A DNA stretch of 64,000 bases from positions 186,001 to 250,000 of the forward strand of contig NZ_FOTP01000005.1 of NCBI RefSeq assembly GCF_900114605.1. Reading direction: 5' to 3'. Below are positions 1-64,000 of the stretch, in pieces. Under the pieces are notes generated by a model. The model was not told the DNA's origin, did no database searches, and saw only the letters and a program-made list of their open reading frames with translations. A program made the position numbers and the translations under genes. The first letter of the stretch is position 1. The number at the start of each line of letters is the position of its first letter. Source of the stretch: Bradyrhizobium sp. NFR13. GTDB taxonomy: Bacteria; Pseudomonadota; Alphaproteobacteria; Rhizobiales; Xanthobacteraceae.

Positions 1-618
1 TATAAGGGCAAGCGCATCGGCACCTCGGCGCTCGCCACCACCACCAGCTTCTTCCCGGCCAAGCCGCTCGGCTGCTTCGGCGACGGCGGCGCGATCTTCA
101 CCGATGACGACCAGCTCGCCGAGGACCTGCGCAGCATCCGCATCCACGGCCAGGGCTCGGACAAATACGACAATGTTCGCCTGGGGATCACCGGCCGCCT
201 CGACACGATCCAGGCTGCGGTGCTGCTGGAAAAGCTGAAGATCTTCGACGACGAAATCGCCGCCCGCAACAAAGTCGCCGACCGCTACGCCCGCAGTCTC
301 GGTAATCTCGTCACCGTGCCACGAGTCGCCGAAGGTAATACGTCGATCTGGGCCTGCTACACCATCCGTTTGCCCAAGGGCACTGACCGTGACGCGTTTG
401 CCAACGCGCTGAAGGCGCAGGGCGTCCCATCAGCGATCTATTACGCGAAGTCGATGCATATGCAGACGGCCTACAAAGACTACCCGGTCGTCGATAGCGG
501 GCTGCCGATCTGCGAGGCGCTGTCGGCCGATGTCATCAGTCTGCCGGTTCATGCCTATCTCGACGAAGCCACCCAGGATCGTGTCATCCAGGCTGTGCGC
601 GACGCGCTGGCGGCCTGA
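1..618 (+). CDS. DegT/DnrJ/EryC1/StrS-family sugar aminotransferase (5' partial)
   Basis: The gene enters from the left edge in frame 1, and the last 205 residues are present. Its first visible residues run into SFFPAKPLGCFGDGG, where the Lys is the PLP Schiff-base lysine of the family. RIHGQG and GITGRLDTIQAAVL follow, both typical of WbpE/ArnB-like enzymes that put an amino group on a nucleotide-linked keto-sugar for surface polysaccharide. The C-terminal part (about residues 80-205) is the usual small domain. murJ follows 43 bp downstream on the same strand, so an envelope-related context is plausible. The exact sugar substrate cannot be read from this fragment. The family call is firm. 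Confidence 0.9.
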   Translation, partial: YKGKRIGTSALATTTSFFPAKPLGCFGDGGAIFTDDDQLAEDLRSIRIHGQGSDKYDNVRLGITGRLDTIQAAVLLEKLKIFDDEIAARNKVADRYARSLGNLVTVPRVAEGNTSIWACYTIRLPKGTDRDAFANALKAQGVPSAIYYAKSMHMQTAYKDYPVVDSGLPICEALSADVISLPVHAYLDEATQDRVIQAVRDALAA

Positions 619-661
619 TTTGGCCGTTTTGCACAGCCGCTTCATGCTGTAGAAGCGGCTG

Positions 662-2194
662 ATGCTGGGACGCATTTTCACTGTCGGCGGATATACGCTG
701 CTCTCGCGGATCACTGGCTTCGCGCGCGACATCATGCTTGCGGCGATCCTCGGTGCCGGACCGGTGGCCGATGCCTTCTTCGTGGCGCTGCGACTGCCCA
801 ATCATTTTCGCGCTATTTTCGCCGAAGGGGCGTTCAATGCCGCATTCGTGCCGGCCTATGCCCATGTGACGGGGAAGGGCGGCCCGCAATCGGCGCATCT
901 GTTCGCCGACCGCATTTTCACGCTGCTGTTTGCATCGCAGGTCGTGCTGCTCATCCTGGCCATCCTGTTTATGCCGCAGGCCATGAGCATTCTCGCGCCG
1001 GGCTTCACTGACGACCCCGTCCAGCGCCATCTTGCCATCGAGCTGACACGCATCACCTTTCCCTATCTGCTGCTGATCACGCTGGTCACGCTCTATGGCG
1101 GCATGCTGAACGTGATGCAGCGGTTCGCCAGCGCCGCGGCGGCCTCGATCTTCCTCAATATCTCGATGATGGCCACCCTGGCGCTCGCCACCTTTTTTCC
1201 GAGCGCGGGTCATGCCGCTGCCTGGGGCGTGCTGATCTCCGGCGTGCTGCAATATTTGCTCCTCGCCGGTGACTTGCAGCGCCATGGCGGGCTACCGCGT
1301 TTCGCGCCGCTGCGCCTCGACGAGGACGTGCGCAGCTTCTTCCGCGCGCTCGGCCCGGCGACGCTGGGCTCCATGGGCACGCAGGTCGCATTGTTTGCCG
1401 ACACCATCATCGCGACCTTCCTGCCGGTCGGCGCGCTGTCCGCGCTGTATTATGCCGATCGTCTCAACCAGTTACCCATCGGGGTGATCGGCATCGCCAT
1501 CGGCACGGTGCTCTTACCGGAAATGTCACGGCGGATGGCGGCAGACGATCACATCGGCGCCATGGGCGCGCAGCGCCGCGCTTTCCTGTTCACGTTGCTG
1601 TTCTCGCTGCCCTTCGTCGCTGCATTCCTTGTGGTGCCCGACGTCATCATGCGCGCGATGTTTGCCCGCGGGGCCTTCACCAAGGCCGATGCTGCCGTCG
1701 CTGCAGCGACGCTCGCTGCCTATGCTATTGCGCTGATCCCCTTCGTGATGATCCGCAGCGCCGTGGCGACCTTCAATGCCCGCAAGGACACCACGACGCC
1801 GATGATTGCCGCGCTTACCGGCATTGCAGTCAACGTCGCGCTGAAGATTCTGCTGATGGGGCCTCTGGCGCAGATCGGCCTTGCGCTTGGCACCGCGGCG
1901 GGTGCCTGGATCAATTTGTTGCTGGTCATCTTCTTCGCCATGCGCGCAGGCTATCTCGAATTCGACCGCGCGTTTCTGCTGGCGCTGGGCAAATTCGCGC
2001 TGACCGGCGTGGTCCTCGCTGCGGTGCTGTGGGGGACCGCGCGTGTTGCGGCGGAGCGGTTTGCGGGCCTCACCAGCCTCCGCGACGAAGCGACGCTGGG
2101 AATTCTCATCATCGTGACCGCCCTTGTTTATTCGGCATTGGTCCTGGCGCTTTTCGGCAAAAGCTGGCTACGCAGCCTGGTTCGCGCCCGATAG
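662..2194 (+). CDS. murJ: Lipid II flippase MurJ (MviN)
   Basis: A 510-residue polytopic membrane protein of the MviN/MOP superfamily, which flips lipid II across the inner membrane for peptidoglycan synthesis. The N-terminal stretch (YTLLSRITGFARDIMLA, then GAGPVADAFFVALRLPN and FRAIFAEGAFNAAFVP) is the MurJ signature and carries its conserved arginines. About 14 hydrophobic segments follow, the usual MurJ number. The ATG at 662 starts exactly at the family N-terminus, although the ribosome site before it (AGAAGCGG) is weak. It may be read through from the aminotransferase 43 bp upstream. Confidence 0.95.
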   Translation: MLGRIFTVGGYTLLSRITGFARDIMLAAILGAGPVADAFFVALRLPNHFRAIFAEGAFNAAFVPAYAHVTGKGGPQSAHLFADRIFTLLFASQVVLLILAILFMPQAMSILAPGFTDDPVQRHLAIELTRITFPYLLLITLVTLYGGMLNVMQRFASAAAASIFLNISMMATLALATFFPSAGHAAAWGVLISGVLQYLLLAGDLQRHGGLPRFAPLRLDEDVRSFFRALGPATLGSMGTQVALFADTIIATFLPVGALSALYYADRLNQLPIGVIGIAIGTVLLPEMSRRMAADDHIGAMGAQRRAFLFTLLFSLPFVAAFLVVPDVIMRAMFARGAFTKADAAVAAATLAAYAIALIPFVMIRSAVATFNARKDTTTPMIAALTGIAVNVALKILLMGPLAQIGLALGTAAGAWINLLLVIFFAMRAGYLEFDRAFLLALGKFALTGVVLAAVLWGTARVAAERFAGLTSLRDEATLGILIIVTALVYSALVLALFGKSWLRSLVRAR

Positions 2195-2251
2195 CTCGCT
2201 TCATCGTGTCCCAAAGTCGGGCAGGGAGACGCCCTATGCCACTTGCCGCCG

Positions 2252-2293
2252 TCCTCCTGCAGTGTAGATTGAGTCTAAACTGCAGTCGGAGGA
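2252..2293 (+). promoter_or_regulatory. Dyad that can pair with the ribosome-binding site of the CoxL-like gene
   Basis: CTGCAGT (2257-2263) and ACTGCAG (2279-2285) are perfect inverted arms. TAGA (2265-2268) and TCTA (2274-2277) pair inside them around a TTGAG loop. TCCTC (2252-2256) can also pair with GAGGA (2289-2293), the Shine-Dalgarno of the gene starting at 2297, across a 3-nt bulge. As RNA this would hide the ribosome site; as DNA it could be an operator. The pairing is seen in the sequence; the function is inferred. Confidence 0.55.
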
Positions 2294-2296
2294 CCA

Positions 2297-4594
2297 ATGG
2301 CCCCCATCAAATTCGGCGTCGGACAGAGTGTCCTGCGCAAGGAAGACGACGCCCTCATTCGTGGCCGTGGCCGCTATACCGACGATCATGCGCCCGCCAC
2401 GTTGCATGCCCTCGTGCTGCGCTCACCGCATGCCCACGCTACTTTCACCATCGACATCAGCAAGGCGCGCACGCTTCCTGGTGTCGCTGCGATTCTGACG
2501 GCGGAGGACACCAAGGACCTCGGCGGTCTGCCGTGCCTGTTCAATCTCGAGGATCATCCTTTCACCGGGCCGGATTATCCGATCCTCGCCGCCGGTGAAG
2601 TTCGCCATGTCGGCGACGCCGTGGCCTTCGTCGTTGCGGAGACTGTTGCGCAAGCGCGCGATGCGATTGAGGCGATCGAGGTCGACTGGAAGCCGCTGCC
2701 GTCTGTGAACGGTCTGGTCAATGCCGTCGCCAAGGGCGCGCCGCAAGTGTGGGCCAAGCATCCCGGCAACATCCTGTTCGATGTACCGATTGGCGACAAG
2801 AAGGCGGTCGATGCGGTGTTCGCCAAGGCGCCAGTCGTGGCCGAAGTGAAGATTGTTAATCCGCGCGTCATCATCAACTACATGGAAACCCGCGCGGCGA
2901 TCTGCGAATACGACGCCAAGCGCGATTACATGACGATGACCATCGGCAGCCAGGGCAGCCATCGCCTGCGCGACATTCTCTGCGACAACGTGCTCAAGAT
3001 TCCGCACGACAAAATGCGCGTGATCTGCCCCGACGTCGGCGGCGGTTTCGGCACGCGGCTGTTTCCTTATCGCGAATATGCGCTTGTGGCCTTTGCCGCC
3101 AAAAAGCTCGGCAAGAACGTCAAATGGGCCGCCGATCGCACTGATCATTTTCTCGGCGATGCGCAGGGCCGCGACAATGTCACCCATGCACGCATGGCGC
3201 TTAGCGAGGACGGCAAGTTTCTAGCCATGGATGTCGACCTGATGGCCGACATGGGCGCGTATCTGTCGACCTTTGGACCTTACATCCCGCATGGCGGCGC
3301 CGGCATGTTGCCGGGGCTCTACGATATCCAGGCCTTCCACTGCCGAGTCCGCACGGTGTTCACGAATTCAGTGCCGGTGGATGCCTATCGCGGCGCCGGC
3401 CGGCCCGAGGCGGCCTATGTGGTCGAGCGTCTCGTCGATCAATGTGCGCGCAAGCTCGGCATGTCGCCGGATGCAATCCGCCGCAAGAATTTCATTTCGC
3501 CGAAGGCGATGCCGTACAAGACCGCGACCGGCAAGGTGTACGACTCCGGTGATTTCACCGCGCATATGAAACGCGCGATGGATGTTGCGGGTTGGAAGGA
3601 ATTTCCAAAGCGTGCCAAGTCCGGGAAGAAAGAGGGCCTCGTTCGCGGTATCGGCATGGCCACCTATGTGGAGGTCTGCGGCACCATGGGCGACGAGACC
3701 GCCAATGTTGCTGTTGGCGCCGACGGCGACATCACCATCCTGATCGGTACACAGTCCACCGGGCAGGGCCATCACACGGCCTATGCCCAGATCGTCGCCG
3801 AACAGTTCGGCGTGACGCCGGACCGCGTCCACATTGTTCAGGGCGATACCGCGAAGGTGGCGACCGGCCTCGGCACAGGCGGCTCCGCATCGATCCCGAC
3901 CGGCGGTGTCAGCGTGCAGCGCGCCACCAGGCAGCTCGGTATCAACCTCAAGGAGCTCGCGGCGGATGTGCTGGAAACCAGCGCGGCTGACCTCGAGATC
4001 GATGGCGGCGTGGTGAAGATCGCCGGTACCGACCGTTCGGTGTCATTTGCCGATCTCGCGAAGAAGGCCGATCCGTCGAAGCTCAATGCGTCGGAAACCT
4101 TCAGCAGCGCCGACGGCACCTTCCCGAATGGCACCCATCTGGTCGAGGTCGAGATCGATCCGGCGACCGGCAAGATCGCCATTGTCAATTACGTCATCGT
4201 CGACGATTTCGGCGTAACGCTGAACCCGTTGCTGCTGGCCGGCCAGGTTCATGGCGGCACCATGCAGGGCATCGGCCAGGCGCTGATGGAGCAGGCGGTC
4301 TATGATCCCAAGGATGGTCAGCTCGTCACCGGCACCTTCATGGATTACGCATTGCCGCGCGCGGCCGACGGTGCGGCATTCTCGTTCGAGACCCACAACA
4401 TCCCGTGCACGACCAATCCGCTGGGGGTGAAGGGGGCGGGCGAGGCCGGCGCCATCGGCTCCTGTCCGGCCGTGATGAACGCCATCATCGATGGTCTCTA
4501 TCGCGAATACAAAATCGAGCACATCGACATGCCCGCAACTCCCGAGCGGGTGTGGATGGCGATCCGCGAGCACGAACGTCTCCACACGCTGTAA
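2297..4594 (+). CDS. Molybdopterin-binding subunit of a xanthine dehydrogenase/CoxL-family hydroxylase
   Basis: A 765-residue large (molybdenum) subunit of the xanthine oxidase family. KFGVGQSVLRKEDDALIRG opens the N-terminal a/b-hammerhead domain. VGGGFGTRLFPYREY, AYRGAGRPEAAYV, GTQSTGQGHHTAYAQI and the C-terminal GVKGAGEAGAIG are the molybdopterin-cytosine-dinucleotide and active-site motifs. The active loop reads AYRGAGR rather than AYRCSFR, so it belongs with form II 'CoxL-like' enzymes and is not a true CO dehydrogenase. No FAD (CoxM) or 2Fe-2S (CoxS) subunit gene is next to it, so partners must be elsewhere or absent. The ATG at 2297 has a strong GGAGGA site that lies in a potential hairpin. 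The natural substrate is unknown. Confidence 0.9.
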   Translation: MAPIKFGVGQSVLRKEDDALIRGRGRYTDDHAPATLHALVLRSPHAHATFTIDISKARTLPGVAAILTAEDTKDLGGLPCLFNLEDHPFTGPDYPILAAGEVRHVGDAVAFVVAETVAQARDAIEAIEVDWKPLPSVNGLVNAVAKGAPQVWAKHPGNILFDVPIGDKKAVDAVFAKAPVVAEVKIVNPRVIINYMETRAAICEYDAKRDYMTMTIGSQGSHRLRDILCDNVLKIPHDKMRVICPDVGGGFGTRLFPYREYALVAFAAKKLGKNVKWAADRTDHFLGDAQGRDNVTHARMALSEDGKFLAMDVDLMADMGAYLSTFGPYIPHGGAGMLPGLYDIQAFHCRVRTVFTNSVPVDAYRGAGRPEAAYVVERLVDQCARKLGMSPDAIRRKNFISPKAMPYKTATGKVYDSGDFTAHMKRAMDVAGWKEFPKRAKSGKKEGLVRGIGMATYVEVCGTMGDETANVAVGADGDITILIGTQSTGQGHHTAYAQIVAEQFGVTPDRVHIVQGDTAKVATGLGTGGSASIPTGGVSVQRATRQLGINLKELAADVLETSAADLEIDGGVVKIAGTDRSVSFADLAKKADPSKLNASETFSSADGTFPNGTHLVEVEIDPATGKIAIVNYVIVDDFGVTLNPLLLAGQVHGGTMQGIGQALMEQAVYDPKDGQLVTGTFMDYALPRAADGAAFSFETHNIPCTTNPLGVKGAGEAGAIGSCPAVMNAIIDGLYREYKIEHIDMPATPERVWMAIREHERLHTL

Positions 4595-4686
4595 AGCGCC
4601 GCCGCCGGGAATAGCCGGATGGCGGCGGGGTTCATCTACATGTTGCGAACTAGTCCTAATTGAATTCCAAACAGGGGTATTGGTTG

Positions 4687-5133
4687 ATGAAACGTGCGCT
4701 TCTCGTTGTCGGAGCTTTGCTGTTGAGTGTGGGGGCGGTCTCGGCCCAGCAAGAGATCGTCAAGGAACGCCAGACGCTGATGAAGTCCAATGGTCGCGCG
4801 CTTGGCGGCACGCTCAGCGCGATGGCCAAGGGCGACAAACCCTATGATCAGGCCGCGGTCGAGGCCGCGCTGACCGTGCTGGACGAAACCGCCAAGAAGC
4901 TGCCGACACTGTTTCCGGACAGCACCAAGGGTCTGAAGGCCGAGGGTGACTATTCGACGTCGCCGAAGGTCTGGGAGGATAAGACCGGTTTCGATACCCA
5001 CATCGTCACCTTCGCCAAGGCCGTCACCGACGCCAAGGCCAAGATCAAGGATCTCGACAGCCTCAAGGCGAATGTCGGCGGCATTGGCAAGGCATGCGGT
5101 GGCTGTCACGAGACGTTCAGGCTCAAGATCTGA
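4687..5133 (+). CDS. Cytochrome c-556 / c'-type (class II) periplasmic cytochrome
   Basis: A 148-residue secreted c-type cytochrome. Residues 1-20 are a signal peptide ending VSA. The mature part is a helical bundle rich in Lys and Asp, with the heme site CGGCH at 137-141 close to the C-terminus, as in class II cytochromes. RQTLMKS places Met32 where the sixth heme ligand of c-556 sits. The ATG at 4687 is chosen over a TTG 27 bp upstream because it opens the signal peptide and has AGGGG before it. The likely role is periplasmic electron transfer. It lies 92 bp after the CoxL-like gene on the same strand, but a redox link is only a guess. Confidence 0.88.
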   Translation: MKRALLVVGALLLSVGAVSAQQEIVKERQTLMKSNGRALGGTLSAMAKGDKPYDQAAVEAALTVLDETAKKLPTLFPDSTKGLKAEGDYSTSPKVWEDKTGFDTHIVTFAKAVTDAKAKIKDLDSLKANVGGIGKACGGCHETFRLKI

Positions 5134-5141
5134 GTCAGACC

Positions 5142-5495
5142 TCAGTCGGCAGAGCTATTTACGGACAAGATTGTCTGAAGTTGGTGCATGACATTTCGAA
5201 GCGCAGGCTTGGCGATCTTGCCGATGCGGTCAGCGTGCCGAACTTCAATGGTCGCGATCTTGAACGGGCGAACGACTGATGCGACGGGGAGGCCGCTACG
5301 CTCGTGGTTCGGGATGGGTACATCGCCGAGCCATGGCCTGTTCTCTGCGGATGTAATCATGACGACCCAGAGCAACGCGCTGGCTTCTCCTATCGGGCCG
5401 GAAGACACGACCAAAGCGGGGCGACGTTGCCTCGTGTCCTTATCTGTATAAGGAAATGGGACGCGGATGATATCGCCTTGCTCAAAGTCGGCCAT
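5142..5495 (-). CDS. PemK/MazF-family toxin (ribosome-independent mRNA interferase)
   Basis: A 117-residue MazF-like protein that starts MADFEQGDIIRVPFPYTD and continues RQRRPALVVSS, the conserved first strands of the PemK/MazF SH3-like fold. RPFKIATI near the C-terminal half matches the family's 'K...' strand. The start at 5495 is preferred over a longer frame from 5603 because the extra 36 residues overlap the antitoxin coding sequence and are not MazF-like. The start overlaps the 3' end of the antitoxin gene by 14 bp, typical of translational coupling. The predicted activity is cleavage of mRNA when the antitoxin is lost; this is family knowledge and untested here. Confidence 0.88.
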   Translation of the reverse strand: MADFEQGDIIRVPFPYTDKDTRQRRPALVVSSGPIGEASALLWVVMITSAENRPWLGDVPIPNHERSGLPVASVVRPFKIATIEVRHADRIGKIAKPALRNVMHQLQTILSVNSSAD

Positions 5496-5697
5496 AGGCC
5501 TTCCGGTCAGCGGCGCTATCCCATTCGTCGAATGTCGCGAAGGGGTCTTCGGGTTTGCTCTGCTCGGCACGCGTAAGGACGACGCGGCCTTCTTCGATGG
5601 CATAGGCGATCTCGTCGCCTTCCTTCAGCCCAAGCGCCGCGCGCACGGGTTGGGGGATCGTCGTCTGAGCCTTGCTGGTCATCTTGCTGGTGATCAT
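5482..5697 (-). CDS. AbrB/SpoVT (MazE/PrlF-like) antitoxin
   Basis: A 71-residue swapped-hairpin AbrB protein. TSKAQTTIPQPVRAALGLKEGD is split over residues 6-27 and is the DNA-binding beta-hairpin motif. The acidic, proline-containing C-terminus (SKPEDPFATFDEWDS) is the kind of flexible tail that binds and blocks MazF toxins. The start ATG at 5697 has GAGG 8 nt upstream. It is the first gene of the pair and sits immediately downstream of a long perfect palindrome, so autoregulation is likely. Confidence 0.88.
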   Translation of the reverse strand: MITSKMTSKAQTTIPQPVRAALGLKEGDEIAYAIEEGRVVLTRAEQSKPEDPFATFDEWDSAADRKAYGRL

Positions 5698-5713
5698 CGA
5701 GCATCCTCAGATT

Positions 5714-5740
5714 ACAATGTAAGGAAAGTCCTTACATTGT
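5714..5740. promoter_or_regulatory. Perfect 12-bp-arm palindrome, probable autoregulatory operator of the toxin-antitoxin operon
   Basis: ACAATGTAAGGA (5714-5725) and TCCTTACATTGT (5729-5740) are exact inverted repeats around AAG. On the minus strand a -35-like TTGAAC (5745-5740) and a -10-like TACATT 17 nt downstream flank and overlap the palindrome. The antitoxin ATG lies 17 bp beyond its end. A dimeric AbrB-type antitoxin binding here would block its own promoter. The repeat is seen; the binding is inferred. Confidence 0.75.
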
Positions 5741-5783
5741 TCAAGTGGATGTCTTGCTCCGGAAATGAGATGTTTCCCGACAG

Positions 5784-5817
5784 CACGAGGGCGAGTGCTG
5801 TAGCACTCGCCCTCGTG
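5784..5817. terminator. Long perfect stem-loop between the CHRD gene and the toxin-antitoxin operon
   Basis: CACGAGGGCGAGTGCT (5784-5799) and AGCACTCGCCCTCGTG (5802-5817) form a 16-bp perfect stem with almost no loop. It lies 25 bp after the CHRD stop codon on the minus strand and upstream of the antitoxin promoter, a natural place for a terminator. There is no T-run on either side, so it is not a standard intrinsic terminator; it may stall polymerase or protect the mRNA 3' end. Confidence 0.5.
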
Positions 5818-5841
5818 TCCAAGCCATGTTCGGCACGAATG

Positions 5842-6264
5842 TTACTTCGTCACCTGTCCGCGGATCTCGCCGCCTTTGTTCGCCTCAGTGTGGACGTTGA
5901 CATAGTACTTGCCGGCCAACAGGTCGGCGGCCTGCGCGTCGGTCAGCGTTGCGCTGCCTTCGGAGCCGGATGTGGCTGGTGTGATCGGTACGGCCACTCC
6001 GGCATTCTTGCCAGGTTCGGCGGGACCGTGGAAATGCGCCATGGTCGCAGGACCCGTGAGGCCGGAATAGATCAGCTTCCAGGTCAGCTTTTTGGTAGCG
6101 GGATCAAAATCGATATCGGCGGTGCCCTTGCCGGGGCTGGTATTGGCGGGCACTTCGGACGCGCTGTCGAGGGTCGCCCTCATCTTGTCAGCGAAAGCGG
6201 GGCCAGCGAGGGCGATACTGCTGCCGAGCGCGAGGGATGCGAGCATGATCGAACGAGATGACAT
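5842..6264 (-). CDS. Secreted CHRD-domain protein
   Basis: A 140-residue exported protein. Residues 1-25 are a signal peptide ending AFA. The rest is one CHRD domain: MRATLDSASEVPAN, YSGLTGPATMAHFHGPAEPG with its conserved HFHG, then the C-terminal NVHTEANKGGEIRGQV. CHRD domains were first described in chordin and occur in many bacterial secreted proteins of unknown role. The ATG at 6264 has GGGAG upstream. It is transcribed away from the diheme cytochrome gene and followed by a strong stem-loop, so it appears monocistronic. Confidence 0.88.
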   Translation of the reverse strand: MSSRSIMLASLALGSSIALAGPAFADKMRATLDSASEVPANTSPGKGTADIDFDPATKKLTWKLIYSGLTGPATMAHFHGPAEPGKNAGVAVPITPATSGSEGSATLTDAQAADLLAGKYYVNVHTEANKGGEIRGQVTK

Positions 6265-6421
6265 GGTTTTCTCCCTGATGGTGGCGAGGTCGTCATGGCT
6301 GGAAACATCCGAGACGCCAATTCATTCCCCGAAGGCTTAAGGGATGGATCACGATTTCGTTCCGGCAGCGGCTGTTCGACGCGCTGTATTTGCTGAAGTT
6401 TGACCAGGATACCGATTGGAC

Positions 6422-7348
6422 ATGCGTGTGCTAAAACGGCTTTTTATTCTCGCACTTGTCGCGGCCGTCATCGGCCTTGGCGTGTTCTGGTGGCTGACGA
6501 TTCCAGCGACGTTGGCTGCGAGCACGCTCCCGCCGCACACGCCCAATCCCGGCAATGGCGCGTTGATCTTCAACGCCGGTGGTTGCTCGTCATGCCATGC
6601 GACGCCGGCGCAGCAGGATCGGCTCAAGCTCGGGGGCGGGCTCCCGCTGACGTCGCCGTTCGGTACGTTCTATGTGCCCAATATCTCGCCCGATCCTGCC
6701 GCCGGTATCGGCCGCTGGAGTGAGGCTGATTTCGTCACGGCACTGTTGAAAGGCACTTCGCCAAACGGCTCGCACTACTTTCCGGCCTTCCCATACACGT
6801 CCTACCAGCACATGAAGGTGGAGGATATCAGCGACCTGTTTGCCTATCTGAAGACACTGCCGCATGTGGCCAGCAAGGCGCCGGATCATGCGGTGCCATT
6901 TCCATTTAACATCCGCCGCAGCCTCGGTATCTGGAAATTGCTGTTCCTTGATGGCAAGCCGTTCGTGGCGGATCCGTCGAAGTCACCGCAGTGGAATCGC
7001 GGCAGCTATCTGGTCAATGCGCTGGGCCACTGCGCCGAGTGCCACAGCCCGCGCAATGCGCTGGGCGGCATCGTGACGGCACAGCGCTTTGCCGGAGGTC
7101 CGAACTCCGACGGTGAGGGCTGGGTGCCCAACATCACGCAGAAGGGCCTCGCCGACTGGAGCGAGAAAGACATCGCGTATTTCCTCGAAACCGGGCAGAA
7201 CCCCGAAGGCGACACCGCCGGCGGCTCCATGGCCCGCGTGATCCGCAATACCTCCCAGTTGAGCGCCGAGGATCGCTCGGCGATGGCGCTCTATCTGAAG
7301 TCGCTACCCCCGGTGGAGGGGCCACCAAAGCCTGCCAAAAAGGGCTAA
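6422..7348 (+). CDS. Membrane-anchored diheme cytochrome c
   Basis: A 308-residue protein. Residues 4-25 form an uncleaved membrane anchor, followed by two cytochrome c domains with heme sites CSSCH (55-59) and CAECH (204-208). NISPDPAAGIGRWSEADF and the parallel NITQKGLADWSEKDIAYF after the second heme are characteristic of cytochrome subunits that accept electrons from periplasmic alcohol, aldehyde or sugar dehydrogenases. A TTG at 6416 has better spacing to AGGA (6406-6409) and could be the true start, adding two residues. No dehydrogenase subunit is adjacent. Confidence 0.87.
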   Translation: MRVLKRLFILALVAAVIGLGVFWWLTIPATLAASTLPPHTPNPGNGALIFNAGGCSSCHATPAQQDRLKLGGGLPLTSPFGTFYVPNISPDPAAGIGRWSEADFVTALLKGTSPNGSHYFPAFPYTSYQHMKVEDISDLFAYLKTLPHVASKAPDHAVPFPFNIRRSLGIWKLLFLDGKPFVADPSKSPQWNRGSYLVNALGHCAECHSPRNALGGIVTAQRFAGGPNSDGEGWVPNITQKGLADWSEKDIAYFLETGQNPEGDTAGGSMARVIRNTSQLSAEDRSAMALYLKSLPPVEGPPKPAKKG

Positions 7349-7505
7349 CGCCGCCCGCGCAAGGTTGGGTTGTGGCGCGGTGCAGCCCTGCATGGAAACC
7401 CGAAAAGCCATGTCGCATCGGTGGTTTTCGTGACGGGTCTCACGTGATTGTGTGCTGCAGCATGAAGGCTCGCACGATTCCCCTGATCTCCGTCTCCACG
7501 ATCTC

Positions 7506-8480
7506 ATGAACATCTTTAAAGCCGTGTCGCTGAAGATTGCGAGCACGATGGCGTTCGCCTTGATGGGTGCGCAGGGCCGCTATCTCGGCAGCGACATGCC
7601 GCTTGGCGAAATCGTCTTTGCCCGAGGACTGTTCGCCCTAATCCCCATCGTGCTGTTCTTCGGCTGGCGCGGTCAGTTGCGCGGCGCGCTGCGCACCAAC
7701 CGCGTCTCCGCGCATCTGGTGCGTGGCTCGTTCAGCGTGATCGGCACCTTCTGCACCTTCGGGGCGCTGGCGAGGCTGCCGATCGCGGATGTGACCGCCA
7801 TCGCCTTCATCGCGCCGTTGATCACGGTGGTTTTCGCCGCGATCTTCCTGAAGGAGCAGGTCCATGCCTATCGCTGGTCGGCGGTGGCGATCGGATTTTC
7901 CGGCGTGATCCTGATGTTGTCGCCGTATTTTCACGACCACGCGGCGCTGACCACGTCGATGATCATCGGTCTGTCGCTGGCGCTGCTCAATGCCTTCTCG
8001 TCGGGCGGTGCGACCATCCAGATCCGCCGGCTGACCGCAACGGAGTCCTCATCCGCGATCGTCATCTTCATGACGCTGATCGTGATGGCGGCGTCGCTGC
8101 TCACGGCGCCATTCGGCTGGCGCTGGCCGACGGGTTTCGAACTGGCGTTATTGGTCGGCATCGGCATTTCCGGTGGGCTCGGCCAGATGCTGTTCACCGA
8201 GAGCTATCGCTACGCGCCGGCCTCCTTCCTGGCGCCGTTCGACTACACGGCGATGCTGTGGGCCTTCCTGCTCGGCTTCTGGATGTTCGGCGAGGTGCCG
8301 ACGCCTTACGTGGTCGGCGGCGCGGTCATCGTCGCGGGCGCAGGCATCTTCGTCATCCTGCGCGAACGCCATCTCGGCTTGAAGCGCCTGCGCGACACAC
8401 CGATGTCGCCGATTTCCACCATGGCCGATGATGAAGCCGATCCCGATGCGCCCATCGCCGTCCGCGCAAGGTCGCGCTGA
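7506..8480 (+). CDS. DMT-superfamily (EamA) transporter
   Basis: A 324-residue membrane protein with ten hydrophobic segments arranged as two EamA repeats: residues about 7-135, ending in the usual FLKEQVHAYRWSAVAIGFSGV, and about 150-290 with FGEVPTPYVVGGAVIVAGAG. Such proteins export metabolites or drugs; the substrate cannot be told from sequence. The start at 7506 (MNIFKAVSLKIAS) fits the family; an upstream in-frame TTG at 7452 would add a non-conserved polar stretch. The polar, acidic C-terminal tail after residue 295 is probably cytoplasmic. Confidence 0.85.
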   Translation: MNIFKAVSLKIASTMAFALMGAQGRYLGSDMPLGEIVFARGLFALIPIVLFFGWRGQLRGALRTNRVSAHLVRGSFSVIGTFCTFGALARLPIADVTAIAFIAPLITVVFAAIFLKEQVHAYRWSAVAIGFSGVILMLSPYFHDHAALTTSMIIGLSLALLNAFSSGGATIQIRRLTATESSSAIVIFMTLIVMAASLLTAPFGWRWPTGFELALLVGIGISGGLGQMLFTESYRYAPASFLAPFDYTAMLWAFLLGFWMFGEVPTPYVVGGAVIVAGAGIFVILRERHLGLKRLRDTPMSPISTMADDEADPDAPIAVRARSR

Positions 8481-8755
8481 TTTTTCGGTCAATTTTGTTG
8501 CAATGCACACTGCGCTTTGCTGGCAAGTTGCGACATTTCGATTTTAGAACGCGCGCAAATCACGAGGCCTTGCTCCCGCCACGCAGCTGGATTTATATGC
8601 ATTTGCTGCTTTCACGCGGCATCCCGTGCATGACGGGCTCATGAGGCGAAATGGCTGCGCAAGGATGCTTGCCGGACGTATCGTTCCTTCCCAGATAGAC
8701 CCGGCTGCACAGCGTTTTCCGACGACAGACGTTCCCGAAATCAAAGAGGTTACCA

Positions 8756-10186
8756 ATGGTCAACCGCCTGCAATTCTACATCGATGGCGCCTGGGTCGAT
8801 CCCGTCGTCAAGAAGACCACCCCCGTCGTCAATCCGGCGACCGAAGAAGCGATGTATGACATTGCGCTGGGCTCCAAGGCCGACGTCGACAAGGCTGTCG
8901 CCGCTGCCAAGCGCGCTTTCGAGACGTTCTCCCAGACTACCCGTGAAGAGCGCATCGCGCTGCTCGAAAAGATCATCGCGGTCTACAAGACCCGCATGTC
9001 GGATATCGGCGCTTCGGTCTCCGACGAGATGGGCGCTCCGCTGCCGATGGCCGAGAAGCTGCAGGCCGGTGCTGGCCTCGGTCACCTCGTCGCCACGCTC
9101 GACGTGCTGAAGACCTACAAGTTCGACGAGGCGCACAACGCCGCCATGATCACGAAGGAGCCGATTGGCGTCGTTGGCATGATCACCCCGTGGAATTGGC
9201 CGCTGAACCAGATCGCCTGCAAGGTCGCGCCTGCGCTCGCCGCCGGCTGCACCATGCTGCTGAAGCCGTCGGAATACACCCCGACCTCGGCCTTGATCTT
9301 CGCGGAAATTCTCCATGAAGCGGGCGTGCCGAAGGGCGTGTTCAATCTCGTGAACGGTCTTGGTCCCGATGTCGGCGTCGCGATGAGCGAACACCCGGAC
9401 ATCGATATGATCTCCTTCACCGGATCGACCCGCGCCGGCATCGACGTTGCCAAGCGCGCCGCGAACACCGTGAAGCGCGTCAGCCAGGAACTCGGCGGCA
9501 AGTCGCCGAACGTGATCCTCGACGGCGCAGACTTCGTGAAGGCCGTCACCGGCGGCGTCGCGCACATGTTCAACAATTCCGGACAGTCGTGCAACGCGCC
9601 GAGCCGCATGATCGTGCCGCAGGCAAAGATGAAGGAAATCGCCGCCATCGCGAAGGCGCAGGCCGACAAGACCAAGGCCGGCGATCCGCGTGCCGACGGC
9701 ACTGTCATCGGTCCGGTGGTCAATCGTGGCCAGTGGGACAAGATCCAGGGCCTGATCCAGAAGGGCATCGAGGAAGGCGCCACGCTGGTCGCCGGCGGCC
9801 CCGGCCTGCCGGAAGGCGTCAACAAGGGCTTCTATGTGCGTCCGACGATCTTCGCCGACGTCACCGAGAACATGACCATCGCGCGCGAGGAAATCTTCGG
9901 GCCGGTGCTCGTGATCATGGGATCTAAGGACGAGGCTGACGCGCTCCGCATCGCCAACGACACGCCCTATGGCCTCGCTGGCTACGTCTCGGCTGACACG
10001 GTCGAGAACGCCCGCAAGTTCGGTCGCCGCATCCGCGCCGGCAACGTCAACTTGCAGGGCGCGCCGAACGACCGCACCGCGCCGTTCGGCGGCTACAAGC
10101 AGTCGGGCAACGGCCGCGAATGGGGCAAGCACGGTCTCGAGGACTTCCTCGAGGTCAAGGCGATCGCAGGCTACAACGTCGCGTAA
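8756..10186 (+). CDS. NAD(P)-dependent aldehyde dehydrogenase
   Basis: A 476-residue member of the aldehyde dehydrogenase superfamily. It oxidises an aldehyde to the acid with NAD(P)+. TPWNWPLNQ carries catalytic-site Asn147, FTGSTRAG is the cofactor-binding loop, QELGGKSPN carries general-base Glu245, and NNSGQSCNAPSRM carries nucleophile Cys279. The ATG at 8756 has AGAGG before it. The gene stands alone between a 275-bp promoter region and a bidirectional terminator, head to tail with sugar-lactone genes. A role on a sugar-derived semialdehyde is possible but not shown. Confidence 0.92.
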   Translation: MVNRLQFYIDGAWVDPVVKKTTPVVNPATEEAMYDIALGSKADVDKAVAAAKRAFETFSQTTREERIALLEKIIAVYKTRMSDIGASVSDEMGAPLPMAEKLQAGAGLGHLVATLDVLKTYKFDEAHNAAMITKEPIGVVGMITPWNWPLNQIACKVAPALAAGCTMLLKPSEYTPTSALIFAEILHEAGVPKGVFNLVNGLGPDVGVAMSEHPDIDMISFTGSTRAGIDVAKRAANTVKRVSQELGGKSPNVILDGADFVKAVTGGVAHMFNNSGQSCNAPSRMIVPQAKMKEIAAIAKAQADKTKAGDPRADGTVIGPVVNRGQWDKIQGLIQKGIEEGATLVAGGPGLPEGVNKGFYVRPTIFADVTENMTIAREEIFGPVLVIMGSKDEADALRIANDTPYGLAGYVSADTVENARKFGRRIRAGNVNLQGAPNDRTAPFGGYKQSGNGREWGKHGLEDFLEVKAIAGYNVA

Positions 10187-10200
10187 GCTGAACCACTAAC

Positions 10201-10240
10201 AAAACGCCGGCGCGGAGAAATCCACGCCGGCGTTTTTGTT
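10201..10240. terminator. Bidirectional intrinsic terminator
   Basis: AAAACGCCGGCG (10201-10212) pairs with CGCCGGCGTTTT (10225-10236). It gives a GC-rich stem with an A-run on one side and TTTTTGTT on the other. It sits between the 3' ends of the aldehyde dehydrogenase (+) and the SMP-30 gene (-) and can end both transcripts. Confidence 0.9.
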
Positions 10241-10273
10241 TCTGACGCTTCGCCGGGCGAAGAGAGGCGCGCG

Positions 10274-11236
10274 CTATCCTCCCAACGCCCCCTGCGTGTT
10301 CACATACACCGCATAGATCGACTGGCTCGATGCCATGAACAGCCGGTTGCGTTTCACGCCGCCGAAACAGACATTGGCGCAGCGCTCGGGCAGCGCGATG
10401 CGGCCGATCTGTTCGCCATCTGGTGCGAAGATGAAGACACCATCGAGCTCCGGCTTGCCCATGCCCCAGCCGCACCACAGATTGCCGTCGATATCGCAGC
10501 GCATGCCATCAGGCGTTCCCGGGCCAGCATCGATCAGCACGCGCTTGTTCTTGAGTGTCTTGCCATCGGCAGCAACGTCGTAAGCCAAGATCTTTCTGTT
10601 TGGAACGCCGCGGGATTCCACGACATAGAACAGCTTCTCGTCCGGTGAAAAGCAGAGGCCATTGGGGCCGAGCACATCATCGGCGACGATGGTGGACGTC
10701 AACGTATCGCCATCGATGCGATAGATGTTCTGACCGATCTCGGATGGCGCCTTGTTGCCCTCATAGTCGCTCATCAGGCCGAACGGCGGATCGGTGAACC
10801 AGATCGAACCGTCGGACTTCACCACAACGTCATTCGGCGAGTTCAGCTTCTTGCCTTCGAAATTGTCCATCAGCACCGTGATTGTGCCGTCATATTCGGT
10901 GCGGGTGATGCGGCGACCGTGTTCGCAGGTGATCAGGCGTCCCTGGCGATCCCGCGTGTTGCCGTTGCCGTAATTCGAGGGCCGCCGGAAGTCACTGATC
11001 GCGCCGGTTTCCTCTTCCCATTTGATAATACGGTTGTTGGGAATGTCGGAGCACAACAGATAGCGCCCATCGCCAAACCATACCGGCCCTTCGGCCCAAC
11101 GCATGCCGGTGGCGATACGCTCGATGGCGCCGAGCTTGATCCAGTATTTTTCGAAGCGGGGGTCGAGGGCGTGGATGGCGGGATCGGGATAATAGGTGGC
11201 GGGACGCCAGCCGGGGGAGGTAGTTGCATCGGACAT
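10274..11236 (-). CDS. SMP-30/gluconolactonase/LRE-family sugar lactonase
   Basis: A six-bladed beta-propeller lactonase of 320 residues that opens sugar lactones to the acids. RWAEGPVWFGDGRYLLCSD holds the metal-binding Glu (AEGP). NSPNDVVVKSDGSIWFTDPP, GPNGLCFSPDEK and GTPDGMRCDIDGNLWCGWG provide the conserved Asn/Asp ligands of the propeller centre. The start at 11236 (MSDATTSPGW) is preferred; the reading frame is open back to an ATG at 11281, which lacks a good ribosome site. It is divergent from the uronate-dehydrogenase-like gene, whose product would be a lactone, so the two probably act in sequence. Confidence 0.9.
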   Translation of the reverse strand: MSDATTSPGWRPATYYPDPAIHALDPRFEKYWIKLGAIERIATGMRWAEGPVWFGDGRYLLCSDIPNNRIIKWEEETGAISDFRRPSNYGNGNTRDRQGRLITCEHGRRITRTEYDGTITVLMDNFEGKKLNSPNDVVVKSDGSIWFTDPPFGLMSDYEGNKAPSEIGQNIYRIDGDTLTSTIVADDVLGPNGLCFSPDEKLFYVVESRGVPNRKILAYDVAADGKTLKNKRVLIDAGPGTPDGMRCDIDGNLWCGWGMGKPELDGVFIFAPDGEQIGRIALPERCANVCFGGVKRNRLFMASSQSIYAVYVNTQGALGG

Positions 11237-11382
11237 TGTTGTCTCGTTCGTTATCGTTTCCTCGGAGACGTTTGCTAACATCGCCGAGGACAGGCGGCAA
11301 GCAATGCCGGTTGCGCTGCCTTGCCGTTACGCCGCTGCCGCGCCATACTTGTCTGACAACTGACAACATGGCGAGGGACGGA

Positions 11383-12201
11383 ATGCCAAAGATCTTGATG
11401 ACGGGCGCATCAGGCGGAATCGGTACGCGCTTGCGGGAATTGCTGCCGCCGATCTATCCGGACCTCGTGCTGAGTGATCTCACCGCGCCGCCAAATCTCA
11501 AGCCGCATGAAAACTTCAAACAGGCCGATCTCGCCGATCTCGCCGCGGTGGAGGCGATCTGCGAGGGCGTCGACGGCATCCTGCATTTCGGCGGCTTCTC
11601 GGTGGAGGGTCCGTGGGACACCATCCTGCAGGCCAATATCATCGGCGGCTATAATCTGTTCGAGGCCGCGCGCAAGAAGGGCGTCAAGCGCATCATCTTT
11701 GCGTCGTCGAACCATGCGGTCGGCTTCTATCCGCGTCACAGCAAGATCCCGCCGGATGTCACCGCGCGGCCGGACAGCCGCTACGGCGTCAGCAAGGTGT
11801 TCGGCGAAGCGGTCGGCTCGCTCTATGCCGACAAATACGGGCTGTCAGTAACGTGTCTGCGCATCGGCAATTTCGGCGACAAGCCGCTGGACCAGCGCCG
11901 GCTGTCGATCTGGTTGAAGCCCGAGGATCTGGTGCAGCTCTGCCAGATCGGGCTCGAACATCCCGCCATTCATTTCGAGGTGCTGTATGGCGCTTCCTAT
12001 AACGAGCGCGCCTGGTGGGACAATTCCCGCGCCTATGAGCTCGGCTATCGCCCGATCGGCAAGGCCGAGGATTACCGCGAGCACGCAATGGCGGAACAGG
12101 CGAAGATGAAGCCCGATGCGGTCGGCGATTTCTATCAGGGCGGCGCATTTTGCAGCGCCGAATTCGCTGGCGATTTCAGCAAGGTCTGGGAGCCGAATTA
12201 G
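11383..12201 (+). CDS. NAD-dependent aldose/uronate dehydrogenase-like SDR (Udh-like)
   Basis: A 272-residue extended short-chain dehydrogenase. GASGGIG (residues 8-14) binds NAD, and YGVSK (134-138) supplies the catalytic Tyr and Lys. HFGGFSVEGPWDTILQANI, FASSNHAVGFYP and the C-terminal YGASYNERAWWDNS closely match the uronate dehydrogenases of Agrobacterium/Pseudomonas as I remember them; those oxidise hexuronates to aldarolactones. The ATG at 11383 has AGGG five bases upstream and starts directly at the Rossmann strand. Lactonase and dehydratase genes on either side support a sugar-to-acid route. The exact sugar is uncertain. Confidence 0.85.
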   Translation: MPKILMTGASGGIGTRLRELLPPIYPDLVLSDLTAPPNLKPHENFKQADLADLAAVEAICEGVDGILHFGGFSVEGPWDTILQANIIGGYNLFEAARKKGVKRIIFASSNHAVGFYPRHSKIPPDVTARPDSRYGVSKVFGEAVGSLYADKYGLSVTCLRIGNFGDKPLDQRRLSIWLKPEDLVQLCQIGLEHPAIHFEVLYGASYNERAWWDNSRAYELGYRPIGKAEDYREHAMAEQAKMKPDAVGDFYQGGAFCSAEFAGDFSKVWEPN

Positions 12202-12289
12202 GGGCCCAGCCAGTCCGTCCCGCGCATTGACAAGAATTTTGGCGGCTTCATAAGAAGCATTCAAAACAAGCTTGGAATGGGAACGCGAC

Positions 12290-13996
12290 ATGGCCGACGG
12301 ATTGCGCAAGGGGCTGACCAGTTACGGCGATGCCGGGTTCTCGCTGTTCCTGCGCAAGGCCTTCATCAAGGCCATGGGCTATTCCGACGATGCGCTGGAC
12401 CGGCCCATCGTCGGCATCACCAACACCCATAGCGATTACAATCCCTGTCACGGCAATTCGCCGCAGATCATCGAGGCCGTAAAGCGCGGCGTGATGCTGG
12501 CCGGCGCGCTGCCGATGGTGTTTCCGACCATCTCGATCGGCGAAAGCTTCGCCCATCCGACCTCGATGTATCTGCGCAATCTGATGGCGATGGATACCGA
12601 GGAGATGATCAAGGCGCAGCCGATGGATGCGGTGGTGGTGATCGGCGGCTGTGACAAGACGCTGCCGGCGCAGATCATGGCGGCGCTGTCCGTGGATCTG
12701 CCGACGGTGGTGATCCCGGTCGGCCCCATGGTTGTTGGCCATCACAAGGGTGAGGTGCTTGGCGCCTGCACCGACTGCCGGCGCATGTGGGGCAAGTTCC
12801 GCGCCGGCGAGATCGACCAGCAGGAAATCGACGACGTGAATGCGCGTCTCGCGCCGTCGGTTGGCACCTGCATGGTGATGGGCACGGCCTCCACGATGGC
12901 CTGCATCACCGAAGCCATGGGCCTGTCGCTGCCGATGAGCGCGACGATCCCGGCGCCCCATGCCGAGCGTTTTCGATCGGCCGAAGCGAGCGGAAAGGTT
13001 GCCGCGACGCTCGCCAAGAACAAGGGGCCGAAGCCGAGCGAATTCCTGACGCCGGGCTCGTTCCGTAACGCTCAGGTCGTGTTGCAGGCAATTGGCGGCT
13101 CGACTAACGGACTGATCCATCTCACCGCGATGGCCAACCGCACGCCGAACCGGATCGATCTCGCCGCTTTCGACGAACTTGGCCGCGACGTGCCGGTGCT
13201 GGTTGATCTGAAGCCATCTGGCGATCACTATATGGAGCACTTCCATCACGCGGGCGGCGTGCCGAAACTGATGGCGCAGCTTGGCGATCTCATCGATCTC
13301 GACGCGAAATCTGTCACCGGCGAGACATTGCGCGAGATCGTGGCGAATGCCGAAGAGGTGCCGGGCCAGGATGTGATCCGCTCGAAGGACGATCCGATCA
13401 AGTGGGAAGGCGGGCTCGCCATCCTGCATGGTAATCTGGCGCCGCGGAGCGCCGTCATCAAGCATTCCGCTGCGTCGCCCAAGCTGATGCAGCACACCGG
13501 CCGTGCCGTCGTGTTCGAGTCCGTCGAGGACATGACCAACCGCGTCGACGATCCCGATCTCGACGTCAATGCCGATGACGTGCTGGTGCTGCGCAATGCC
13601 GGCCCGAAGGGCGCGCCGGGTATGCCCGAGGCGGGCTATCTGCCGATCCCGATGAAGCTAGCGCGATCGGGCGTGAAGGACATGGTGCGCATCTCCGACG
13701 CGCGCATGAGCGGCACAGCCTTCGGCACCATCGTACTGCACATCACGCCGGAGAGCGCTGTGGGTGGCCCGCTGGCGCTTGTGAAGAACGGCGACATGAT
13801 CCGTCTGGATGTGGCGAAACGATCCATCGATCTTCTGGTCGACGATGCCGAGCTTGCGAAACGCCAGGCTGCGCTCCCGCCGGCGAAAACGCCGGACTGG
13901 GCGAAGCGCGGCTATGCGCATCTGTTTCACACCACGATCACACAGGCAGATGAGGGCTGCGACTTCGATTTCATGCGTGCGGAGGGGAAGGGCTGA
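12290..13996 (+). CDS. IlvD/Edd-family sugar-acid dehydratase
   Basis: A 568-residue Fe-S dehydratase that removes water from a 2,3-dihydroxy acid. The cluster cysteines are C53 in NPCHGN, C121 in GGCDKT and C194 in VGTCMVMG. Spacings of 68 and 73 match those I recall for the [2Fe-2S] pentonate/xylonate dehydratases. GPKGAPGMPE and SDARMSGTAFG are the conserved C-terminal motifs, the latter carrying the catalytic Ser. The start at 12290 follows GGGA; a TTG at 12272 would add six residues. It lies 88 bp after the Udh-like gene, so a sugar aldonic or aldaric acid is a more likely substrate than the branched-chain precursor of IlvD. Confidence 0.9.
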   Translation: MADGLRKGLTSYGDAGFSLFLRKAFIKAMGYSDDALDRPIVGITNTHSDYNPCHGNSPQIIEAVKRGVMLAGALPMVFPTISIGESFAHPTSMYLRNLMAMDTEEMIKAQPMDAVVVIGGCDKTLPAQIMAALSVDLPTVVIPVGPMVVGHHKGEVLGACTDCRRMWGKFRAGEIDQQEIDDVNARLAPSVGTCMVMGTASTMACITEAMGLSLPMSATIPAPHAERFRSAEASGKVAATLAKNKGPKPSEFLTPGSFRNAQVVLQAIGGSTNGLIHLTAMANRTPNRIDLAAFDELGRDVPVLVDLKPSGDHYMEHFHHAGGVPKLMAQLGDLIDLDAKSVTGETLREIVANAEEVPGQDVIRSKDDPIKWEGGLAILHGNLAPRSAVIKHSAASPKLMQHTGRAVVFESVEDMTNRVDDPDLDVNADDVLVLRNAGPKGAPGMPEAGYLPIPMKLARSGVKDMVRISDARMSGTAFGTIVLHITPESAVGGPLALVKNGDMIRLDVAKRSIDLLVDDAELAKRQAALPPAKTPDWAKRGYAHLFHTTITQADEGCDFDFMRAEGKG

Positions 13997-13998
13997 CG

Positions 13999-14919
13999 CT
14001 AGCCGGCGGCCGCTGACACTTCTTCCGCGGTCGGCATCGATGGTCCGGCACCCATCCGCTGTACGCAAAGCGACGCAGCGACATTGGCATAGCCAATGGC
14101 ACTCTGCAGGGAATGCCCATCCGCAAGCCGCGCGGCAACAGCGCCCACGAAACAGTCGCCGGCGCCAGTCGTGTCAATCGCCTTCACGAGGCGGGCGGCT
14201 TCGAGATGAATCTCTCCATCCACGAGCGCGATGACGCCACGCCTTCCCAGCGTGACGCAGATGTTTGGCCGATGATCAGTCTGTAGTGTCGAAGCGGCAT
14301 CGACAAATCGCGCATCGGGATCTGCCTCATGCAGCTCGACGCCTGCGAGCAGGCCGAGCTCACTTTCATTGAGGATCAAGACATCGACCAGAGCCATGAG
14401 CTTATGGTCGATCGGCATCGCCGGTGCCGGATTGAGTATCGTTATTGCGCCGGATGCGCGCGCCTGCGTGAAGAAAGCGGTGATGGCGGGCAGCGGAATC
14501 TCGAACTGGCTGACGGCAACGTCCCCCCGTCGGAGTGCGGGCGCGGCGACATCGGCCATACTCACCAGCGCATTGGCGCCGGGAACCACAACGATGGTGT
14601 TGTCGGCATTCGCGACGGTGATGATCGCCGTTCCAGTGCCAACGCCAGCGACCTCACGCAGGTGAGCGAGATCAACGCCCTGCACGGCCAGAAATGTCCT
14701 GGTGTCACGCCCGAAGGCATCCGCACCGGTACAGCCGATCAGCATGGTCGCCGCACCAAGTTTCGCCGCAGCAACCGCCTGATTGGCGCCCTTGCCGCCG
14801 GGAAAATACAACACCTCGCGGCCCGTCACGGTTTCGCCGATCGCCGGATGGCGGTCGGCGATCGCGACTACATCCATATTGATGCTGCCGGCGACGACAA
14901 TCCGGCCCATGGCGGTCAC
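13999..14919 (-). CDS. Ribokinase-like PfkB-family sugar kinase
   Basis: A 306-residue ATP-dependent sugar kinase. It has GSINMDVV and PGGKGANQAVAAAKLGA at the sugar site (PfkB signature 1), and DTTGAGDCFVGA with the catalytic Asp and anion hole (signature 2). The set of motifs matches ribokinase (RbsK) most closely. Its ATG shares the ATGA overlap (14916-14919) with the stop of the upstream kinase gene, so the pair is translationally coupled. It converges on the dehydratase gene with only 2 bp between the stops. The substrate, probably a pentose or nucleoside-type sugar, is inferred from family. Confidence 0.88.
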   Translation of the reverse strand: MTAMGRIVVAGSINMDVVAIADRHPAIGETVTGREVLYFPGGKGANQAVAAAKLGAATMLIGCTGADAFGRDTRTFLAVQGVDLAHLREVAGVGTGTAIITVANADNTIVVVPGANALVSMADVAAPALRRGDVAVSQFEIPLPAITAFFTQARASGAITILNPAPAMPIDHKLMALVDVLILNESELGLLAGVELHEADPDARFVDAASTLQTDHRPNICVTLGRRGVIALVDGEIHLEAARLVKAIDTTGAGDCFVGAVAARLADGHSLQSAIGYANVAASLCVQRMGAGPSMPTAEEVSAAAG

Positions 14920-15809
14920 ACCTGTGCCCGATATTCCTCACGCACCGCTGCGATGTCAGCCAATGTTGGTAGTCCCGCTTCATTACCAAGTCGCTGGATC
15001 TTGAACGTCGATGCGGCCCGCGCGAATTTGAAATGCTCGGCCCAGCTCTGTGCGGGATTCGCGAGGTACGAATAGACATAGGCGCCGTGGAACACGTCGC
15101 CGGCGCCGTTGGTGTCGATCACCTTCTCGCGCGGGATCGGCAGCGCGGGCAGCGTATGGACGGTGCCGGCCTCGTCATACCAGAGCAGGCCTTTCTCGCC
15201 GAGTGTGACGCCGCCGACGCGGCAGCCGCGGCTCTTGAGATAATCGAGCATCTTCTCCGGCGTCAGATCCATCTGTTCGCAGAGACGCTCGGCGACGATG
15301 GCGACGTCGATGAATTCCAGCAGCTCATGCGTGTTGGTGCGCAAGCCGCCGCCGTCGAGTGAGGTGAGAATGCCGGCTTCGCGGCACAGTTTCGCGTAGT
15401 GGATCGCGGCATCGGGCTGATGACCATCGATATGCAGTGCACGGCAGGCGCCGAGATTGAGCAGCGGGAACGGATGGATATGCTCGTCGTCGCGGCAGCG
15501 GACGATGGCGCGCTTGCCGTCTTTCGGCATGATGAAGGACAGCGATGAACTCGCTACTTTGCGCGGATGGACCTCGATGGCGTACTTCGCGGACATGTCC
15601 ATGAACATGCGGCCGAGCCAGTCATTGGCGACGGTGGCGATGAGATCGGGCACGATGCCCAGCTTGGCGCAGCAGAAGGCGGCGGTGACCGCATTGCCCC
15701 CGAACGACACCGCATAGTCGGAGGCGACATGCTTCTCGTCGCCGGTCGGCATATGGTCGGTGATGAACGTGACGTCGATATAGGTCTGTCCGATAAAGAG
15801 TGCCTTCAT
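14916..15809 (-). CDS. PfkB-family carbohydrate kinase
   Basis: A 297-residue kinase of the PfkB family, different in sequence from the next gene. VSFGGNAVTAAFCCAKLG is the first signature and DTNGAGDVFHGAYVYSYL the second, with the catalytic Asp. The start at 15809 (MKALFIGQTY) has GGACGG before it; the reading frame is open 144 bp further upstream, but that part is not family-like. It forms a two-gene coupled operon with the ribokinase-like gene. KDG-, fructose- or sulfosugar-type substrates are all possible. Confidence 0.85.
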   Translation of the reverse strand: MKALFIGQTYIDVTFITDHMPTGDEKHVASDYAVSFGGNAVTAAFCCAKLGIVPDLIATVANDWLGRMFMDMSAKYAIEVHPRKVASSSLSFIMPKDGKRAIVRCRDDEHIHPFPLLNLGACRALHIDGHQPDAAIHYAKLCREAGILTSLDGGGLRTNTHELLEFIDVAIVAERLCEQMDLTPEKMLDYLKSRGCRVGGVTLGEKGLLWYDEAGTVHTLPALPIPREKVIDTNGAGDVFHGAYVYSYLANPAQSWAEHFKFARAASTFKIQRLGNEAGLPTLADIAAVREEYRAQV

Positions 15810-16013
15810 GAATCCGTCCGTCTCGCCTGAGGGATGGCTGCACTCGTCCGGAGACGGCGCATCAGTCAGCTTAACAGCGCCTGCGACGAGGTCACCACCG
15901 AAATTGTGCGATGCCGCAGGATGCCGCAGCCAGTTGAACGCGGTTTCCAGCACTTCCGCCGGAAAACTGGCATAGTCGGATCACAACAACGCCGCGAAAT
16001 CGGGAGGGATGCG

Positions 16014-16859
16014 ATGATCACCGGGCTGGATCATGTCGTCATTTTGCTGGAGGACCTGGAGGCAGGGATCGCTACCTATCAGACCCTGTTCGCCCGTGCG
16101 CCCGCCTGGCGCAGCACGAGCGATGGGGCGGCGATGGCGATCTTCACGGTGGCCAATATGTCGGTCGAGCTGATGGCGCCTGTCGGCCATGGTCCCGCCG
16201 CCGATCGCATCAGGGCCGTGCTGCCGGAACAGGGCGCGAGCCTCGCCAGCATCTGTTTCCGGACCGAAGATATCGCCGGGATGCATCGTCGGCTCGATCG
16301 CCTGGCGCTGAAGCCCGATCCCATCGCCGAGGTCGAGAGCAGGGACACCGAGACCGGCGCCACGCTGTCGTGGAAACGCACCCGTGCGGCCACTGATGCG
16401 ACGCGCGGCGTCCGGCAATTCTTTCTCGAACTCTCGGGCGAGCGCCCGCTATCGTCTGTGGTGGGTGATGCGCCATTCCTTGGCCTCGATCACATCGTCG
16501 TGGCCACGCAGGATCCGGAACGCGCCGCTGCGCTCTATGGCGCGCGACTGGGCCTCGACATGGCGCTTGATCGCTCCAATCCGGAGTGGGGCCATCTGAT
16601 GTTCTTCCGCTGCGGAGATCTGATCGTCGAGGTCGTGCACCGCCCCGACGACAAGGCCGACAAGAATCGCGACCAGCTCTGGGGCATGACCTGGCGCGTC
16701 GCCGATGCCGATGCCGTGCGCAAGCGTTTGCTCGCTGCGCATATCAATGTGTCGGAGGTGCGTAATGGCCGCAAGCCGGGCACCCGCGTCGTCAGCCTGC
16801 GCGACGGCACGCTGGGAATTCCGACGCTGCTCATCGAACGGACGGGGAAGGATTTGTGA
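16014..16859 (+). CDS. VOC (glyoxalase/bleomycin-resistance fold) family protein
   Basis: A 281-residue protein with two vicinal-oxygen-chelate halves. The first runs from ITGLDHVVILLEDLEAGIATYQ and the second from FLGLDHIVVATQDPERAAALYGARLGL (split here). Each contributes a His early in the module. The second half ends in IVEVVHRP, where a metal-ligand Glu is expected. The layout resembles two-domain lyases, dioxygenases or racemases; the reaction is unknown. The ATG at 16014 has a GGGAGGG ribosome site. It is convergent with the TauE/SafE gene, with 14 bp between stops. Confidence 0.82.
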   Translation: MITGLDHVVILLEDLEAGIATYQTLFARAPAWRSTSDGAAMAIFTVANMSVELMAPVGHGPAADRIRAVLPEQGASLASICFRTEDIAGMHRRLDRLALKPDPIAEVESRDTETGATLSWKRTRAATDATRGVRQFFLELSGERPLSSVVGDAPFLGLDHIVVATQDPERAAALYGARLGLDMALDRSNPEWGHLMFFRCGDLIVEVVHRPDDKADKNRDQLWGMTWRVADADAVRKRLLAAHINVSEVRNGRKPGTRVVSLRDGTLGIPTLLIERTGKDL

Positions 16860-16873
16860 GCTGAGCCCGTCGC

Positions 16874-17704
16874 TTATTTGAAGACCACCGAACAGCCCTG
16901 CCACAGCAGCACCAGTGAGATCACCAGCAACAGCGCATAGGCGATGTTGTAGAACAGGTTGGTCGGCGTATGTTTCACCAGCCAGATGCCCATGAAGTTC
17001 GCGATGATGGCCATCGGCAGCAGTGCTACTGACGTCGCGAAATTGCCGGCGTGGAATTGGCCGAGCGCGAAGTAGGGCACGATCTTCAGCGCATTGACGA
17101 CGGCGAAGAAGATCGTGGTGGTTCCGACCAGCACCAGCTTCGGCAGCCGCTGCGGCAGCACATAAACCTGAAATGGCGGGCCGCCGGCCTGGGTCATGAA
17201 GGATGTGAAGCCCGATACCGCACCCCAGAATACGCCACCGGCCGGACCCATGCGGGTCGGTTCGATCCTGGCGCGCTTGCGCCAGACGTCGATCACGAAG
17301 ATGAGGCCAATCAGCCCGACGGTGATACGAACGGCATTGTCGGAAATATAGGAGGCGAGCAGCCACGCCAGCGTCATGCCGGCGACCGCGCCGGGCAGCA
17401 TGATCTTCAGATTCGAGGCATCCCATTCGCGGCGATAGACATAGATTGAGATCAGGTCCTGCGTGATCAGCACCGGCAGCAGCAAGGCGGCCGCCTCGAG
17501 CGGCGGCAGATAGAGCGCCAGTAGCGGCGTGGCGGCAATGCCGACGCCGGAGAAGCCGCCTTTTGAGAGACCGAGGAAAATCACCGCCGGAATGGCGACG
17601 GCGTAGAAGAGTGGGTCGGTGATGATCGCAGGCACAGGGAGGTCCGGTTGGGGCAGGGCAGTGATAGCGACGGCACCCGCAAAAGGCGATGTCCGTTTGC
17701 ACAT
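16874..17704 (-). CDS. TSUP (TauE/SafE) family membrane exporter
   Basis: A membrane protein of about 276 residues with eight hydrophobic helices in two TauE/SafE repeats. LGLSKGGFSGVGIAATPLLAL in the first half and GFTSFMTQAGGPPFQVYVLPQ in the second are the paired family motifs. Members export sulfite, sulfoacetate or other small organic anions. The start is uncertain: ATG 17704 is chosen because an ATG at 17731 would start inside a 17-bp inverted repeat; a GTG at 17635 is also possible. It is divergent from a TetR gene, which may control it. Confidence 0.85.
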   Translation of the reverse strand: MCKRTSPFAGAVAITALPQPDLPVPAIITDPLFYAVAIPAVIFLGLSKGGFSGVGIAATPLLALYLPPLEAAALLLPVLITQDLISIYVYRREWDASNLKIMLPGAVAGMTLAWLLASYISDNAVRITVGLIGLIFVIDVWRKRARIEPTRMGPAGGVFWGAVSGFTSFMTQAGGPPFQVYVLPQRLPKLVLVGTTTIFFAVVNALKIVPYFALGQFHAGNFATSVALLPMAIIANFMGIWLVKHTPTNLFYNIAYALLLVISLVLLWQGCSVVFK

Positions 17705-17711
17705 ATGGCCC

Positions 17712-17728
17712 AGAACATGCTTTGTTCT
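17712..17728. promoter_or_regulatory. Inverted repeat AGAACA-N5-TGTTCT, candidate TetR operator
   Basis: AGAACA (17712-17717) and TGTTCT (17723-17728) are exact inverted arms around TGCTT. The repeat lies between the divergent TauE/SafE and TetR genes, the usual position of a TetR operator. The binding protein is inferred from position only. Confidence 0.5.
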
Positions 17729-17803
17729 CAAGCGCGCAAACGCATGCTACACGCGATAGATGTGCGGCTGTTGCGTCATTCCGCTGAGCGACGGGATACT
17801 GGT

Positions 17804-18526
17804 TTGGCAAAAACAACGAAAAAAGCGCCGAAGAAAGCATTGAAGTGGCAGCGCGACCCGGAAGGGATGCGGCTGCGCATTCTCGAGGCTGCCAAGAAGG
17901 AATTCGCTAGCCGAGGTCTTGCCGGTGCGCGCGTCGATCGCATCGCTGCACAGGCCGGCGCCAACAAGCGCATGCTGTACTACCATGTCGGCAAGAAGGA
18001 CGATCTCTATCTTGCGGTACTCGAAGGTGCCTATGAGCAGATCCGTGCCGAAGAGCGTACGCTTGATCTCGAACATCTCGATCCGCCGGAAGCTATCGAG
18101 AGCCTGATCGCCTTCACCTGGAACTACTTTATCCGCAATCCGGAATTCCTCGCGCTGCTCAACACCGAGAATCTGGAGCGCGCGAAGCACATCAAGCGCT
18201 CCACCAAGGTGAAGTCGATGCATTCGCCCTTCGTGGAGATGATCCGCACGGTGGTTCTGCGCGGCGTGGCGACGGGCGATTTCAAGGTCGCGATGGATCC
18301 GGTGCAGCTCTACATTTCCATCGCTGCGCTGAGCTTTTTCTATATCGGCAACAACGCCACGCTCAGCGTGATCTTCGGCAGGGATCTCCTGGCGAAAGAG
18401 GCGAGGGACGAGCGGCTGGCCCATATGGTGGCGCTGGTCCTGGCAGCGCTTACCGGTCGATCCGTTGCTGAATTCCAGCTGCCGCCAGCGACGGTTGTCC
18501 ACACGCCGGCCCGCCAAAGCGCCTGA
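17804..18526 (+). CDS. TetR-family transcriptional regulator
   Basis: A regulator of about 240 residues. After a basic Lys/Ala-rich leader, residues about 20-65 are a TetR helix-turn-helix: RLRILEAAKKEFASRGLAGA, then VDRIAAQAGANKRMLYYHVG. The ligand domain (about 80-225) contains YIRNPEFLALLNTENLERAKH, typical of TetR_C members from Rhizobiales. The TTG at 17804 is chosen because the Lys-rich leader then starts naturally; ATG 17744 is an alternative that lacks a ribosome site. It is divergent from TauE/SafE and directly upstream of the seven-gene importer/catabolic operon, so it could regulate either. Confidence 0.85.
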   Translation: MAKTTKKAPKKALKWQRDPEGMRLRILEAAKKEFASRGLAGARVDRIAAQAGANKRMLYYHVGKKDDLYLAVLEGAYEQIRAEERTLDLEHLDPPEAIESLIAFTWNYFIRNPEFLALLNTENLERAKHIKRSTKVKSMHSPFVEMIRTVVLRGVATGDFKVAMDPVQLYISIAALSFFYIGNNATLSVIFGRDLLAKEARDERLAHMVALVLAALTGRSVAEFQLPPATVVHTPARQSA

Positions 18527-18560
18527 AATCATTGTGTAATTTTCGCTAGTTAAGCGGCCA

Positions 18561-18589
18561 ATTGACAACGGCGAAGCCATGCGGTGTAT
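18561..18589 (+). promoter_or_regulatory. Sigma-70-type promoter of the ABC/catabolic operon
   Basis: TTGACA (18561-18566) is a consensus -35 box. TGTATT (18584-18589), 17 bp downstream, matches the -10 consensus at four of six positions. It lies in the 116-bp gap before the permease gene and after the TetR stop, so the operon has its own promoter. Confidence 0.65.
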
Positions 18590-18642
18590 TTATCCAACAA
18601 GTTAAATGCGACCGCGAAGCGGGTACCTGGGAGACGAGACGC

Positions 18643-19452
18643 GTGAGTGAGAAGAAAGCACCCGGCAGTGTATCGAAGCTGCTGAACGCCTCATGGCTGC
18701 GCCCCTTCCTGTTGCTGGTGATGATCGTGGTTGGCTGGGATCTGGCGATCCGCATCTTCGGCATTCCCGCCTATCAGATCCCTGCGCCCGGCGACGTCGT
18801 GAAGGTGCTCTATACCGACTGGCCCGAACTGCTCGCGCAGTCATGGCCGACGACCTACGCCACGCTGCTCGGCTTTCTTGCCTCGGCCGTGTTCGGCATT
18901 CCCATCGCCATGCTCATTGCGGGCTCCCGGACCGTCGAGAGCTATGTCTATCCGCTGCTGGTGTTCTCGCAGTCGATTCCCAAAGTCGCCATCGCGCCCT
19001 TGTTCGTGGTCTGGTTCGGCTTCGGCATCGTGCCGAAGATCATCGCCGCTTTCCTGCTCGGTTTCTTTCCCGTCGTCGTGTCGGCGGTGCAGGGCTTTAA
19101 GTCAGTCGATCCCGATATGGTCGATCTCGCCCGCGCCATGAAGGGCAGCCGCTTGCGCGTGTTTTGCGCCGTGAACCTGCCGCATGCGCTGCCGGCGATC
19201 TTTTCCGGTCTCAAGGTGTCGGTTACGCTCGCCGTCGTCGGCGCTGTGGTCGGCGAATTTGTCGGCTCCAATTCCGGCATCGGCTATGTGCTGCAACGCT
19301 CGATCGGCACCTTCGATCTGCCGACGATGTTCGCAGCCCTCGTGATCCTCGCGCTGCTTGGCGTCATTCTGTTCTGGCTTGTCGATCGTATCGAACGCTT
19401 TGCGATTCCCTGGCATGTCAGCCAGCGCGCGGATGTCTTCATCGGGTCCTGA
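18643..19452 (+). CDS. ABC transporter permease, NitT/TauT (SsuC-like) type
   Basis: A 269-residue inner-membrane permease with six predicted helices. Residues 75-245 are a BPD_transp_1 domain that includes the loop GSRLRVFCAVNLPHALPAIF, the coupling helix that contacts the ATPase. The pattern (IRIFGIPAYQIPAPGDV, FVVWFGFGIVPKI) is that of nitrate/sulfonate/taurine-type importers. The GTG at 18643 after GGGAG is preferred; the frame is open upstream to 18562, but that stretch overlaps the promoter. First gene of the seven-gene operon, followed by the binding protein after 75 bp. Confidence 0.9.
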   Translation: MSEKKAPGSVSKLLNASWLRPFLLLVMIVVGWDLAIRIFGIPAYQIPAPGDVVKVLYTDWPELLAQSWPTTYATLLGFLASAVFGIPIAMLIAGSRTVESYVYPLLVFSQSIPKVAIAPLFVVWFGFGIVPKIIAAFLLGFFPVVVSAVQGFKSVDPDMVDLARAMKGSRLRVFCAVNLPHALPAIFSGLKVSVTLAVVGAVVGEFVGSNSGIGYVLQRSIGTFDLPTMFAALVILALLGVILFWLVDRIERFAIPWHVSQRADVFIGS

Positions 19453-19527
19453 TCGGGGACGCGCAATTTCCAAACAAGCGGTCCGGCGAAACGGGCCGCA
19501 ATCACCTGCTTCAATGGGAGGCTAAAA

Positions 19528-20520
19528 ATGCTGAAATGGATTACTGCTGTTTCGACTGCCGCGATCACGCTCTCGCTCGCACTGGCCACGCCGGCCGCTG
19601 CGGCCGACAAGGTGACGCTGATGCTCAACTGGTATGTCTATGGTGAGCATTCGCCGTTCTACTATGGCAAGGCCAAGGGCATCTATGAAGCCGAAGGTAT
19701 CGATCTTGAGATCCAGGAAGGCCGCGGTTCGGCTGCCACCACGCAGGCCGTCGCCGCCAAGAGCGTGAACTTCGGCTATGTCGACGTTCCCACCATGATG
19801 CGCGCGGCCGTGAAGGGTGCGCCTGTCATCGCCACCGGCGTGCTGCTGCAGACCTCGCCGATGTCCGCCATGGGCTTCGTCGACAAGAACATCAAGAAGC
19901 CGGATGACATCAAGGGCAAGACCGTCGCGATCACCCCGGCGGATTCCATGACCCAGATCTGGCCGCTGTTCCTCAAGAAGGCCGGCCTCAAGGAATCCGA
20001 TTTCAAGACCGTCGCCGGTGACGGACAGACCAAGCTGAACGCCGTCATCAACGGTCAGGCTGATCTGCTGCTCGGCTACGTCATGGACCAGTCCATGAAG
20101 ATCAAGGACGCCACCGGTAAGGATGTCTACCCGATCAAGTTCGCCGATTACGGTATCCATCTGGTGTCGTCGGGCATCATCGCAAACACCGATTTCGTGA
20201 AGGCCAATCCTGATCTCGTGAAGCGTTTCATGTCGGCCACCACCAAGGCCGTCGAGGCCGCGTCCAAGGAGCCGAAGGCTGCTGCGCAGTCGATCCTCGA
20301 TGCCAATCCGAAGGGCGGCAAGATTGATACCCTGACCCAGGGCTTCGAACTGACCATCCCGCTCTACACCACGCCGGAAACCAAGGGTAAGCGCCCGTTC
20401 CAGGTCACCGACCAGAACATGAAGGACTCGGTGGAACTGATGGTCGAATACGGTGGTCTGGAAGCCAAGGCCAAGGACAATCCGAAGGCTTTCTACACCA
20501 ACGAGTATCTGCCGAAGTAA
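19528..20520 (+). CDS. ABC transporter periplasmic substrate-binding protein (NMT1/SsuA-like)
   Basis: A 330-residue exported binding protein. Residues 1-26 are a signal peptide ending AAAA. The mature part has the type II binding-protein fold of the NMT1/THI5-like family: LMLNWYVYGEHSPFYYGKAK, GIDLEIQEGRGSAATTQAVA and PDDIKGKTVAITPADSMTQ. Relatives bind sulfonates, aromatic acids or thiamine-precursor pyrimidines. GGGAGG lies 8 bp before the ATG. The ligand is unknown, and defining it would identify the operon's substrate. Confidence 0.9.
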   Translation: MLKWITAVSTAAITLSLALATPAAAADKVTLMLNWYVYGEHSPFYYGKAKGIYEAEGIDLEIQEGRGSAATTQAVAAKSVNFGYVDVPTMMRAAVKGAPVIATGVLLQTSPMSAMGFVDKNIKKPDDIKGKTVAITPADSMTQIWPLFLKKAGLKESDFKTVAGDGQTKLNAVINGQADLLLGYVMDQSMKIKDATGKDVYPIKFADYGIHLVSSGIIANTDFVKANPDLVKRFMSATTKAVEAASKEPKAAAQSILDANPKGGKIDTLTQGFELTIPLYTTPETKGKRPFQVTDQNMKDSVELMVEYGGLEAKAKDNPKAFYTNEYLPK

Positions 20521-20569
20521 CCGGCCGGCTATCTCGACCAAACTGACGAAACCAACAGGACTAGCCTTA

Positions 20570-21421
20570 ATGACTGCAGCGATGAGGACCATGAGCGTCG
20601 ATCAACCGAGTGCGCATCTTCGCGTCGTATCCGAGCAGTCCGCACAATCGAAGGCGTCGGGGATCAATCTCTCCGGCGTCTCCAAGACCTATGGGACCGG
20701 CGACGGCCAGGTGCAGTCGCTGCGTCCCCTGGACTTCCACATCAATGACGGCGAGTTCTTCGTCGTGGTCGGACCAAGCGGCTGCGGCAAGTCCACGCTG
20801 CTCAAACTGATCTCGGGCCTTCTTGCGCCGACATCAGGCGAAATCCACGTCGACGGCAAGAAAGTCACCGAGCCCCATGGCGATGTCGGCATCGTGTTCC
20901 AGAACGCGCTGCTGCTGCCGTGGCGGAACATCCTCAACAACGTGTTGATGCCGATCGACATGAAGAACCTGTCGCGCGAGAAATACATCCCGCGCGCGAA
21001 AGAGCTTCTGAAGATGGTGGGCCTCGAAGGCTTCGAGAAGAAGCTGCCGTGGCAGCTGTCCGGCGGCATGCAACAGCGCGCCTCGATCTGCCGTGCGCTG
21101 GTGCATGATCCCAAGATCATGATGATGGACGAGCCATTCGGCGCGCTCGACGCCATGACGCGCGAGAAGATGAATGTCGAGCTGTCGCGCATCCAGCGCA
21201 CCACCGGCAAGACAATCCTCCTCATCACCCATTCGATTCCGGAAGCGGTGTTCCTCGCCGACAAGGTGCTGGTCATGACCGAGCGCCCCGGCGGCATCGC
21301 TGCAATCTATGACGTGCCGCTCGGCCGCGAACGCACGCTCGACGCGATGTCGAACCCGATCTTCACCGATCTGGTCGCACGCATCCGCAAGCACTTCATG
21401 ACCAACAGCGCGCTGGATTGA
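20570..21421 (+). CDS. ABC transporter ATP-binding protein (SsuB/TauB-like)
   Basis: A 283-residue ATPase that powers the importer. Walker A GPSGCGKST, the Q-loop at VFQNALLLPWRN, the signature LSGGMQQRASICRAL, Walker B IMMMDEPFGALD and the switch His in LLITHSIPEA are all intact. The PWRNILNNV stretch after the Q-loop is typical of nitrate/sulfonate/taurine ATPases. The ATG at 20570 has AGGA nine bases upstream; two later in-frame ATGs (20582, 20591) are possible. The stop lies 11 bp before the enolase-superfamily gene, so transport and catabolism are co-expressed. Confidence 0.92.
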   Translation: MTAAMRTMSVDQPSAHLRVVSEQSAQSKASGINLSGVSKTYGTGDGQVQSLRPLDFHINDGEFFVVVGPSGCGKSTLLKLISGLLAPTSGEIHVDGKKVTEPHGDVGIVFQNALLLPWRNILNNVLMPIDMKNLSREKYIPRAKELLKMVGLEGFEKKLPWQLSGGMQQRASICRALVHDPKIMMMDEPFGALDAMTREKMNVELSRIQRTTGKTILLITHSIPEAVFLADKVLVMTERPGGIAAIYDVPLGRERTLDAMSNPIFTDLVARIRKHFMTNSALD

Positions 21422-21432
21422 GGCCCATTTCC

Positions 21433-22830
21433 ATGTCGCCACGGATCGCCTTGCGAGACATTACGCTGTTCGAACGCCACGTGGCGTTCGTGCGGCCATT
21501 TCGCTTTGGCGCGGTGACGGTGAATGCCGCGCCGCAGGCTTTCGTGCGTATCGAACTCGAGGTCGAGGGCAGGGGCGTGTTCGTCGGCGCCTCGGCCGAA
21601 CTGATGGTGCCGAAATGGTTCGACAAGCGGCCGCATCTGGCCATCGATGACACCGTGAATGAACTGCGGCAGTCGCTGGTCATCGCGAAAGAGCTCTATC
21701 GCGCGCAGTCGGGTTTCATTTCGGCCTTTGGTCTGCATGCGACCTGCATCGGCGACCAGATGACGGCCTGCGCCGAACTGGACATCCCACCGCTGGCTGC
21801 AAGCTTCGGTCCAGCGGAAATCGACAAGGCTGTGCTCGATGCGCTGCTGCGCGGACTGGGCACCGACTTCTTCACCGGCATGACGGCGAATGTCGCCGGG
21901 CTCACCCCGCGTCTGGCGCCCGATCTCGGCGCCGACGATATTGCGACTTTCCTCGCGAGCCGTGAGCGCCTGCCGCGCGTCGCCTTGCGCCATACCGTCG
22001 GCCTCGATGACGTGATCGAAGGCGAGGGCGGTGTCGCCGACCCCAGAGAGAATAGCGGTGCGCGCTACTTCAAGCTCAAGATGAACGGCAATCCGGAAGC
22101 GGATGCAGCACGGCTGACGCGCATTGGCCAGGCATTGACGACACTGCCTTACGACTATCAGGTGACCCTCGACGCCAACGAGCAATATGCCGATCTCAAT
22201 GCGCTCGGTGCACTGGTCGATCGCCTGAACCATGATGCTGCGCTATCGCCCATGGCCTCGAAGCTGCTCTATATCGAACAGCCGATGCCGCGCGACATCA
22301 CGCGTGAGTCGCCGCTCGGCGGGCTGTCGTCGCGCAATTTCATCATCGACGAAGCCGACGACAGTTGGGACGCATTCCCCGCCGCCAAGGCGCTCGGCTA
22401 TCGCGGTATCTCATCCAAATCCTGTAAGGGGTTCTACAAGTCCATTGCGAATGCGACCCGTGCTGCCGCGTGGAGCGCGCAAGGCGTCGGCCACTTCATC
22501 ACCGGTGAAGATCTCACCTGCCAGGCCGGCCTTGGCGTGCAGCAAGATCTGGCGCTCGGCGCGCTGATCGGCGTCACCCATGCCGAGCGCAACGGCCATC
22601 ATTACGTCGATGGCTTCGGTACCGCGCCCGAAGGCGAGGCCGAAGCGTTCCTCAAAGCCCATCCCGATCTCTACAACCGCGACGGCGATATCGTCCGGTT
22701 GCAGATCCACGACGGCGATCTCCTCACGGGATCACTGACCTCTGCCGGATTTGCATCCGGCGCACATCCGGACTGGTCGGCGCTGGCGCCGCTTGAAGTC
22801 CCCCAAACTAAAGTCCTCCAGGAGTCCTGA
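21433..22830 (+). CDS. Enolase-superfamily enzyme (muconate-lactonizing/mandelate-racemase type)
   Basis: A 465-residue barrel enzyme. FKLKMNG gives the catalytic KxK (K214, K216). The metal ligands fall at D247 (DANE), E282 (YIEQPM) and D306 (DEADD), and a further Lys at K329 or K332 in SSKSCKG stands where the MLE subgroup has its second base. The spacing is close to muconate lactonizing enzyme except for about nine extra residues between the first two ligands. It is longer than the usual 370-390 residues. Dehydration or epimerisation of an acid is likely. It starts 11 bp after the ABC ATPase and ends 2 bp before the oxidoreductase gene. Confidence 0.85.
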   Translation: MSPRIALRDITLFERHVAFVRPFRFGAVTVNAAPQAFVRIELEVEGRGVFVGASAELMVPKWFDKRPHLAIDDTVNELRQSLVIAKELYRAQSGFISAFGLHATCIGDQMTACAELDIPPLAASFGPAEIDKAVLDALLRGLGTDFFTGMTANVAGLTPRLAPDLGADDIATFLASRERLPRVALRHTVGLDDVIEGEGGVADPRENSGARYFKLKMNGNPEADAARLTRIGQALTTLPYDYQVTLDANEQYADLNALGALVDRLNHDAALSPMASKLLYIEQPMPRDITRESPLGGLSSRNFIIDEADDSWDAFPAAKALGYRGISSKSCKGFYKSIANATRAAAWSAQGVGHFITGEDLTCQAGLGVQQDLALGALIGVTHAERNGHHYVDGFGTAPEGEAEAFLKAHPDLYNRDGDIVRLQIHDGDLLTGSLTSAGFASGAHPDWSALAPLEVPQTKVLQES

Positions 22831-22832
22831 CT

Positions 22833-23984
22833 ATGGCTGTCCACCGCCTCGGCATCATCATGAACGGCATCACCGGCCGTATGGGTCTCAACCAGCATCT
22901 CGTGCGCTCGATCGTTGCGATCCGTGCGCAGGGCGGCGTGACCCTGAAGAACGGTGATCGCATGATGCCGGATCCGATCCTGGTCGGCCGCAATGCCGAG
23001 AAGATCGAGGGTCTCGCCAAGAAGTACGGCATCGAGCGCTGGACCACCGATCTCGACAAGGCCTTCGCTGACAAGAACGACACCATCTTCTTTGATGCCG
23101 CCACCACGCAGGCGCGTCCGGGTCTGCTCAACCGCGCCATCGAGGCCGGCAAGCACATCTATTGCGAGAAGCCGATCGCGACCAATCTCGAAGCAGCACT
23201 CGACGTCATCAAGAAGGCCAATGCCAAGGGCCTTAAGCACGGTACAGTGCAGGACAAGCTGTTCCTGCCCGGCCTGAAGAAGCTTGCGATGCTCCGTGAC
23301 TCTGGCTTCTTCGGCAAGATGCTCTCGGTACGCGGCGAGTTCGGCTACTGGGTGTTCGAAGGCGATTGGCAAGAAGCCCAGCGCCCGTCGTGGAACTACC
23401 GCGCTGAAGACGGCGGCGGCATGATCCTCGATATGGTCTGCCATTGGCGTTACGTGCTCGACAACCTGTTCGGCGAAGTCGAGAGCCTCACCTGTTTGGG
23501 CACTACCGACATTCCGGCGCGCTGGGACGAGCAGGGCAAGAAGTACACCGCGACCGCTGACGACTCGGCCTATGCGACCTTCAAGTTGAAGGGCGGCGTC
23601 ATCGCCCATATGAACATGTCCTGGGCCACGCGCGTCTATCGCGATGATCTCGTGACCTTCCAGGTCGACGGCACCAACGGTTCGGCTGTAGCCGGTCTCA
23701 CCGAATGCATGATCCAGGCGCGTCAGGCGACGCCGCGCCCGATCTGGAATCCCGATGAGAAGCGCACCCACGATTTCTATGCCGACTGGCAGAAGGTTCC
23801 GGACAACGCCGTCTACGACAACGGCTTCAAGGAGCAGTGGGAAATGTTCATCCGTCACGTCTGTGAGGATGCGCCCTACAAGTACACGCTGCTCGAAGGC
23901 GCGAAGGGCGTGCAGCTCGTCGAATGCGCGCTGGAAAGCTGGAAGGAGCGCCGCTGGATCGACGTTCCCGCACTCAAGGTCTGA
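22833..23984 (+). CDS. Gfo/Idh/MocA-family NAD(P)-dependent oxidoreductase
   Basis: A 383-residue sugar-type dehydrogenase. The N-terminal Rossmann fold begins with LGIIMNGITGRMGLNQHL, and YCEKPIATNLEAALDVI carries the EKP motif with the catalytic-site Lys. The C-terminal half has the open beta-sheet substrate domain (RAEDGGGMILDMVCHWRY). Such enzymes oxidise a hydroxyl of a sugar, inositol or glycoside. It has GGAGT in front of the ATG and is packed between the enolase-superfamily gene (2 bp) and the DUF993 gene (8 bp). Confidence 0.9.
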   Translation: MAVHRLGIIMNGITGRMGLNQHLVRSIVAIRAQGGVTLKNGDRMMPDPILVGRNAEKIEGLAKKYGIERWTTDLDKAFADKNDTIFFDAATTQARPGLLNRAIEAGKHIYCEKPIATNLEAALDVIKKANAKGLKHGTVQDKLFLPGLKKLAMLRDSGFFGKMLSVRGEFGYWVFEGDWQEAQRPSWNYRAEDGGGMILDMVCHWRYVLDNLFGEVESLTCLGTTDIPARWDEQGKKYTATADDSAYATFKLKGGVIAHMNMSWATRVYRDDLVTFQVDGTNGSAVAGLTECMIQARQATPRPIWNPDEKRTHDFYADWQKVPDNAVYDNGFKEQWEMFIRHVCEDAPYKYTLLEGAKGVQLVECALESWKERRWIDVPALKV

Positions 23985-23992
23985 GGTTCGCC

Positions 23993-25192
23993 ATGAACAA
24001 GCCAGTCATGCCCACGTCTACCGGCTCGACGCTTTCGCTGAAACTGCCGAAGGCCGATCGGTCGATCGAGACCTATCGTCTCGCAGCGTCGCGCACGTTC
24101 CCGGCCAAGCTGGACGGCACGCTGAATCGCATCGCCTTCTCGGCGGCGCATATCGTTGCCGACCCGCTGGCGGAATGCGACCCGTGGCTCAATCAGACCA
24201 TCGATTGGGACCGCACCATCGCGTTTCGTGAGCATGTCTGGGACCTCGGCCTCGGCGTCGCGGAAGCGATGGACACTGCGCAGCGCGGCATGGGCATGGA
24301 CTGGCCGACCTCGCTCGAACTCATCACGCGCTCCGTCGCGGCGGCCAAGCCGCGCGGCGCGCTGGTGTTCTCGGGTGCCGGCACCGATCACCTCGCGGTG
24401 GAAGATGCCAGGTCGATCGACGACGTGATCAGGGCCTACGAACAGCAGTTCGAAGCCATCGAGAAGGTCGGCGGTCGCATCATCATGATGGCCTCGCGCG
24501 CGCTGGCCAAGCTCGGCAAGAGCGCCGAAGATTACGGCCGCGTCTATGACCGTATCCTGTCCCAGTCGAAGCAGCCGGTGATCATCCACTGGCTCGGCGA
24601 CATGTTCGATCCGGCGCTGGCGAATTACTGGGGCACGTCGAGCCTCGACACCGCAATGGATATCGCGGTCGACGTCATCAACCGCAACGCTGCCAAAGTC
24701 GATGGCGTCAAGGTCTCGCTGCTCGATGCGCAGCGCGAAATCGACATGCGTCGCCGTCTTGATCCCAAGGTCAAGATGTATACCGGCGACGATTTCAACT
24801 ATGCCGAACTGATCGCCGGCGACGACAAGGGCTTCTCGCACGCGCTGCTCGGCATCTTCGACGCTATCGCGCCTGCCGCGTCCTATGCATTGTCGCGTCT
24901 TGCCGCTGGCGACGAGGTCGGCTTCCACGATGTGCTCGGTCCCACGGTGCCGCTGTCGCGTCACATCTTCAAGGCGCCGACGCGGTTCTACAAAACGGGG
25001 ATCGTGTTCATGGCCTATCTCAATGGCCATCAGGACCACTTCACCATGATCGGCGGCCAGGAGAGTACGCGCTCGACGCAGCATCTCGCCGAACTGTTCC
25101 GTCTCGCCGACAAGGCGGGTCTGCTCGCCAATCCCGAACTGGCGACGCAGCGCATGAAGGCGATCATGGCCGCACGCGGGATCGAAGCCTGA
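23993..25192 (+). CDS. DUF993 protein (dihydrodipicolinate-synthase-like TIM barrel)
   Basis: A 399-residue protein of the DUF993 family, distantly related to DapA-type aldolases. LGDMFDPALANYWGTSSLDTA and DGVKVSLLDAQREIDMRRRL include the Lys expected on barrel strand six. MYTGDDFNYAELIAGDDKG and PTRFYKTGIVFMAYLNGHQ are further conserved blocks. By analogy it could split or condense a keto acid through a Schiff base, but no function is established to my knowledge. The ATG at 23993 has GAGG upstream. One base separates its stop from the next start region. Confidence 0.82.
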   Translation: MNKPVMPTSTGSTLSLKLPKADRSIETYRLAASRTFPAKLDGTLNRIAFSAAHIVADPLAECDPWLNQTIDWDRTIAFREHVWDLGLGVAEAMDTAQRGMGMDWPTSLELITRSVAAAKPRGALVFSGAGTDHLAVEDARSIDDVIRAYEQQFEAIEKVGGRIIMMASRALAKLGKSAEDYGRVYDRILSQSKQPVIIHWLGDMFDPALANYWGTSSLDTAMDIAVDVINRNAAKVDGVKVSLLDAQREIDMRRRLDPKVKMYTGDDFNYAELIAGDDKGFSHALLGIFDAIAPAASYALSRLAAGDEVGFHDVLGPTVPLSRHIFKAPTRFYKTGIVFMAYLNGHQDHFTMIGGQESTRSTQHLAELFRLADKAGLLANPELATQRMKAIMAARGIEA

Positions 25193-25193
25193 C

Positions 25194-26057
25194 ATGCGTG
25201 ACTTCTCGAATGACCATCGCTGGCTGTCGCTGAACACGGCGACAGTCCGCAAGCAGGGCGACTTCGTCGCCATCGCCGAGGCCTGCGCCCGTCACAAGAT
25301 CCGCGGCGTCTCGCCGTGGCGCGATCAGGTCGCTCATGTCGGCCTCAACAAGGCCGTGAAAGCGGTGCGGGATCACGATCTCGAATTGTCCGGCTACTGC
25401 CGCGGCGGCATGTTCGTCTCGGACGAAGCCCATCGCCAGCAGCAGCGCGACGACAACAAGCGCTGCGTCGATGAAGCGGTGGCATTGGGCTCACCGTGCA
25501 TCGTGCTGGTCGTCGGCGGCCTGCCGCAATATTCACGGCCGGGCTCTGCGCCGTCGAAGAACATCATCAATGCGCGCGCGCAGGTCGATGATGGCATCGC
25601 CGAGATGATGGAATACGCCAGGCAGGCGAAGATGCCGCTGGCCATCGAGCCGCTGCATCCGGCTTACGCCGCCGACCGGGCCTGCGTGAACACCACCGAA
25701 CAGGCACTCGATATCTGCGATCGGCTCGATCCCAACCGCACCGGCATGCTCGGCGTCGCCCTCGACGTCTATCACATCTGGTGGGATCCGGAACTGCACG
25801 CGCAGATCGCGCGGGCAGGGCAGGACCGTCTGCTCGCATTTCACGTCTGCGACTGGCTGGTGCCGACGAAGGACATCCTCAACGACCGCGGCATGATGGG
25901 CGACGGCGTCATCGATATCAAATCCGCCCGCGCTGCTGTCGAGGCGCAGGGCTTTGCTGGTTATTCCGAGATCGAGATCTTCTCGGAGAACTGGTGGAGC
26001 AAGTCGATGGACGAGGTGCTCAACACCTGCATCGAGCGGCATAAGACGGTGGTGTAG
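25194..26057 (+). CDS. Sugar phosphate isomerase/epimerase (AP endonuclease family 2 TIM barrel)
   Basis: A 287-residue xylose-isomerase-like TIM barrel. PLAIEPLHPAYAADRACVN holds the first metal Glu. GVALDVYHIWWDPEL holds Asp and His ligands, LLAFHVCDWLVPT a further His, and the C-terminal YSEIEIFSENWW the last Glu. All metal-ligand positions appear filled, so it should be active as an isomerase or epimerase, or as a lyase as some relatives are. It is the last gene of the operon; palindromic repeats follow within 20 bp. Confidence 0.87.
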   Translation: MRDFSNDHRWLSLNTATVRKQGDFVAIAEACARHKIRGVSPWRDQVAHVGLNKAVKAVRDHDLELSGYCRGGMFVSDEAHRQQQRDDNKRCVDEAVALGSPCIVLVVGGLPQYSRPGSAPSKNIINARAQVDDGIAEMMEYARQAKMPLAIEPLHPAYAADRACVNTTEQALDICDRLDPNRTGMLGVALDVYHIWWDPELHAQIARAGQDRLLAFHVCDWLVPTKDILNDRGMMGDGVIDIKSARAAVEAQGFAGYSEIEIFSENWWSKSMDEVLNTCIERHKTVV

Positions 26058-26766
26058 ACAAACCCACGCGCGTCATTCCGGGACGCACGAAGGCGGCGAA
26101 GCCGCGGAAGTGCGAACCCGGAATCTCAAAATGTTCATCGCAAAACAGGTCGTGATTCCGGGGGCGCGTCCGGCAAGTGCCGGCCGCGTCCCGGAACGAC
26201 GGTCTGGGATGCTCAAACATTTTTTCCTATCTCTATTGACAGTATACCCATAAGGATTATCCTCCGCTCATCCTGATCGCGAGGGGCGCTTCATGAGGCG
26301 TCTTGAGGTGGAGCAAGGATGCGGCGCCCGCGGGTGTGGTTCGCAGCCACGCACCCGGGAGGTCCTGGGTAGCCGTCCGGGCCCACACGGGGCTCTGCCG
26401 AAACGGCTGGACTGCGACAGGCAAAAGCGGGGAACCTGCTGGCGCCACGTCCCAGGAAGCGCGGCCCCAGGGACGGAAATTGCCCATAGCAGTCGCAGAC
26501 TGCGTAAACTTGTCTGCGGTCTGGCGCCCTGAGGCGTTGCGCGGTTGTGGCTTACCGGCGCTCGAGTGGAGCGGATCGCGACAGAAACCACCCTTTGCGT
26601 TTCACGGCGCGCCGCCACCCCTCATCTTGAGGGAACCCATAGCTCGGGCGCATTGGCGTCGCGAGAATGCAACACTGTGGCGGCCAAATACCACCTGCAG
26701 TCATTCTCCGGATGCAACGCACCATTTTCTTGACACGAATAGAGGTGAGTGCTTACTCACGACGCT
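26058..26766. repeat. Long non-coding interval with two tandem palindromic repeat units
   Basis: The first unit, 26071-26126, is bounded by ATTCCGGG and CCCGGAAT. The second, 26151-26200, is bounded by TTCCGGG and CCCGGAA with an inner TCCGGCAAGTGCCGG hairpin. Such units are scattered between genes in Bradyrhizobium-type genomes. From 26257 to about 26720 the sequence is GC-rich, contains more short hairpins and carries no convincing gene: a 155-codon open frame from 26303 begins with TTG, lacks a ribosome site and has no recognisable domain. The regulator's promoter starts near 26730. Confidence 0.7.
26730..26760 (+). promoter_or_regulatory. Promoter and overlapping TetR operator of the RND efflux operon
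   Basis: TTGACA (26730-26735) and, 17 bp on, TTACTC (26753-26758) form a promoter. GTGAGT (26745-26750) and ACTCAC (26755-26760), separated by GCTT, make an exact inverted repeat lying across the -10 box. The TetR start codon follows seven bases later, so the mRNA would have almost no leader. The arrangement points to self-repression by the encoded TetR protein. Confidence 0.75.
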
Positions 26767-27474
26767 ATGAGCACACTTCGAATGACCCATGACCTCAGGC
26801 GCGAGCTGATCCTCAGCGCGGCGAAGCGATGCTTTGCGCGCAATGGATTTGCCGGCACCACGACCAAGAGCGTGGCGGCTGCAGCGTCGATTTCGGAAGG
26901 CCTGCTGTTCAAGCACTTCCCAACCAAGTCGGCGCTCTATGCCGAGATCCTGGCGGAGGAATGCGAAGCCGATCCCGCACTGAACAAGCTGCTCGGTCTG
27001 CCGCCGTCGACCGAGACGCTGGTGATTCTGATTCGCGGCATGGTCGGACACTTCCTCGACATTCCGCGCGATCCCGATCCCGATCATGAAGAGGCGCAGC
27101 GCCTGCGGCTAATGGTCATCAGCCAGTTGCAGGACGGCGAATTCGCCCGGCTGCTGTTTGACAAGATCGGCGAACTGATCGGCCCGACCTTTACGGCATC
27201 ACTTGAAGACGCTGTCCGGACGGGCGACGCGGTCCGGATCGGAAAAGAGCCGATGGGTCTTTTCTGGTTCGCGCACCACACCGCGATGATGGCGGCGTTA
27301 TCGCGCCTTCCCTCGGTTCCCTGTTTGCCTTATGCCAGCACCGCCGATAACGAGCGGCAACTTTGTGAGTTTATTCTCCGCGGTATCGGACTGAAAGACA
27401 CGGCGATCGCGACGTATATCGATCGCGAGCTTCCGGCGTACCTGATGCCAGCGACTACGACAGAAAGCGCATGA
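26767..27474 (+). CDS. TetR/AcrR-family repressor of the adjacent RND efflux pump
   Basis: A 235-residue regulator. The helix-turn-helix occupies residues about 10-55: ELILSAAKRCFARNGFAG then TTKSVAAAASISEGLLFKHF. The remainder is the ligand-binding core. ATG 26767 is chosen; ATG 26782 is possible. Immediately upstream is an inverted repeat over its own promoter, and the pump adaptor gene starts one base after its stop, so regulator and pump are one transcript. Drugs or plant compounds pumped by the system are the likely inducers, by analogy with AcrR-type regulators. Confidence 0.88.
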   Translation: MSTLRMTHDLRRELILSAAKRCFARNGFAGTTTKSVAAAASISEGLLFKHFPTKSALYAEILAEECEADPALNKLLGLPPSTETLVILIRGMVGHFLDIPRDPDPDHEEAQRLRLMVISQLQDGEFARLLFDKIGELIGPTFTASLEDAVRTGDAVRIGKEPMGLFWFAHHTAMMAALSRLPSVPCLPYASTADNERQLCEFILRGIGLKDTAIATYIDRELPAYLMPATTTESA

Positions 27475-27475
27475 C

Positions 27476-28672
27476 ATGACACTCACGACCGAACCCAGCA
27501 GCAGCACGGCGCCGCGCGCGACTGTCGAGAAGCCCCGTCCGCGTCCGCGGATGGTGCGTTGGTTCATCATCGTCGGCATCCTGCTGGCGATCCTGGTGGG
27601 CGGCCTGGTGGGCTTCAACGCGTTCCGCGCCCACATGATCAAGCAGTTCTTCGCCACCATGAAGCCGCCGCCGACTGTGGTGAGCGTTGCTGATGCCAAG
27701 TCCGAAGTGGTGCCCAACCTGATCAGCGCCGTCGGCGATCTCGCCGCCGTGCATCAGGTCAACGTCACCTCCGACGTCAACGGCCGCATTACCGACATCC
27801 AGTTCACCGCGGGCGCGACCGTCAAGGTTGGCCAGCCGCTGGTGCAACTGTTCGACGGTCCGGAGCAGGGCGACCTCGCCAACTTCAAGGCGGCCGCCAC
27901 CGTGGCGCGCATCAATCTCGACCGCGCCAAGCAACTCGCCGAGCGTCAGGTTGGTCCGCAGGCCACCGTCGACACCACGCAGGCGGCGTATGATCAGGCA
28001 CAGGCCAATATCGCCAAGACCGAAGCGGTGATTTCGCAGAAGCAGGTGCGCGCGCCGTTCGATGGCGTGCTCGGCACGCGCCGGGTCGAAGTCGGCCAAT
28101 ACCTGACGGCCGGCACGCAGATCGTGTCGCTCACCGACCTGTCCGCCGTCTACAACAACTTCACGGTCACGGAGAAAGACTCCGGCAAGCTGCAGGTCGG
28201 TCAGGCTGTGCGCATTTCGGTGGACGCTTATCCGGGCCGCAAGTTCGAGGGCAAGATCACCACGATCGAGCCGCAGATCAGCGCGGATACGCGCAACATT
28301 CGCGTCCAGGCAACGCTGCAGAATCCGGAAGGCATCCTGAAGCCGGGCATGTTCGCGACCACGACCGTCGTGCTGCCGAACAAGCCGGCTGTCATCACCG
28401 TGCCGGAGACTGCAGTCGACTACACGCTCTATGGTGACTCGGTGTACCTGATCACCGAGAAGAAGACCGACGATGGCAAGACCGAGCTCTCGGCGGTACG
28501 CACCTTCGTGCGCACCGGCGACCGCATCGATGGCCGTGCGGTGATCACGCAGGGCCTGAAAGCTGGCGATCGCGTCGTGGCCGTCGGACAGCTCAAGTTG
28601 CAGTCCGGCGCGCTGGTGTCGATCTCGACCGATCCATTGCCCCAGATTCCGGCGAAGACGCCGCTGAACTGA
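27476..28672 (+). CDS. RND efflux periplasmic adaptor (membrane fusion protein)
   Basis: A 398-residue adaptor that links an inner-membrane RND pump to an outer-membrane channel. A membrane helix at about residues 25-47 anchors it. The lipoyl halves flank the hairpin (VNVTSDVNGRITDIQF before, APFDGVLGTRRVEVGQYL after), and a coiled-coil hairpin of about 60 residues lies between. A beta-barrel and a membrane-proximal domain follow (VYNNFTVTEKDSGKLQVGQA, QGLKAGDRVVAVGQLKL). It is coupled to the TetR gene and followed by the pump after 116 bp that contain a hairpin. Confidence 0.92.
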   Translation: MTLTTEPSSSTAPRATVEKPRPRPRMVRWFIIVGILLAILVGGLVGFNAFRAHMIKQFFATMKPPPTVVSVADAKSEVVPNLISAVGDLAAVHQVNVTSDVNGRITDIQFTAGATVKVGQPLVQLFDGPEQGDLANFKAAATVARINLDRAKQLAERQVGPQATVDTTQAAYDQAQANIAKTEAVISQKQVRAPFDGVLGTRRVEVGQYLTAGTQIVSLTDLSAVYNNFTVTEKDSGKLQVGQAVRISVDAYPGRKFEGKITTIEPQISADTRNIRVQATLQNPEGILKPGMFATTTVVLPNKPAVITVPETAVDYTLYGDSVYLITEKKTDDGKTELSAVRTFVRTGDRIDGRAVITQGLKAGDRVVAVGQLKLQSGALVSISTDPLPQIPAKTPLN

Positions 28673-28681
28673 GACCCCGAT

Positions 28682-28707
28682 GGACGGGCCGCGAACGCGG
28701 TCCGTCC
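28682..28707 (+). promoter_or_regulatory. Intercistronic hairpin between adaptor and pump genes
   Basis: GGACGG (28682-28687) with CCGTCC (28702-28707) and CCGCG (28689-28693) with CGCGG (28696-28700), joined by a G-U pair, form a 12-bp stem. No T-run follows. It could set the ratio of adaptor to pump by mRNA processing or partial attenuation. Confidence 0.45.
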
Positions 28708-28788
28708 CGGTTCATCTGAATGAATTTTCTCGCATCGTCGCGCGGCCTGTGATGGCCGGCTGATGGTGCCGATGACGGAGCGACCGCA

Positions 28789-31700
28789 ATGGTCTTCACG
28801 GATATTTTCATCAAGCGCCCGGTGCTGGCGCTGGTCGTCAGCCTGCTGATCCTGCTGATCGGTTTCAAGGCTGCAACGAGCCTGCCGATCCGTCAGTATC
28901 CGAAACTGTCGAACACCGTGATCACCGTCACCACGGTATATCCCGGCGCGTCGCCAGACCTGATGCAGGGCTTTATCACCACGCCGATCGAGCAGGCCGT
29001 CGCGGCTGCCGAAGGCATCGACTACATGACGTCGGCGTCGACGCAGGGCCAGAGCCTGATCTCGGTCTATATCAAGCTCAACGTCGATCCCAATGCCGCG
29101 CTTACCGAAGTGCTGTCGAAGGTCAACTCGGTCAAATATCTGATCCCGCGCGAAGCGAATGACCCTGTGATTCTGAAGTCCACGGGGTCGACGACGGCGG
29201 TGATGTATCTCGGCTTCTCCAGCGAGGAACTGTCCGGTTCGGCAATCTCCGACTACCTGACGCGCGCGGTGCAGCCGATCCTGTCGACGGTTGACGGCGT
29301 GGCGTCGGCCGAAATCCTCGGCGGTCAGACCTTCGCCATGCGCCTGTGGCTCGATCCGCTGCGCATGCAGGGCCGCGGCGTGTCGCCGGATGATGTCTCG
29401 GCGGCGATCCGCGCCAACAATTTCCAGGCCGCAGCCGGTCAGACCAAAGGCTATTTCATCGTTTCCAATGTGACGGCGAATACCGACCTGCAGAATGTTG
29501 AGCAATTCAAGCGCATGACGGTGAAAGCCAAGGATGGCGGCTTTGTCCGTATGGAGGATATCGCCACCATCGAGCTTGCCGCGCAGAGTACGGATGCGAG
29601 CGTGGCGTTTAGTGGTGAGCGCGCGATCTTCATCGGTGTGCAGGCGACGCCGCTCGGCAATCCACTCAACATCGTCAAGGGCGTGCGCGCGCTGTTCCCC
29701 GAACTTGAGCGCAATCTGCCGCCATCGCTGAAGATGAAGGTCGCCTACGATTCCACCAAGTTCATCACGTCGTCGATCGAGGAAGTCGAGCACACGCTGA
29801 TCGAAGCCGTCGGCATCGTGATCGTGGTGATTTTCCTGTTCCTGGCTTCGTTCCGCTCGGTCATCATCCCGGTGGTGACGATTCCGCTGTCACTGGTTGG
29901 CGTCTGCAGCCTCATGCTCATCATGGGCTTCAGCATCAATCTGCTGACCTTGCTGGCAATGGTGCTCGCCATCGGCCTCGTGGTCGACGACGCCATCGTG
30001 GTGGTGGAGAACATCCACCGCCATCTGGAAGAGGGCAAATCACCAGTGCAGGCGTCGCTCGAAGGCGCGCGCGAGATCGTTGGTCCGGTCATCTCCATGA
30101 CCATCACGCTGGCGGCGGTGTATGCGCCGATCGGCTTTATCGGTGGTCTGACAGGTGCGCTGTTCCGCGAATTCGCCTTCACGCTGGCGGGCTCGGTGAT
30201 CGTGTCCGGCGTTATCGCGCTGACGCTGTCGCCTATGATGTGCTCGGTGCTGTTGAAGCAGGAAGAGCCGGGCTGGTTCGCCAAGAAGGTGGACAAGGTG
30301 TTCGGCGCCACCACGCGCTGGTATGGCCGGCAGCTCGACCGCTCGCTGGACTATCGTCCGATCACGGCTATGTTCGCCGTTGTGATCCTCGGTCTCGTCG
30401 GCTTCATGTACGTGAACACGTCGAAGGAACTGGCGCCCGAGGAAGATCAGGGCATTCTGTTTGCTGTGACCAAGGCGCCGAAATACGCCAATATCGACTA
30501 TGCGGATTTCTACGGCGATCGCATGGACGAGGTGTTCAAGAAGTTCCCAGAAACCGATCTGCGCTTTATCATCAACGGCACCAACGGTCCGAGCAACGGC
30601 ATCGCCGGCATGCTGTTGAAGCCGTGGGACGAACGCAAACGCTCGTCCACGCAGTTGAAGCCGCTGGTGCAGGCCGAACTCAGCAAGATCGAGGGTGTCA
30701 ACGCCTTCGCATTCAACCTTCCGGCGCTGCCGGGCGGTCCCGGCGGTCTGCCGATCCAGATGGTGATCAGCTCGACCAACGGTTTCCAGTCGGTCTATGA
30801 GGAGATGGTCAAGTTGAAGGACACCGCGCGCAAGAGCGGCCTGTTCATCGTCAGCGACAGCGATCTCGATTTCAATCAGCCGGTGGTGCGCGTCTCCATC
30901 GATCGCTCCAAGGCCAACGATCTCGGCATTACGATGTCGAGCATCGGCAATACGCTGGCAACGCTGCTCGGCGGCAACTACACCAACCGCTTCAATCTTG
31001 AGGGGCGCTCCTATCAGGTGATCCCGCAGGTGCCGCGCGGCATGCGCATTTCGCAGGATTCGCTTGCGAACTACTATGTGCCGACGACGACGGGCCAGCA
31101 GGTGCCGTTGTCTACGCTGGTGAAGGTGGAGACCGGCACCAACCCGAACGCGCTGTCGCACTATAACCAGCTGAACTCGGCGACCTTTCAGGCGGTGCCG
31201 ATGCCCGGCGTGACGGTGGGGCAGGCGGTCGACTTCCTCGAAGGGGCGGCCAAGCAACTGCCGTCGGGTTTCAACCACGATTATCTCGCGGATTCCCGGC
31301 AGTATGTGCAGGAAGGAAACCAGCTCGCGGTGGCGTTCGGCTTCGCGCTGATCATCATCTTCCTGGTGCTGGCAGCGCAGTTCGAAAGTCTGCGCGATCC
31401 GCTTGTGATCATGATTACTGTGCCGATGGCGATCCTGGGCGCGTTGATCCCGCTGTTCTTCGGCGTGGCGACGATCAACATCTACACCCAGGTCGGCTTG
31501 CTGACGCTCGTCGGTCTGATTTCGAAGCACGGCATCCTGATGGTGGAGTTCGCCAACGAACTGCAGCTCAAGGAAGGTCTCGATCGGCGTTCGGCCATCG
31601 AAATGGCCGCCCGCGTGCGTCTGCGTCCGATCCTGATGACCACGGCTGCAATGGTCACCGGCCTGCTGCCGCTGCTCACCGCGGCGGGTGCAGGTGCAGC

Positions 31701-31878
31701 GAGCCGCTTCTCGATCGGCCTCGTGGTCGTCTCCGGCATGATGATCGGTACGCTGTTCACGCTGTTCGTACTGCCCGCAGTTTACGTGGCTATCGCCACC
31801 GATCACCGCGCCGGCAGGGAAACGGAACGTGCCAAGCAGATCGAGGAATTCGATCTGGAGCACACGCGAACGGCCTGA
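28789..31878 (+). CDS. RND-family multidrug efflux pump (HAE-1 type, AcrB/MexF-like)
   Basis: A 1029-residue proton-driven inner-membrane transporter with the usual 12-helix, two-porter-loop plan. The first helix region is MVFTDIFIKRPVLALVVSLL, and transmembrane helix 4 carries the proton-relay pair in GLVVDDAIVVVENIHRHLEE. The end includes LISKHGILMVEFANELQ and ALRLRPILMTTAAM-like motifs. Full length, so it should be functional. No outer-membrane channel gene is adjacent; the TolC-like gene near 51 kb is one candidate partner. It exports lipophilic drugs, detergents or plant-derived compounds by family analogy. Confidence 0.93.
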   Translation: MVFTDIFIKRPVLALVVSLLILLIGFKAATSLPIRQYPKLSNTVITVTTVYPGASPDLMQGFITTPIEQAVAAAEGIDYMTSASTQGQSLISVYIKLNVDPNAALTEVLSKVNSVKYLIPREANDPVILKSTGSTTAVMYLGFSSEELSGSAISDYLTRAVQPILSTVDGVASAEILGGQTFAMRLWLDPLRMQGRGVSPDDVSAAIRANNFQAAAGQTKGYFIVSNVTANTDLQNVEQFKRMTVKAKDGGFVRMEDIATIELAAQSTDASVAFSGERAIFIGVQATPLGNPLNIVKGVRALFPELERNLPPSLKMKVAYDSTKFITSSIEEVEHTLIEAVGIVIVVIFLFLASFRSVIIPVVTIPLSLVGVCSLMLIMGFSINLLTLLAMVLAIGLVVDDAIVVVENIHRHLEEGKSPVQASLEGAREIVGPVISMTITLAAVYAPIGFIGGLTGALFREFAFTLAGSVIVSGVIALTLSPMMCSVLLKQEEPGWFAKKVDKVFGATTRWYGRQLDRSLDYRPITAMFAVVILGLVGFMYVNTSKELAPEEDQGILFAVTKAPKYANIDYADFYGDRMDEVFKKFPETDLRFIINGTNGPSNGIAGMLLKPWDERKRSSTQLKPLVQAELSKIEGVNAFAFNLPALPGGPGGLPIQMVISSTNGFQSVYEEMVKLKDTARKSGLFIVSDSDLDFNQPVVRVSIDRSKANDLGITMSSIGNTLATLLGGNYTNRFNLEGRSYQVIPQVPRGMRISQDSLANYYVPTTTGQQVPLSTLVKVETGTNPNALSHYNQLNSATFQAVPMPGVTVGQAVDFLEGAAKQLPSGFNHDYLADSRQYVQEGNQLAVAFGFALIIIFLVLAAQFESLRDPLVIMITVPMAILGALIPLFFGVATINIYTQVGLLTLVGLISKHGILMVEFANELQLKEGLDRRSAIEMAARVRLRPILMTTAAMVTGLLPLLTAAGAGAASRFSIGLVVVSGMMIGTLFTLFVLPAVYVAIATDHRAGRETERAKQIEEFDLEHTRTA

Positions 31879-31934
31879 TCGTACGAGGTTGCCTTGCAAG
31901 GCTGAGCTTGCGGGGGCACATGGTTTGAGGTTGG

Positions 31935-31971
31935 ATGGCGGATCGCTTCAAGCGATCCGCCATTATCTTTT
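31935..31971 (+). terminator. Intrinsic terminator of the RND operon
   Basis: ATGGCGGATCGCTT (31935-31948) and AAGCGATCCGCCAT (31950-31963) form a long perfect stem followed by TATCTTTT (31964-31971). It lies 57 bp after the pump stop codon. Confidence 0.85.
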
Positions 31972-32004
31972 GGCGGCCCGCATGGCCCCCACAGGACCCA
32001 CCCC

Positions 32005-32748
32005 ATGACGCGCGATTTTCCGGCCGGCAATTATCGTTACATTCCCGCAGTATTTCAGTATTCCAGCGGCGTTGCAGCCGCTGCGGATTTCGAGATCGAG
32101 CGCGTTCGTTTCGATAGATGGCTGCCATTGGCCGACGGGTTTGCGCGTATTTCCGATTACATTCTTGCGGCTGATCGCCCGCTGACATCGTTCTGCGCCT
32201 GCGAACTGCGCTCGCCTGCAGTGGTCGACGAAACCGGCTTCCGGAAGTTCAACGAGCATTACGTCAAGACGCTTGCCGAATGGGGCATCTTCGACGGCAC
32301 CAATAATCCCGTCGCACGCAGCAATGTCTGCCTCGAGATCGATCCGCCGAGTGAACCGTCGTTTTACGCCTTCTCGTTCACGCGGCCTTCGCTCAATGCC
32401 AAGCCGACTTTCGTGATTGCGGGTGGCGCTGAAGCGCGCGGTGGCCCTGGAACATATCCTGAGCGCATCACGCGCTATCGCGAGACCTCGCTAGATGCAT
32501 TCCGGGAGAAAACGCGGATGACCATGAGCAATATGGAAGAGCGTCTGGGCGAATTCGGCTTCTCGTGGAAGGACACCACCGCGACGCAGATCTACACAGT
32601 GCAGGATTTCCATCCCGTGGTGGCCGATGAGCTGGTCAAGCGCGGTGCGTCTCGGCAAGGCATGACCTGGCATTTCGCGCGGCCGCCGGTGGTCGATCTC
32701 GAATTCGAGATGGATACGCGGCGTGTGATGCGTGAATTCGTGATCTGA
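32005..32748 (+). CDS. CnbZ-like / conserved hypothetical protein
   Basis: A 247-residue soluble protein without signal peptide. It begins MTRDFPAGNYRYIPAVFQYS and ends with a RidA-like flavour (ARPPVVDLEFEMDTRR). It resembles, from memory, the family that includes the 2-amino-5-chloromuconate deaminase CnbZ of Comamonas, a protein unrelated to classical deaminases. I hold that assignment loosely and would call the gene conserved hypothetical if it fails. The ATG at 32005 is the only sensible start. It lies between the RND terminator and the convergent udgX gene (3 bp between stops). Confidence 0.6.
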   Translation: MTRDFPAGNYRYIPAVFQYSSGVAAAADFEIERVRFDRWLPLADGFARISDYILAADRPLTSFCACELRSPAVVDETGFRKFNEHYVKTLAEWGIFDGTNNPVARSNVCLEIDPPSEPSFYAFSFTRPSLNAKPTFVIAGGAEARGGPGTYPERITRYRETSLDAFREKTRMTMSNMEERLGEFGFSWKDTTATQIYTVQDFHPVVADELVKRGASRQGMTWHFARPPVVDLEFEMDTRRVMREFVI

Positions 32749-32751
32749 TCG

Positions 32752-34215
32752 TCAAGCTGCGTGCGCTGCCGCGCTCAGATGCTGGGCGACGATCCGCAGG
32801 TCATCGACGAAGTGCGCATATTCGCGGGCTCTGGCATCCTCGTCGGGCAGTCGTAGCAGATAGGAGGGATGCACGGTCACGAGAACCTGTGTGCCATCGT
32901 CAGCCTCGATGATCCGGCCACGCGTCTTGCCGATCGGCGTGATCTTGCCGAGCACGCTTTGGGCGGCTGTCGCGCCCATCGCGACGACGAGCTCGGGTTT
33001 CACTGACGCTTTTTCGCGCTCATACCAGGGACGGCACGCCTTGATCTCCGGCGTTGCCGGCTTCTGGTGCAGACGGAATTTTCCACGTGGCACGAATTTG
33101 AAGTGCTTCACGGCATTGGTGACATAGACCTTGTCCCTGACAATGCCGGCTTCCTTCAGCGCCTTGTCAAGCATTTGTCCGGCCGGCCCGACAAACGGCT
33201 TTCCGGCGAGGTCTTCCTTGTCGCCGGGCTGTTCGCCGACCATCATCACAGAAGCATGCTGCGGGCCTTCGCCGAACACGGTTTGCGTCGCATCCTTCCA
33301 CAAATGACAGGCACGGCAATCGGCGGCTTCGTCGCGCAATGCGGCAAGACTTTCCTTCCCGGTATGTTCGGCCGTTTTGGTCGTATGCGACTTGACCATG
33401 GTCTCCTCCCGACGTTGCGGTTTCTTGGGCGCGCTGGCCTCAGCCGCGATCATGTCACCTGTGATGCGTTCAGCTTGCGCGATCAGCGGTTTGATCAGTG
33501 CTGCTTCGGGCAGGTTGCGCCAGTATTTCTTCGGCATCTCGTTCTGCATCGCCTTGGTCTTCAACCGCGCCGGATTGAAGATGTTGGCGTAATAGGTCAG
33601 CCACACCTCTTCGAGTCGATCCTTGGTCGGCGCATCGGCCTTGCTGACGCCGGGCGTGATGGAAATCGCGTGACCGTCCCAATGCGCGCTGAGATCTGGC
33701 GTCAGGATCGACCACGCCATGTCGGCAAAGCGCCGCGCGAAGAACGCCGCGGCGAGTTCGACGATGTGATGTTCGGGCTCGAACCAGGCGACGAAATGCG
33801 ACTTCGGCTCGCGGCCGATTTCGCGAAACCGCACGAAAGCATGCATCTTGTGCTCGTCGCGCCGGACAGCCTTGGCCATCGCCTGCAATTTAGCGATGTC
33901 GGAATCGATCGCGACATGGATCAGATCGGGATTGTCGCGCAGCCGCCACAGCAGGCGATAGAGCAAGGCGAAGCGTTCGGGATCGCGATGCAGGATCGCA
34001 GTCTCGGCGAGCTCGACGAATTTGGCCGGAACGTTGAACGTGTCTTTTGCAGTGTCGGATAGCGACGTTGCTGGTGAGGCAGAGAACAATTCAGGCTCGG
34101 CGCCTGCAACCGTCCATGTCACATCGCCGGGAGCAATGTTGTTGAGCGCCAGTTTGCGCGCCGCCTTGCGCCAGCCTTCAAAGTCGGTGTCGCTCTCCAG
34201 CACGATGGTGTGCAT
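32752..34215 (-). CDS. udgX: UdgX-family uracil-DNA binding protein fused to a TIGR03915-type domain
   Basis: A 487-residue two-domain protein. Residues about 1-250 match the 'probable DNA metabolism protein' domain (TIGR03915/DUF4130) that usually accompanies a radical-SAM protein. Residues about 285-480 are a family-4-like uracil-DNA glycosylase of the UdgX type. CRACHLW (C300, C303) and C394 are Fe-S ligands, GEQPGDKED (328-336) is the active-site loop, and FRLHQKP carries His383. That His, in mycobacterial UdgX, bonds covalently to the abasic sugar and gives a stable protein-DNA adduct. It is the second gene of a radical-SAM/UdgX pair, 21 bp downstream. Confidence 0.9.
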   Translation of the reverse strand: MHTIVLESDTDFEGWRKAARKLALNNIAPGDVTWTVAGAEPELFSASPATSLSDTAKDTFNVPAKFVELAETAILHRDPERFALLYRLLWRLRDNPDLIHVAIDSDIAKLQAMAKAVRRDEHKMHAFVRFREIGREPKSHFVAWFEPEHHIVELAAAFFARRFADMAWSILTPDLSAHWDGHAISITPGVSKADAPTKDRLEEVWLTYYANIFNPARLKTKAMQNEMPKKYWRNLPEAALIKPLIAQAERITGDMIAAEASAPKKPQRREETMVKSHTTKTAEHTGKESLAALRDEAADCRACHLWKDATQTVFGEGPQHASVMMVGEQPGDKEDLAGKPFVGPAGQMLDKALKEAGIVRDKVYVTNAVKHFKFVPRGKFRLHQKPATPEIKACRPWYEREKASVKPELVVAMGATAAQSVLGKITPIGKTRGRIIEADDGTQVLVTVHPSYLLRLPDEDARAREYAHFVDDLRIVAQHLSAAAHAA

Positions 34216-34236
34216 CGGGTCTCCTGAAATGAAATT

Positions 34237-35478
34237 CTAGAATCCCAATCCCAATTGGGTTGCCTTCGGTTTGAACCGCTCCGCCAGATTCGCGCCGTCC
34301 AGCAAATTCACGGCGGGGCGGTGATCCGGAAGAACGATGAAAGGCAGTGCCTTGTTCCGCGGGATATGCAGCCGGGCGAGATCACCGACGCGGATCGACG
34401 AGATACGGCGCGTTTCGATGATCCGCTGCACGGCCTTGGCGCCAAAGCCGGGCACGCGCAAAAGGTCTTCGCGGCTGGCGCTGTTGACGTCGAGCGGGAA
34501 GCGCTCGCGGTTTCGCAGCGCCCAGGCGAGCTTCGGATCCATGTCCAGCGACAGCATGCCGTCGGCGTCGTCGACGATTTCATCGGCCTCGAAGCCATAG
34601 AAGCGCATCAGCCAGTCGGCCTGATACAGTCGATGCTCGCGGATCAGCGGCGGCGCGCGCAGCGGCAGCGAACGGCTCGCATCGGGGATCGGGCTGAAGG
34701 CGGAGTAATAGATGCGCTTCAGATTGTAGGACCCGTAGAGGTTGGCCGAGGTCCGGATGATGGTTGAATCATTGGCGCTGTCGGCGCCGACGATCATCTG
34801 CGTGCTCTGGCCGGCCGGCGCAAAACGCGGCCCGACTTTGCCGCGTGGCGTCGGCTTGCGCCCTTCGCGGGCTTCGTCGAGTTTCAGCCGCAAGCGTCCC
34901 ATCGTTCGTCGGATGGCGCGAACGTTTTTCTCCGGTGCCAGCTTCGCCAGACTGTCTTCTTCCGGCACCTCGATATTGATGGAGAGGCGGTCGGCATGTT
35001 TGCCAGCCTCGGTAATTAGTACATCGTCGGCTTCTGGAATGGTCTTGAGATGGATATAGCCGCGGAAGTGATGCTCCTCGCGCAGTTTTCGCGCGACGGC
35101 GACAACCTGTTCCATCGTGTAATCGGCGCTGCGGATGATGCCCGACGAGAGAAACAGTCCCTCGATGTAATTGCGCCGGTAGAAATCCAGCGTCAGTTGG
35201 ACGACCTCATCGACGGTGAAGCGGGCGCGCGTCACATTGCTGGAGGCGCGGTTGACGCAATAAAGGCAATCGTAATTGCAGGCATTGGTGAGCAGGATCT
35301 TCAGCAGCGAGATGCAGCGGCCGTCCGGCGCATAGGAATGACAGATCCCCATGCCTGCGTCGGTCGAGCCGACGCCTTTGCCGTCGCGGGAGTCCCGTTT
35401 CTCGGTACCGCTGGACGCACAGGACGCGTCGTATTTCGCGGCATCCGCCAGGATCTCCAGCTTGCGCTTCACGTCCAT
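34237..35478 (-). CDS. Radical SAM DNA modification/repair protein (TIGR03916 type)
   Basis: A 413-residue protein. CNYDCLYC supplies the CX3CX2C ligands (C67, C71, C74) of the radical-SAM 4Fe-4S cluster. Near residue 335 a helix-hairpin-helix, LRVPGFGAKAVQRIIETRR, suggests DNA contact, which suits the predicted 'DNA modification/repair' role. The start at 35478 (MDVKRKLEIL) follows AAGGGA; the frame is open to 35502. It heads the udgX operon and is divergent from imuA. A LexA box lies 85 bp upstream, so SOS control is plausible. The reaction is unknown. Confidence 0.88.
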   Translation of the reverse strand: MDVKRKLEILADAAKYDASCASSGTEKRDSRDGKGVGSTDAGMGICHSYAPDGRCISLLKILLTNACNYDCLYCVNRASSNVTRARFTVDEVVQLTLDFYRRNYIEGLFLSSGIIRSADYTMEQVVAVARKLREEHHFRGYIHLKTIPEADDVLITEAGKHADRLSINIEVPEEDSLAKLAPEKNVRAIRRTMGRLRLKLDEAREGRKPTPRGKVGPRFAPAGQSTQMIVGADSANDSTIIRTSANLYGSYNLKRIYYSAFSPIPDASRSLPLRAPPLIREHRLYQADWLMRFYGFEADEIVDDADGMLSLDMDPKLAWALRNRERFPLDVNSASREDLLRVPGFGAKAVQRIIETRRISSIRVGDLARLHIPRNKALPFIVLPDHRPAVNLLDGANLAERFKPKATQLGLGF

Positions 35479-35530
35479 GTTCAAAAATCCCTTTGATTCC
35501 AAACGCTAAAAAAGTGGCTGATGATCCCGA

Positions 35531-35577
35531 TTGACTCGGCTTGCCATCTTAGCTTTATATTAGAACATATCATGAAC
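35531..35577. promoter_or_regulatory. imuA promoter with alphaproteobacterial LexA (SOS) box
   Basis: GAAC (35563-35566), seven bases, GAAC (35574-35577) is the direct repeat bound by LexA in alphaproteobacteria (GTTC-N7-GTTC on the other strand). TTGACT (35531-35536) and TTATAT (35555-35560) form a promoter reading towards imuA, so bound LexA would cover the start region. The same box stands upstream of the divergent radical-SAM gene. Confidence 0.88.
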
Positions 35578-35640
35578 AAATGGGCCGGCAATGGGTTCAC
35601 TAAAAACCCGCCACGGCAAAACAATTTCGAGGAGCGGCGC

Positions 35641-36432
35641 ATGACCGGCGCACGCATGACCACGCTCGCGCAATTGCGCGGCAGCATCGAACGCATCGAG
35701 ACCCACAGCGATACCTATGCGCCGGATCGCGTGTCGCTCGGTCATGCCGAGGCGGACGCGGCGCTGCAAGGCGGCCTCGCGCGTGGCACCATGCATGAGG
35801 TATTCGCCGAAGGTCGTCACAGCGCGGCGGCCACGGGCTTTGTCGCCGGCCTCGCGCATCGTGTCTCGGCAAAGCGGCCGCTGCTGTGGATCCGGCAGGA
35901 TTTCTCCGAACGCGAATGCGGCGCGCTGGCCATGAGCGGCTGGCGCGAGCTCGGTCTCGATCCGCGCTTGCTGGTCACCGTGCGCGCGCCCGATGTCGAG
36001 ACGGCATTGCGGACCACGGCTGATGCGCTGGCCTGCGACGCGCTGGGCAGCGTCGTGCTCGAGACCTGGGGCGACAGCAAACAGTTCGATCTCGTCGCCA
36101 GCCGCAAACTCACGCTGGCAGCGCGCGGCTCTGGCGTCACGTGCCTGTTGCTGCGGACTGCAGGCGTTCCGGCCTCGAGTACGGCAGAGACGCGCTGGAT
36201 CATCCGCTCCGCGCATTCGCCGCCATTCAGGCCCTGGCAATCATGGGGCGCGCCCATGCTCGACGTGCAACTGGTTCGAAATCGTCACGGCCCGAACGGG
36301 CAATGGATCATGGAATGGAAGTGTGATGAGTGCGTTTTCCGTGACACATCGGCGCATCCTCAGCCTGTGGCTGCCGCGCCTGCCAACCGATCGCATCAAA
36401 CGTCAGCTCGCGCGCAACGGCGCGCCAGCTAA
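35641..36432 (+). CDS. imuA: ImuA, RecA-like mutasome accessory protein
   Basis: A 263-residue RecA/SulA-like protein, partner of ImuB and DnaE2 in SOS mutagenesis. GGLARGTMHEVFAEGRHSAAATGF stands where RecA has its Walker A region, but the canonical GKT is absent. RPLLWIRQDFSERECGALAMSG and CLLLRTAGVPASSTAETRW are typical of the family; both are given in shortened form. The ATG at 35641 has GAGGAG six bases upstream and lies 64 bp after the LexA box. Its 3' end overlaps imuB by 107 bp in another frame. Confidence 0.88.
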   Translation: MTGARMTTLAQLRGSIERIETHSDTYAPDRVSLGHAEADAALQGGLARGTMHEVFAEGRHSAAATGFVAGLAHRVSAKRPLLWIRQDFSERECGALAMSGWRELGLDPRLLVTVRAPDVETALRTTADALACDALGSVVLETWGDSKQFDLVASRKLTLAARGSGVTCLLLRTAGVPASSTAETRWIIRSAHSPPFRPWQSWGAPMLDVQLVRNRHGPNGQWIMEWKCDECVFRDTSAHPQPVAAAPANRSHQTSARAQRRAS

Positions 36433-37912
36433 TCTGCAAGCAAGTATTGTCGTCGCCAAGCAAAGCAATGCGCTGCAGATTTCCGCGCTGGACGATGCCG
36501 CGGCGAAGCTCGGCCTTGAACCCGGTCTGCCGCTCGCCAATGCCCGTGCGGTCTGTCCGGACATTCAGGTGTTCGATGCTGATCCTGTCGCCGATACGCA
36601 GGTACTGACCGACATCGCCGATTGGTGCGACCGCTTCACGCCACTCGTGGCGCTGGATCTGCCGCATGGCCTGTTTCTCGACATCACCGGCTGTGCCCAT
36701 CTGTTCGGTGGCGAGGCCGCACTGATGCAGCAGCTCTGCGCGGCGCTGTCGCGGCAGGGTTTTATTGTCAGTGCGGCGATTGCGGGGACATCGACATGCG
36801 CGCGCACGCTCAGTCGATATGCACATGGCCGGATCGTCGCCGCGGGCGAGGAGGCCAAGGCAGTGACGCCGCTGCCGCTGTTCACGCTCGGCGCCGATGA
36901 AGCAATCATCCGTGGATTGCGCCGTGCCGGCTTGAAGACCATCGGCGATGTCGCCTCGCGGTCGCGCCCCGAAATCACCGCACGTTTCGGCGCGGAATTC
37001 ACGACGCTGCTGGAGCAGGCGCTGGGGCAAAGTGATGCGCCGATCTCGCCGCGCAAGCCGCTACCGGATTATATCATCGAGCAACGTTTCGCCGAACCGA
37101 TTGCCACCGATGGCGTGATTACGCTGACACTGGCCAAGCTGGCACGCACGCTGATCGATGCGATGGACAGGCAGGGCAAGGGCGCGCGACGACTGGAAGC
37201 GGCGTTCTTCCGCACCGATGGCGCGGTGCGGGTGATCACCGCGGAAACCGGCCTGCCGGTGACCAAAGGCGAGGTGATCGACCGGTTGTTCCGCGAGCGA
37301 CTGGACGCGATTGCAGATCCACTCGATCCCGGATTCGGTTTCGATATGATCCGCCTGTCAGCCAGCCGTACGGAAATCGTCGTGCAGCAGCAGCGCGACC
37401 TCGATGCCAATGTTCACGCCAATGACGAACTGGCCGACCTGATCGATCGTATCGCCGCGCGGATCGGGCCGCGGCGTGTGCTGGTTTATCTGCCCGTCGA
37501 GAGTCACATTCCGGAACGCGCGATGCTGGGTGTGCCGGCACAGCATCATCTGGCTGCCGCCATGCAGGCAGCATGGCCAGTGCGTGAAGACGAACCGCCT
37601 TTGCGGCCATTACGGTTGTTCGAGCAGCCCGAACTGATCGACGTCCCGCTTGCGGAGTTTCCAGACAAGCCACCGAAGAAGTTCACCTGGCGACGCGTCT
37701 CTCACAACGTCGTTTATGTGGAAGGTCCGGAGCGTGTGTCGATGGAGTGGTGGCGCTCGCAGGAGGCGAAGCCGACGCGCGATTACTTTCGTGTCGAGGA
37801 TGAGGCAGGTCAACGCTTCTGGCTCTTCCGCGACGGGCTGTATGGCGAGATCAGGGATGCGGACAATCAAGTCGTTTCGCCGCAATGGTTCGTGCATGGG
37901 CTGTTCGCATGA
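36326..37912 (+). CDS. imuB: ImuB, inactive Y-family polymerase-like mutasome subunit
   Basis: A 528-residue protein built like a Y-family DNA polymerase. RRILSLWLPRLPTDRIKRQL begins the palm region, and ALDLPHGLFLDITGCAHLFGG replaces the catalytic acidic motif: ImuB proteins lack the metal-binding acid set and act as a hub linking the clamp, ImuA and DnaE2. The start ATG at 36326 lies within imuA and begins at the family N-terminus; the frame is open upstream, but that part reads imuA out of frame. It ends in an ATGA overlap with dnaE2 (37909-37912). Confidence 0.88.
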   Translation: MSAFSVTHRRILSLWLPRLPTDRIKRQLARNGAPANLQASIVVAKQSNALQISALDDAAAKLGLEPGLPLANARAVCPDIQVFDADPVADTQVLTDIADWCDRFTPLVALDLPHGLFLDITGCAHLFGGEAALMQQLCAALSRQGFIVSAAIAGTSTCARTLSRYAHGRIVAAGEEAKAVTPLPLFTLGADEAIIRGLRRAGLKTIGDVASRSRPEITARFGAEFTTLLEQALGQSDAPISPRKPLPDYIIEQRFAEPIATDGVITLTLAKLARTLIDAMDRQGKGARRLEAAFFRTDGAVRVITAETGLPVTKGEVIDRLFRERLDAIADPLDPGFGFDMIRLSASRTEIVVQQQRDLDANVHANDELADLIDRIAARIGPRRVLVYLPVESHIPERAMLGVPAQHHLAAAMQAAWPVREDEPPLRPLRLFEQPELIDVPLAEFPDKPPKKFTWRRVSHNVVYVEGPERVSMEWWRSQEAKPTRDYFRVEDEAGQRFWLFRDGLYGEIRDADNQVVSPQWFVHGLFA

Positions 37913-40900
37913 GCACGGGCGGCGCCGGCGCGCCTGATTATGCCGAGATTGGCGTCACCAGCAATTTCTCGTTCCTGCGCGGCGCGTCGCATCCGCAGAA
38001 CTATGTGCATCAGGCCAGTATCGAACGGCTTTATGCCATCGGCATTGCCGATCATAACACCATGGCCGGTGTGGTGCGTGCCTTTGCCGAGCTGGACCAC
38101 AAGGATCTTGTCTACAAACCGAAGCTTCTGATCGGCACACGGCTGGTCTTCAATGACGGCACGCCTGACATCCTTGCCTATCCGTGCGACCGCGCTGCCT
38201 ATGGTCGACTGTGTCGGCTACTCAGCATGGGCAAGCTGCGCGGCAACAAGGGTGAATGCCTGCTGCAGCTCGGCGATCTCGCGGAGCTCAGCGAAGGGGT
38301 GTTGCTTGTTCTAATGCCGAGCTATCGGATCGACAGTGATCTTGTCCTGTGCACGCTCGATGCACTATCGGGCCTGCCAGCGGAAGGCATCTGGCTTGGC
38401 GCCAGTCCGTTTCATCGCGGGGATGACAGGCGTCGTCTGGCAAAGCTGCAGCGCATCGCATCCACTGCGTGCGTGCCTCTGATCGCCACCAATGACGTGC
38501 TCTATCACACGCCAAATCGCCGCATCCTGCAGGACGTGGTCAGTTGTATTCGCGAGAAGACCACTATCGAGCAGGCCGGCCGCGTGCTGGAAATGAATGC
38601 CGAGCGGCATCTCAAGCCGGCTGCTGAGATGGCTCGGCTGTTTCGCGATTATCCCGATGCGATCCGTGAAACCATCCGTTTTTCCGATCGCATCACGTTT
38701 TCATTGAACCAACTCCAATACCAATATCCCGACGAACCGGTGCCGCCGGGAAAGACCGCGCAGCAGCATCTTGAAGATCTGACCTGGGAAGGAATGAAAC
38801 GGCATTTTCCTAAGACAGAAGATCCGAAGCTTGTTGCCACCTTGGAAAAGGAACTCGCGCTCATTAAGGAGCTCGGCTATGCGCATTATTTTCTGACTGT
38901 CCACGATATCGTCCGCTATGCGCGCAGCCAGAACATCCTGTGTCAGGGCAGGGGCTCGGCGGCCAATTCAGCGGTTTGCTATATGCTCGACATCACCTCG
39001 GTGAATCCCGCCGAGGTTGATCTCCTGTTCGAGCGCTTCATCTCCAAGGAACGGCTTGAGCCGCCGGACATCGACGTCGATTTCGAGCACGTCCGGCGCG
39101 AAGAGGTGATGCAGTATGTCTACAAAAGATACGGCCGTCATCGCGCGGCAATCATCGCCACCGTCATCCACTACCGGCCGCGCTCGGCAATCCGCGATGT
39201 CGGCAAGGCGCTGGGGCTGACCGAGGACGTCACCTCGGCGCTGGCCGACACCGTCTGGGGCAGTTGGGGCAAGGGTCTCAACGAGATGCAGGTCAAACAG
39301 GCGGGGCTTGATCCATCCAATCCGATGATCATGCGCGCGGTCGAGCTGGCCACCGAGCTGATCGAATTTCCGCGCCATCTGTCGCAGCATGTCGGCGGCT
39401 ATGTGCTGACGCAGGACCGGCTCGATACCTATGTGCCGATCGGCAATGCGGCGATGGATGACCGTACCTTCATCGAATGGGACAAGGACGATGTCGACAC
39501 GATGAAGATAATGAAGGTCGACGTGCTCGCGCTGGGCATGCTGACCTGCATTCGGAAATGTTTTGACCTGATCTTTCGTCACAAGGAGAGGCGCTACGAA
39601 CTCAAGGACATCAAAGCGGAGGCCAAGGATGCCCCACCGGTTTTCGCGATGCTCCAACGCGGTGAATCTCTGGGCGTGTTCCAGGTCGAAAGCCGCGCGC
39701 AGATGAATATGCTGCCGCGGCTGAAGCCGAAGACATTCTACGACCTTGTCATCGAGGTGGCGATCGTTCGTCCGGGGCCGATCCAGGGAAACATGGTGCA
39801 TCCCTATCTCAAGCGGCGGGCGATGAAGCCGGAAGATATCGAATATCCACACCCCAAAGGGGGGGATGAAAATGAGTTGCGCAAGGTTCTGCACAAAACC
39901 CTCGGCGTGCCGTTGTTCCAGGAACAAGCCATGCGCATCGCGATTGAAGCGGCGCATTTCACTCCGGAGGAGGCGAACGGTCTGCGCCGCGCCATGGCGA
40001 CGTTTCGCAATGTCGGCACCATGCATACGTTCGAGGAGAAGATGGTCGGCAAGATGATCGACCGTGGTTACGACAAGGCTTTCGCCACCAGTTGCTTCGA
40101 TCAGATCAAGGGCTTTGGCAGCTACGGTTTTCCCGAGAGCCATGCGGCGAGTTTTGCGCAACTGGTCTATGTCTCGTCATGGCTGAAACATTATCATCCG
40201 GATGTATTCTGCTGCGGGCTCTTGAATTCGCAACCGATGGGATTTTACGCACCTTCGCAGATCGTGCGCGACGCGCGCGACAACGGCGTCGATGTGCGGG
40301 AGATCGATGTGTCCTTCAGTCATTCGCAGAATACGCTAGAAGAACCGAGCGGAGACTATTGCGCCGTTCGCCTCGGCTTTCGCCAGATCGATGGGTTCAA
40401 ATGGGCGGATCCGGATGAGGAGCGCGAACGTGCAAAAGCTGGCAAGCCGCCGGGAGAAGATTGGGGCAAGCGCATCGTTGCCGCGCGAGAGCTACAGCCT
40501 TTCACCTCGCTGGAAGATTTCGCCCGCGATACCGCTTTGCCAAAACGCGCGCTGATCATGCTCGCCGATGCCGATGCATTTCGCTCGATCGGGCTCGATC
40601 GCCGTGCCGCACTATGGGCGGTAAGGCGACTGCCCGATGATGTGCCGTTGCCGTTGTTCGAAGTTGCGACCGCGCGCGAGCAGCCGGACGAGAATGCGAA
40701 GCCTCTGCCTGAGATGCCTTTGCCCGAACAGGTGGTCGCCGATTATCAGACTATCCGGCTGTCACTGAAGGGACATCCGATGGAGTTCTTGCGCGCGAAT
40801 TTCACGCGGGAAAAAGTGGTGACCTGCGCGAGCATTGTGGATGCCAATGACAGACGGCGGGTGCGTTGTGCCGGCGTCGTGCTGGTGCGGCAGCGGCCGG

Positions 40901-41262
40901 GCAGCGCCAATGGCGTTGTCTTCATGACGCTGGAAGACGAGACCGGCATCGCCAATATCGTGGTATGGCCGAAGGTGATGGAGCAATTTCGCAGGGAGGT
41001 CATGGGTTCCAGGCTCATCCTGGTCGAGGGACGCATCCAGAGTAGTCCGGAAAAGGTCGTCCATCTGGTTGCCGAACGGCTGATCGATTGCTCGGACGAT
41101 CTGAAGCATCTTGGCAACGATGCGCTCGGGCCGTCCCGACAAATGCTGTCAGGCCCCGAACCGGTCAATGACGATCGCCGCGAGCATCCCGACAACCCCG
41201 CCCAGCGCATTCGCCATCCGCGCAATGTCCGGATTCTGCCGCGCTCGCGGGATTTCCATTAA
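37909..41262 (+). CDS. dnaE2: Error-prone DNA polymerase DnaE2
   Basis: A 1117-residue C-family polymerase that carries out damage-induced translesion synthesis. The N-terminal PHP domain shows AEIGVTSNFSFLRGASHP and GIADHNTMAGVVRA. The polymerase core has GRGSAANSAVCYMLDIT and PPDIDVDFEHVRREEV with the catalytic aspartates. The C-terminal OB domain (about 970-1060) precedes the basic tail RHPRNVRILPRSRDFH, diagnostic of DnaE2. No frameshift is seen and the length is normal. The start ATG overlaps the imuB stop, which couples the two. Under LexA control through the imuA promoter. Confidence 0.95.
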   Translation: MSTGGAGAPDYAEIGVTSNFSFLRGASHPQNYVHQASIERLYAIGIADHNTMAGVVRAFAELDHKDLVYKPKLLIGTRLVFNDGTPDILAYPCDRAAYGRLCRLLSMGKLRGNKGECLLQLGDLAELSEGVLLVLMPSYRIDSDLVLCTLDALSGLPAEGIWLGASPFHRGDDRRRLAKLQRIASTACVPLIATNDVLYHTPNRRILQDVVSCIREKTTIEQAGRVLEMNAERHLKPAAEMARLFRDYPDAIRETIRFSDRITFSLNQLQYQYPDEPVPPGKTAQQHLEDLTWEGMKRHFPKTEDPKLVATLEKELALIKELGYAHYFLTVHDIVRYARSQNILCQGRGSAANSAVCYMLDITSVNPAEVDLLFERFISKERLEPPDIDVDFEHVRREEVMQYVYKRYGRHRAAIIATVIHYRPRSAIRDVGKALGLTEDVTSALADTVWGSWGKGLNEMQVKQAGLDPSNPMIMRAVELATELIEFPRHLSQHVGGYVLTQDRLDTYVPIGNAAMDDRTFIEWDKDDVDTMKIMKVDVLALGMLTCIRKCFDLIFRHKERRYELKDIKAEAKDAPPVFAMLQRGESLGVFQVESRAQMNMLPRLKPKTFYDLVIEVAIVRPGPIQGNMVHPYLKRRAMKPEDIEYPHPKGGDENELRKVLHKTLGVPLFQEQAMRIAIEAAHFTPEEANGLRRAMATFRNVGTMHTFEEKMVGKMIDRGYDKAFATSCFDQIKGFGSYGFPESHAASFAQLVYVSSWLKHYHPDVFCCGLLNSQPMGFYAPSQIVRDARDNGVDVREIDVSFSHSQNTLEEPSGDYCAVRLGFRQIDGFKWADPDEERERAKAGKPPGEDWGKRIVAARELQPFTSLEDFARDTALPKRALIMLADADAFRSIGLDRRAALWAVRRLPDDVPLPLFEVATAREQPDENAKPLPEMPLPEQVVADYQTIRLSLKGHPMEFLRANFTREKVVTCASIVDANDRRRVRCAGVVLVRQRPGSANGVVFMTLEDETGIANIVVWPKVMEQFRREVMGSRLILVEGRIQSSPEKVVHLVAERLIDCSDDLKHLGNDALGPSRQMLSGPEPVNDDRREHPDNPAQRIRHPRNVRILPRSRDFH

Positions 41263-41294
41263 GCGCCATTCAGAAACCATTCAGCCGTTCTTAC

Positions 41295-41582
41295 CTATTC
41301 AGGTGATGCACCGACTGGCGGTCCGCCGGGTGGCCGGTGCAGGAAAGTAATAGTGGCATAGGCGCCGATCCATGAACCGACGGCGGCGAAACCCACATAC
41401 ATCCAGTTTTCGGTATAGCTGATGACGGCATAGGACGAGAGTACATACCAGACGCTGCTCCAGGTGGCCGCAGGTATGCGCCGACGGGCTACCACCGCAG
41501 AGGTGAACATCACATAGACCGCGTCGGTGGCAGCCGTGGCCAGCACCACGGCACCGGCTGTCAATGGATCGATGGTGGCCAT
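41295..41582 (-). CDS. Small conserved membrane protein of unknown function
   Basis: A 95-residue protein with three hydrophobic segments, at about residues 8-30, 42-58 and 62-82, and a proline-rich cytoplasmic tail (HRPPGGPPVGASPE). Trp, Tyr and Thr are frequent in the second segment (TWSSVWYVLSSYAVISYTENW). A GGAGAG ribosome site lies directly before the ATG, which supports that it is a real gene. I do not recognise a function. It is convergent with dnaE2 (32 bp between stops) and divergent from the CoA-transferase gene. Confidence 0.7.
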   Translation of the reverse strand: MATIDPLTAGAVVLATAATDAVYVMFTSAVVARRRIPAATWSSVWYVLSSYAVISYTENWMYVGFAAVGSWIGAYATITFLHRPPGGPPVGASPE

Positions 41583-41680
41583 GGTCTCTCCTCCATGCTT
41601 GTACAGGATGATGCGATGACGGATGTGGTCACCTGGAAGCGTGAGCTGAATCGGTGGCGTGGGAAAGGGGGAGAGTGTTG

Positions 41681-43078
41681 ATGTACGGCATTCGTGAACC
41701 GCTCGCCGACCTCTGGCGGCAGGCTGGCGGTGATATTGCGGCTCTCCAGCGTGTCACGCTGACCGGCAATGAGCCGCAATTGCCATCGTCATTCCATGTC
41801 GGTGCGGCCGCTCAGGTCAGCATCGCTGCGGCCGGAATGGCGGCTGCCGAAATCTGGCGGCTACGCAGCGGGCAGACGCAGACCGTCTCTGTCGATATGC
41901 GCCACGCCATCGTCGAATGCCGCAGCGAGCGCTATCTGCGCTGCGACGGTAATCCGCCGCCGCCCGCCTGGGATGCGATCGCCGGCGTCTACCAGACCGG
42001 TGACGGCAAGTTCGTCCGGCTGCATACAAATTTTCCGCATCATCGCGACGCTGTCTGCCAGGTGTTGTCATGCGCGCCGACGCGTGAGGCGGTGCAGGCG
42101 GCTTTGATGCACTGGAACGGCGAAGCCTTCGAGACCGCGGCCTATGCAGCCGGCGGTGTCGTGGCGCTGATGCGATCCCATGACGAATGGATGGCGTTGC
42201 CGCAGGCCACAGCCGTTGCTGAACTGCCGCTCGTCGAGATCACCCGGATTGGTGACGCCGAACCGAAGCTGTGGCCGATCGGCGCCCGGCCGCTTGCCGG
42301 TTTGCGCGTACTCGATCTCTCACGCGTTATCGCCGGTCCCGTCGCTGGTCGCACGCTTGCGGCCCATGGCGCGGATGTGATGCTGGTCTCCAGCCCCGAT
42401 CTGCCGGCGATCCCGTGGCTCACCATCGATACCGGCCGCGGCAAGCTCTCGAGCTTCGTGGATCTCCAGAGTGGGCAGGGGCGCGACACCTTGCGAGGAT
42501 TGCTCACGCAGGCGGATATCTTCTCGCAGGGCTACCGCCCGCAATCGCTCGCGGCGCTTGGCTTCTCGCCGGAGGAGGCGGCCCGTGTCAGTCCCGGTAT
42601 CGTCTATGTCTCGCTCTCCGCCTATGGCCGTTCCGGGCCGTGGGCCGGGCGCCGCGGCTTCGACTCCCTTGTCCAATGCGCGACCGGCTTCAACCATGCC
42701 GAAGGGCAGGCGGCCGGCGTCGATGGGCCGAAGGAATTACCGGCCCAGATGCTCGATCACGCCACAGGCTACTTAATGGCATTCGGCGCCATGATTGCAC
42801 GTGCACGTCAGGCGCGTGAAGGTGGCAGCTGGCACGTGCAGGTCTCTCTTGCCCGCACCGGTCAATGGCTGTGGGATATGGGAAGGATCGCGGAGGGTCT
42901 CGTGGTCGAAGACCTGAAGGGAGAGATGGTCAAAGCCTTTACCGAGGATATGCCGTCCGGATTTGGTCAGTTGTCGGCGGTCCGTCATGCAGCCGTGTTA
43001 TCGCGAACCCCGGCATCGTGGGCGCGTCCGGCCATGCCCCTCGGCAGCCATCCGGCGGTATGGCCGTCCGGTAATTGA
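41681..43078 (+). CDS. Family III CoA-transferase (CaiB/BaiF type)
   Basis: A 465-residue protein of the formyl-CoA/CaiB transferase family, which moves CoA between carboxylic acids. ARPLAGLRVLDLSRVIAGPVAG opens the canonical CoA-binding domain at about residue 200, and QMLDHATGYLMAFGAM carries the catalytic Asp region. The N-terminal 200 residues are a second, less conserved copy (IREPLADLWRQAGGDIAAL), so it has the fused two-half plan of some family members. The ATG at 41681 follows GGGAGAG. The acid substrate is unknown. Confidence 0.85.
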   Translation: MYGIREPLADLWRQAGGDIAALQRVTLTGNEPQLPSSFHVGAAAQVSIAAAGMAAAEIWRLRSGQTQTVSVDMRHAIVECRSERYLRCDGNPPPPAWDAIAGVYQTGDGKFVRLHTNFPHHRDAVCQVLSCAPTREAVQAALMHWNGEAFETAAYAAGGVVALMRSHDEWMALPQATAVAELPLVEITRIGDAEPKLWPIGARPLAGLRVLDLSRVIAGPVAGRTLAAHGADVMLVSSPDLPAIPWLTIDTGRGKLSSFVDLQSGQGRDTLRGLLTQADIFSQGYRPQSLAALGFSPEEAARVSPGIVYVSLSAYGRSGPWAGRRGFDSLVQCATGFNHAEGQAAGVDGPKELPAQMLDHATGYLMAFGAMIARARQAREGGSWHVQVSLARTGQWLWDMGRIAEGLVVEDLKGEMVKAFTEDMPSGFGQLSAVRHAAVLSRTPASWARPAMPLGSHPAVWPSGN

Positions 43079-43226
43079 AACCCATTTGCAGGATTTCAAA
43101 ATTTTAACGAAGATTCGTAAGTGCACACGCGTTTTTAGATTGTCTGAACGCCCAGATGCGCACTATTAGCGCGTGAATGGGACAAATCGCCGCGGAATAA
43201 GTGCGTTTCCTACCAAGGACTGGACA

Positions 43227-44468
43227 GTGACGAATTTAGATCAACGATCTCAGCTGTTTAGCGGAAAGCGCCTGATCGCGGGCGGTTGCATTGCTGCCAT
43301 GCTGGTCGCCGCAGGCATCGGCTACGTGCGGCTGTCCACCCCGTCGAAGGGGCATTCCGACGTTTCGAGCCAATCGCGGAAGAACCCGCAGCGCTATACG
43401 ACGTCGCCGTCGGAATGGGCGAGCCTGACCATCGAGCCGGTCACCGTGCGTGCCTTCCGCGCCGAACACGTCACCGAGGGCAAGATTGCCGTCGATGAGG
43501 ACCGCTCGACCCCGATCTTCTCACCTTATGCCGGCCGCGTCACCAAGCTGCTCGCCAAACCAGGCGACCACGTCGAAAAGGGCCAGCCGCTCTTCGTCAT
43601 CGAAGCGGCCGACACTGTCGGTGCGCAGAATGATTTCGTTGCCGCGACCACGGCTCTCAACAAGGCGAAGTCGCAAGTCGACCTCGCACAGATCCAGGAC
43701 AAGCGTGCCCGCGACCTGTTCGAAGGCAAGGCTGTGCCGCTGAAAGACTATCAGCAGAGCCAGGCCACGCTGCTGCAGGCACAGAACGATCTGCGCACCG
43801 CCGACACGGCACTCGAAGCCGCACGCAATCGCCTGCGCATTCTTGGCCTCTCGGAAGATGCCATCACGGCGTTTCAGGAGAAGGGCCGCATCAATCCGGA
43901 AACGACGATCTACGCGCCGCTTGCCGGCACGGTTGTTCAGCGCAAGATCGGTCCCGGCCAGTACATCAGCGCCGGCGCTGCCGATCCGGTCTTCGTGATC
44001 GGCGATCTCTCATCGGTGTGGCTCACGGCCTTTGTGCGCGAGACCGAAGCTGCTGCCGTACAGATCGGTCAGGAAATGAGTTTCACCGCACTCGCGCTGC
44101 CGGGCCGTGTGCTCACTGGCCGCATCAGCTATGTCGCGACTGCGCTCGATCCCGCGACGCGTCGTCTGCTGGTACGTGCCACGCTGGACAACAGCAACGG
44201 TCTGCTGAAGCCCGAAATGTTCACCACCGTGACGATCTACGCGCCCGGCGACCAGCCGACGATAGGCGTGCCGAAAACGGCGCTGATCTATGAAGGCGAT
44301 CAGGTCCGCGTTTGGGTGGCGCATGACGACAAGACCATCGAGCTGCGCACGATCAAGACCGGTATGACCAATGGCAATCTCGTCGAGGTCCATGGCAACC
44401 TGAAAGCCGGCGAACGCATCGTCACCAAAGGCAGCTTGTTTATCGATCGCGCGGCCTCCGCCAGCTAA
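43227..44468 (+). CDS. RND efflux periplasmic adaptor (CzcB/CusB-like)
   Basis: A 413-residue membrane-fusion protein. Residues about 16-36 anchor it. STPIFSPYAGRVTKLLAKPG and TIYAPLAGTVVQRKIGPGQYI are the two lipoyl halves, separated by a coiled-coil hairpin (about 120-190). VWLTAFVRETEAAAVQIGQ and the C-terminal GNLKAGERIVTKGSLFID are beta-barrel and membrane-proximal parts as in heavy-metal pump adaptors. The GTG at 43227 has AAGGA eight bases upstream. No histidine- or methionine-rich metal-binding tail is seen. It is 36 bp upstream of the pump gene. Confidence 0.88.
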   Translation: MTNLDQRSQLFSGKRLIAGGCIAAMLVAAGIGYVRLSTPSKGHSDVSSQSRKNPQRYTTSPSEWASLTIEPVTVRAFRAEHVTEGKIAVDEDRSTPIFSPYAGRVTKLLAKPGDHVEKGQPLFVIEAADTVGAQNDFVAATTALNKAKSQVDLAQIQDKRARDLFEGKAVPLKDYQQSQATLLQAQNDLRTADTALEAARNRLRILGLSEDAITAFQEKGRINPETTIYAPLAGTVVQRKIGPGQYISAGAADPVFVIGDLSSVWLTAFVRETEAAAVQIGQEMSFTALALPGRVLTGRISYVATALDPATRRLLVRATLDNSNGLLKPEMFTTVTIYAPGDQPTIGVPKTALIYEGDQVRVWVAHDDKTIELRTIKTGMTNGNLVEVHGNLKAGERIVTKGSLFIDRAASAS

Positions 44469-44504
44469 CCCCCAGCTTCGGCTCTTCTGAAAGGTCCGAT
44501 CTGG

Positions 44505-47500
44505 ATGGATCGTCTTGTTGCTCTGGCCGTCGACCGTCGTTTCCTGATGGTGGCGATGTTCGCCGTCGTTTTCATCGGTGGTCTGTTTGCTTTCAATCAG
44601 CTGAATATCGAGGCCTATCCCGATCCGACCCCGCCGATGGTCGATATTGTGACCCAGAGCAACGGTCTCTCTGCCGAGGAAATCGAACGCTACATCACGA
44701 TTCCGATCGAAGCGCAGGTCGCGGGCATCAAGAACCTCAAAACGATCCGCACTATCTCGCTCTACGGTCTCTCCGACGTCAAATTGCAGTTTTCGTTCGA
44801 CTACACCTATGACGAAGCATTGCAGCAAGTCCTGAACCGGTTGTCGCAGCTCGGGACCTTGCCGGGCAATGCACAGCCGACGATATCGCCGATCTCTGCG
44901 GTAGGGGAAATCTTCCGTTATCGTCTGGTGGGGCCGCCGAACTACAGCGTGCTCGATCTCAAGACCCTGCAAGATTGGATCATGCAGCGCCGCTTCCGTG
45001 CGGTACCAGGGGTCATCGACGTCATTGGTTGGGGTGGCAAGACCAAAACCTATGAGATCCAGGTCGACTTCAGCAAGCTCGTTGCCTATGGCTTGACGCT
45101 GCCGCAACTGCTGACCGCCGTCGGCAACGCCAATATCAATGTCGGCGGCAACACCGTGAATATCGGCGCGCAATCGGCCGTGGTGCGCGGCGTCGGCCTC
45201 ATTCGCTCGATCGACGACCTTTCCAATACGATGATCTCCCAGACCAACGGCAATCCGGTTCTGGTCAAGGATGTCGCCACGGTGTCGGTCGGCGAGAAGC
45301 CGCGCCTCGGCATTGCCGGTCTCAATCAGGAGGACGATATCGTCCAGGGCATCGTGCTGATGCGCCGCGGCGAGAAGAGTTCACCGACCATCGCGCGTGT
45401 CGAACAGCTGGTGCAGCAGATCAATCGCGGAGGCATCTTGCCGCCCGGCGTGCGGATCGAACGTATCTATGACCGCAAGGACCTGATCGACACCACCACG
45501 CATACGGTGCTGCACAACATGGTCGTCGGCATCCTGCTGATCGTGCTGCTGCAATGGATGTTCCTCGGCAACTTGCGCAGCGCGCTGATTGTTGGCGCCA
45601 CTATTCCGTTTGCCCTGTTTTTCGCTGTCATCATTCTGGTGCTACGCGGCGAATCCGCCAACCTGCTATCGGTGGGCGCCATCGATTTCGGCCTGATCGT
45701 CGATGGTACGGTCATCATGGTGGAGGCCATCTTCAGACGGTTGACCCAGACCACAGAGCTTTCCGAAGCGGAGCGCAGCCACATCTCGCCCGAGACCATC
45801 ATGGGCATGAAGAAGCATGGCATCCTCAGCGCATCCGCTGACGTGTCGCGCTCGATCTTCTTTGCCGCCGCGATCATCATCGCCGCATTCCTGCCGCTGT
45901 TCACGCTGTCCGGTGTTGAAGGCAATATCTTTGGACCGATGGCGCGGACCTACGCTTATGCGCTCGCCGGTGGCCTGATCGCGACATTCACCGTCACGCC
46001 TGCGCTGAGCGCGATCATTCTGCCGGCGCATGTCCAGGAGACCGAAACCTGGATCATGCGCCAGCTACATCGCCTCTACATGCCGGTGCTGCACTGGGCG
46101 GTCGCCAGCCGAAAGATCGTACTGGGCATCGCGATCGGTCTCGTCGTGGTGACTTTCTTCATGGCGCGTTTCCTCGGCCTGGAATTTCTGCCGAAGCTGG
46201 AAGAGGGCAATCTCTGGATCCGCGCCACGCTGCCGCCGACGATCTCGCTGCAGGAAGGCAACACTTACGTCAACGAGATGCGCAGGCTGATCCGCCAGCA
46301 GCCTGAGGTAGAATCCGTCGTCTCGCAGCACGGTCGTCCCGATGACGGCACCGACGCGGCTGGCTTGTTTAACGCGGAATTCTTCGCCCCGCTGAAGCCT
46401 GCCTCCGAATGGCCGGCGCCGCAGGACAAGGATGCGCTGACGGCGCGCCTGCTCAAGGAACTGCAGACGAAATTTCCCGGCGTCGAGTTCAATTTCTCGC
46501 AATATCTGCAGGACAACGTTTCTGAAGCCGTCTCCGGCGTGAAAGGCGAGAACTCGATCAAGCTCTACGGCAACGATCTGGATGCACTCACCAAGACCGC
46601 TAACGAGATCAAGGCCGTACTGTCGACGGTGCAGGGCGTGACGGATCTCGCCGTGTTCACATCGCTGGGGCAGCCAACCATCCAGATCGACGTCGACCGT
46701 GCCAAGGCTGCGCGCTACGGATTGTCGCCCGGCGATATCAACGCCACCATCAAGGTGGCCATCGGCGGCGACTCCGCGGGCGATCTCTATGAGCCCGGCA
46801 GCGATCGGCATTTCCCGATCATGGTGCGGCTGGCGCCGGAATATCGCCGTAGCGCTGAGGCGATCCAGAATTTGCGCATCGGCGCACCAGGTCCGAACGG
46901 CACGATCGCGCAGATCCCGCTAAGTGAAGTGGCATCGATCAATCTCGTCTCGGGTGCAGCCTACATCTATCGCGAGAACCAGGAGCGGTATCTGCCGATC
47001 AAGTTCTCGGTACGCGAACGCGATCTCGGCAGCGCCATTCAGGAAGCGCAGGACAAGGTCGCAGCGCTCGTTCAGCTGCCGCCGGGCTCGCGGACCGAAT
47101 GGGTCGGCGAGTTCGGCAATCTTCAGGACGCTATCGCACGGCTTTCCATCGTCGTGCCGATCAGTCTCGCTCTGATAGGCGTGCTGCTCTGGTTCAACTT
47201 TGGCTCGATGGCCGACACACTGCTGGCCATGAGCGTGATCCCAATGGCGATCTTTGGCGGCGTGCTCGGTCTGCTAATCACGGGTATTCCGTTCAGCGTA
47301 TCGGCGGCGATCGGCTTCATCGCGCTGTTCGGCATTGCTGTCATGGACGGCATCCTGATCCTGTCACAATACAATCAGCTGATCGACGAGGGCTATGAGC
47401 GCATCAAGGCTGTGATCCGGACCGGCGAGTTGCAACTGCGGCCGGTGCTCATGACCTGCATCGTTGCGGGCGTCGGCCTGCTGCCGGCGGCGCTGTCGGA

Positions 47501-47627
47501 GGGAATCGGGTCTCAGGTCCAGAAGCCGCTCGCGGTTGTCGTCGTCACTGGCATGATGCTGGCGCCGCTGGTGATCCTGATCACCCTGCCGGTGCTGATC
47601 TCGTTCTTCTCAAGCCGGGCGCGTTAA
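44505..47627 (+). CDS. CzcA-type (HME) RND efflux pump
   Basis: A 1040-residue inner-membrane RND transporter. YPDPTPPMVDIVTQSNGLSAEE and the transmembrane-4 motif DFGLIVDGTVIMVEAIFRR place it with the heavy-metal-efflux branch (DFGxxVDG). The final Asn of the usual '...EN' is Ala here. Helix 4 keeps both acidic residues needed for proton flow. The C-terminal half has FIALFGIAVMDGILILSQYN. Full length. The cation or other substrate cannot be stated with confidence because of the changed motif. It forms an operon with the adaptor; no outer-membrane channel gene is next to it. Confidence 0.9.
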   Translation: MDRLVALAVDRRFLMVAMFAVVFIGGLFAFNQLNIEAYPDPTPPMVDIVTQSNGLSAEEIERYITIPIEAQVAGIKNLKTIRTISLYGLSDVKLQFSFDYTYDEALQQVLNRLSQLGTLPGNAQPTISPISAVGEIFRYRLVGPPNYSVLDLKTLQDWIMQRRFRAVPGVIDVIGWGGKTKTYEIQVDFSKLVAYGLTLPQLLTAVGNANINVGGNTVNIGAQSAVVRGVGLIRSIDDLSNTMISQTNGNPVLVKDVATVSVGEKPRLGIAGLNQEDDIVQGIVLMRRGEKSSPTIARVEQLVQQINRGGILPPGVRIERIYDRKDLIDTTTHTVLHNMVVGILLIVLLQWMFLGNLRSALIVGATIPFALFFAVIILVLRGESANLLSVGAIDFGLIVDGTVIMVEAIFRRLTQTTELSEAERSHISPETIMGMKKHGILSASADVSRSIFFAAAIIIAAFLPLFTLSGVEGNIFGPMARTYAYALAGGLIATFTVTPALSAIILPAHVQETETWIMRQLHRLYMPVLHWAVASRKIVLGIAIGLVVVTFFMARFLGLEFLPKLEEGNLWIRATLPPTISLQEGNTYVNEMRRLIRQQPEVESVVSQHGRPDDGTDAAGLFNAEFFAPLKPASEWPAPQDKDALTARLLKELQTKFPGVEFNFSQYLQDNVSEAVSGVKGENSIKLYGNDLDALTKTANEIKAVLSTVQGVTDLAVFTSLGQPTIQIDVDRAKAARYGLSPGDINATIKVAIGGDSAGDLYEPGSDRHFPIMVRLAPEYRRSAEAIQNLRIGAPGPNGTIAQIPLSEVASINLVSGAAYIYRENQERYLPIKFSVRERDLGSAIQEAQDKVAALVQLPPGSRTEWVGEFGNLQDAIARLSIVVPISLALIGVLLWFNFGSMADTLLAMSVIPMAIFGGVLGLLITGIPFSVSAAIGFIALFGIAVMDGILILSQYNQLIDEGYERIKAVIRTGELQLRPVLMTCIVAGVGLLPAALSEGIGSQVQKPLAVVVVTGMMLAPLVILITLPVLISFFSSRAR

Positions 47628-47877
47628 ACCAGCTTGCGACGGGAGCGGCTCGGGCTGTCCCTGAGGCAGCCCAATGGCCATATCCAAAAAACCGGCCTCG
47701 GCATGGATCGAAACCGGCGCTTGCCCGTTGACCGGTTCCCCACCCGGCTATTCCAGCCCCCGTGGCGTTTCGGTAGGTGCTCTTGAACGCTGTATTTACT
47801 GATCTTTTTTCAAAGATGCAGCCGTGCCATGCTGGCGGCCGTCGTTTCGAGCGCCGCATCTTTTCAGAGACTTTTTG

Positions 47878-50442
47878 ATGCTCACCAAGACCGCCTCTGT
47901 CGACCTGACCAATTGCGACCGCGAGCCAATCCACATCCCCGGCAGTGTTCAACCCTATGGTTGTCTGCTCGCCTGCGATGGCTCTGTCGGGATGGTCCGG
48001 CGCCATTCGATCAATGCCGGCGCGATGCTTGGTGTGGGATCAGGCGACATCAATGGCCGCAGGCTGGACGATCTGATCGGCGAGGGGCCGGCGCACGACG
48101 TTCGCAATGCCATCGCCAAATGGGGCAACCAGCAGCGCCCGGGACTGCTGATTGATTTCAAGGTCGCGCATTCGCAGACCGCGTTCAACGTCGCTGTGCA
48201 TCGGCACAAGGGCGTCAACATCATCGAATTCGAGCCTGTGGACGCCAGCGAGGCGACACCGCCTCTGGAGTTGTCGCGCTTGCTGATCGGCCGCATCGGT
48301 CAATGCAACGATCTCGACGTGCTGTTTGACAATGCGGCGCGGCTGCTGCGTGGCGGACTCGGCTACGACCGGGTGATGGTCTATCAATTCGCTCATGATG
48401 GTTCCGGCCGGGTGATCAGCGAGGCGCGCCGCGGCGATCTCGAGAGCTTTCTGGGGCAGCACTTCCCGGCCGGCGACATCCCGCAGCAGGCGAGGGTGCT
48501 CTACGTCCAGAACACCGTGCGTATCGTCTCGGATGCAAGCGGTGAGCGCGTGGCCATCGAGCCGGAGTTCGACACATCTGGTGAACCGCTCGACCTGTCC
48601 TTTGCACATCTGCGCAGCGTTTCGCCGATCCACTGCGAGTATCTGCGCAATATGGGCGTCGGTGCGTCGATGTCGATTTCCATCATCCACGACGGCGCGC
48701 TGTGGGGGCTGATCGCTTGCCATCACTATGCACCGCGCGCGCTTTCCATGGAGAAACGCGTTGCTGCAGAGATGTTTGGCGAGTTCTTTTCCATGCAACT
48801 GGCCGGGCTTCTTCAAAAACGCAAACTGGCTGCTAGCGAAAGCGCGCGGCGCTATCTCGACCAGCTGTTGCACAATGTTTCGCATCACGGCGATGTCGAA
48901 GACCTGCTCAAGGAAAGCATTCGCGATTTTAGCGTACTGATGCCGTGTGACGGTATTGGCCTATATCTCAACAAGACCTGGACGTCTTATGGCAGTGCGC
49001 CACCGGCTGCCGCAGCGCCGGCGCTGATGGGCTTCATCAATTCAGTGGCCGAGGGCAGGGTGTGGGCGACGAGCGCATTGTCAGATCGATTACCGGCGGC
49101 TGAAGACTATGCCGCTACCGTCTCCGGCGTGCTGGCGGTGCCATTGTCGCAGTTGCCGCGCGACTATCTTCTGTTCTTTCGCAGCGAAGTGACGCAAACC
49201 CTGAATTGGGCAGGCGATCCCAACAAGACATACGAAATTGGCCCGTTGGGCGATCGGCTGACACCGCGCAGGAGCTTCGCGATCTGGAAGGAGATTGTGC
49301 AACGCCAGTCCCAGCCATGGCTGCAAAACGAGCGCGACACCGCCGAGGCTGTGCGCTCGGCTTTGGTGGAAGTGGTGCTTCGCCACAACGAATTACTGGC
49401 GGATGAGCGGCACAAGGCTGACCTGCGCCAGAAAATGTTGAATGAAGAGCTCAATCATCGCGTCAAGAATATCCTGGCACTGATCAAATCGCTGGTCTCC
49501 CACCCGGTCGAGGATGGCCGCAGCATCGAGGATTATGTCGCCTCCCTGAAGGGACGTATTCAGGCCTTGTCGCTTGCGCATGATCAGGTCATCCGCGGCG
49601 CCGGTGGCGGTGCGTTAGAGGGATTGCTCGATGCGGAATTTTCGCCGTATCGCGAGTCGGTGAAAGCGATCGAGGTAACCGGGTCCGATGTTTCGCTCGA
49701 CGCTCGGGCCTATTCGGTACTCGCATTGGTGCTGCACGAACTGGCCACCAATGCCGCCAAATATGGTGCGCTTTCCGTAAGCACGGGGCGCTTGTCACTC
49801 CAGTGGAAACGCACCGATATCGGCGATTGCGAAATCCACTGGCTTGAGCGCGACGGCCCCCTTGTCGCGCCGCCATTGCGGCCGGGCTTTGGATCGATGC
49901 TGATCAGCCGCAGCATTCCTTATGACCTCGGGGGTGAAAGCGATGTCGACTATGAGCCGGCCGGCACGCGCGTGCGGCTGCTCATACCGGCGCGCTTCGT
50001 TGTCTGGCCCGCACCGGTGGCGGCGCGCAACGTGCGCGCCCGACGCGGGGATGACAAGCCGATGGCGTCGATGCGCGGCTTGAAGGTATTGATGGTCGAG
50101 GACCAGCTTCTGATTGCCATGGACGTCGAGACCATGTTGACCCAGGAGGGCGCGGCATCGGTCGAGACGGCGTCCTCGGTCAAGGAGGCATTGGTCGCGC
50201 TGACGATGATGAGACCTGATGTGGCCATCCTCGACGTCAATCTCGGCAATGGCAGTTCGGTGCCGGTGGCCCAGGCATTGCGCGAGCGGGGCATCCCCTT
50301 CGTCTTCGCCACAGGTTATGGCGAAACCAGCCTGATCCCGGCGTCGATGGATGACGTGCCGATCGTACGCAAGCCCTACGACCTCGCATCGCTGGTCGCC
50401 GCGATGACCACGGCGATGGCGAAGAAGAGTTCAGCCGGATAG
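47878..50442 (+). CDS. Bacteriophytochrome hybrid histidine kinase (PAS-GAF-PHY-HWE-REC)
   Basis: An 854-residue red/far-red light sensor. Cys13 in LTNCDREPIHIPG is the biliverdin attachment site of bacteriophytochromes. PAS (about 10-120), GAF (about 135-300; HFPAGDIPQQAR with D200, and SPIHCEYLRNMGV) and PHY (about 310-490; PRRSF tongue at 463-467) follow. The kinase is HWE/HisKA_2 type: His527 in LNHRVKN, Asn625 in HELATNAAKYG, and W655/E657 in WLERDGP. A receiver with phospho-acceptor Asp786 (ILDVNLG) is fused at the end. The start at 47878 gives the normal N-terminus. No heme oxygenase (biliverdin source) gene is nearby. It is convergent with the TolC-like gene, with 1 bp between stops. 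Confidence 0.93.
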   Translation: MLTKTASVDLTNCDREPIHIPGSVQPYGCLLACDGSVGMVRRHSINAGAMLGVGSGDINGRRLDDLIGEGPAHDVRNAIAKWGNQQRPGLLIDFKVAHSQTAFNVAVHRHKGVNIIEFEPVDASEATPPLELSRLLIGRIGQCNDLDVLFDNAARLLRGGLGYDRVMVYQFAHDGSGRVISEARRGDLESFLGQHFPAGDIPQQARVLYVQNTVRIVSDASGERVAIEPEFDTSGEPLDLSFAHLRSVSPIHCEYLRNMGVGASMSISIIHDGALWGLIACHHYAPRALSMEKRVAAEMFGEFFSMQLAGLLQKRKLAASESARRYLDQLLHNVSHHGDVEDLLKESIRDFSVLMPCDGIGLYLNKTWTSYGSAPPAAAAPALMGFINSVAEGRVWATSALSDRLPAAEDYAATVSGVLAVPLSQLPRDYLLFFRSEVTQTLNWAGDPNKTYEIGPLGDRLTPRRSFAIWKEIVQRQSQPWLQNERDTAEAVRSALVEVVLRHNELLADERHKADLRQKMLNEELNHRVKNILALIKSLVSHPVEDGRSIEDYVASLKGRIQALSLAHDQVIRGAGGGALEGLLDAEFSPYRESVKAIEVTGSDVSLDARAYSVLALVLHELATNAAKYGALSVSTGRLSLQWKRTDIGDCEIHWLERDGPLVAPPLRPGFGSMLISRSIPYDLGGESDVDYEPAGTRVRLLIPARFVVWPAPVAARNVRARRGDDKPMASMRGLKVLMVEDQLLIAMDVETMLTQEGAASVETASSVKEALVALTMMRPDVAILDVNLGNGSSVPVAQALRERGIPFVFATGYGETSLIPASMDDVPIVRKPYDLASLVAAMTTAMAKKSSAG

Positions 50443-50443
50443 T

Positions 50444-51859
50444 TTACTGCCCCGAGGGCGTGCGCAGCCCGTGCCAGGCATCGCGCACCTGATGGTAGTG
50501 AACTTCTGGCAAGTAGTCCGGCGTGTTCAGCCCAAGCGTCTTCACATCCAGCCTGCCGATTGCGCTGAGCAGCGAATAGGATGCGATGACCCGGTCACGC
50601 TGCGCGCCAATCAGGCGTGCCTTTGCCTGTACGAGATCCTGCTGTGAGTTCAGGACGTCGACAGTGGTGCGCTGGCCGCCTTGGGCCTCGCGCTGCACGC
50701 CCTGCAGTGCAACGCCAGCGGCGCGTACTTCGGCTTCCGCGGCACTCACCGCGGTCTTGGCGCCTTCATTTGATACCCATGCACCGACGACTGCGGTGCG
50801 GGCCTGATTGCGGACCTGCTCGAGCACCAGGCGGCTGACCGATGACAGTTCCTTGGCCTGGCGCGTCTGCGCAGCGCCGAGGCCGCCGTCGTAGATCGGT
50901 GCGGTCAATTGGCCGACGATCGAAGCCTGATCGGTGCCAAAAGTGCCAAGTGTCGGATCTGACTGGCTGGATTTGCTGGCGCTGCCTTGCAGCGTCAGAG
51001 TGGGCAACAGGCTGCTTTCCGCCACCTTAATCGTCGTGGTCGCCACGTCGACATCGTAGCCGGCTGCCAGCACGGCGGGGTGCGCCTTGAAAGCCTGATT
51101 GACGGCATCGTCGCGGTTGCGCGGCAGCAGCCGATCCATCGGTTCCGCCGGACTGAGCCGCGAGGGTGCAGCACCAATCACCTGCGTATACGTTGCCTGG
51201 CTGATGGCGAGATTGACCTCAGCGGCATTGAGATCGGCCTGGCCACGCGCCAGTCGTGCTTCGGCCTGCGATGTGTCGGTGGGCGTGACGTCGCCGGCGT
51301 TGAGCCGCTTCTGGGCGATGCCGAGGGTTTCGCGCAGGGAGGCGACGTTGGCCCGCTGGGCTTCGACCAGCGACTGATTGGCGAGAACATTGGTATAGGC
51401 AACGACCGCGTCCAGCAGCACACCTTGGCCGACATTGCGCAGCGCTTCACGGCCGGACTGGACCTGCAATTCCGCGACGCGGACGCTGTTGGCTGTCTTG
51501 TTTCCGTTATAAAGCGTCTGGGTGACCGTGACGCCGATGGTCCATGGCTTCAGCGTTGCGCCCTGGATGGTGTTGTCTACGAGCAGGTTGCGTACGGCCT
51601 GAAGGCCATAGCTCAGCGTGGCTGTCACCTGAGGCCGGTAGCCGGCCATCGCCTGCGGGACGTTCTCATCGGTGGCGCGCTGGCGGGCCCGTTCGCCATT
51701 CAGCTGCGGATTGGACTGATAGGCTTTGGCAAGGGCTTCCGACACCGTTTCGGCACGGGCATCGACCGTAGCAAAAATGCCATAGCCAGTCAGGCTCAGG
51801 GCCATGCCTGTCCGAAGCGCGCGCCTTGCGGCGAGGCCAAATATGCCGTGACGAACCAT
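50444..51859 (-). CDS. TolC-family outer-membrane efflux channel
   Basis: A 471-residue exported protein of the TolC type-I-secretion/efflux channel family. Residues 1-36 are a signal peptide ending ARA. The mature chain starts with TVSEALAKAYQSNPQLNGER and repeats this pattern near the middle (VNQAFKAHPAVLAAGYDVD), the internal duplication of TolC. Long amphipathic helices follow, and GQRTTVDVLNSQQDLVQAKA is the canonical C-terminal motif. GGGA precedes the ATG at 51859. It is transcribed alone and could serve either RND pump in this window, both of which lack a channel gene. Confidence 0.92.
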   Translation of the reverse strand: MVRHGIFGLAARRALRTGMALSLTGYGIFATVDARAETVSEALAKAYQSNPQLNGERARQRATDENVPQAMAGYRPQVTATLSYGLQAVRNLLVDNTIQGATLKPWTIGVTVTQTLYNGNKTANSVRVAELQVQSGREALRNVGQGVLLDAVVAYTNVLANQSLVEAQRANVASLRETLGIAQKRLNAGDVTPTDTSQAEARLARGQADLNAAEVNLAISQATYTQVIGAAPSRLSPAEPMDRLLPRNRDDAVNQAFKAHPAVLAAGYDVDVATTTIKVAESSLLPTLTLQGSASKSSQSDPTLGTFGTDQASIVGQLTAPIYDGGLGAAQTRQAKELSSVSRLVLEQVRNQARTAVVGAWVSNEGAKTAVSAAEAEVRAAGVALQGVQREAQGGQRTTVDVLNSQQDLVQAKARLIGAQRDRVIASYSLLSAIGRLDVKTLGLNTPDYLPEVHYHQVRDAWHGLRTPSGQ

Positions 51860-52189
51860 ATTATCCCAAAGCAATCTTCGGACGTCCGCCCCCGCTGACG
51901 TCTAGGTATGTTTAGAGGGCGTTGCCTTTGCAGGCAAACCATCCGGCGAAGAACCTCCGGGCTTTTGCGCTTTCCCCACAGGGCATTTGGCTGCCCCGAT
52001 TTGCTTGATTGATCAGGACTCTAGGGTGGAGCAGGTGCTCCGTGAATGCGACGAATAAACCCGCTTCACATGGCCGCGTGTGTTGCATGCCGGGCACATT
52101 TCTGAATAACCGCGCGCAGTGGTAACTCTGTCCGGCTTTGCTGCGCGATGGCGCTGAGGAGCTGTCGATCCTGCTCAGCCGGAATGCCT
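51860..52189. other. Intergenic region between divergent tolC-like and acetyl-CoA hydrolase genes
   Basis: 330 bp with no gene. It contains a short hairpin, TTGCC-TTTGCA-GGCAA near 51923, and must hold the two divergent promoters, neither of which is close enough to consensus to place. No operator-like long repeat is seen. Confidence 0.5.
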
Positions 52190-54040
52190 ATGCCCAAGAT
52201 ATTCACTGATCCCGACGCCATCGCCGAAGACATCATTCGCGACGTGGGGACGACGCTCGTGGTCGGGCTGCCGCTCGGGCTTGGCAAGGCCAACCATATC
52301 ATCAATGCGCTCTATCAGCGCGCGCTGGCCGATCGCAGCATCAGGCTGACGTTCTTCTCTGCCCTGACACTGGAGAAGCCGAAACCATCCAGCGAGCTAG
52401 AGAAGCGCTTCATCAATCCGGTGATCGAGCGGTTGTTCGGGGGCTATCCCGATCTCGCTTATGCAAACGCGCTGCACAAAGGCGAGCTACCGCCAAACAT
52501 TCAGGTCAACGAATTCTTCTTCCTTGCGGGAAAATGGCTGCGGGTCGCCGATGCTCAGCAGCACTATATTTCAGCGAACTACACCCATGCGGCGTCTTAT
52601 CTATTGACGCGTGGGCTTAACGTAATCACGCAACTGGTGTCGAAGCGTGTGGTCGATGGCGCCGCGCGCTATAGTTTGAGCTGCAATACCGACACCACGC
52701 TTGATCTGATGCGGGCGCGCAACGAAGGGCGCGTCGCGTTCAAGTTGATCGGTCAGGTCAATTCGGAATTGCCATTCATGCCGGGGCAGGGTGATCTCAT
52801 CGGCGATGAGTTTCACGCGGTGCTCGAAAGCCCGGAGACTGAATTTCCGCTGTTTGCGCCGCCGTCCGAACCGGTCAACGACACCAAATACGCGATTGGA
52901 TTACACGCTGCGGGCCTGGTGCCCGACGGTGGCACGTTGCAGATCGGCATTGGGCAAGTGGGCGATGCACTAGCGCAGGGCTTGATCGTTCGCCACCGCG
53001 ACAATGCGGCGTTTCGCCATCTGATGCAGCGTCTTGCCCCCGATGCGCCTCCGAAGGAAGTCGCGACGTTCGAACGTGGCCTCTATGGCGTGAGCGAAAT
53101 GCTGTTCGAAGCCTTTCTCGGCTTGATCGACGCCGGCATTCTGAAGCGTGAGGTGGATGGCACCATCGTGCATGGCGCGTTCTTTCTCGGGCCGAAGGCA
53201 TTCTATCAGGCGTTGCGCGACATGGTGCCGGAGCGTCTGGCGAAAATCCAGATGATGCCGGTGTCGTTCACCAATGAGCTCTATGGTGACGAAGATGCCA
53301 AACGCCGTGCGCGCGTCGATGCGCGCTTCGTCAACAACACAATGATGGCGACGCTGATGGGCGCCGCGATTTCGGACGGCCTCGATAGCGGTCAGGTCGT
53401 GAGCGGCGTCGGTGGACAGTATAATTTCGTCTCACAGGCTTTCGCTCTGGAAGGCGCGCGCTCCATCCTGACTCTCGAATCCACACGCGCGGGCAAGAAG
53501 CCGATTTCCAACATTCGCTGGAATTATGGTCACACCACGATCCCGCGACACCTGCGCGATATTATCGTGACAGAGTATGGTGTCGCCGATCTGCGCGGGA
53601 AATCGGATGCCGACGTGATCGCGGCGATGCTGCAGGTGTCCGACTCGCGATTTCAGCCGGAACTGATGCGGCAGGCCAAGGCGGCTGGAAAGCTTCCCAA
53701 GAGCTATGACATTCCTGCGGCGTATCGTGAGAATGTACCCGAGCGAGTTTCCGCTGCGCTCAGGCCGGCGCGGGATGCTGGCCTGCTGCCCATGTTCCCG
53801 TTTGGCAGCGATTTCACTGACGTGGAGCAGCGCCTGATCCCTGCGCTGCAGGTCCTGAGCGCAGCATCGGTGTCGTCACAACAGCTCGCAGGCCTGTTCT
53901 GGCAGGGCATGACACACGCACCAAGCGCGTCAGATGAAGCGGCGCTGGCGCGGCTCGGGCTCGATCGTCCGGCCACATGGGCCGAACGTGCCTATCGTGT
54001 GCTGGTGTCCGCCGCGCTCGCGCGCAGCGGCTCGACCTAG
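52190..54040 (+). CDS. Acetyl-CoA hydrolase/transferase-family protein
   Basis: A 616-residue enzyme of the acetyl-CoA hydrolase/4-hydroxybutyrate CoA-transferase superfamily. [18 protein letters not shown] begins the N-terminal domain, [20 protein letters not shown] the C-terminal domain, and [15 protein letters not shown] with [11 protein letters not shown]-like [11 protein letters not shown] closes it. A Glu of the C-terminal domain normally carries CoA. It is longer than the 430-550 residues of Cat1/Ach1, with an insertion of about 60 residues around 290-350. The start at 52190 ([11 protein letters not shown]) is preferred to ATG 52184. It overlaps the convergent enoyl-CoA hydratase gene by 4 bp. 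Confidence 0.85.
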
Positions 54041-54816
54041 CGGTTCTTGTTGACCGGCTTCCGCTTCTCGATGAAGGCGGCCATGCCTTCTGAACGGTCT
54101 TCCAGCGCGAAGGTCGCGTGAAACAGATCGCGCTCGACCTTGAGGCCTTCGGTGAGCGGCGTCTCGAAGGCACGATTAACGGCGTTCTTTGCCATCGTCG
54201 CCACCGGGCGCGACATGGCGGCGATCTTTTCCGCCATGGCGATGGCTTCTTCCATCAGCTTGTCGGCCGGGACAACGCGACTGACGAGACCGGAGCGCTC
54301 GGCTTCCGCCGCATCCATCATGCGGCCCGTCAGGCAGAGGTCCATCGCCTTCGATTTACCGATGGCGCGGGTGAGGCGCTGGGTGCCACCGATGCCGGGA
54401 ATGGTGCCGAGGGTGATTTCCGGCTGGCCGAACTTCGCGGTGTCTGCGGCGATCATGATGTCACACATCATGGCGAGTTCGCAGCCGCCGCCGAGCGCGT
54501 AACCGCTGACTGCAGCAATGGTGGGTTTGGTGCAGGTGGCGACACGGTCGCCGCCGATTGACGTGAAATCGCTGGAGAACATGTCGATGAAGCTCTTTGG
54601 CTGCATCTCCTTGATATCCGCCCCGGCGGCAAATGCCTTCTCGCTGCCGGTCACGATGATGCAGCCCACGGCGGTGTCGGCTTCCAGCTCGTCGATGGCG
54701 ATCTTGATTTCGCTGAACACACCGAAAGAGAGCGCATTGAGCATCTTCGGGCGATTCAGCGTGATGATGCCGACCGCGCCTTTGCGCTCAACGATGAGGT
54801 GTTCGTAGCTGCTCAT
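54037..54816 (-). CDS. Enoyl-CoA hydratase (crotonase)
   Basis: A 259-residue crotonase that hydrates 2-enoyl-CoA in fatty-acid or amino-acid breakdown. AAGADIKEM forms part of the CoA oxyanion loop. Both catalytic glutamates are present: E113 in GGGCELAMM and E133 in FGQPEITLG, 20 apart as in rat mitochondrial ECH1. [19 protein letters not shown] and [10 protein letters not shown]-like [13 protein letters not shown] follow. It should therefore be a true hydratase and not just an isomerase. The gene stands alone and is convergent with the acetyl-CoA hydrolase gene. Confidence 0.93.
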
Positions 54817-54892
54817 GTTCCATCCCGCGGATTTTTGCCGAAGCCGCCAGGATCGGCGGCCCCGCGCAATTTGCCCGCTCGGGGGATGGGGT

Positions 54893-55576
54893 TCAAGCCA
54901 TAAACATACGGGCGGCAGAGGCCATGGTCAGCAAGCCGCCGAAAGCGATGAAGATCTTGCCGACGAGGGAGGTCTTGTCCCAGGTCGTGCTGTTCTCGCT
55001 GGCGACTTCCGGTGCCGGCGTATCGATGGTGGCCTTCGCGAGCGTCAGCGGTGGCTTGTCGTCGCTGATGGCACGATCAAGGTCGTTGAGCTGGTCAGCG
55101 GCCACGAGCTGCGCATTGCTGGCGCTGGAATCCGGTGTGGTCGTTGCGGGCTGTTCCTGCTGGCCGCCGATTTGGCCAAGCGCGCTGCCGGCTTGCGATG
55201 ACATGTTGTAGGTGTTGGTCGCTGCGGTCTCAGAGGGCCACTGCGCATTGGCATTGGCGACCAATGATGGGATGGCGGTATTACCGCTTCCCGGCTTCGC
55301 GTCTTCCGTCTTGGCAGTGTCCTCCTCAGCGGGCTTTTTCGACGCCTTGGTTGCCTGCCGGTCGGACTTGCGCGATTTCGTCTCGCTCTTCCTGGCACTG
55401 CGGTGCTTGGTGGCCTTCGCTGCTGGTTCGGCGGATGTGTCTGCGGCGCTGCCGACCGCTGCGGCCGGCTCGGATGCCGCGGTGTCGTTTTCGGTCGCGT
55501 GAAGCGGTGCCGATGTGCAGATCCACAATCCGGCTGCGATGACCAATGCCGCACGCCCGCTGGCTCTGATGTTCAT
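54893..55576 (-). CDS. Secreted or membrane-anchored low-complexity protein of unknown function
   Basis: A 227-residue protein with a signal peptide (1-27, ending LHA) and a hydrophobic segment near the C-terminus (about 205-224: [20 protein letters not shown]). Residues 35-95 are rich in Ala, Lys, Ser and Thr with alternating basic and acidic patches ([18 protein letters not shown]). No domain is recognised. GGGGAG lies seven bases before the ATG at 55576, so translation is likely. It could be a periplasm-spanning tether. It precedes, divergently, the NrsF-type sigma factor. Confidence 0.65.
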
Positions 55577-55906
55577 GGAAATCTCCCCAAAATACCGGCC
55601 CCCAATGGCCGCAAGGGAAACTGCGCAGGTGTTCACACCGGGGCAGAAAAAGGGAATCTTCGGGCGAGTCCGGCAAAAACGGGGCATGAGCACAGCCGCA
55701 GTTATCGTCTCCACAGGCATCAGCAAAAATCTGCCTTTGAAATCAAGGCGACGGATGTCACTCTGACGGTTCGATGGTATGAGCCGGCTGTCTTTGAAAT
55801 CTTCGGCTCGGGGTTGGGGCGCAGGCAAGGTTTCACGGTTCCGTGATTTTTCTCTCGGCTGGCGTAACAAACTGAATTATCCGCCGAATTGGCTTTAGGA
55901 GCGCGT
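55577..55906. promoter_or_regulatory. Divergent regulatory region with a SigF-like promoter
   Basis: GTAAC (55864-55868), 16 bp, CGAA (55885-55888) resembles the GTAACC/CGAA promoters of the Caulobacter SigF-NrsF system. It lies 19 bp before the sigma factor's GTG start, as expected for self-activation. The rest of the 330 bp, including the promoter of the divergent low-complexity gene, shows no other clear element. Confidence 0.5.
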
Positions 55907-56452
55907 GTGCGCGGACGTGACGACGAATGGACCGATCTGATGCGGTCGGCCAATGCAGGGGATAGCGTTGCTTATCATCGCCTGTTGAAGTCGGTTACGC
56001 CCGTGCTGCGTGCCGGAGCGCGGCAGGGCCTGTCACGGGCTGGCCAGCCGCCCGATCAGGCGGAGGACATTGTGCAGGACATTTTGCTGGCGGTGCATTT
56101 GAAGCGGCACACCTGGGACGCGAACGCGCCGTTCGCGCCGTGGCTGTTTGCGATCGCCCGCAACAAACTGATTGATGCGCTGCGCCGCCGCGGACGTCGC
56201 GTCTTCGTCAATATCGACGATTTTGCGGAAACGATTCCGAGCGAGCCACCGGCTGAAACATTGCCCACCGTCGAGATATCCAATCATCTCTCTGACCTTC
56301 CGCCGCGGCAGCGCGACGTGTTGCGATCGATCGCGGTGGACAGCGCATCCATCAAGACCACGGCGTCGAAATTGTCGATGACCGAAGGTGCCGTGCGTGT
56401 GGCGTTGCATCGTGGGCTCGCGAGCCTCGCAGCCAAGCTGCGAAAGGATTGA
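55907..56452 (+). CDS. ECF sigma factor, SigF/NrsF type
   Basis: A 181-residue sigma-70 family factor of the extracytoplasmic-function class. Region 2 spans about residues 10-90 (DQAEDIVQDILLAVHLKRHTW, FAPWLFAIARNKLIDALRRR) and region 4 about 115-175 (LSDLPPRQRDVLRSIAVD, MTEGAVRVALHRGLASLA). The start GTG at 55907 has AGGAG five bases upstream; the frame is open back to a TTG at 55889. The gene for an NrsF-type anti-sigma factor starts 2 bp after its stop, and a SigF-like promoter lies upstream, so it probably answers oxidative or metal stress as in Caulobacter. Confidence 0.87.
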   Translation: MRGRDDEWTDLMRSANAGDSVAYHRLLKSVTPVLRAGARQGLSRAGQPPDQAEDIVQDILLAVHLKRHTWDANAPFAPWLFAIARNKLIDALRRRGRRVFVNIDDFAETIPSEPPAETLPTVEISNHLSDLPPRQRDVLRSIAVDSASIKTTASKLSMTEGAVRVALHRGLASLAAKLRKD

Positions 56453-56454
56453 CC

Positions 56455-57093
56455 ATGGATACCGATCGCCTGATTCAGGCCCTGGCCGCCGACAACGATC
56501 AAAGGGCACGTCCCGTCAGCACACAGCTCGCGATGGCCTTGTTGGTCACGCTGCCGGTCGTAGCGGCGATGTTGCTGGTGACGCTTGGCATTCGCCCGGA
56601 CTTCATGTCGGCGATGCGCAATCCGTTCTTCGATGCGAAGTTTCTGGTGACCCTGGCGCTCGCTATTCCCGCGATTGTGATCAGCGTTCATCTCTCGAAG
56701 CCCGAAGCGTCGTTGGGGGGCTGGATCTGGCTGTTGCTGCTGTCGCCGTTCATTCTCATCGTCGCGTTGATCGTCGAGATGACGATGCCGCAGCGTGCGC
56801 CGATGATGGTACGCATTATCGGCAGAAACTCGTCGCTGTGTTCGGCGGCGATCACGTTGCTGTCGCTGCCGATCCTCGGCGGCGCGATGATCGCGCTGCG
56901 CCACGGCGCGCCGTCACGCCCCGCTATTGCCGGTGCGCTCGCGGGATTGATGTCAGCCGGGCTGGGGGCGACGTTTTACGCCGCGCATTGTGCGGACGAC
57001 TCGCCGCTGTTTGTGGCGACGTGGTACACGCTCGCAGCCCTCGTGATGGCGGCGTTGGGTGCAGCCATCGGTTCGAAAGTGCTGCGCTATTGA
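56455..57093 (+). CDS. nrsF: NrsF-type anti-sigma factor (DUF1109)
   Basis: A 212-residue inner-membrane protein with six hydrophobic helices (about 25-45, 61-79, 91-110, 127-147, 158-178, 186-206) and a short cytoplasmic N-terminus. This is the DUF1109/NrsF plan. It should hold the adjacent sigma factor at the membrane. The only cysteines, C129 and C179, are 50 residues apart, matching the two conserved cysteines (about 131 and 181) that I recall as needed for stress sensing in the Caulobacter protein. The start follows AAAGGA and sits 2 bp after the sigma gene stop. Confidence 0.87.
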   Translation: MDTDRLIQALAADNDQRARPVSTQLAMALLVTLPVVAAMLLVTLGIRPDFMSAMRNPFFDAKFLVTLALAIPAIVISVHLSKPEASLGGWIWLLLLSPFILIVALIVEMTMPQRAPMMVRIIGRNSSLCSAAITLLSLPILGGAMIALRHGAPSRPAIAGALAGLMSAGLGATFYAAHCADDSPLFVATWYTLAALVMAALGAAIGSKVLRY

Positions 57094-57131
57094 GCGGCGC
57101 GTGAGCCACGCGTCCGCGAAAGTAAATCCGG

Positions 57132-57392
57132 TCAGGCGGCCGCAGGACGGCCGCTCGCCGCCTTCGCGATGTCGCCGTTGAGCTCGCCGGCATAGTCGTT
57201 GAAGTCGACTTCCAGCGTGTAGCGCGGGGAATTCAGCCAGGTGCTGATCTTCTTCTGGTGAAAGTCGCGGACCTCCAGCGCCATATCGCCAGGGCTGGGC
57301 AGGGCGACTTTGATATCATGCAGGGCCTTGGCAACGGCAATGCCGGATGAGCCGGCGCCAATGACGCAGATGTCGACTGCAGGTTCGGTCAT
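57132..57392 (-). pseudogene. Internally deleted flavin-containing monooxygenase remnant
   Basis: An 86-residue frame. Residues 1-24 are the FAD-binding N-terminus of a flavin monooxygenase (CVIGAGSSGIAVAKAL). From about residue 33 it jumps to a stretch that looks like the far C-terminus of such enzymes (WLNSPRYTLEVDFNDYAGEL). Normal family members have about 450-500 residues, so some 380-400 are missing without a frameshift. Its ATG overlaps the stop of the epimerase gene (ATGA, 57389-57392), so it may still be translated. It cannot be an active monooxygenase. Confidence 0.75.
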
Positions 57393-58363
57393 GCAGCCGA
57401 TTTTTCGGCAAGACGCTGGCGATATTGGCTCACGATATCCTCGAAACTCTTGTCAGCGACGACGCCGAGGGATGGCGCGCGGGTGGAGATGAAACCTTTC
57501 GGCCAGCTATCGACGATCTTCTTGAGATCGGGATCGAGGGCATATGTCATGTTCGGCGTAGTGTTGGTGACACGTGCGATGGATTCAATGATGTCGTTCA
57601 TGCTGATCGTCAGGGCAGGCTGGTTGAGCACGCGTTTCCCGCGCATCTTGACCGGATCGGCATTGTGAAGCGTGATCAAATTCTGCGCAACGGTCTCGAC
57701 CGAGACGACCGGCACTTTCGTATCGGCGCGCAATGGGCAAATCGACGGCTTTCCGGCGACGCCATCACGAACGATGCCCGCGATCCGGTCGGATACCGAC
57801 TGAGTTGGCGGGCCGGGGTGCACCAATACGATCGGCAGGCGCAGGGCACGTGCATCGACCATGCCGTGACGCGTGGCGTCGGCTAACATCAATTCGGCGA
57901 TGGCCTTGTGTGTGCCATAGGACGTTTGCGGACGCTGCAAGTGGTCGTCATCGACATGATCAGGCAATAGCCCGCCGAAGACCGCGATCGAGCTTGGAAA
58001 GATCAGGCGCGGCGGAGCGTCTTTCGCGCCGATGGCGTCGATCAATTCCGCCAGCGCCGAAACATTCACCGCCAGCGCGCGCGCCGGGTCCTGTTCTGCG
58101 GCACTGGTCAGCACAGCGGCGAGATGAAACACGCTATGCGGCTTCCAGGCAGCGATCTGCCTCAACGCATCGGGCGCCGCGATGCTGGCTACCAGATGTC
58201 TCACACGCCGGTCGGACGCTGGCGGCAAATGTGTGTCGAGAAGGAGGACCTCCTCGATTGTTTCGCTTGTGCCTGCCGCATTGGTGAGCGCGCCTGCTTG
58301 AAGCAGCGCAGAAGTGAGCGTTCTGCCGATGAAGCCACCGGCGCCTGTAATCAAGACGCGCAT
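57389..58363 (-). CDS. NAD-dependent epimerase/dehydratase, D-erythronate dehydrogenase (DenD)-like
   Basis: A 324-residue extended SDR. LITGAGGFIGRTLTSALLQ binds NAD, and YGTHKAIAELML supplies the Tyr and Lys of the active site. IFPSSIAVFGGLLP and VHPGPPTQSVSDRIAGIVRD look like DenD, which oxidises D-erythronate at C2 for four-carbon sugar-acid breakdown. The usual partners (DenD with OtnK kinase and aldolase) are not next to it, so the substrate is uncertain. The start at 58363 has GGCGGGA before it. It is coupled by ATGA to the deleted monooxygenase. Confidence 0.85.
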   Translation of the reverse strand: MRVLITGAGGFIGRTLTSALLQAGALTNAAGTSETIEEVLLLDTHLPPASDRRVRHLVASIAAPDALRQIAAWKPHSVFHLAAVLTSAAEQDPARALAVNVSALAELIDAIGAKDAPPRLIFPSSIAVFGGLLPDHVDDDHLQRPQTSYGTHKAIAELMLADATRHGMVDARALRLPIVLVHPGPPTQSVSDRIAGIVRDGVAGKPSICPLRADTKVPVVSVETVAQNLITLHNADPVKMRGKRVLNQPALTISMNDIIESIARVTNTTPNMTYALDPDLKKIVDSWPKGFISTRAPSLGVVADKSFEDIVSQYRQRLAEKSAA

Positions 58364-58553
58364 GAATCCCGCCCTGCTTGATGCCAACCCGTTCCGGCGT
58401 TGTTCGCCGTGATCGAGGCATCACTATCAGCGCCTTCACCGGCAAGTCGATGCCTGCTGACGGAATGGCTGCTCAGCGCAATTGGCGTTGCGGCGCCCGG
58501 TCGCAATGGCCAGACTGCGGCCATTCGCGTGGAAACATGTTGACTGACAAATG

Positions 58554-59666
58554 TCAGGCGGCAGGTAGGTTGGACGTTGCCTGCTGCATGCGGTGGAAGC
58601 GCAGGACTTGTTGCGCCGCGGAGATGCGGAGGCGCTCATAGGTTTCGCGGTCGGTCGCGCTGTCAGACATTTGCGCTCCAGCGAGTTGCTCACGCATGTT
58701 GATGATAGTCTTGACCGTCTTCCACGAAAAATTCGCGACCTTGCACAGAATGAAAATGCCCTCGCTGCGGGCTTCAACCATCATGGTTTCCGCGACCGAA
58801 ACCGGCACGTTGGCCAGGCACGCGAGCGCGGCGTTAGCCTCGTCGAACTTGCCGGCTTCGGCGAATTTCGCCACTTCGTTTTCATCCAGCCGACCGTCTT
58901 CAAACAGCGAGCGCACGAGGCCATGGGCGATAATGGTCTGCTGACTGATGCTGCCTGGTGCTGAGCGAGCCCGCCGGGCGACCTGCTGAACCACCAGAGA
59001 TATGTCGGCGGTGTGGTGGGCGCGGGCGGCTTCCAGCTTCGTCCGGACCGAGGCGGACGCCTTGGCGACGAGCTTCAGATAGTGGTGGCGCGGAATTGAG
59101 GGACGCAGGCCAACACACGTTGCAATCGCGTCGCTACCCTCGGCACGGGAGAGCAGGGTGTCGTAACCGCGCTCTGAAATCTCCGCCCCGCGATTGTTGA
59201 CGGTGCTGCTAACGACGGCGTCGTTGCCGCGCTCGACGAGAACATCCGTCAGGGCGCCGCTCAGGACCTTGCGCGTCGAAATCGCCAGCAGATGGTCCTG
59301 GCTTTTGGTGCGTGCATTCTCGATCAGCGCATGGTCGTCGAGTTGCTCCGACTGGGAGAGCACGGGTGCGGCGACCTCGATCAAATCGTCGAATGCAAGG
59401 GTTCGGACGACCCGGGGCGGTGCGACAGAGACGGGTGCGAGCCGCTCGGCCAGAAGGGCCCTTGCAGACGCTTCCATATGCGTCAGCAGGCAATCGAAAA
59501 CGTCGTCGAACACTGCGATCTGCGCATCGGAGTAATCCACGGCATTGTTGACGAACAGATCCGTGACGCGGCGCAGGGTTTCCACGCGCCGTGCGACCGT
59601 TCCGTGGGCCAGTGCGGCGTCAAGTTCGTCGAGTAAATTTGCCGATAACGGTGACTTCGAAGACAT
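58554..59666 (-). CDS. DUF2336 protein
   Basis: A 370-residue, mostly helical cytoplasmic protein of the DUF2336 family, common in Rhizobiales and of unknown function. The N-terminal part (VARRVETLRRVTDLFVNNAVDY, ERLAPVSVAPPRVVRTLAFDD) is the DUF2336 core. The C-terminal third is helical and rich in Ala, Glu and Met. No signal peptide or membrane helix is present. The start codon ATG at 59666 is the natural family N-terminus. It follows, same strand, a GGDEF gene 69 bp upstream, so the two may be cotranscribed. Confidence 0.83.
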   Translation of the reverse strand: MSSKSPLSANLLDELDAALAHGTVARRVETLRRVTDLFVNNAVDYSDAQIAVFDDVFDCLLTHMEASARALLAERLAPVSVAPPRVVRTLAFDDLIEVAAPVLSQSEQLDDHALIENARTKSQDHLLAISTRKVLSGALTDVLVERGNDAVVSSTVNNRGAEISERGYDTLLSRAEGSDAIATCVGLRPSIPRHHYLKLVAKASASVRTKLEAARAHHTADISLVVQQVARRARSAPGSISQQTIIAHGLVRSLFEDGRLDENEVAKFAEAGKFDEANAALACLANVPVSVAETMMVEARSEGIFILCKVANFSWKTVKTIINMREQLAGAQMSDSATDRETYERLRISAAQQVLRFHRMQQATSNLPAA

Positions 59667-59735
59667 AAATCAAATCCCGTAATTCTAATCGTGTCCTGCC
59701 GCGAATATGTCGCGGGCAGGGTTCGTGAAATTCGT

Positions 59736-60893
59736 TCAGGCGCTTGCAATTCGGTTTCGTCCGCGCTCCTTGGCGGCATAGAGTGCGCTGTCGGCGCGTG
59801 CGAGTAAGGTGTCTGGCGTGTCGTTCGGACCCAATGTCGCAACGCCACCCGAAATCGTTACGGTCAAACCGTCGGAAAATGCGCTCCAATCCAGTGCTTC
59901 GACGATTGCGCGCAGACGGTCGAGCATTTGCACGGCCTTGTCATGCGGCGTGTCCGGCAGCACCAAAAGGAATTCCTCGCCGCCATAGCGGCCGAATTTG
60001 TCGATGCTGCGGATATTGGCGAAAATGGTAATGGCGAAGGTCCGCAGCACTTCATCGCCAGTCGGATGCCCGAAATTGTCATTAATCCGCTTGAACCAGT
60101 CGAGGTCGATCAACGCGGCGGTGCAGGGCGTATTGCTGCGCTGTGCCCGAATGATTTCATCGTCGAGCAGCCGCATGATGCAGCGGCGATTGAACGACCC
60201 CGTCAGTTCATCGAGTTCTGCGAGCTCTTCGATGCGCTTGTATGCGGCCTCGAGTTCAACCCGCCGCCGAAACAGCGCATCGCGTAGCGAGCTGGAGAAA
60301 ATGCCAATGAACATACTGCGGGCGATGGTCATCGAGAATGTCAGCAAGGTGCCAAAGCGCTCGATGGAATTGCCGGAGGGGAGCGTCAGGGGCAGATCGA
60401 CGAGGAAATACAGCAGCGCGAGGCCGCCGGTCATGATCATCCAGGCGCCGACACCTTCGCGCGGCGTGGTGCGCAGAGCGACGACGTTAGCGACGAGAAA
60501 CAACGCGCAGAGAAACACGACGGCCACATCAGGCGCCAGGTAGATGAAGGCGAGCTGCAATGCGAAGGTGACGGCGGTGTATGGCGCTGCGAAGAAATGA
60601 TCGCGCCAGTCATCCGTCAAGCCGCTCTCGGAGATCGCGAGGAAGATCAGGACGGATGCGGAAGCGCAGCCGGCATAGGCCGCGACGATGGTGCCATCGA
60701 TCGTGCCTGCGGCAAGGAAGACGAAAAGCAGCACGACGTTGACGGCATGACTGGCAGCCGCCAGTGCAAGCATTTGCCGTCGCCGCTTCAGGCGGCGCGC
60801 CAGCATGTCTGACCGCAACTCTCCATCGACGGCTTCGAAGTCGCCGTTTAGCGGATTGAAGACTGATGAGGCGGCTGCGGTCATTGAGCCCAT
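59736..60893 (-). CDS. Membrane-bound diguanylate cyclase (GGDEF)
   Basis: A 385-residue protein with six hydrophobic helices (about 42-200) and a GGDEF domain (about 222-380) that makes cyclic di-GMP. The active site is GGEEF (304-308), so it should be catalytic. The inhibitory I-site RSID (295-298) is five residues upstream, so it can be feedback-inhibited. IDLDWFKRINDNFGH is the metal- and substrate-binding strand. The membrane part carries no known sensor domain. ATG 60893 or a second ATG three codons later is the start. DUF2336 follows downstream. Confidence 0.92.
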   Translation of the reverse strand: MGSMTAAASSVFNPLNGDFEAVDGELRSDMLARRLKRRRQMLALAAASHAVNVVLLFVFLAAGTIDGTIVAAYAGCASASVLIFLAISESGLTDDWRDHFFAAPYTAVTFALQLAFIYLAPDVAVVFLCALFLVANVVALRTTPREGVGAWMIMTGGLALLYFLVDLPLTLPSGNSIERFGTLLTFSMTIARSMFIGIFSSSLRDALFRRRVELEAAYKRIEELAELDELTGSFNRRCIMRLLDDEIIRAQRSNTPCTAALIDLDWFKRINDNFGHPTGDEVLRTFAITIFANIRSIDKFGRYGGEEFLLVLPDTPHDKAVQMLDRLRAIVEALDWSAFSDGLTVTISGGVATLGPNDTPDTLLARADSALYAAKERGRNRIASA

Positions 60894-61435
60894 CGATGGG
60901 TTTCGATGACGGAACTCTAGTGCTCAAAGCCTTTAGGTTTGGTATCTATTGCCGTGAGCCAATCTGGTAATCGGCTACTCATTCGCTGTTCTCGGCGATA
61001 CAATGTTGACAGATCGAATTCTGCGAACCGTCAGAGGATAGCAAACATAGCTTTGTTATTTAAGTAAAAATGACCCGGGCCAATGATGGGCCCGGACGAG
61101 TTGACCTGACGTGGCGGACAGGCCGCCAGGACAAGTGACGGTATCCATTTACGAGGGGGGCGGGATACAGCTGCAAAATGCAGGTTCCGCCGTCTCAAGG
61201 CTGTTCCGGAAGCCACGACTTGGTAAGGTTGCCGTGTGAATCGCTGGCATTCGGGTCGGAAATGCCCCAGCATTATGCTACCTGTTACCCGTTCCGCCCA
61301 AGAAAAGGGCGGTAAAAGCCCGTTCGGAGCGGTTAAAACAGCCGCGACCGGTATATTCCTGCCCATTCGAGAAGATTTTATCTTGTCAATCGAACCTCTT
61401 ACATCCTCATTCAGACCAACCTTGCGAGACGGGCA
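60894..61435. other. Intergenic region before the sigma/anti-sigma/protease cluster
   Basis: 542 bp without a convincing gene. Two hairpins are present: CCGGGCC (61075-61081) with GGCCCGG (61089-61095), and TGGCGG (61112-61117) with CCGCCA (61123-61128). The second half, directly before the sigma factor, should hold its promoter, but no clear -35/-10 pair is evident. A 280-codon frame on the minus strand (61031-61873) is the shadow of the sigma gene. Confidence 0.5.
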
Positions 61436-62005
61436 GTGAGTGCAACACAGGCGGCATCGGATGACATTCTGATCGCCCGGATTGCGCAAGGCGACCGTCT
61501 TGCCATGCAGGTGCTTTATGGCAGGCACCATGTCCGGGTGTTTCGCTTCGGCCTTCGGCTGGTGCGGAACGAACAGATTGCTGAGGATCTTATCAGCGAA
61601 GTGTTCCTGGATGTGTGGCGGCAGGCAGGCAAATTCGAGGGTCGCTCCGCGGTATCGACATGGCTGCTGGCGATTACGAGGTTCAAGGCGCTGTCCGCGC
61701 TGCGCAAACGCAAGGACGCCGAACTGGACGACGAGACGGCCAACGCGATCGAGGATACGTCCGATAATCCCGAAGTGTCGGTTCAGAAAAAGGATACCAG
61801 TGACGCGTTGCGGAAGTGCCTGACATCTCTTTCGCCCGAGCATCGGGAAATCGTCGATCTCGTCTACTACCACGAGAAGTCCGTGGAAGAGGTGGCCGAG
61901 ATCGTTGGAATTCCCGAGAACACCGTTAAGACGCGCTTGTTTTATGCGCGCAAGAAATTAGCCGATCTGCTCAAGGCAGCCGGCATTGAACGAGGCTGGC
62001 CATGA
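61436..62005 (+). CDS. ECF sigma factor
   Basis: A 189-residue extracytoplasmic-function sigma factor. Region 2 spans about 20-90 (ISEVFLDVWRQAGKFEGRS, STWLLAITRFKALSALRKRK). Region 4 spans about 130-180 (LSPEHREIVDLVYYHEKSV, VAEIVGIPENTVKTRLFYARK). The GTG at 61436 has GAGACGGG upstream. The stop overlaps the start of the anti-sigma gene (ATGA, 62002-62005), so the two are translationally coupled. The stimulus and target genes are unknown; a subtilisin-like protease gene lies just downstream. Confidence 0.92.
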   Translation: MSATQAASDDILIARIAQGDRLAMQVLYGRHHVRVFRFGLRLVRNEQIAEDLISEVFLDVWRQAGKFEGRSAVSTWLLAITRFKALSALRKRKDAELDDETANAIEDTSDNPEVSVQKKDTSDALRKCLTSLSPEHREIVDLVYYHEKSVEEVAEIVGIPENTVKTRLFYARKKLADLLKAAGIERGWP

Positions 62006-62742
62006 TGGCGATGAGCAAGAAGGTGCCGAACCAGGAGCCAGGCGAGATCGAGGCATTGCTGCCTTGGCACGCCGCGGGCACGCTCAACGCGCGTGATGCT
62101 CGCCGCGTCGATGATGCGCTCGCCAGTGATCCTGAATTGGCGAGGCAATATGCCGTGATCCAGGAAGAATACGCGGAGACCATTGGCCTCAATGAGAGCC
62201 TCGGTGCGCCGTCCTCACGGGCAATGCAGAAGCTGTTTGCTGCGATCGACGCCGAGCCGGCGCGCAGCGGATCGACATCGGTGGATCTGTCGGCGCGGAT
62301 CTCCGGATTTTTCGCATCGCTGTCGCCGCGGACGCTCGCGGCTTCGGCCGCTGTTGGCGCGCTCGCGATCATGCTGCAGGCCAGTGTGATCGGCACCGTG
62401 CTGATGCAGCGCGATACCCGCACATTCCAGACCGCGTCCTATGAAGCCGCGCCGTCGCCAGCAAGTGCACCGACCACTGTCACCCGGTCGCTCGCGCCGG
62501 CACCGGCACCTGCCTCGGTAGAAGCCCCGACGCGACTGTTCGTCCGTTTCGCGCCGACTGCGCGGGTGTCGGACATCACGGCGCTGCTTGACGGCTATCA
62601 GGGCACGATTGTCGACAGCGGCAAGGACGGGCTGTTCCGGCTGCAATTCGGCAATCGGGTGATGACCAAGGACCAGATCGCCGGGCTGATCCGCCGGCTG
62701 GAGAACGAGAAGATCGTCAGCATGGCGGTTCAGGCGCAGTAG
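62002..62742 (+). CDS. Membrane anti-sigma factor with a propeptide-like periplasmic domain
   Basis: A 246-residue single-pass protein. Residues about 14-75 form the cytoplasmic anti-sigma domain (LLPWHAAGTLNARDARRVDD); it lacks the HxxxCxxC zinc motif, so it is of the zinc-less kind. A helix at about 111-135 crosses the membrane, followed by an Ala/Pro-rich linker (145-175). The periplasmic end, 178-246, has the order strand (RLFVRFA), helix (VSDITALLDGYQ), strand (GLFRLQFG), helix (TKDQIAGLIRRLEN), strand (VSMAV). This resembles the inhibitory prodomain of subtilases (I9-like). The ATG overlaps the sigma stop. Confidence 0.82.
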   Translation: MMAMSKKVPNQEPGEIEALLPWHAAGTLNARDARRVDDALASDPELARQYAVIQEEYAETIGLNESLGAPSSRAMQKLFAAIDAEPARSGSTSVDLSARISGFFASLSPRTLAASAAVGALAIMLQASVIGTVLMQRDTRTFQTASYEAAPSPASAPTTVTRSLAPAPAPASVEAPTRLFVRFAPTARVSDITALLDGYQGTIVDSGKDGLFRLQFGNRVMTKDQIAGLIRRLENEKIVSMAVQAQ

Positions 62743-62789
62743 GCGCCGTCGGTTGATCCGATCCGCATTGTGCGTGCGAGGCCTGTTCC

Positions 62790-64000
62790 ATGAGACATGA
62801 TCGTGGTGCCTCCGGACCAATGATGAAATGCACGGCCGCTGTGCTTTCGCTTGCCGTTGCATGGTCGTTCGGCCTTTCGGTCGCCGGCGCGCAGAGCATG
62901 ATGCGCTCGCCAAGCCTCAATATCGGATCGCGCGTTCCCACGATCGCTCCGAGCACAACGCCGCGTATCAATCCGAATATCGCTACGGGGGCGGGCCGCA
63001 TCGCCGGCCGTGGCCCGAATATCGCGAGCCGCGGACCCATTGCTGGTCGCGTCGGTATCACCAGCACCGGTCCGCGCGGGGCGGCGATCGGGACGACAGC
63101 CAGCCGGACACCGCCCATATCCTCGCGGCCAGGACGTACGCCGCCGCCGAAGATCGTGGGCGTGCTGCCAACCATTCCCTATGTGCGCTATTCGCCGAAC
63201 ACCTATCCGAGTTGCGCCTATGCCAATCGTGCGGCATCCGGCGAGTGCAACGAGAAGCCATTCGTTGCTGATCTCGGCGGCGGTGGTCCGACGCCGCGCA
63301 GTCAGAACGCCGGTGGTGGACCGCGCAGCAATGGTCCGCAAGCGGGCTTGAATACGCGTTACGTCCCCCGCCAGATCATCGCCGAACTCGATGGCGCGCT
63401 GACGCCCGATCAGACAGATGCGCTGGCGCGCCGTCTGCGTCTGGAGCGTCTGTCGTCGCAGGATTTTCCGTTGATCGGCGCGACGATCAACCTTTTCCGG
63501 ATCACCGATAATCGTTCGGTCGAAACTGTTGAGGCCCAGATGCGCGCCGAGGCTGACGTGCGCGCTGTGCAACCCAATTTCCGCTATGTGCTGCAGGACC
63601 AGGTGACAGTGCCAGCGCCGGGTGAGGGCGATCCCGCGCAATATGCGGTGGCGAAGCTTCGTCTGCCCGAGGCGCACAAGCTGTCCGCCGGTGCCAATGT
63701 CACAATCGCTGTGATCGATTCCGGCATCGACGTTGCGCATCCCGAACTCGCTGATGCCATCGTGGGATCATTCGATGCGCTTGGCAGTAAGGAAGGTGCG
63801 CATGTGCATGGCACTGGCATTGCGGGGGCGATCGTATCGCATGCGCGGCTGATGGGCAGCGCGCCGCGCGCGCGCATCTTGGCCATTCGCGCTTTTGGTG
63901 TGTCGCAGGGCGGTGCCGAGAGTTCGTCTTTCATCATCCTTAAGGGCATCAACCACGCGGCATTGAATGGCGCCCAGGTCATCAATATGAGCTTCGCCGG
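62790..64000 (+). CDS. Secreted S8 (subtilisin-like) serine protease, 3' partial
   Basis: The first 403 residues are inside the window. A signal peptide (up to about residue 35, VAGAQS) is followed by a Pro/Gly/Arg-rich segment (about 40-185), then a prodomain (about 190-270: YVPRQIIAELDG, INLFRIT, VEAQMRAEADVRAVQPNF). In the catalytic domain Asp310 (AVIDSGID) and His340 (HVHGTGIAG) are visible; the Ser lies beyond the edge. ATG 62790 has GAGG nine bases upstream and is preferred to ATG 62820 or 62823. It lies 47 bp after the anti-sigma gene, probably in the same operon. Confidence 0.85.
   Translation, partial: MRHDRGASGPMMKCTAAVLSLAVAWSFGLSVAGAQSMMRSPSLNIGSRVPTIAPSTTPRINPNIATGAGRIAGRGPNIASRGPIAGRVGITSTGPRGAAIGTTASRTPPISSRPGRTPPPKIVGVLPTIPYVRYSPNTYPSCAYANRAASGECNEKPFVADLGGGGPTPRSQNAGGGPRSNGPQAGLNTRYVPRQIIAELDGALTPDQTDALARRLRLERLSSQDFPLIGATINLFRITDNRSVETVEAQMRAEADVRAVQPNFRYVLQDQVTVPAPGEGDPAQYAVAKLRLPEAHKLSAGANVTIAVIDSGIDVAHPELADAIVGSFDALGSKEGAHVHGTGIAGAIVSHARLMGSAPRARILAIRAFGVSQGGAESSSFIILKGINHAALNGAQVINMSFA

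What the first reader, a model, noticed from the sequence alone, without database searches (positions are those of the whole stretch)
62002..64000. Anti-sigma factor ends in a domain that resembles the prodomain of the protease gene beside it
The periplasmic end of the anti-sigma factor (residues 178-246) runs strand-helix-strand-helix-strand. The protease's own prodomain (about 190-270) shows the same order, with matching blocks: LFRLQFG against LFRITDN, then a helix (TKDQIAGLIRRLEN against SVETVEAQMRAEAD), then a last strand (VSMAV against RAVQPN). Subtilase prodomains bind their own protease tightly and are cut by it. This suggests a self-contained relay: the secreted protease binds or clips the anti-sigma factor through a decoy prodomain, which frees the sigma factor and may switch on the operon. 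I know of no described system with this logic, though a search might find one. The similarity is by eye only.
Basis: partly seen in the sequence, partly recalled or inferred. Interest (0 to 1): 0.85.

Follow-up and report, generated by a model that had tools for sequence, protein, structure and literature searches.

The report
Anti-sigma factor built on protease prodomain
A bacterial gene switch ends, outside the cell membrane, in a domain related to the built-in inhibitor of the secreted protease encoded beside it, and it carries a conserved site that looks made for that protease to cut, which suggests that the protease operates the switch controlling its own gene.

Summary
The last ~70 residues of the anti-sigma factor (CTD) belong with subtilase prodomains. 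Profile comparison gives 93-95% probability, against 11-27% for SPOR and 0.1% for ACT. Pfam Fervidolysin_NPro-like is hit by 24 of 90 CTDs and 25 of 41 neighbouring prodomains. AlphaFold gives a beta-alpha-beta-beta-alpha-beta fold. Of 138 non-redundant CTD anti-sigmas, 112 lie beside an S8 protease and 10 (8 loci) beside a caspase-type protein. CTD-less anti-sigmas have S8 in 5 of 47 loci, three of them with CTD-like ends.

A tight decoy is less likely: the helix caps and C-terminal tail that hold a prodomain on its protease are mostly missing from the CTD. Clipping gains support: the linker beside the membrane carries [YF]xx[ALVFM][SGTA] in 87 of 112 S8-partnered anti-sigmas (17.7 after shuffling) and 0 of 10 caspase-partnered ones. 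Sigma genes share a promoter-like element, AACC-N16-CGAC (40 of 89). Sigma-S8 linkage was known for S. meliloti RpoE6, whose anti-sigma lacks the CTD. Binding and cleavage are untested.

The parts
61390..61419 (+). Candidate ECF promoter of the operon, TCGAACC-N17-GACCAA, ending 16 nt before the sigma start codon
   Evidence: Both boxes invariant over 14 Tardiphaga/Bradyrhizobium upstream regions; the general form AACC-N16-CGAC is in 40 of 89 sigma upstream regions, at most 8 for any dyad in 5 shuffles; the window's own copy has AGAC for CGAC. A genome-wide pattern search is no richer than its control.
61436..62005 (+). ECF sigma factor, 189 aa
   Evidence: NF009168/PRK12515 352.9 bits; Sigma70_r2 and r4_2
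62002..62742 (+). Anti-sigma factor, 246 aa, start overlaps the sigma stop by 4 bases
   Evidence: NF052375 anti-sigma factor 1.4e-6, below its cut-off; zf-HC2 weak at 0.039; relatives in 12 named Tardiphaga/Bradyrhizobium loci (10 of them aligned)
62338..62406 (+). Predicted single transmembrane helix, residues about 113-135
   Evidence: Hydropathy maximum placed by script; no topology program was run
62425..62439 (+). Juxtamembrane motif FQTAS, residues 142-146, proposed site-1 cleavage site
   Evidence: [YF]xx[ALVFM][SGTA] in 87 of 112 S8-partnered linkers (shuffled 17.7) and 0 of 10 caspase-partnered; 2 of 38 CTD-less controls
62533..62739 (+). Periplasmic C-terminal domain (CTD), residues 178-246, related to subtilase prodomains; strands 178-183, 201-206, 211-216, 239-244; helices 189-198, 223-234
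   Evidence: AlphaFold2 mean pLDDT 88.5 for the best model, 51-88 over the five; hhalign; PF22148 hits in relatives
62790..64000 (+). S8 family serine protease (595 aa; runs 577 bases past the window end)
   Evidence: Peptidase_S8 5e-13 on the part in the window; 157 bits in the own genome; D, H, S motifs read by script
62820..62894 (+). Probable signal peptide of the protease (M-M-K ... V-A-G-A-Q)
   Evidence: Read by eye from the translation; no signal-peptide program was run
63357..63605 (+). Prodomain of the protease, residues about 190-272
   Evidence: PF22148 18.2 bits, 21.8 bits as a fragment, over the 21-bit cut-off; same six elements in the AlphaFold model of the L003 orthologue, block pLDDT about 41-82 there

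Best explanation
This is a membrane-bound sigma/anti-sigma switch coupled to the exported protease of its own operon. SHOWN (by computation): the anti-sigma factor ends in a domain of the subtilase prodomain family; an S8 protease, in some lineages a caspase-type protein, lies beside it in many families of the phylum; a conserved linker motif beside the membrane goes with the S8 partner; a conserved ECF-type promoter element precedes the sigma gene. INFERRED: the mature protease recognises the tail-less prodomain-like CTD without having its active site blocked, and cuts the linker at [YF]-x-[TP]-[AL]|[SG], with an aromatic residue four places before the cut, as at the end of its own prodomain. 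This acts as site-1 cleavage; the stump is then removed by the cell's site-2 protease and cytoplasmic proteases, sigma is released and transcribes sigma, anti-sigma and protease. Free prodomain or substrate competing for the protease would set the threshold. My commitment is that the operon's protease itself acts on this anti-sigma. The direction (activation rather than protection) is the less certain part.
For: Shared domain family beyond shared fold. Foldseek with the CTD ranks the subtilisin BPN' prosegment third (1spb_P, TM 0.59/0.60) and gives query TM 0.58-0.70 to several subtilase prodomains. Neighbourhood: 112 of 138 non-redundant CTD anti-sigmas beside S8 (all 112 with a catalytic-domain hit within 3 kb; sigma found within 2.5 kb in 109) and 10 proteins at 8 loci beside C14, against 5 of 47 CTD-less ones. 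Of 20 loci picked as N-terminal-only controls, the only two with S8, L170 and L171, have CTD-like ends. Linker motif: 87 of 112 S8-partnered versus 5 of 26 others, Fisher p 4e-8, and 0 of 10 caspase-partnered; three of the five others lie at contig ends with partner unknown, and one is the MAG that lost its S8. In the batch fetched after the motif was fixed in the notebook: 11 of 21 S8-partnered against 2.3 after shuffling, 0 of 3 caspase-partnered. The residue three after the conserved prodomain Asn, P4 by the subtilisin register (recalled), is aromatic in 78 of 113 S8s: 55 of 65 in L002-L083, about half elsewhere. Promoter. Published: RpoE6 overexpression induces its neighbouring serine protease gene SMa0142 (PMC6180224, section 7 read); the matching frame is S8.
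Against: No binding or cleavage was tested. The CTD mostly lacks the cap residues and tail by which prodomains hold subtilases, so docking would need another surface, perhaps its own conserved GPxxxGxY hairpin. Ten CTD anti-sigmas lie away from contig ends with no S8 or caspase found near (L006, L095, L151, L156, L157, L165, L266, L269, L270, L276). L006, a Tardiphaga MAG, lacks the S8 yet keeps CTD and motif. Two S8-linked systems have no CTD (L103, L124). Caspase partners are not expected to have an I9-type prodomain (recalled), so the CTD cannot be purely a subtilase ligand; only 6 of the 10 caspase-partnered proteins have a sigma frame within 2.5 kb. Distance-tree coupling of CTD with the S8 catalytic domain (partial r 0.28) equals that of prodomain with catalytic domain (0.26) but is no higher than that of the cytoplasmic anti-sigma domain (0.33). 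Loci are related by descent, so the Fisher p is too small.
Confidence: 0.45

Rival explanations
1. Homeostatic receptor: the CTD binds the exported protease (or its freed prodomain), and occupancy shields the linker from another site-1 protease. Negative rather than positive feedback.
For: The same domain relation, neighbourhood and promoter. The CTD lacks a tail, so it could bind without inhibiting. Ligand-gated site-1 cleavage is established for RsiV and lysozyme (PMC6066255, passages seen).
Against: The linker motif goes with the S8 partner and is absent with caspase partners, which a generic site-1 protease would not predict.
Confidence: 0.22
2. Output only: S8 is a regulon member kept next to its sigma, as SMa0142 is with RpoE6, and the CTD senses something else, for example peptidoglycan like a SPOR domain or misfolded protein. 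Its likeness to prodomains is distant common ancestry without present function.
For: S8 is also linked to anti-sigmas without CTD (L103, L124). SPOR is the second Pfam family on CTDs (6 of 90, best 9.3e-5). Prodomain cap and tail features are mostly missing. Some CTD anti-sigmas have no protease neighbour.
Against: PF22148 hits 24 of 90 CTDs; the SPOR profile scores far lower than the prodomain profile; CTD and S8 go together while CTD-less anti-sigmas found in the same searches rarely have S8; the linker motif tracks S8.
Confidence: 0.23
3. Tethered inhibitor: the CTD is a true decoy prodomain that binds tightly and blocks the protease, holding it at the membrane.
For: Fold and family. 35 of 82 matched CTD turns hold a hydrophobic residue that could act as a plug. 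Stand-alone propeptide-like inhibitors exist, such as malaria SUB1-ProM, encoded beside subtilase genes (PMC6993865, abstract and section 18), and for PfSUB1 the tail is said there not to be essential.
Against: Acid or amide at the two cap positions in 26 and 25 of 38 matched prodomains but in 15 of 89 and 20 of 86 CTDs; fewer than 12 residues after the last strand's Val in 77 of 90 CTDs; the hairpin hydrophobic is in 41 of 41 prodomains, while CTDs have Gly (84 of 90) and Pro (82 of 90) at the turn.
Confidence: 0.1

Closest known systems
Sinorhizobium meliloti RpoE6-EcfR6-SMa0142 (group ECF26)
   Same: ECF sigma with a membrane anti-sigma, next to and controlling a serine protease gene (PMC6180224); the frame in that arrangement on pSymA is S8, E 6e-70 (the record carries no gene annotation)
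   Different: Protease gene is divergent; the anti-sigma frame has no CTD hit; the paper calls the mode of activation hypothetical; its promoter consensus GGAATA...GT differs from the AACC-N16-CGAC found here
Bacillus RsiV-lysozyme receptor and regulated intramembrane proteolysis
   Same: Anti-sigma whose extracellular part binds an enzyme, leading to juxtamembrane site-1 cleavage (PMC6066255, passages)
   Different: Lysozyme is the signal and not the cutter; signal peptidase cuts; the RsiV fold is unrelated (recalled)
Subtilase prodomains, Pfam PF22148 Fervidolysin_NPro-like / I9 propeptides
   Same: Fold and profile similarity
   Different: Sits on an anti-sigma, not before a catalytic domain; caps and tail mostly missing; own conserved GPxxxGxY hairpin
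Malaria SUB1-ProM, stand-alone propeptide-like inhibitor
   Same: Prodomain-like protein acting apart from the protease, encoded beside subtilase genes (PMC6993865)
   Different: Potent inhibitor that keeps the contact residues; no link to gene regulation is reported in the parts I read
E. coli DegS-RseA-RseP pathway (mostly recalled; a DegS-RseA passage seen in PMC8103513)
   Same: Membrane anti-sigma cut by a periplasmic serine protease, then by a site-2 protease
   Different: DegS is a PDZ protease, not encoded with the sigma and not recognised through a prodomain-like domain (recalled)

Membership tests
Subtilase prodomain (PF22148 / I9) | Beta-alpha-beta-beta-alpha-beta fold | tested here: met
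   AlphaFold2 pLDDT 88.5; Foldseek query TM 0.58-0.70 to subtilase prodomains, but ribosomal S6 ranks first, ACT and RRM domains also score, and no hit has E <= 0.001
Subtilase prodomain (PF22148 / I9) | Sequence profile of the family | tested here: met
   24 of 90 CTDs hit PF22148 up to E 0.1, best 4e-6; hhalign 93-95% against neighbouring prodomains. The window's own CTD does not hit it.
Subtilase prodomain (PF22148 / I9) | Helix-capping Glu/Asp (Gln/Asn) after the last strand | tested here: not met
   Acid or amide in 15 of 89 and 20 of 86 CTDs, against 26 and 25 of 38 matched prodomains
Subtilase prodomain (PF22148 / I9) | C-terminal tail into the active site | tested here: not met
   77 of 90 CTDs have fewer than 12 residues after the last strand's Val; median 7
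Subtilase prodomain (PF22148 / I9) | Hydrophobic plug on the strand 2-3 hairpin | tested here: inconclusive
   Hydrophobic in 41 of 41 prodomains; Gly-Pro turn in CTDs, with some hydrophobic residue in 35 of 82 matched turns
Membrane anti-sigma factor controlled by intramembrane proteolysis | N-terminal anti-sigma domain, one TM helix, periplasmic domain, cognate sigma beside it | tested here: met
   zf-HC2 hit at E up to 1 in 28 of 47 relatives
Membrane anti-sigma factor controlled by intramembrane proteolysis | Site-1 and site-2 cleavage releasing sigma | not testable with these tools
   Only a conserved linker motif
ECF26 RpoE6-SMa0142 type | S8 protease beside the sigma | tested here: met
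ECF26 RpoE6-SMa0142 type | Anti-sigma of the EcfR6 kind (no CTD) | tested here: not met
   The EcfR6 frame has no CTD hit; the window's anti-sigma has the CTD
ECF26 RpoE6-SMa0142 type | Membership of the sigma in group ECF26 | not tested
   No ECF group models on hand; the sigma matches NF009168
RsiV-like enzyme receptor | Direct binding of the enzyme by the extracytoplasmic domain | not testable with these tools
   No complex prediction was available

The most novel reading that the evidence does not exclude
A self-gated protease relay: an anti-sigma factor that captured a subtilase prodomain, shed its inhibitory parts and kept it as a docking sensor, so that the exported protease of the operon cuts its own anti-sigma and switches on its own gene. 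The module is exchangeable: where the partner is a caspase-type protein, the subtilase-type linker site is gone and Arg-small pairs are common (9 of 10, against 26 of 112 with S8 partners; 5.8 expected by shuffling the same linkers), as if the cut site had been swapped with the protease.
Probability: 0.33. Interest if true: 0.88.

Novelty: new variant of a known kind. Interest (0 to 1): 0.72.

Why it matters
What triggers most ECF sigma factors is unknown (general knowledge). Here the sequence itself points to a candidate ligand, a candidate cutter and a candidate cut site, all encoded in one operon, for a system found in many families of Alphaproteobacteria and of at least one other class of the phylum. 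If right, it explains what a large set of unassigned anti-sigma C-termini do and why subtilases and caspase-type proteins sit beside ECF genes. It would be a case of a zymogen's inhibitor domain being reused as a signal receptor, and it can be tested with standard reporter and cleavage assays.

Tried and rejected
Chance likeness: rejected by shuffled, SPOR and ACT controls. Mere fold likeness: weakened by the Pfam and SPOR/ACT comparisons, not excluded. Tight decoy inhibitor: weakened by missing caps and tail. The recount leaves the plug test inconclusive, and I raised the tethered-inhibitor rival from 0.08 to 0.10 for it. Tree-distance coupling does not discriminate, and that script took the first listed domain of each hit. 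Regulon search in the own genome: 59 pattern places against 62 for the reversed control, no use. AlphaFold of the protease failed outside the prodomain (mean pLDDT 40). PDB sequence search found nothing of weight with the CTD profile or the whole anti-sigma. First linker extraction on the new batch placed many CTD starts wrongly and was redone. Of its 36 loci, 32 passed the CTD filter and 29 were kept after removing near-duplicates. The strict motif was written down before that batch was searched and fetched; the broader one, [YFLIVM]x[TPAVLS][ALVF][SGTA] (106 of 112 S8-partnered, shuffled 36.0), was made after looking and is not used as a test. Arg-small pairs at caspase partners: 9 of 10, but 5.8 expected from shuffling the same linkers and only 2 of 3 in the new batch (1.5 expected), so weak. 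The caspase label rests on a profile built by me from five of the eight loci, on Pfam for L137, L140 and L142, and L139 and L142 were also set by hand; one search shows profile hits at all eight. Literature: ten full-text searches of open-licence PMC, seen as listings, several of them capped; no listed paper joined an anti-sigma factor with a subtilase prodomain-like domain as far as titles, abstract starts and term counts show. The main ECF reclassification paper is not held.
Full report
What is there. The window is from a Tardiphaga-type genome: the nearest named loci are Tardiphaga at 95-96% identity; the window is part of contig 13 of G000. At its right end lie an ECF sigma gene (61436-62005), an anti-sigma gene overlapping it by four bases (62002-62742), and, 47 bases on, an S8 protease gene that leaves the window and is 595 aa long. 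[quoted passage not shown] The protease has a probable signal peptide (by eye), a long Pro/Ala/Gly-rich stretch, a prodomain (about 190-272) that hits Pfam PF22148, and a catalytic domain with the Asp, His and Ser motifs.

Is the likeness real? The two window sequences alone show nothing (BLASTP E 3.7). The families do. Profile-profile comparison of 82 CTDs with 75 prodomains: 87-90% probability over the whole domain, 8% identity; best of 100 column-shuffled controls 5.5%. With 90 diverse CTDs and 41 prodomains: 92.8% and 94.9% in the two directions, against 11.5% and 27.5% for SPOR (30 sequences) and 0.11-0.15% for ACT (20 sequences), two other ferredoxin-like domains taken from relatives. 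The prodomain profile finds anti-sigma CTDs in 12 of its 25 best non-S8-labelled places among 9573 frames, best E 0.008; the reverse search finds S8 in 9 of 25 but at E 0.7 or worse. Pfam PF22148 is hit by 8 of 47 whole anti-sigmas of the order, 5 of 20 in a mixed set from several classes, 24 of 90 CTDs alone and 25 of 41 neighbouring prodomains. The next most frequent family on CTDs is SPOR (6 of 90). AlphaFold2 gives the CTD a six-element fold at pLDDT 88.5, with two of the five models poor; the prodomain shows the same six elements with like spacing. Foldseek puts ribosomal S6 first and subtilisin and proprotein-convertase prodomains at ranks 3, 10, 15 and others (query TM up to 0.70), together with ACT and RRM folds, and no hit reaches E 0.001. 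So the fold alone would not decide; the sequence profiles do.

Is the neighbourhood conserved? Order search: 81 of 297 genomes carry a relative; I read 70 of the 85 match rows, leaving 15 weak or fragmentary ones. Class search: 47 of 385 (40 regions read). Phylum: 83 of 398 (20 regions, chosen mostly from rows reaching the C-terminal part). Class of G982, unnamed, which I take to be Gammaproteobacteria: 92 of 321 (20 regions reaching the CTD and 20 N-terminal-only controls). Order of G982: 69 of 399 (36 regions reaching far into the protein). After removing near-duplicates, 138 CTD anti-sigmas remain: 112 beside S8 (catalytic hit within 3 kb in all 112), 10 at 8 loci beside a C14 caspase-type protein, 16 beside neither, of which six lie at contig ends. 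The other ten have room and no such protease was found; one is a Tardiphaga MAG that lacks the S8 gene. In the loci up to L185, anti-sigmas without a CTD hit had S8 in 5 of 47 loci: L133, L163 and L164 end in CTD-like sequence missed at that threshold; L103 has instead a 17-kDa-antigen domain; L124 is S. meliloti pSymA. The S8 gene usually follows the anti-sigma; in some loci it precedes sigma (L026, L040, L044, L057, L058, L125). The three caspase-type proteins whose N-termini I read (L137, L142, L140) look exported by eye and are Pfam Peptidase_C14.

What the CTD has lost. A published subtilase-propeptide analysis (PMC6993865 section 18) names three contacts: a hydrophobic residue at a hairpin of the sheet, two helix-capping residues after the last strand, and a C-terminal tail in the active site. 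The S8 prodomains here have a hydrophobic residue at the strand 2-3 hairpin in 41 of 41, acid or amide at the cap positions in 26 and 25 of 38 that could be matched, and 18 or more residues between the last-strand Val and the catalytic domain in the 29 measured. The CTD has a Gly-Pro turn (84 and 82 of 90) with some hydrophobic residue in 35 of 82 matched turns, acid or amide at the cap positions in 15 of 89 and 20 of 86, and a median of 7 residues after the last-strand Val. It is therefore a prodomain relative that probably does not bind or inhibit in the usual way, though the hairpin test is open. Its own signature is [IV]xxGPxxxGxY, degenerate in the window's own genus.

The linker. Just outside the membrane the linkers share [YF]xx[ALVFM][SGTA], most often of the form [YF]xTAS. 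In 90 diverse CTD anti-sigmas it occurs in 65; shuffled mean 14.9, maximum 24 in 500 shuffles; in CTD-less controls 2 of 38. Split by partner: S8 87 of 112 (shuffled 17.7); caspase 0 of 10; neither 5 of 16 (three at contig ends, the S8-less MAG L006, and L156). I wrote the prediction down before searching and fetching a further batch; there it held in 11 of 21 S8 loci (2.3 by shuffling) and 0 of 3 caspase loci, and the other ten S8 loci show an aliphatic residue in place of the aromatic. Subtilases favour aromatic or hydrophobic P4 residues (recalled). The position that would be P4 at the end of the S8's own prodomain is aromatic in 78 of 113, 55 of 65 in L002-L083 and about half elsewhere (register recalled, pattern-picked, 30 S8s not assignable). 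Caspase-partnered linkers carry Arg followed by Gly, Ser or Ala in 9 of 10 against 26 of 112, which would suit bacterial caspases (recalled), but shuffling the same linkers gives 5.8, so this is only a hint.

Regulation. AACC-N16-CGAC is in 40 of 89 de-duplicated sigma upstream regions, with at most 8 for any dyad in 5 shuffles, roughly 20-65 bases before the sigma start as estimated from profile alignment. In Tardiphaga/Bradyrhizobium the variant TCGAACC-N17-GACCAA is invariant in 14 of 14. This fits autoregulation of the operon and so of the protease. In S. meliloti, RpoE6 overexpression raises its anti-sigma gene and the adjacent serine protease gene (PMC6180224 section 7).

Reading. The most economical account is that the exported protease acts on its own anti-sigma, recognising a disarmed prodomain and cutting the conserved linker site, which starts intramembrane proteolysis and turns on the operon. 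The homology, fold, neighbourhood, motif and promoter element are computed results; docking, cutting, the later steps and the sign of the feedback are inference. A protective (homeostatic) role of the bound protease, or S8 as a mere output with the CTD sensing something else, remain open. The tree-distance test did not discriminate: CTD-catalytic 0.28, prodomain-catalytic 0.26, cytoplasmic domain-catalytic 0.33.

Novelty. The ECF-S8 linkage is known in one form (S. meliloti RpoE6). ECF54 has been noted near subtilase and CHAT genes, with proteolysis of the sigma proposed (PMC8999054, passages). What I did not find in print, within the searches listed under Tried and rejected, is an anti-sigma factor whose sensor domain belongs to the subtilase prodomain family, nor the partner-linked linker site.

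Noticed in passing
55889-57093 +: A second ECF sigma gene followed at once by an NrsF-type anti-sigma (PF06532, 197 bits), unrelated to the finding.
   Followed up: no
about 61270-61282: A conserved element GTATTATGNTACC (partly palindromic) about 150 bases upstream of the sigma start in Tardiphaga and Bradyrhizobium; operator or a second promoter.
   Followed up: no
L137, L139, L140, L142, L161, L252, L272, L278: CTD proteins paired with caspase-type (C14) proteins instead of S8; L139 and L140 each hold two CTD proteins next to each other.
   Followed up: partly
L103 and L124 (S. meliloti pSymA): S8 next to ECF/anti-sigma pairs without CTD; the L103 anti-sigma carries a 17-kDa surface-antigen domain (PF16998).
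   Followed up: partly
L006: A Tardiphaga MAG in which the S8 gene is missing between anti-sigma and the usual next gene; only weak partial S8 matches elsewhere in that genome; CTD and linker motif are kept.
   Followed up: yes
L151, L156, L157: CTD anti-sigmas between dapB/dnaJ/dnaK-like and carA-like genes (by eye from translations) with no protease neighbour found; linker motif only in L156 (YSVVA).
   Followed up: no
G000:C7:450806-451789: A second strong Peptidase_S8 match in the genome, in a 1222-aa frame, perhaps an autotransporter (a guess from length).
   Followed up: no
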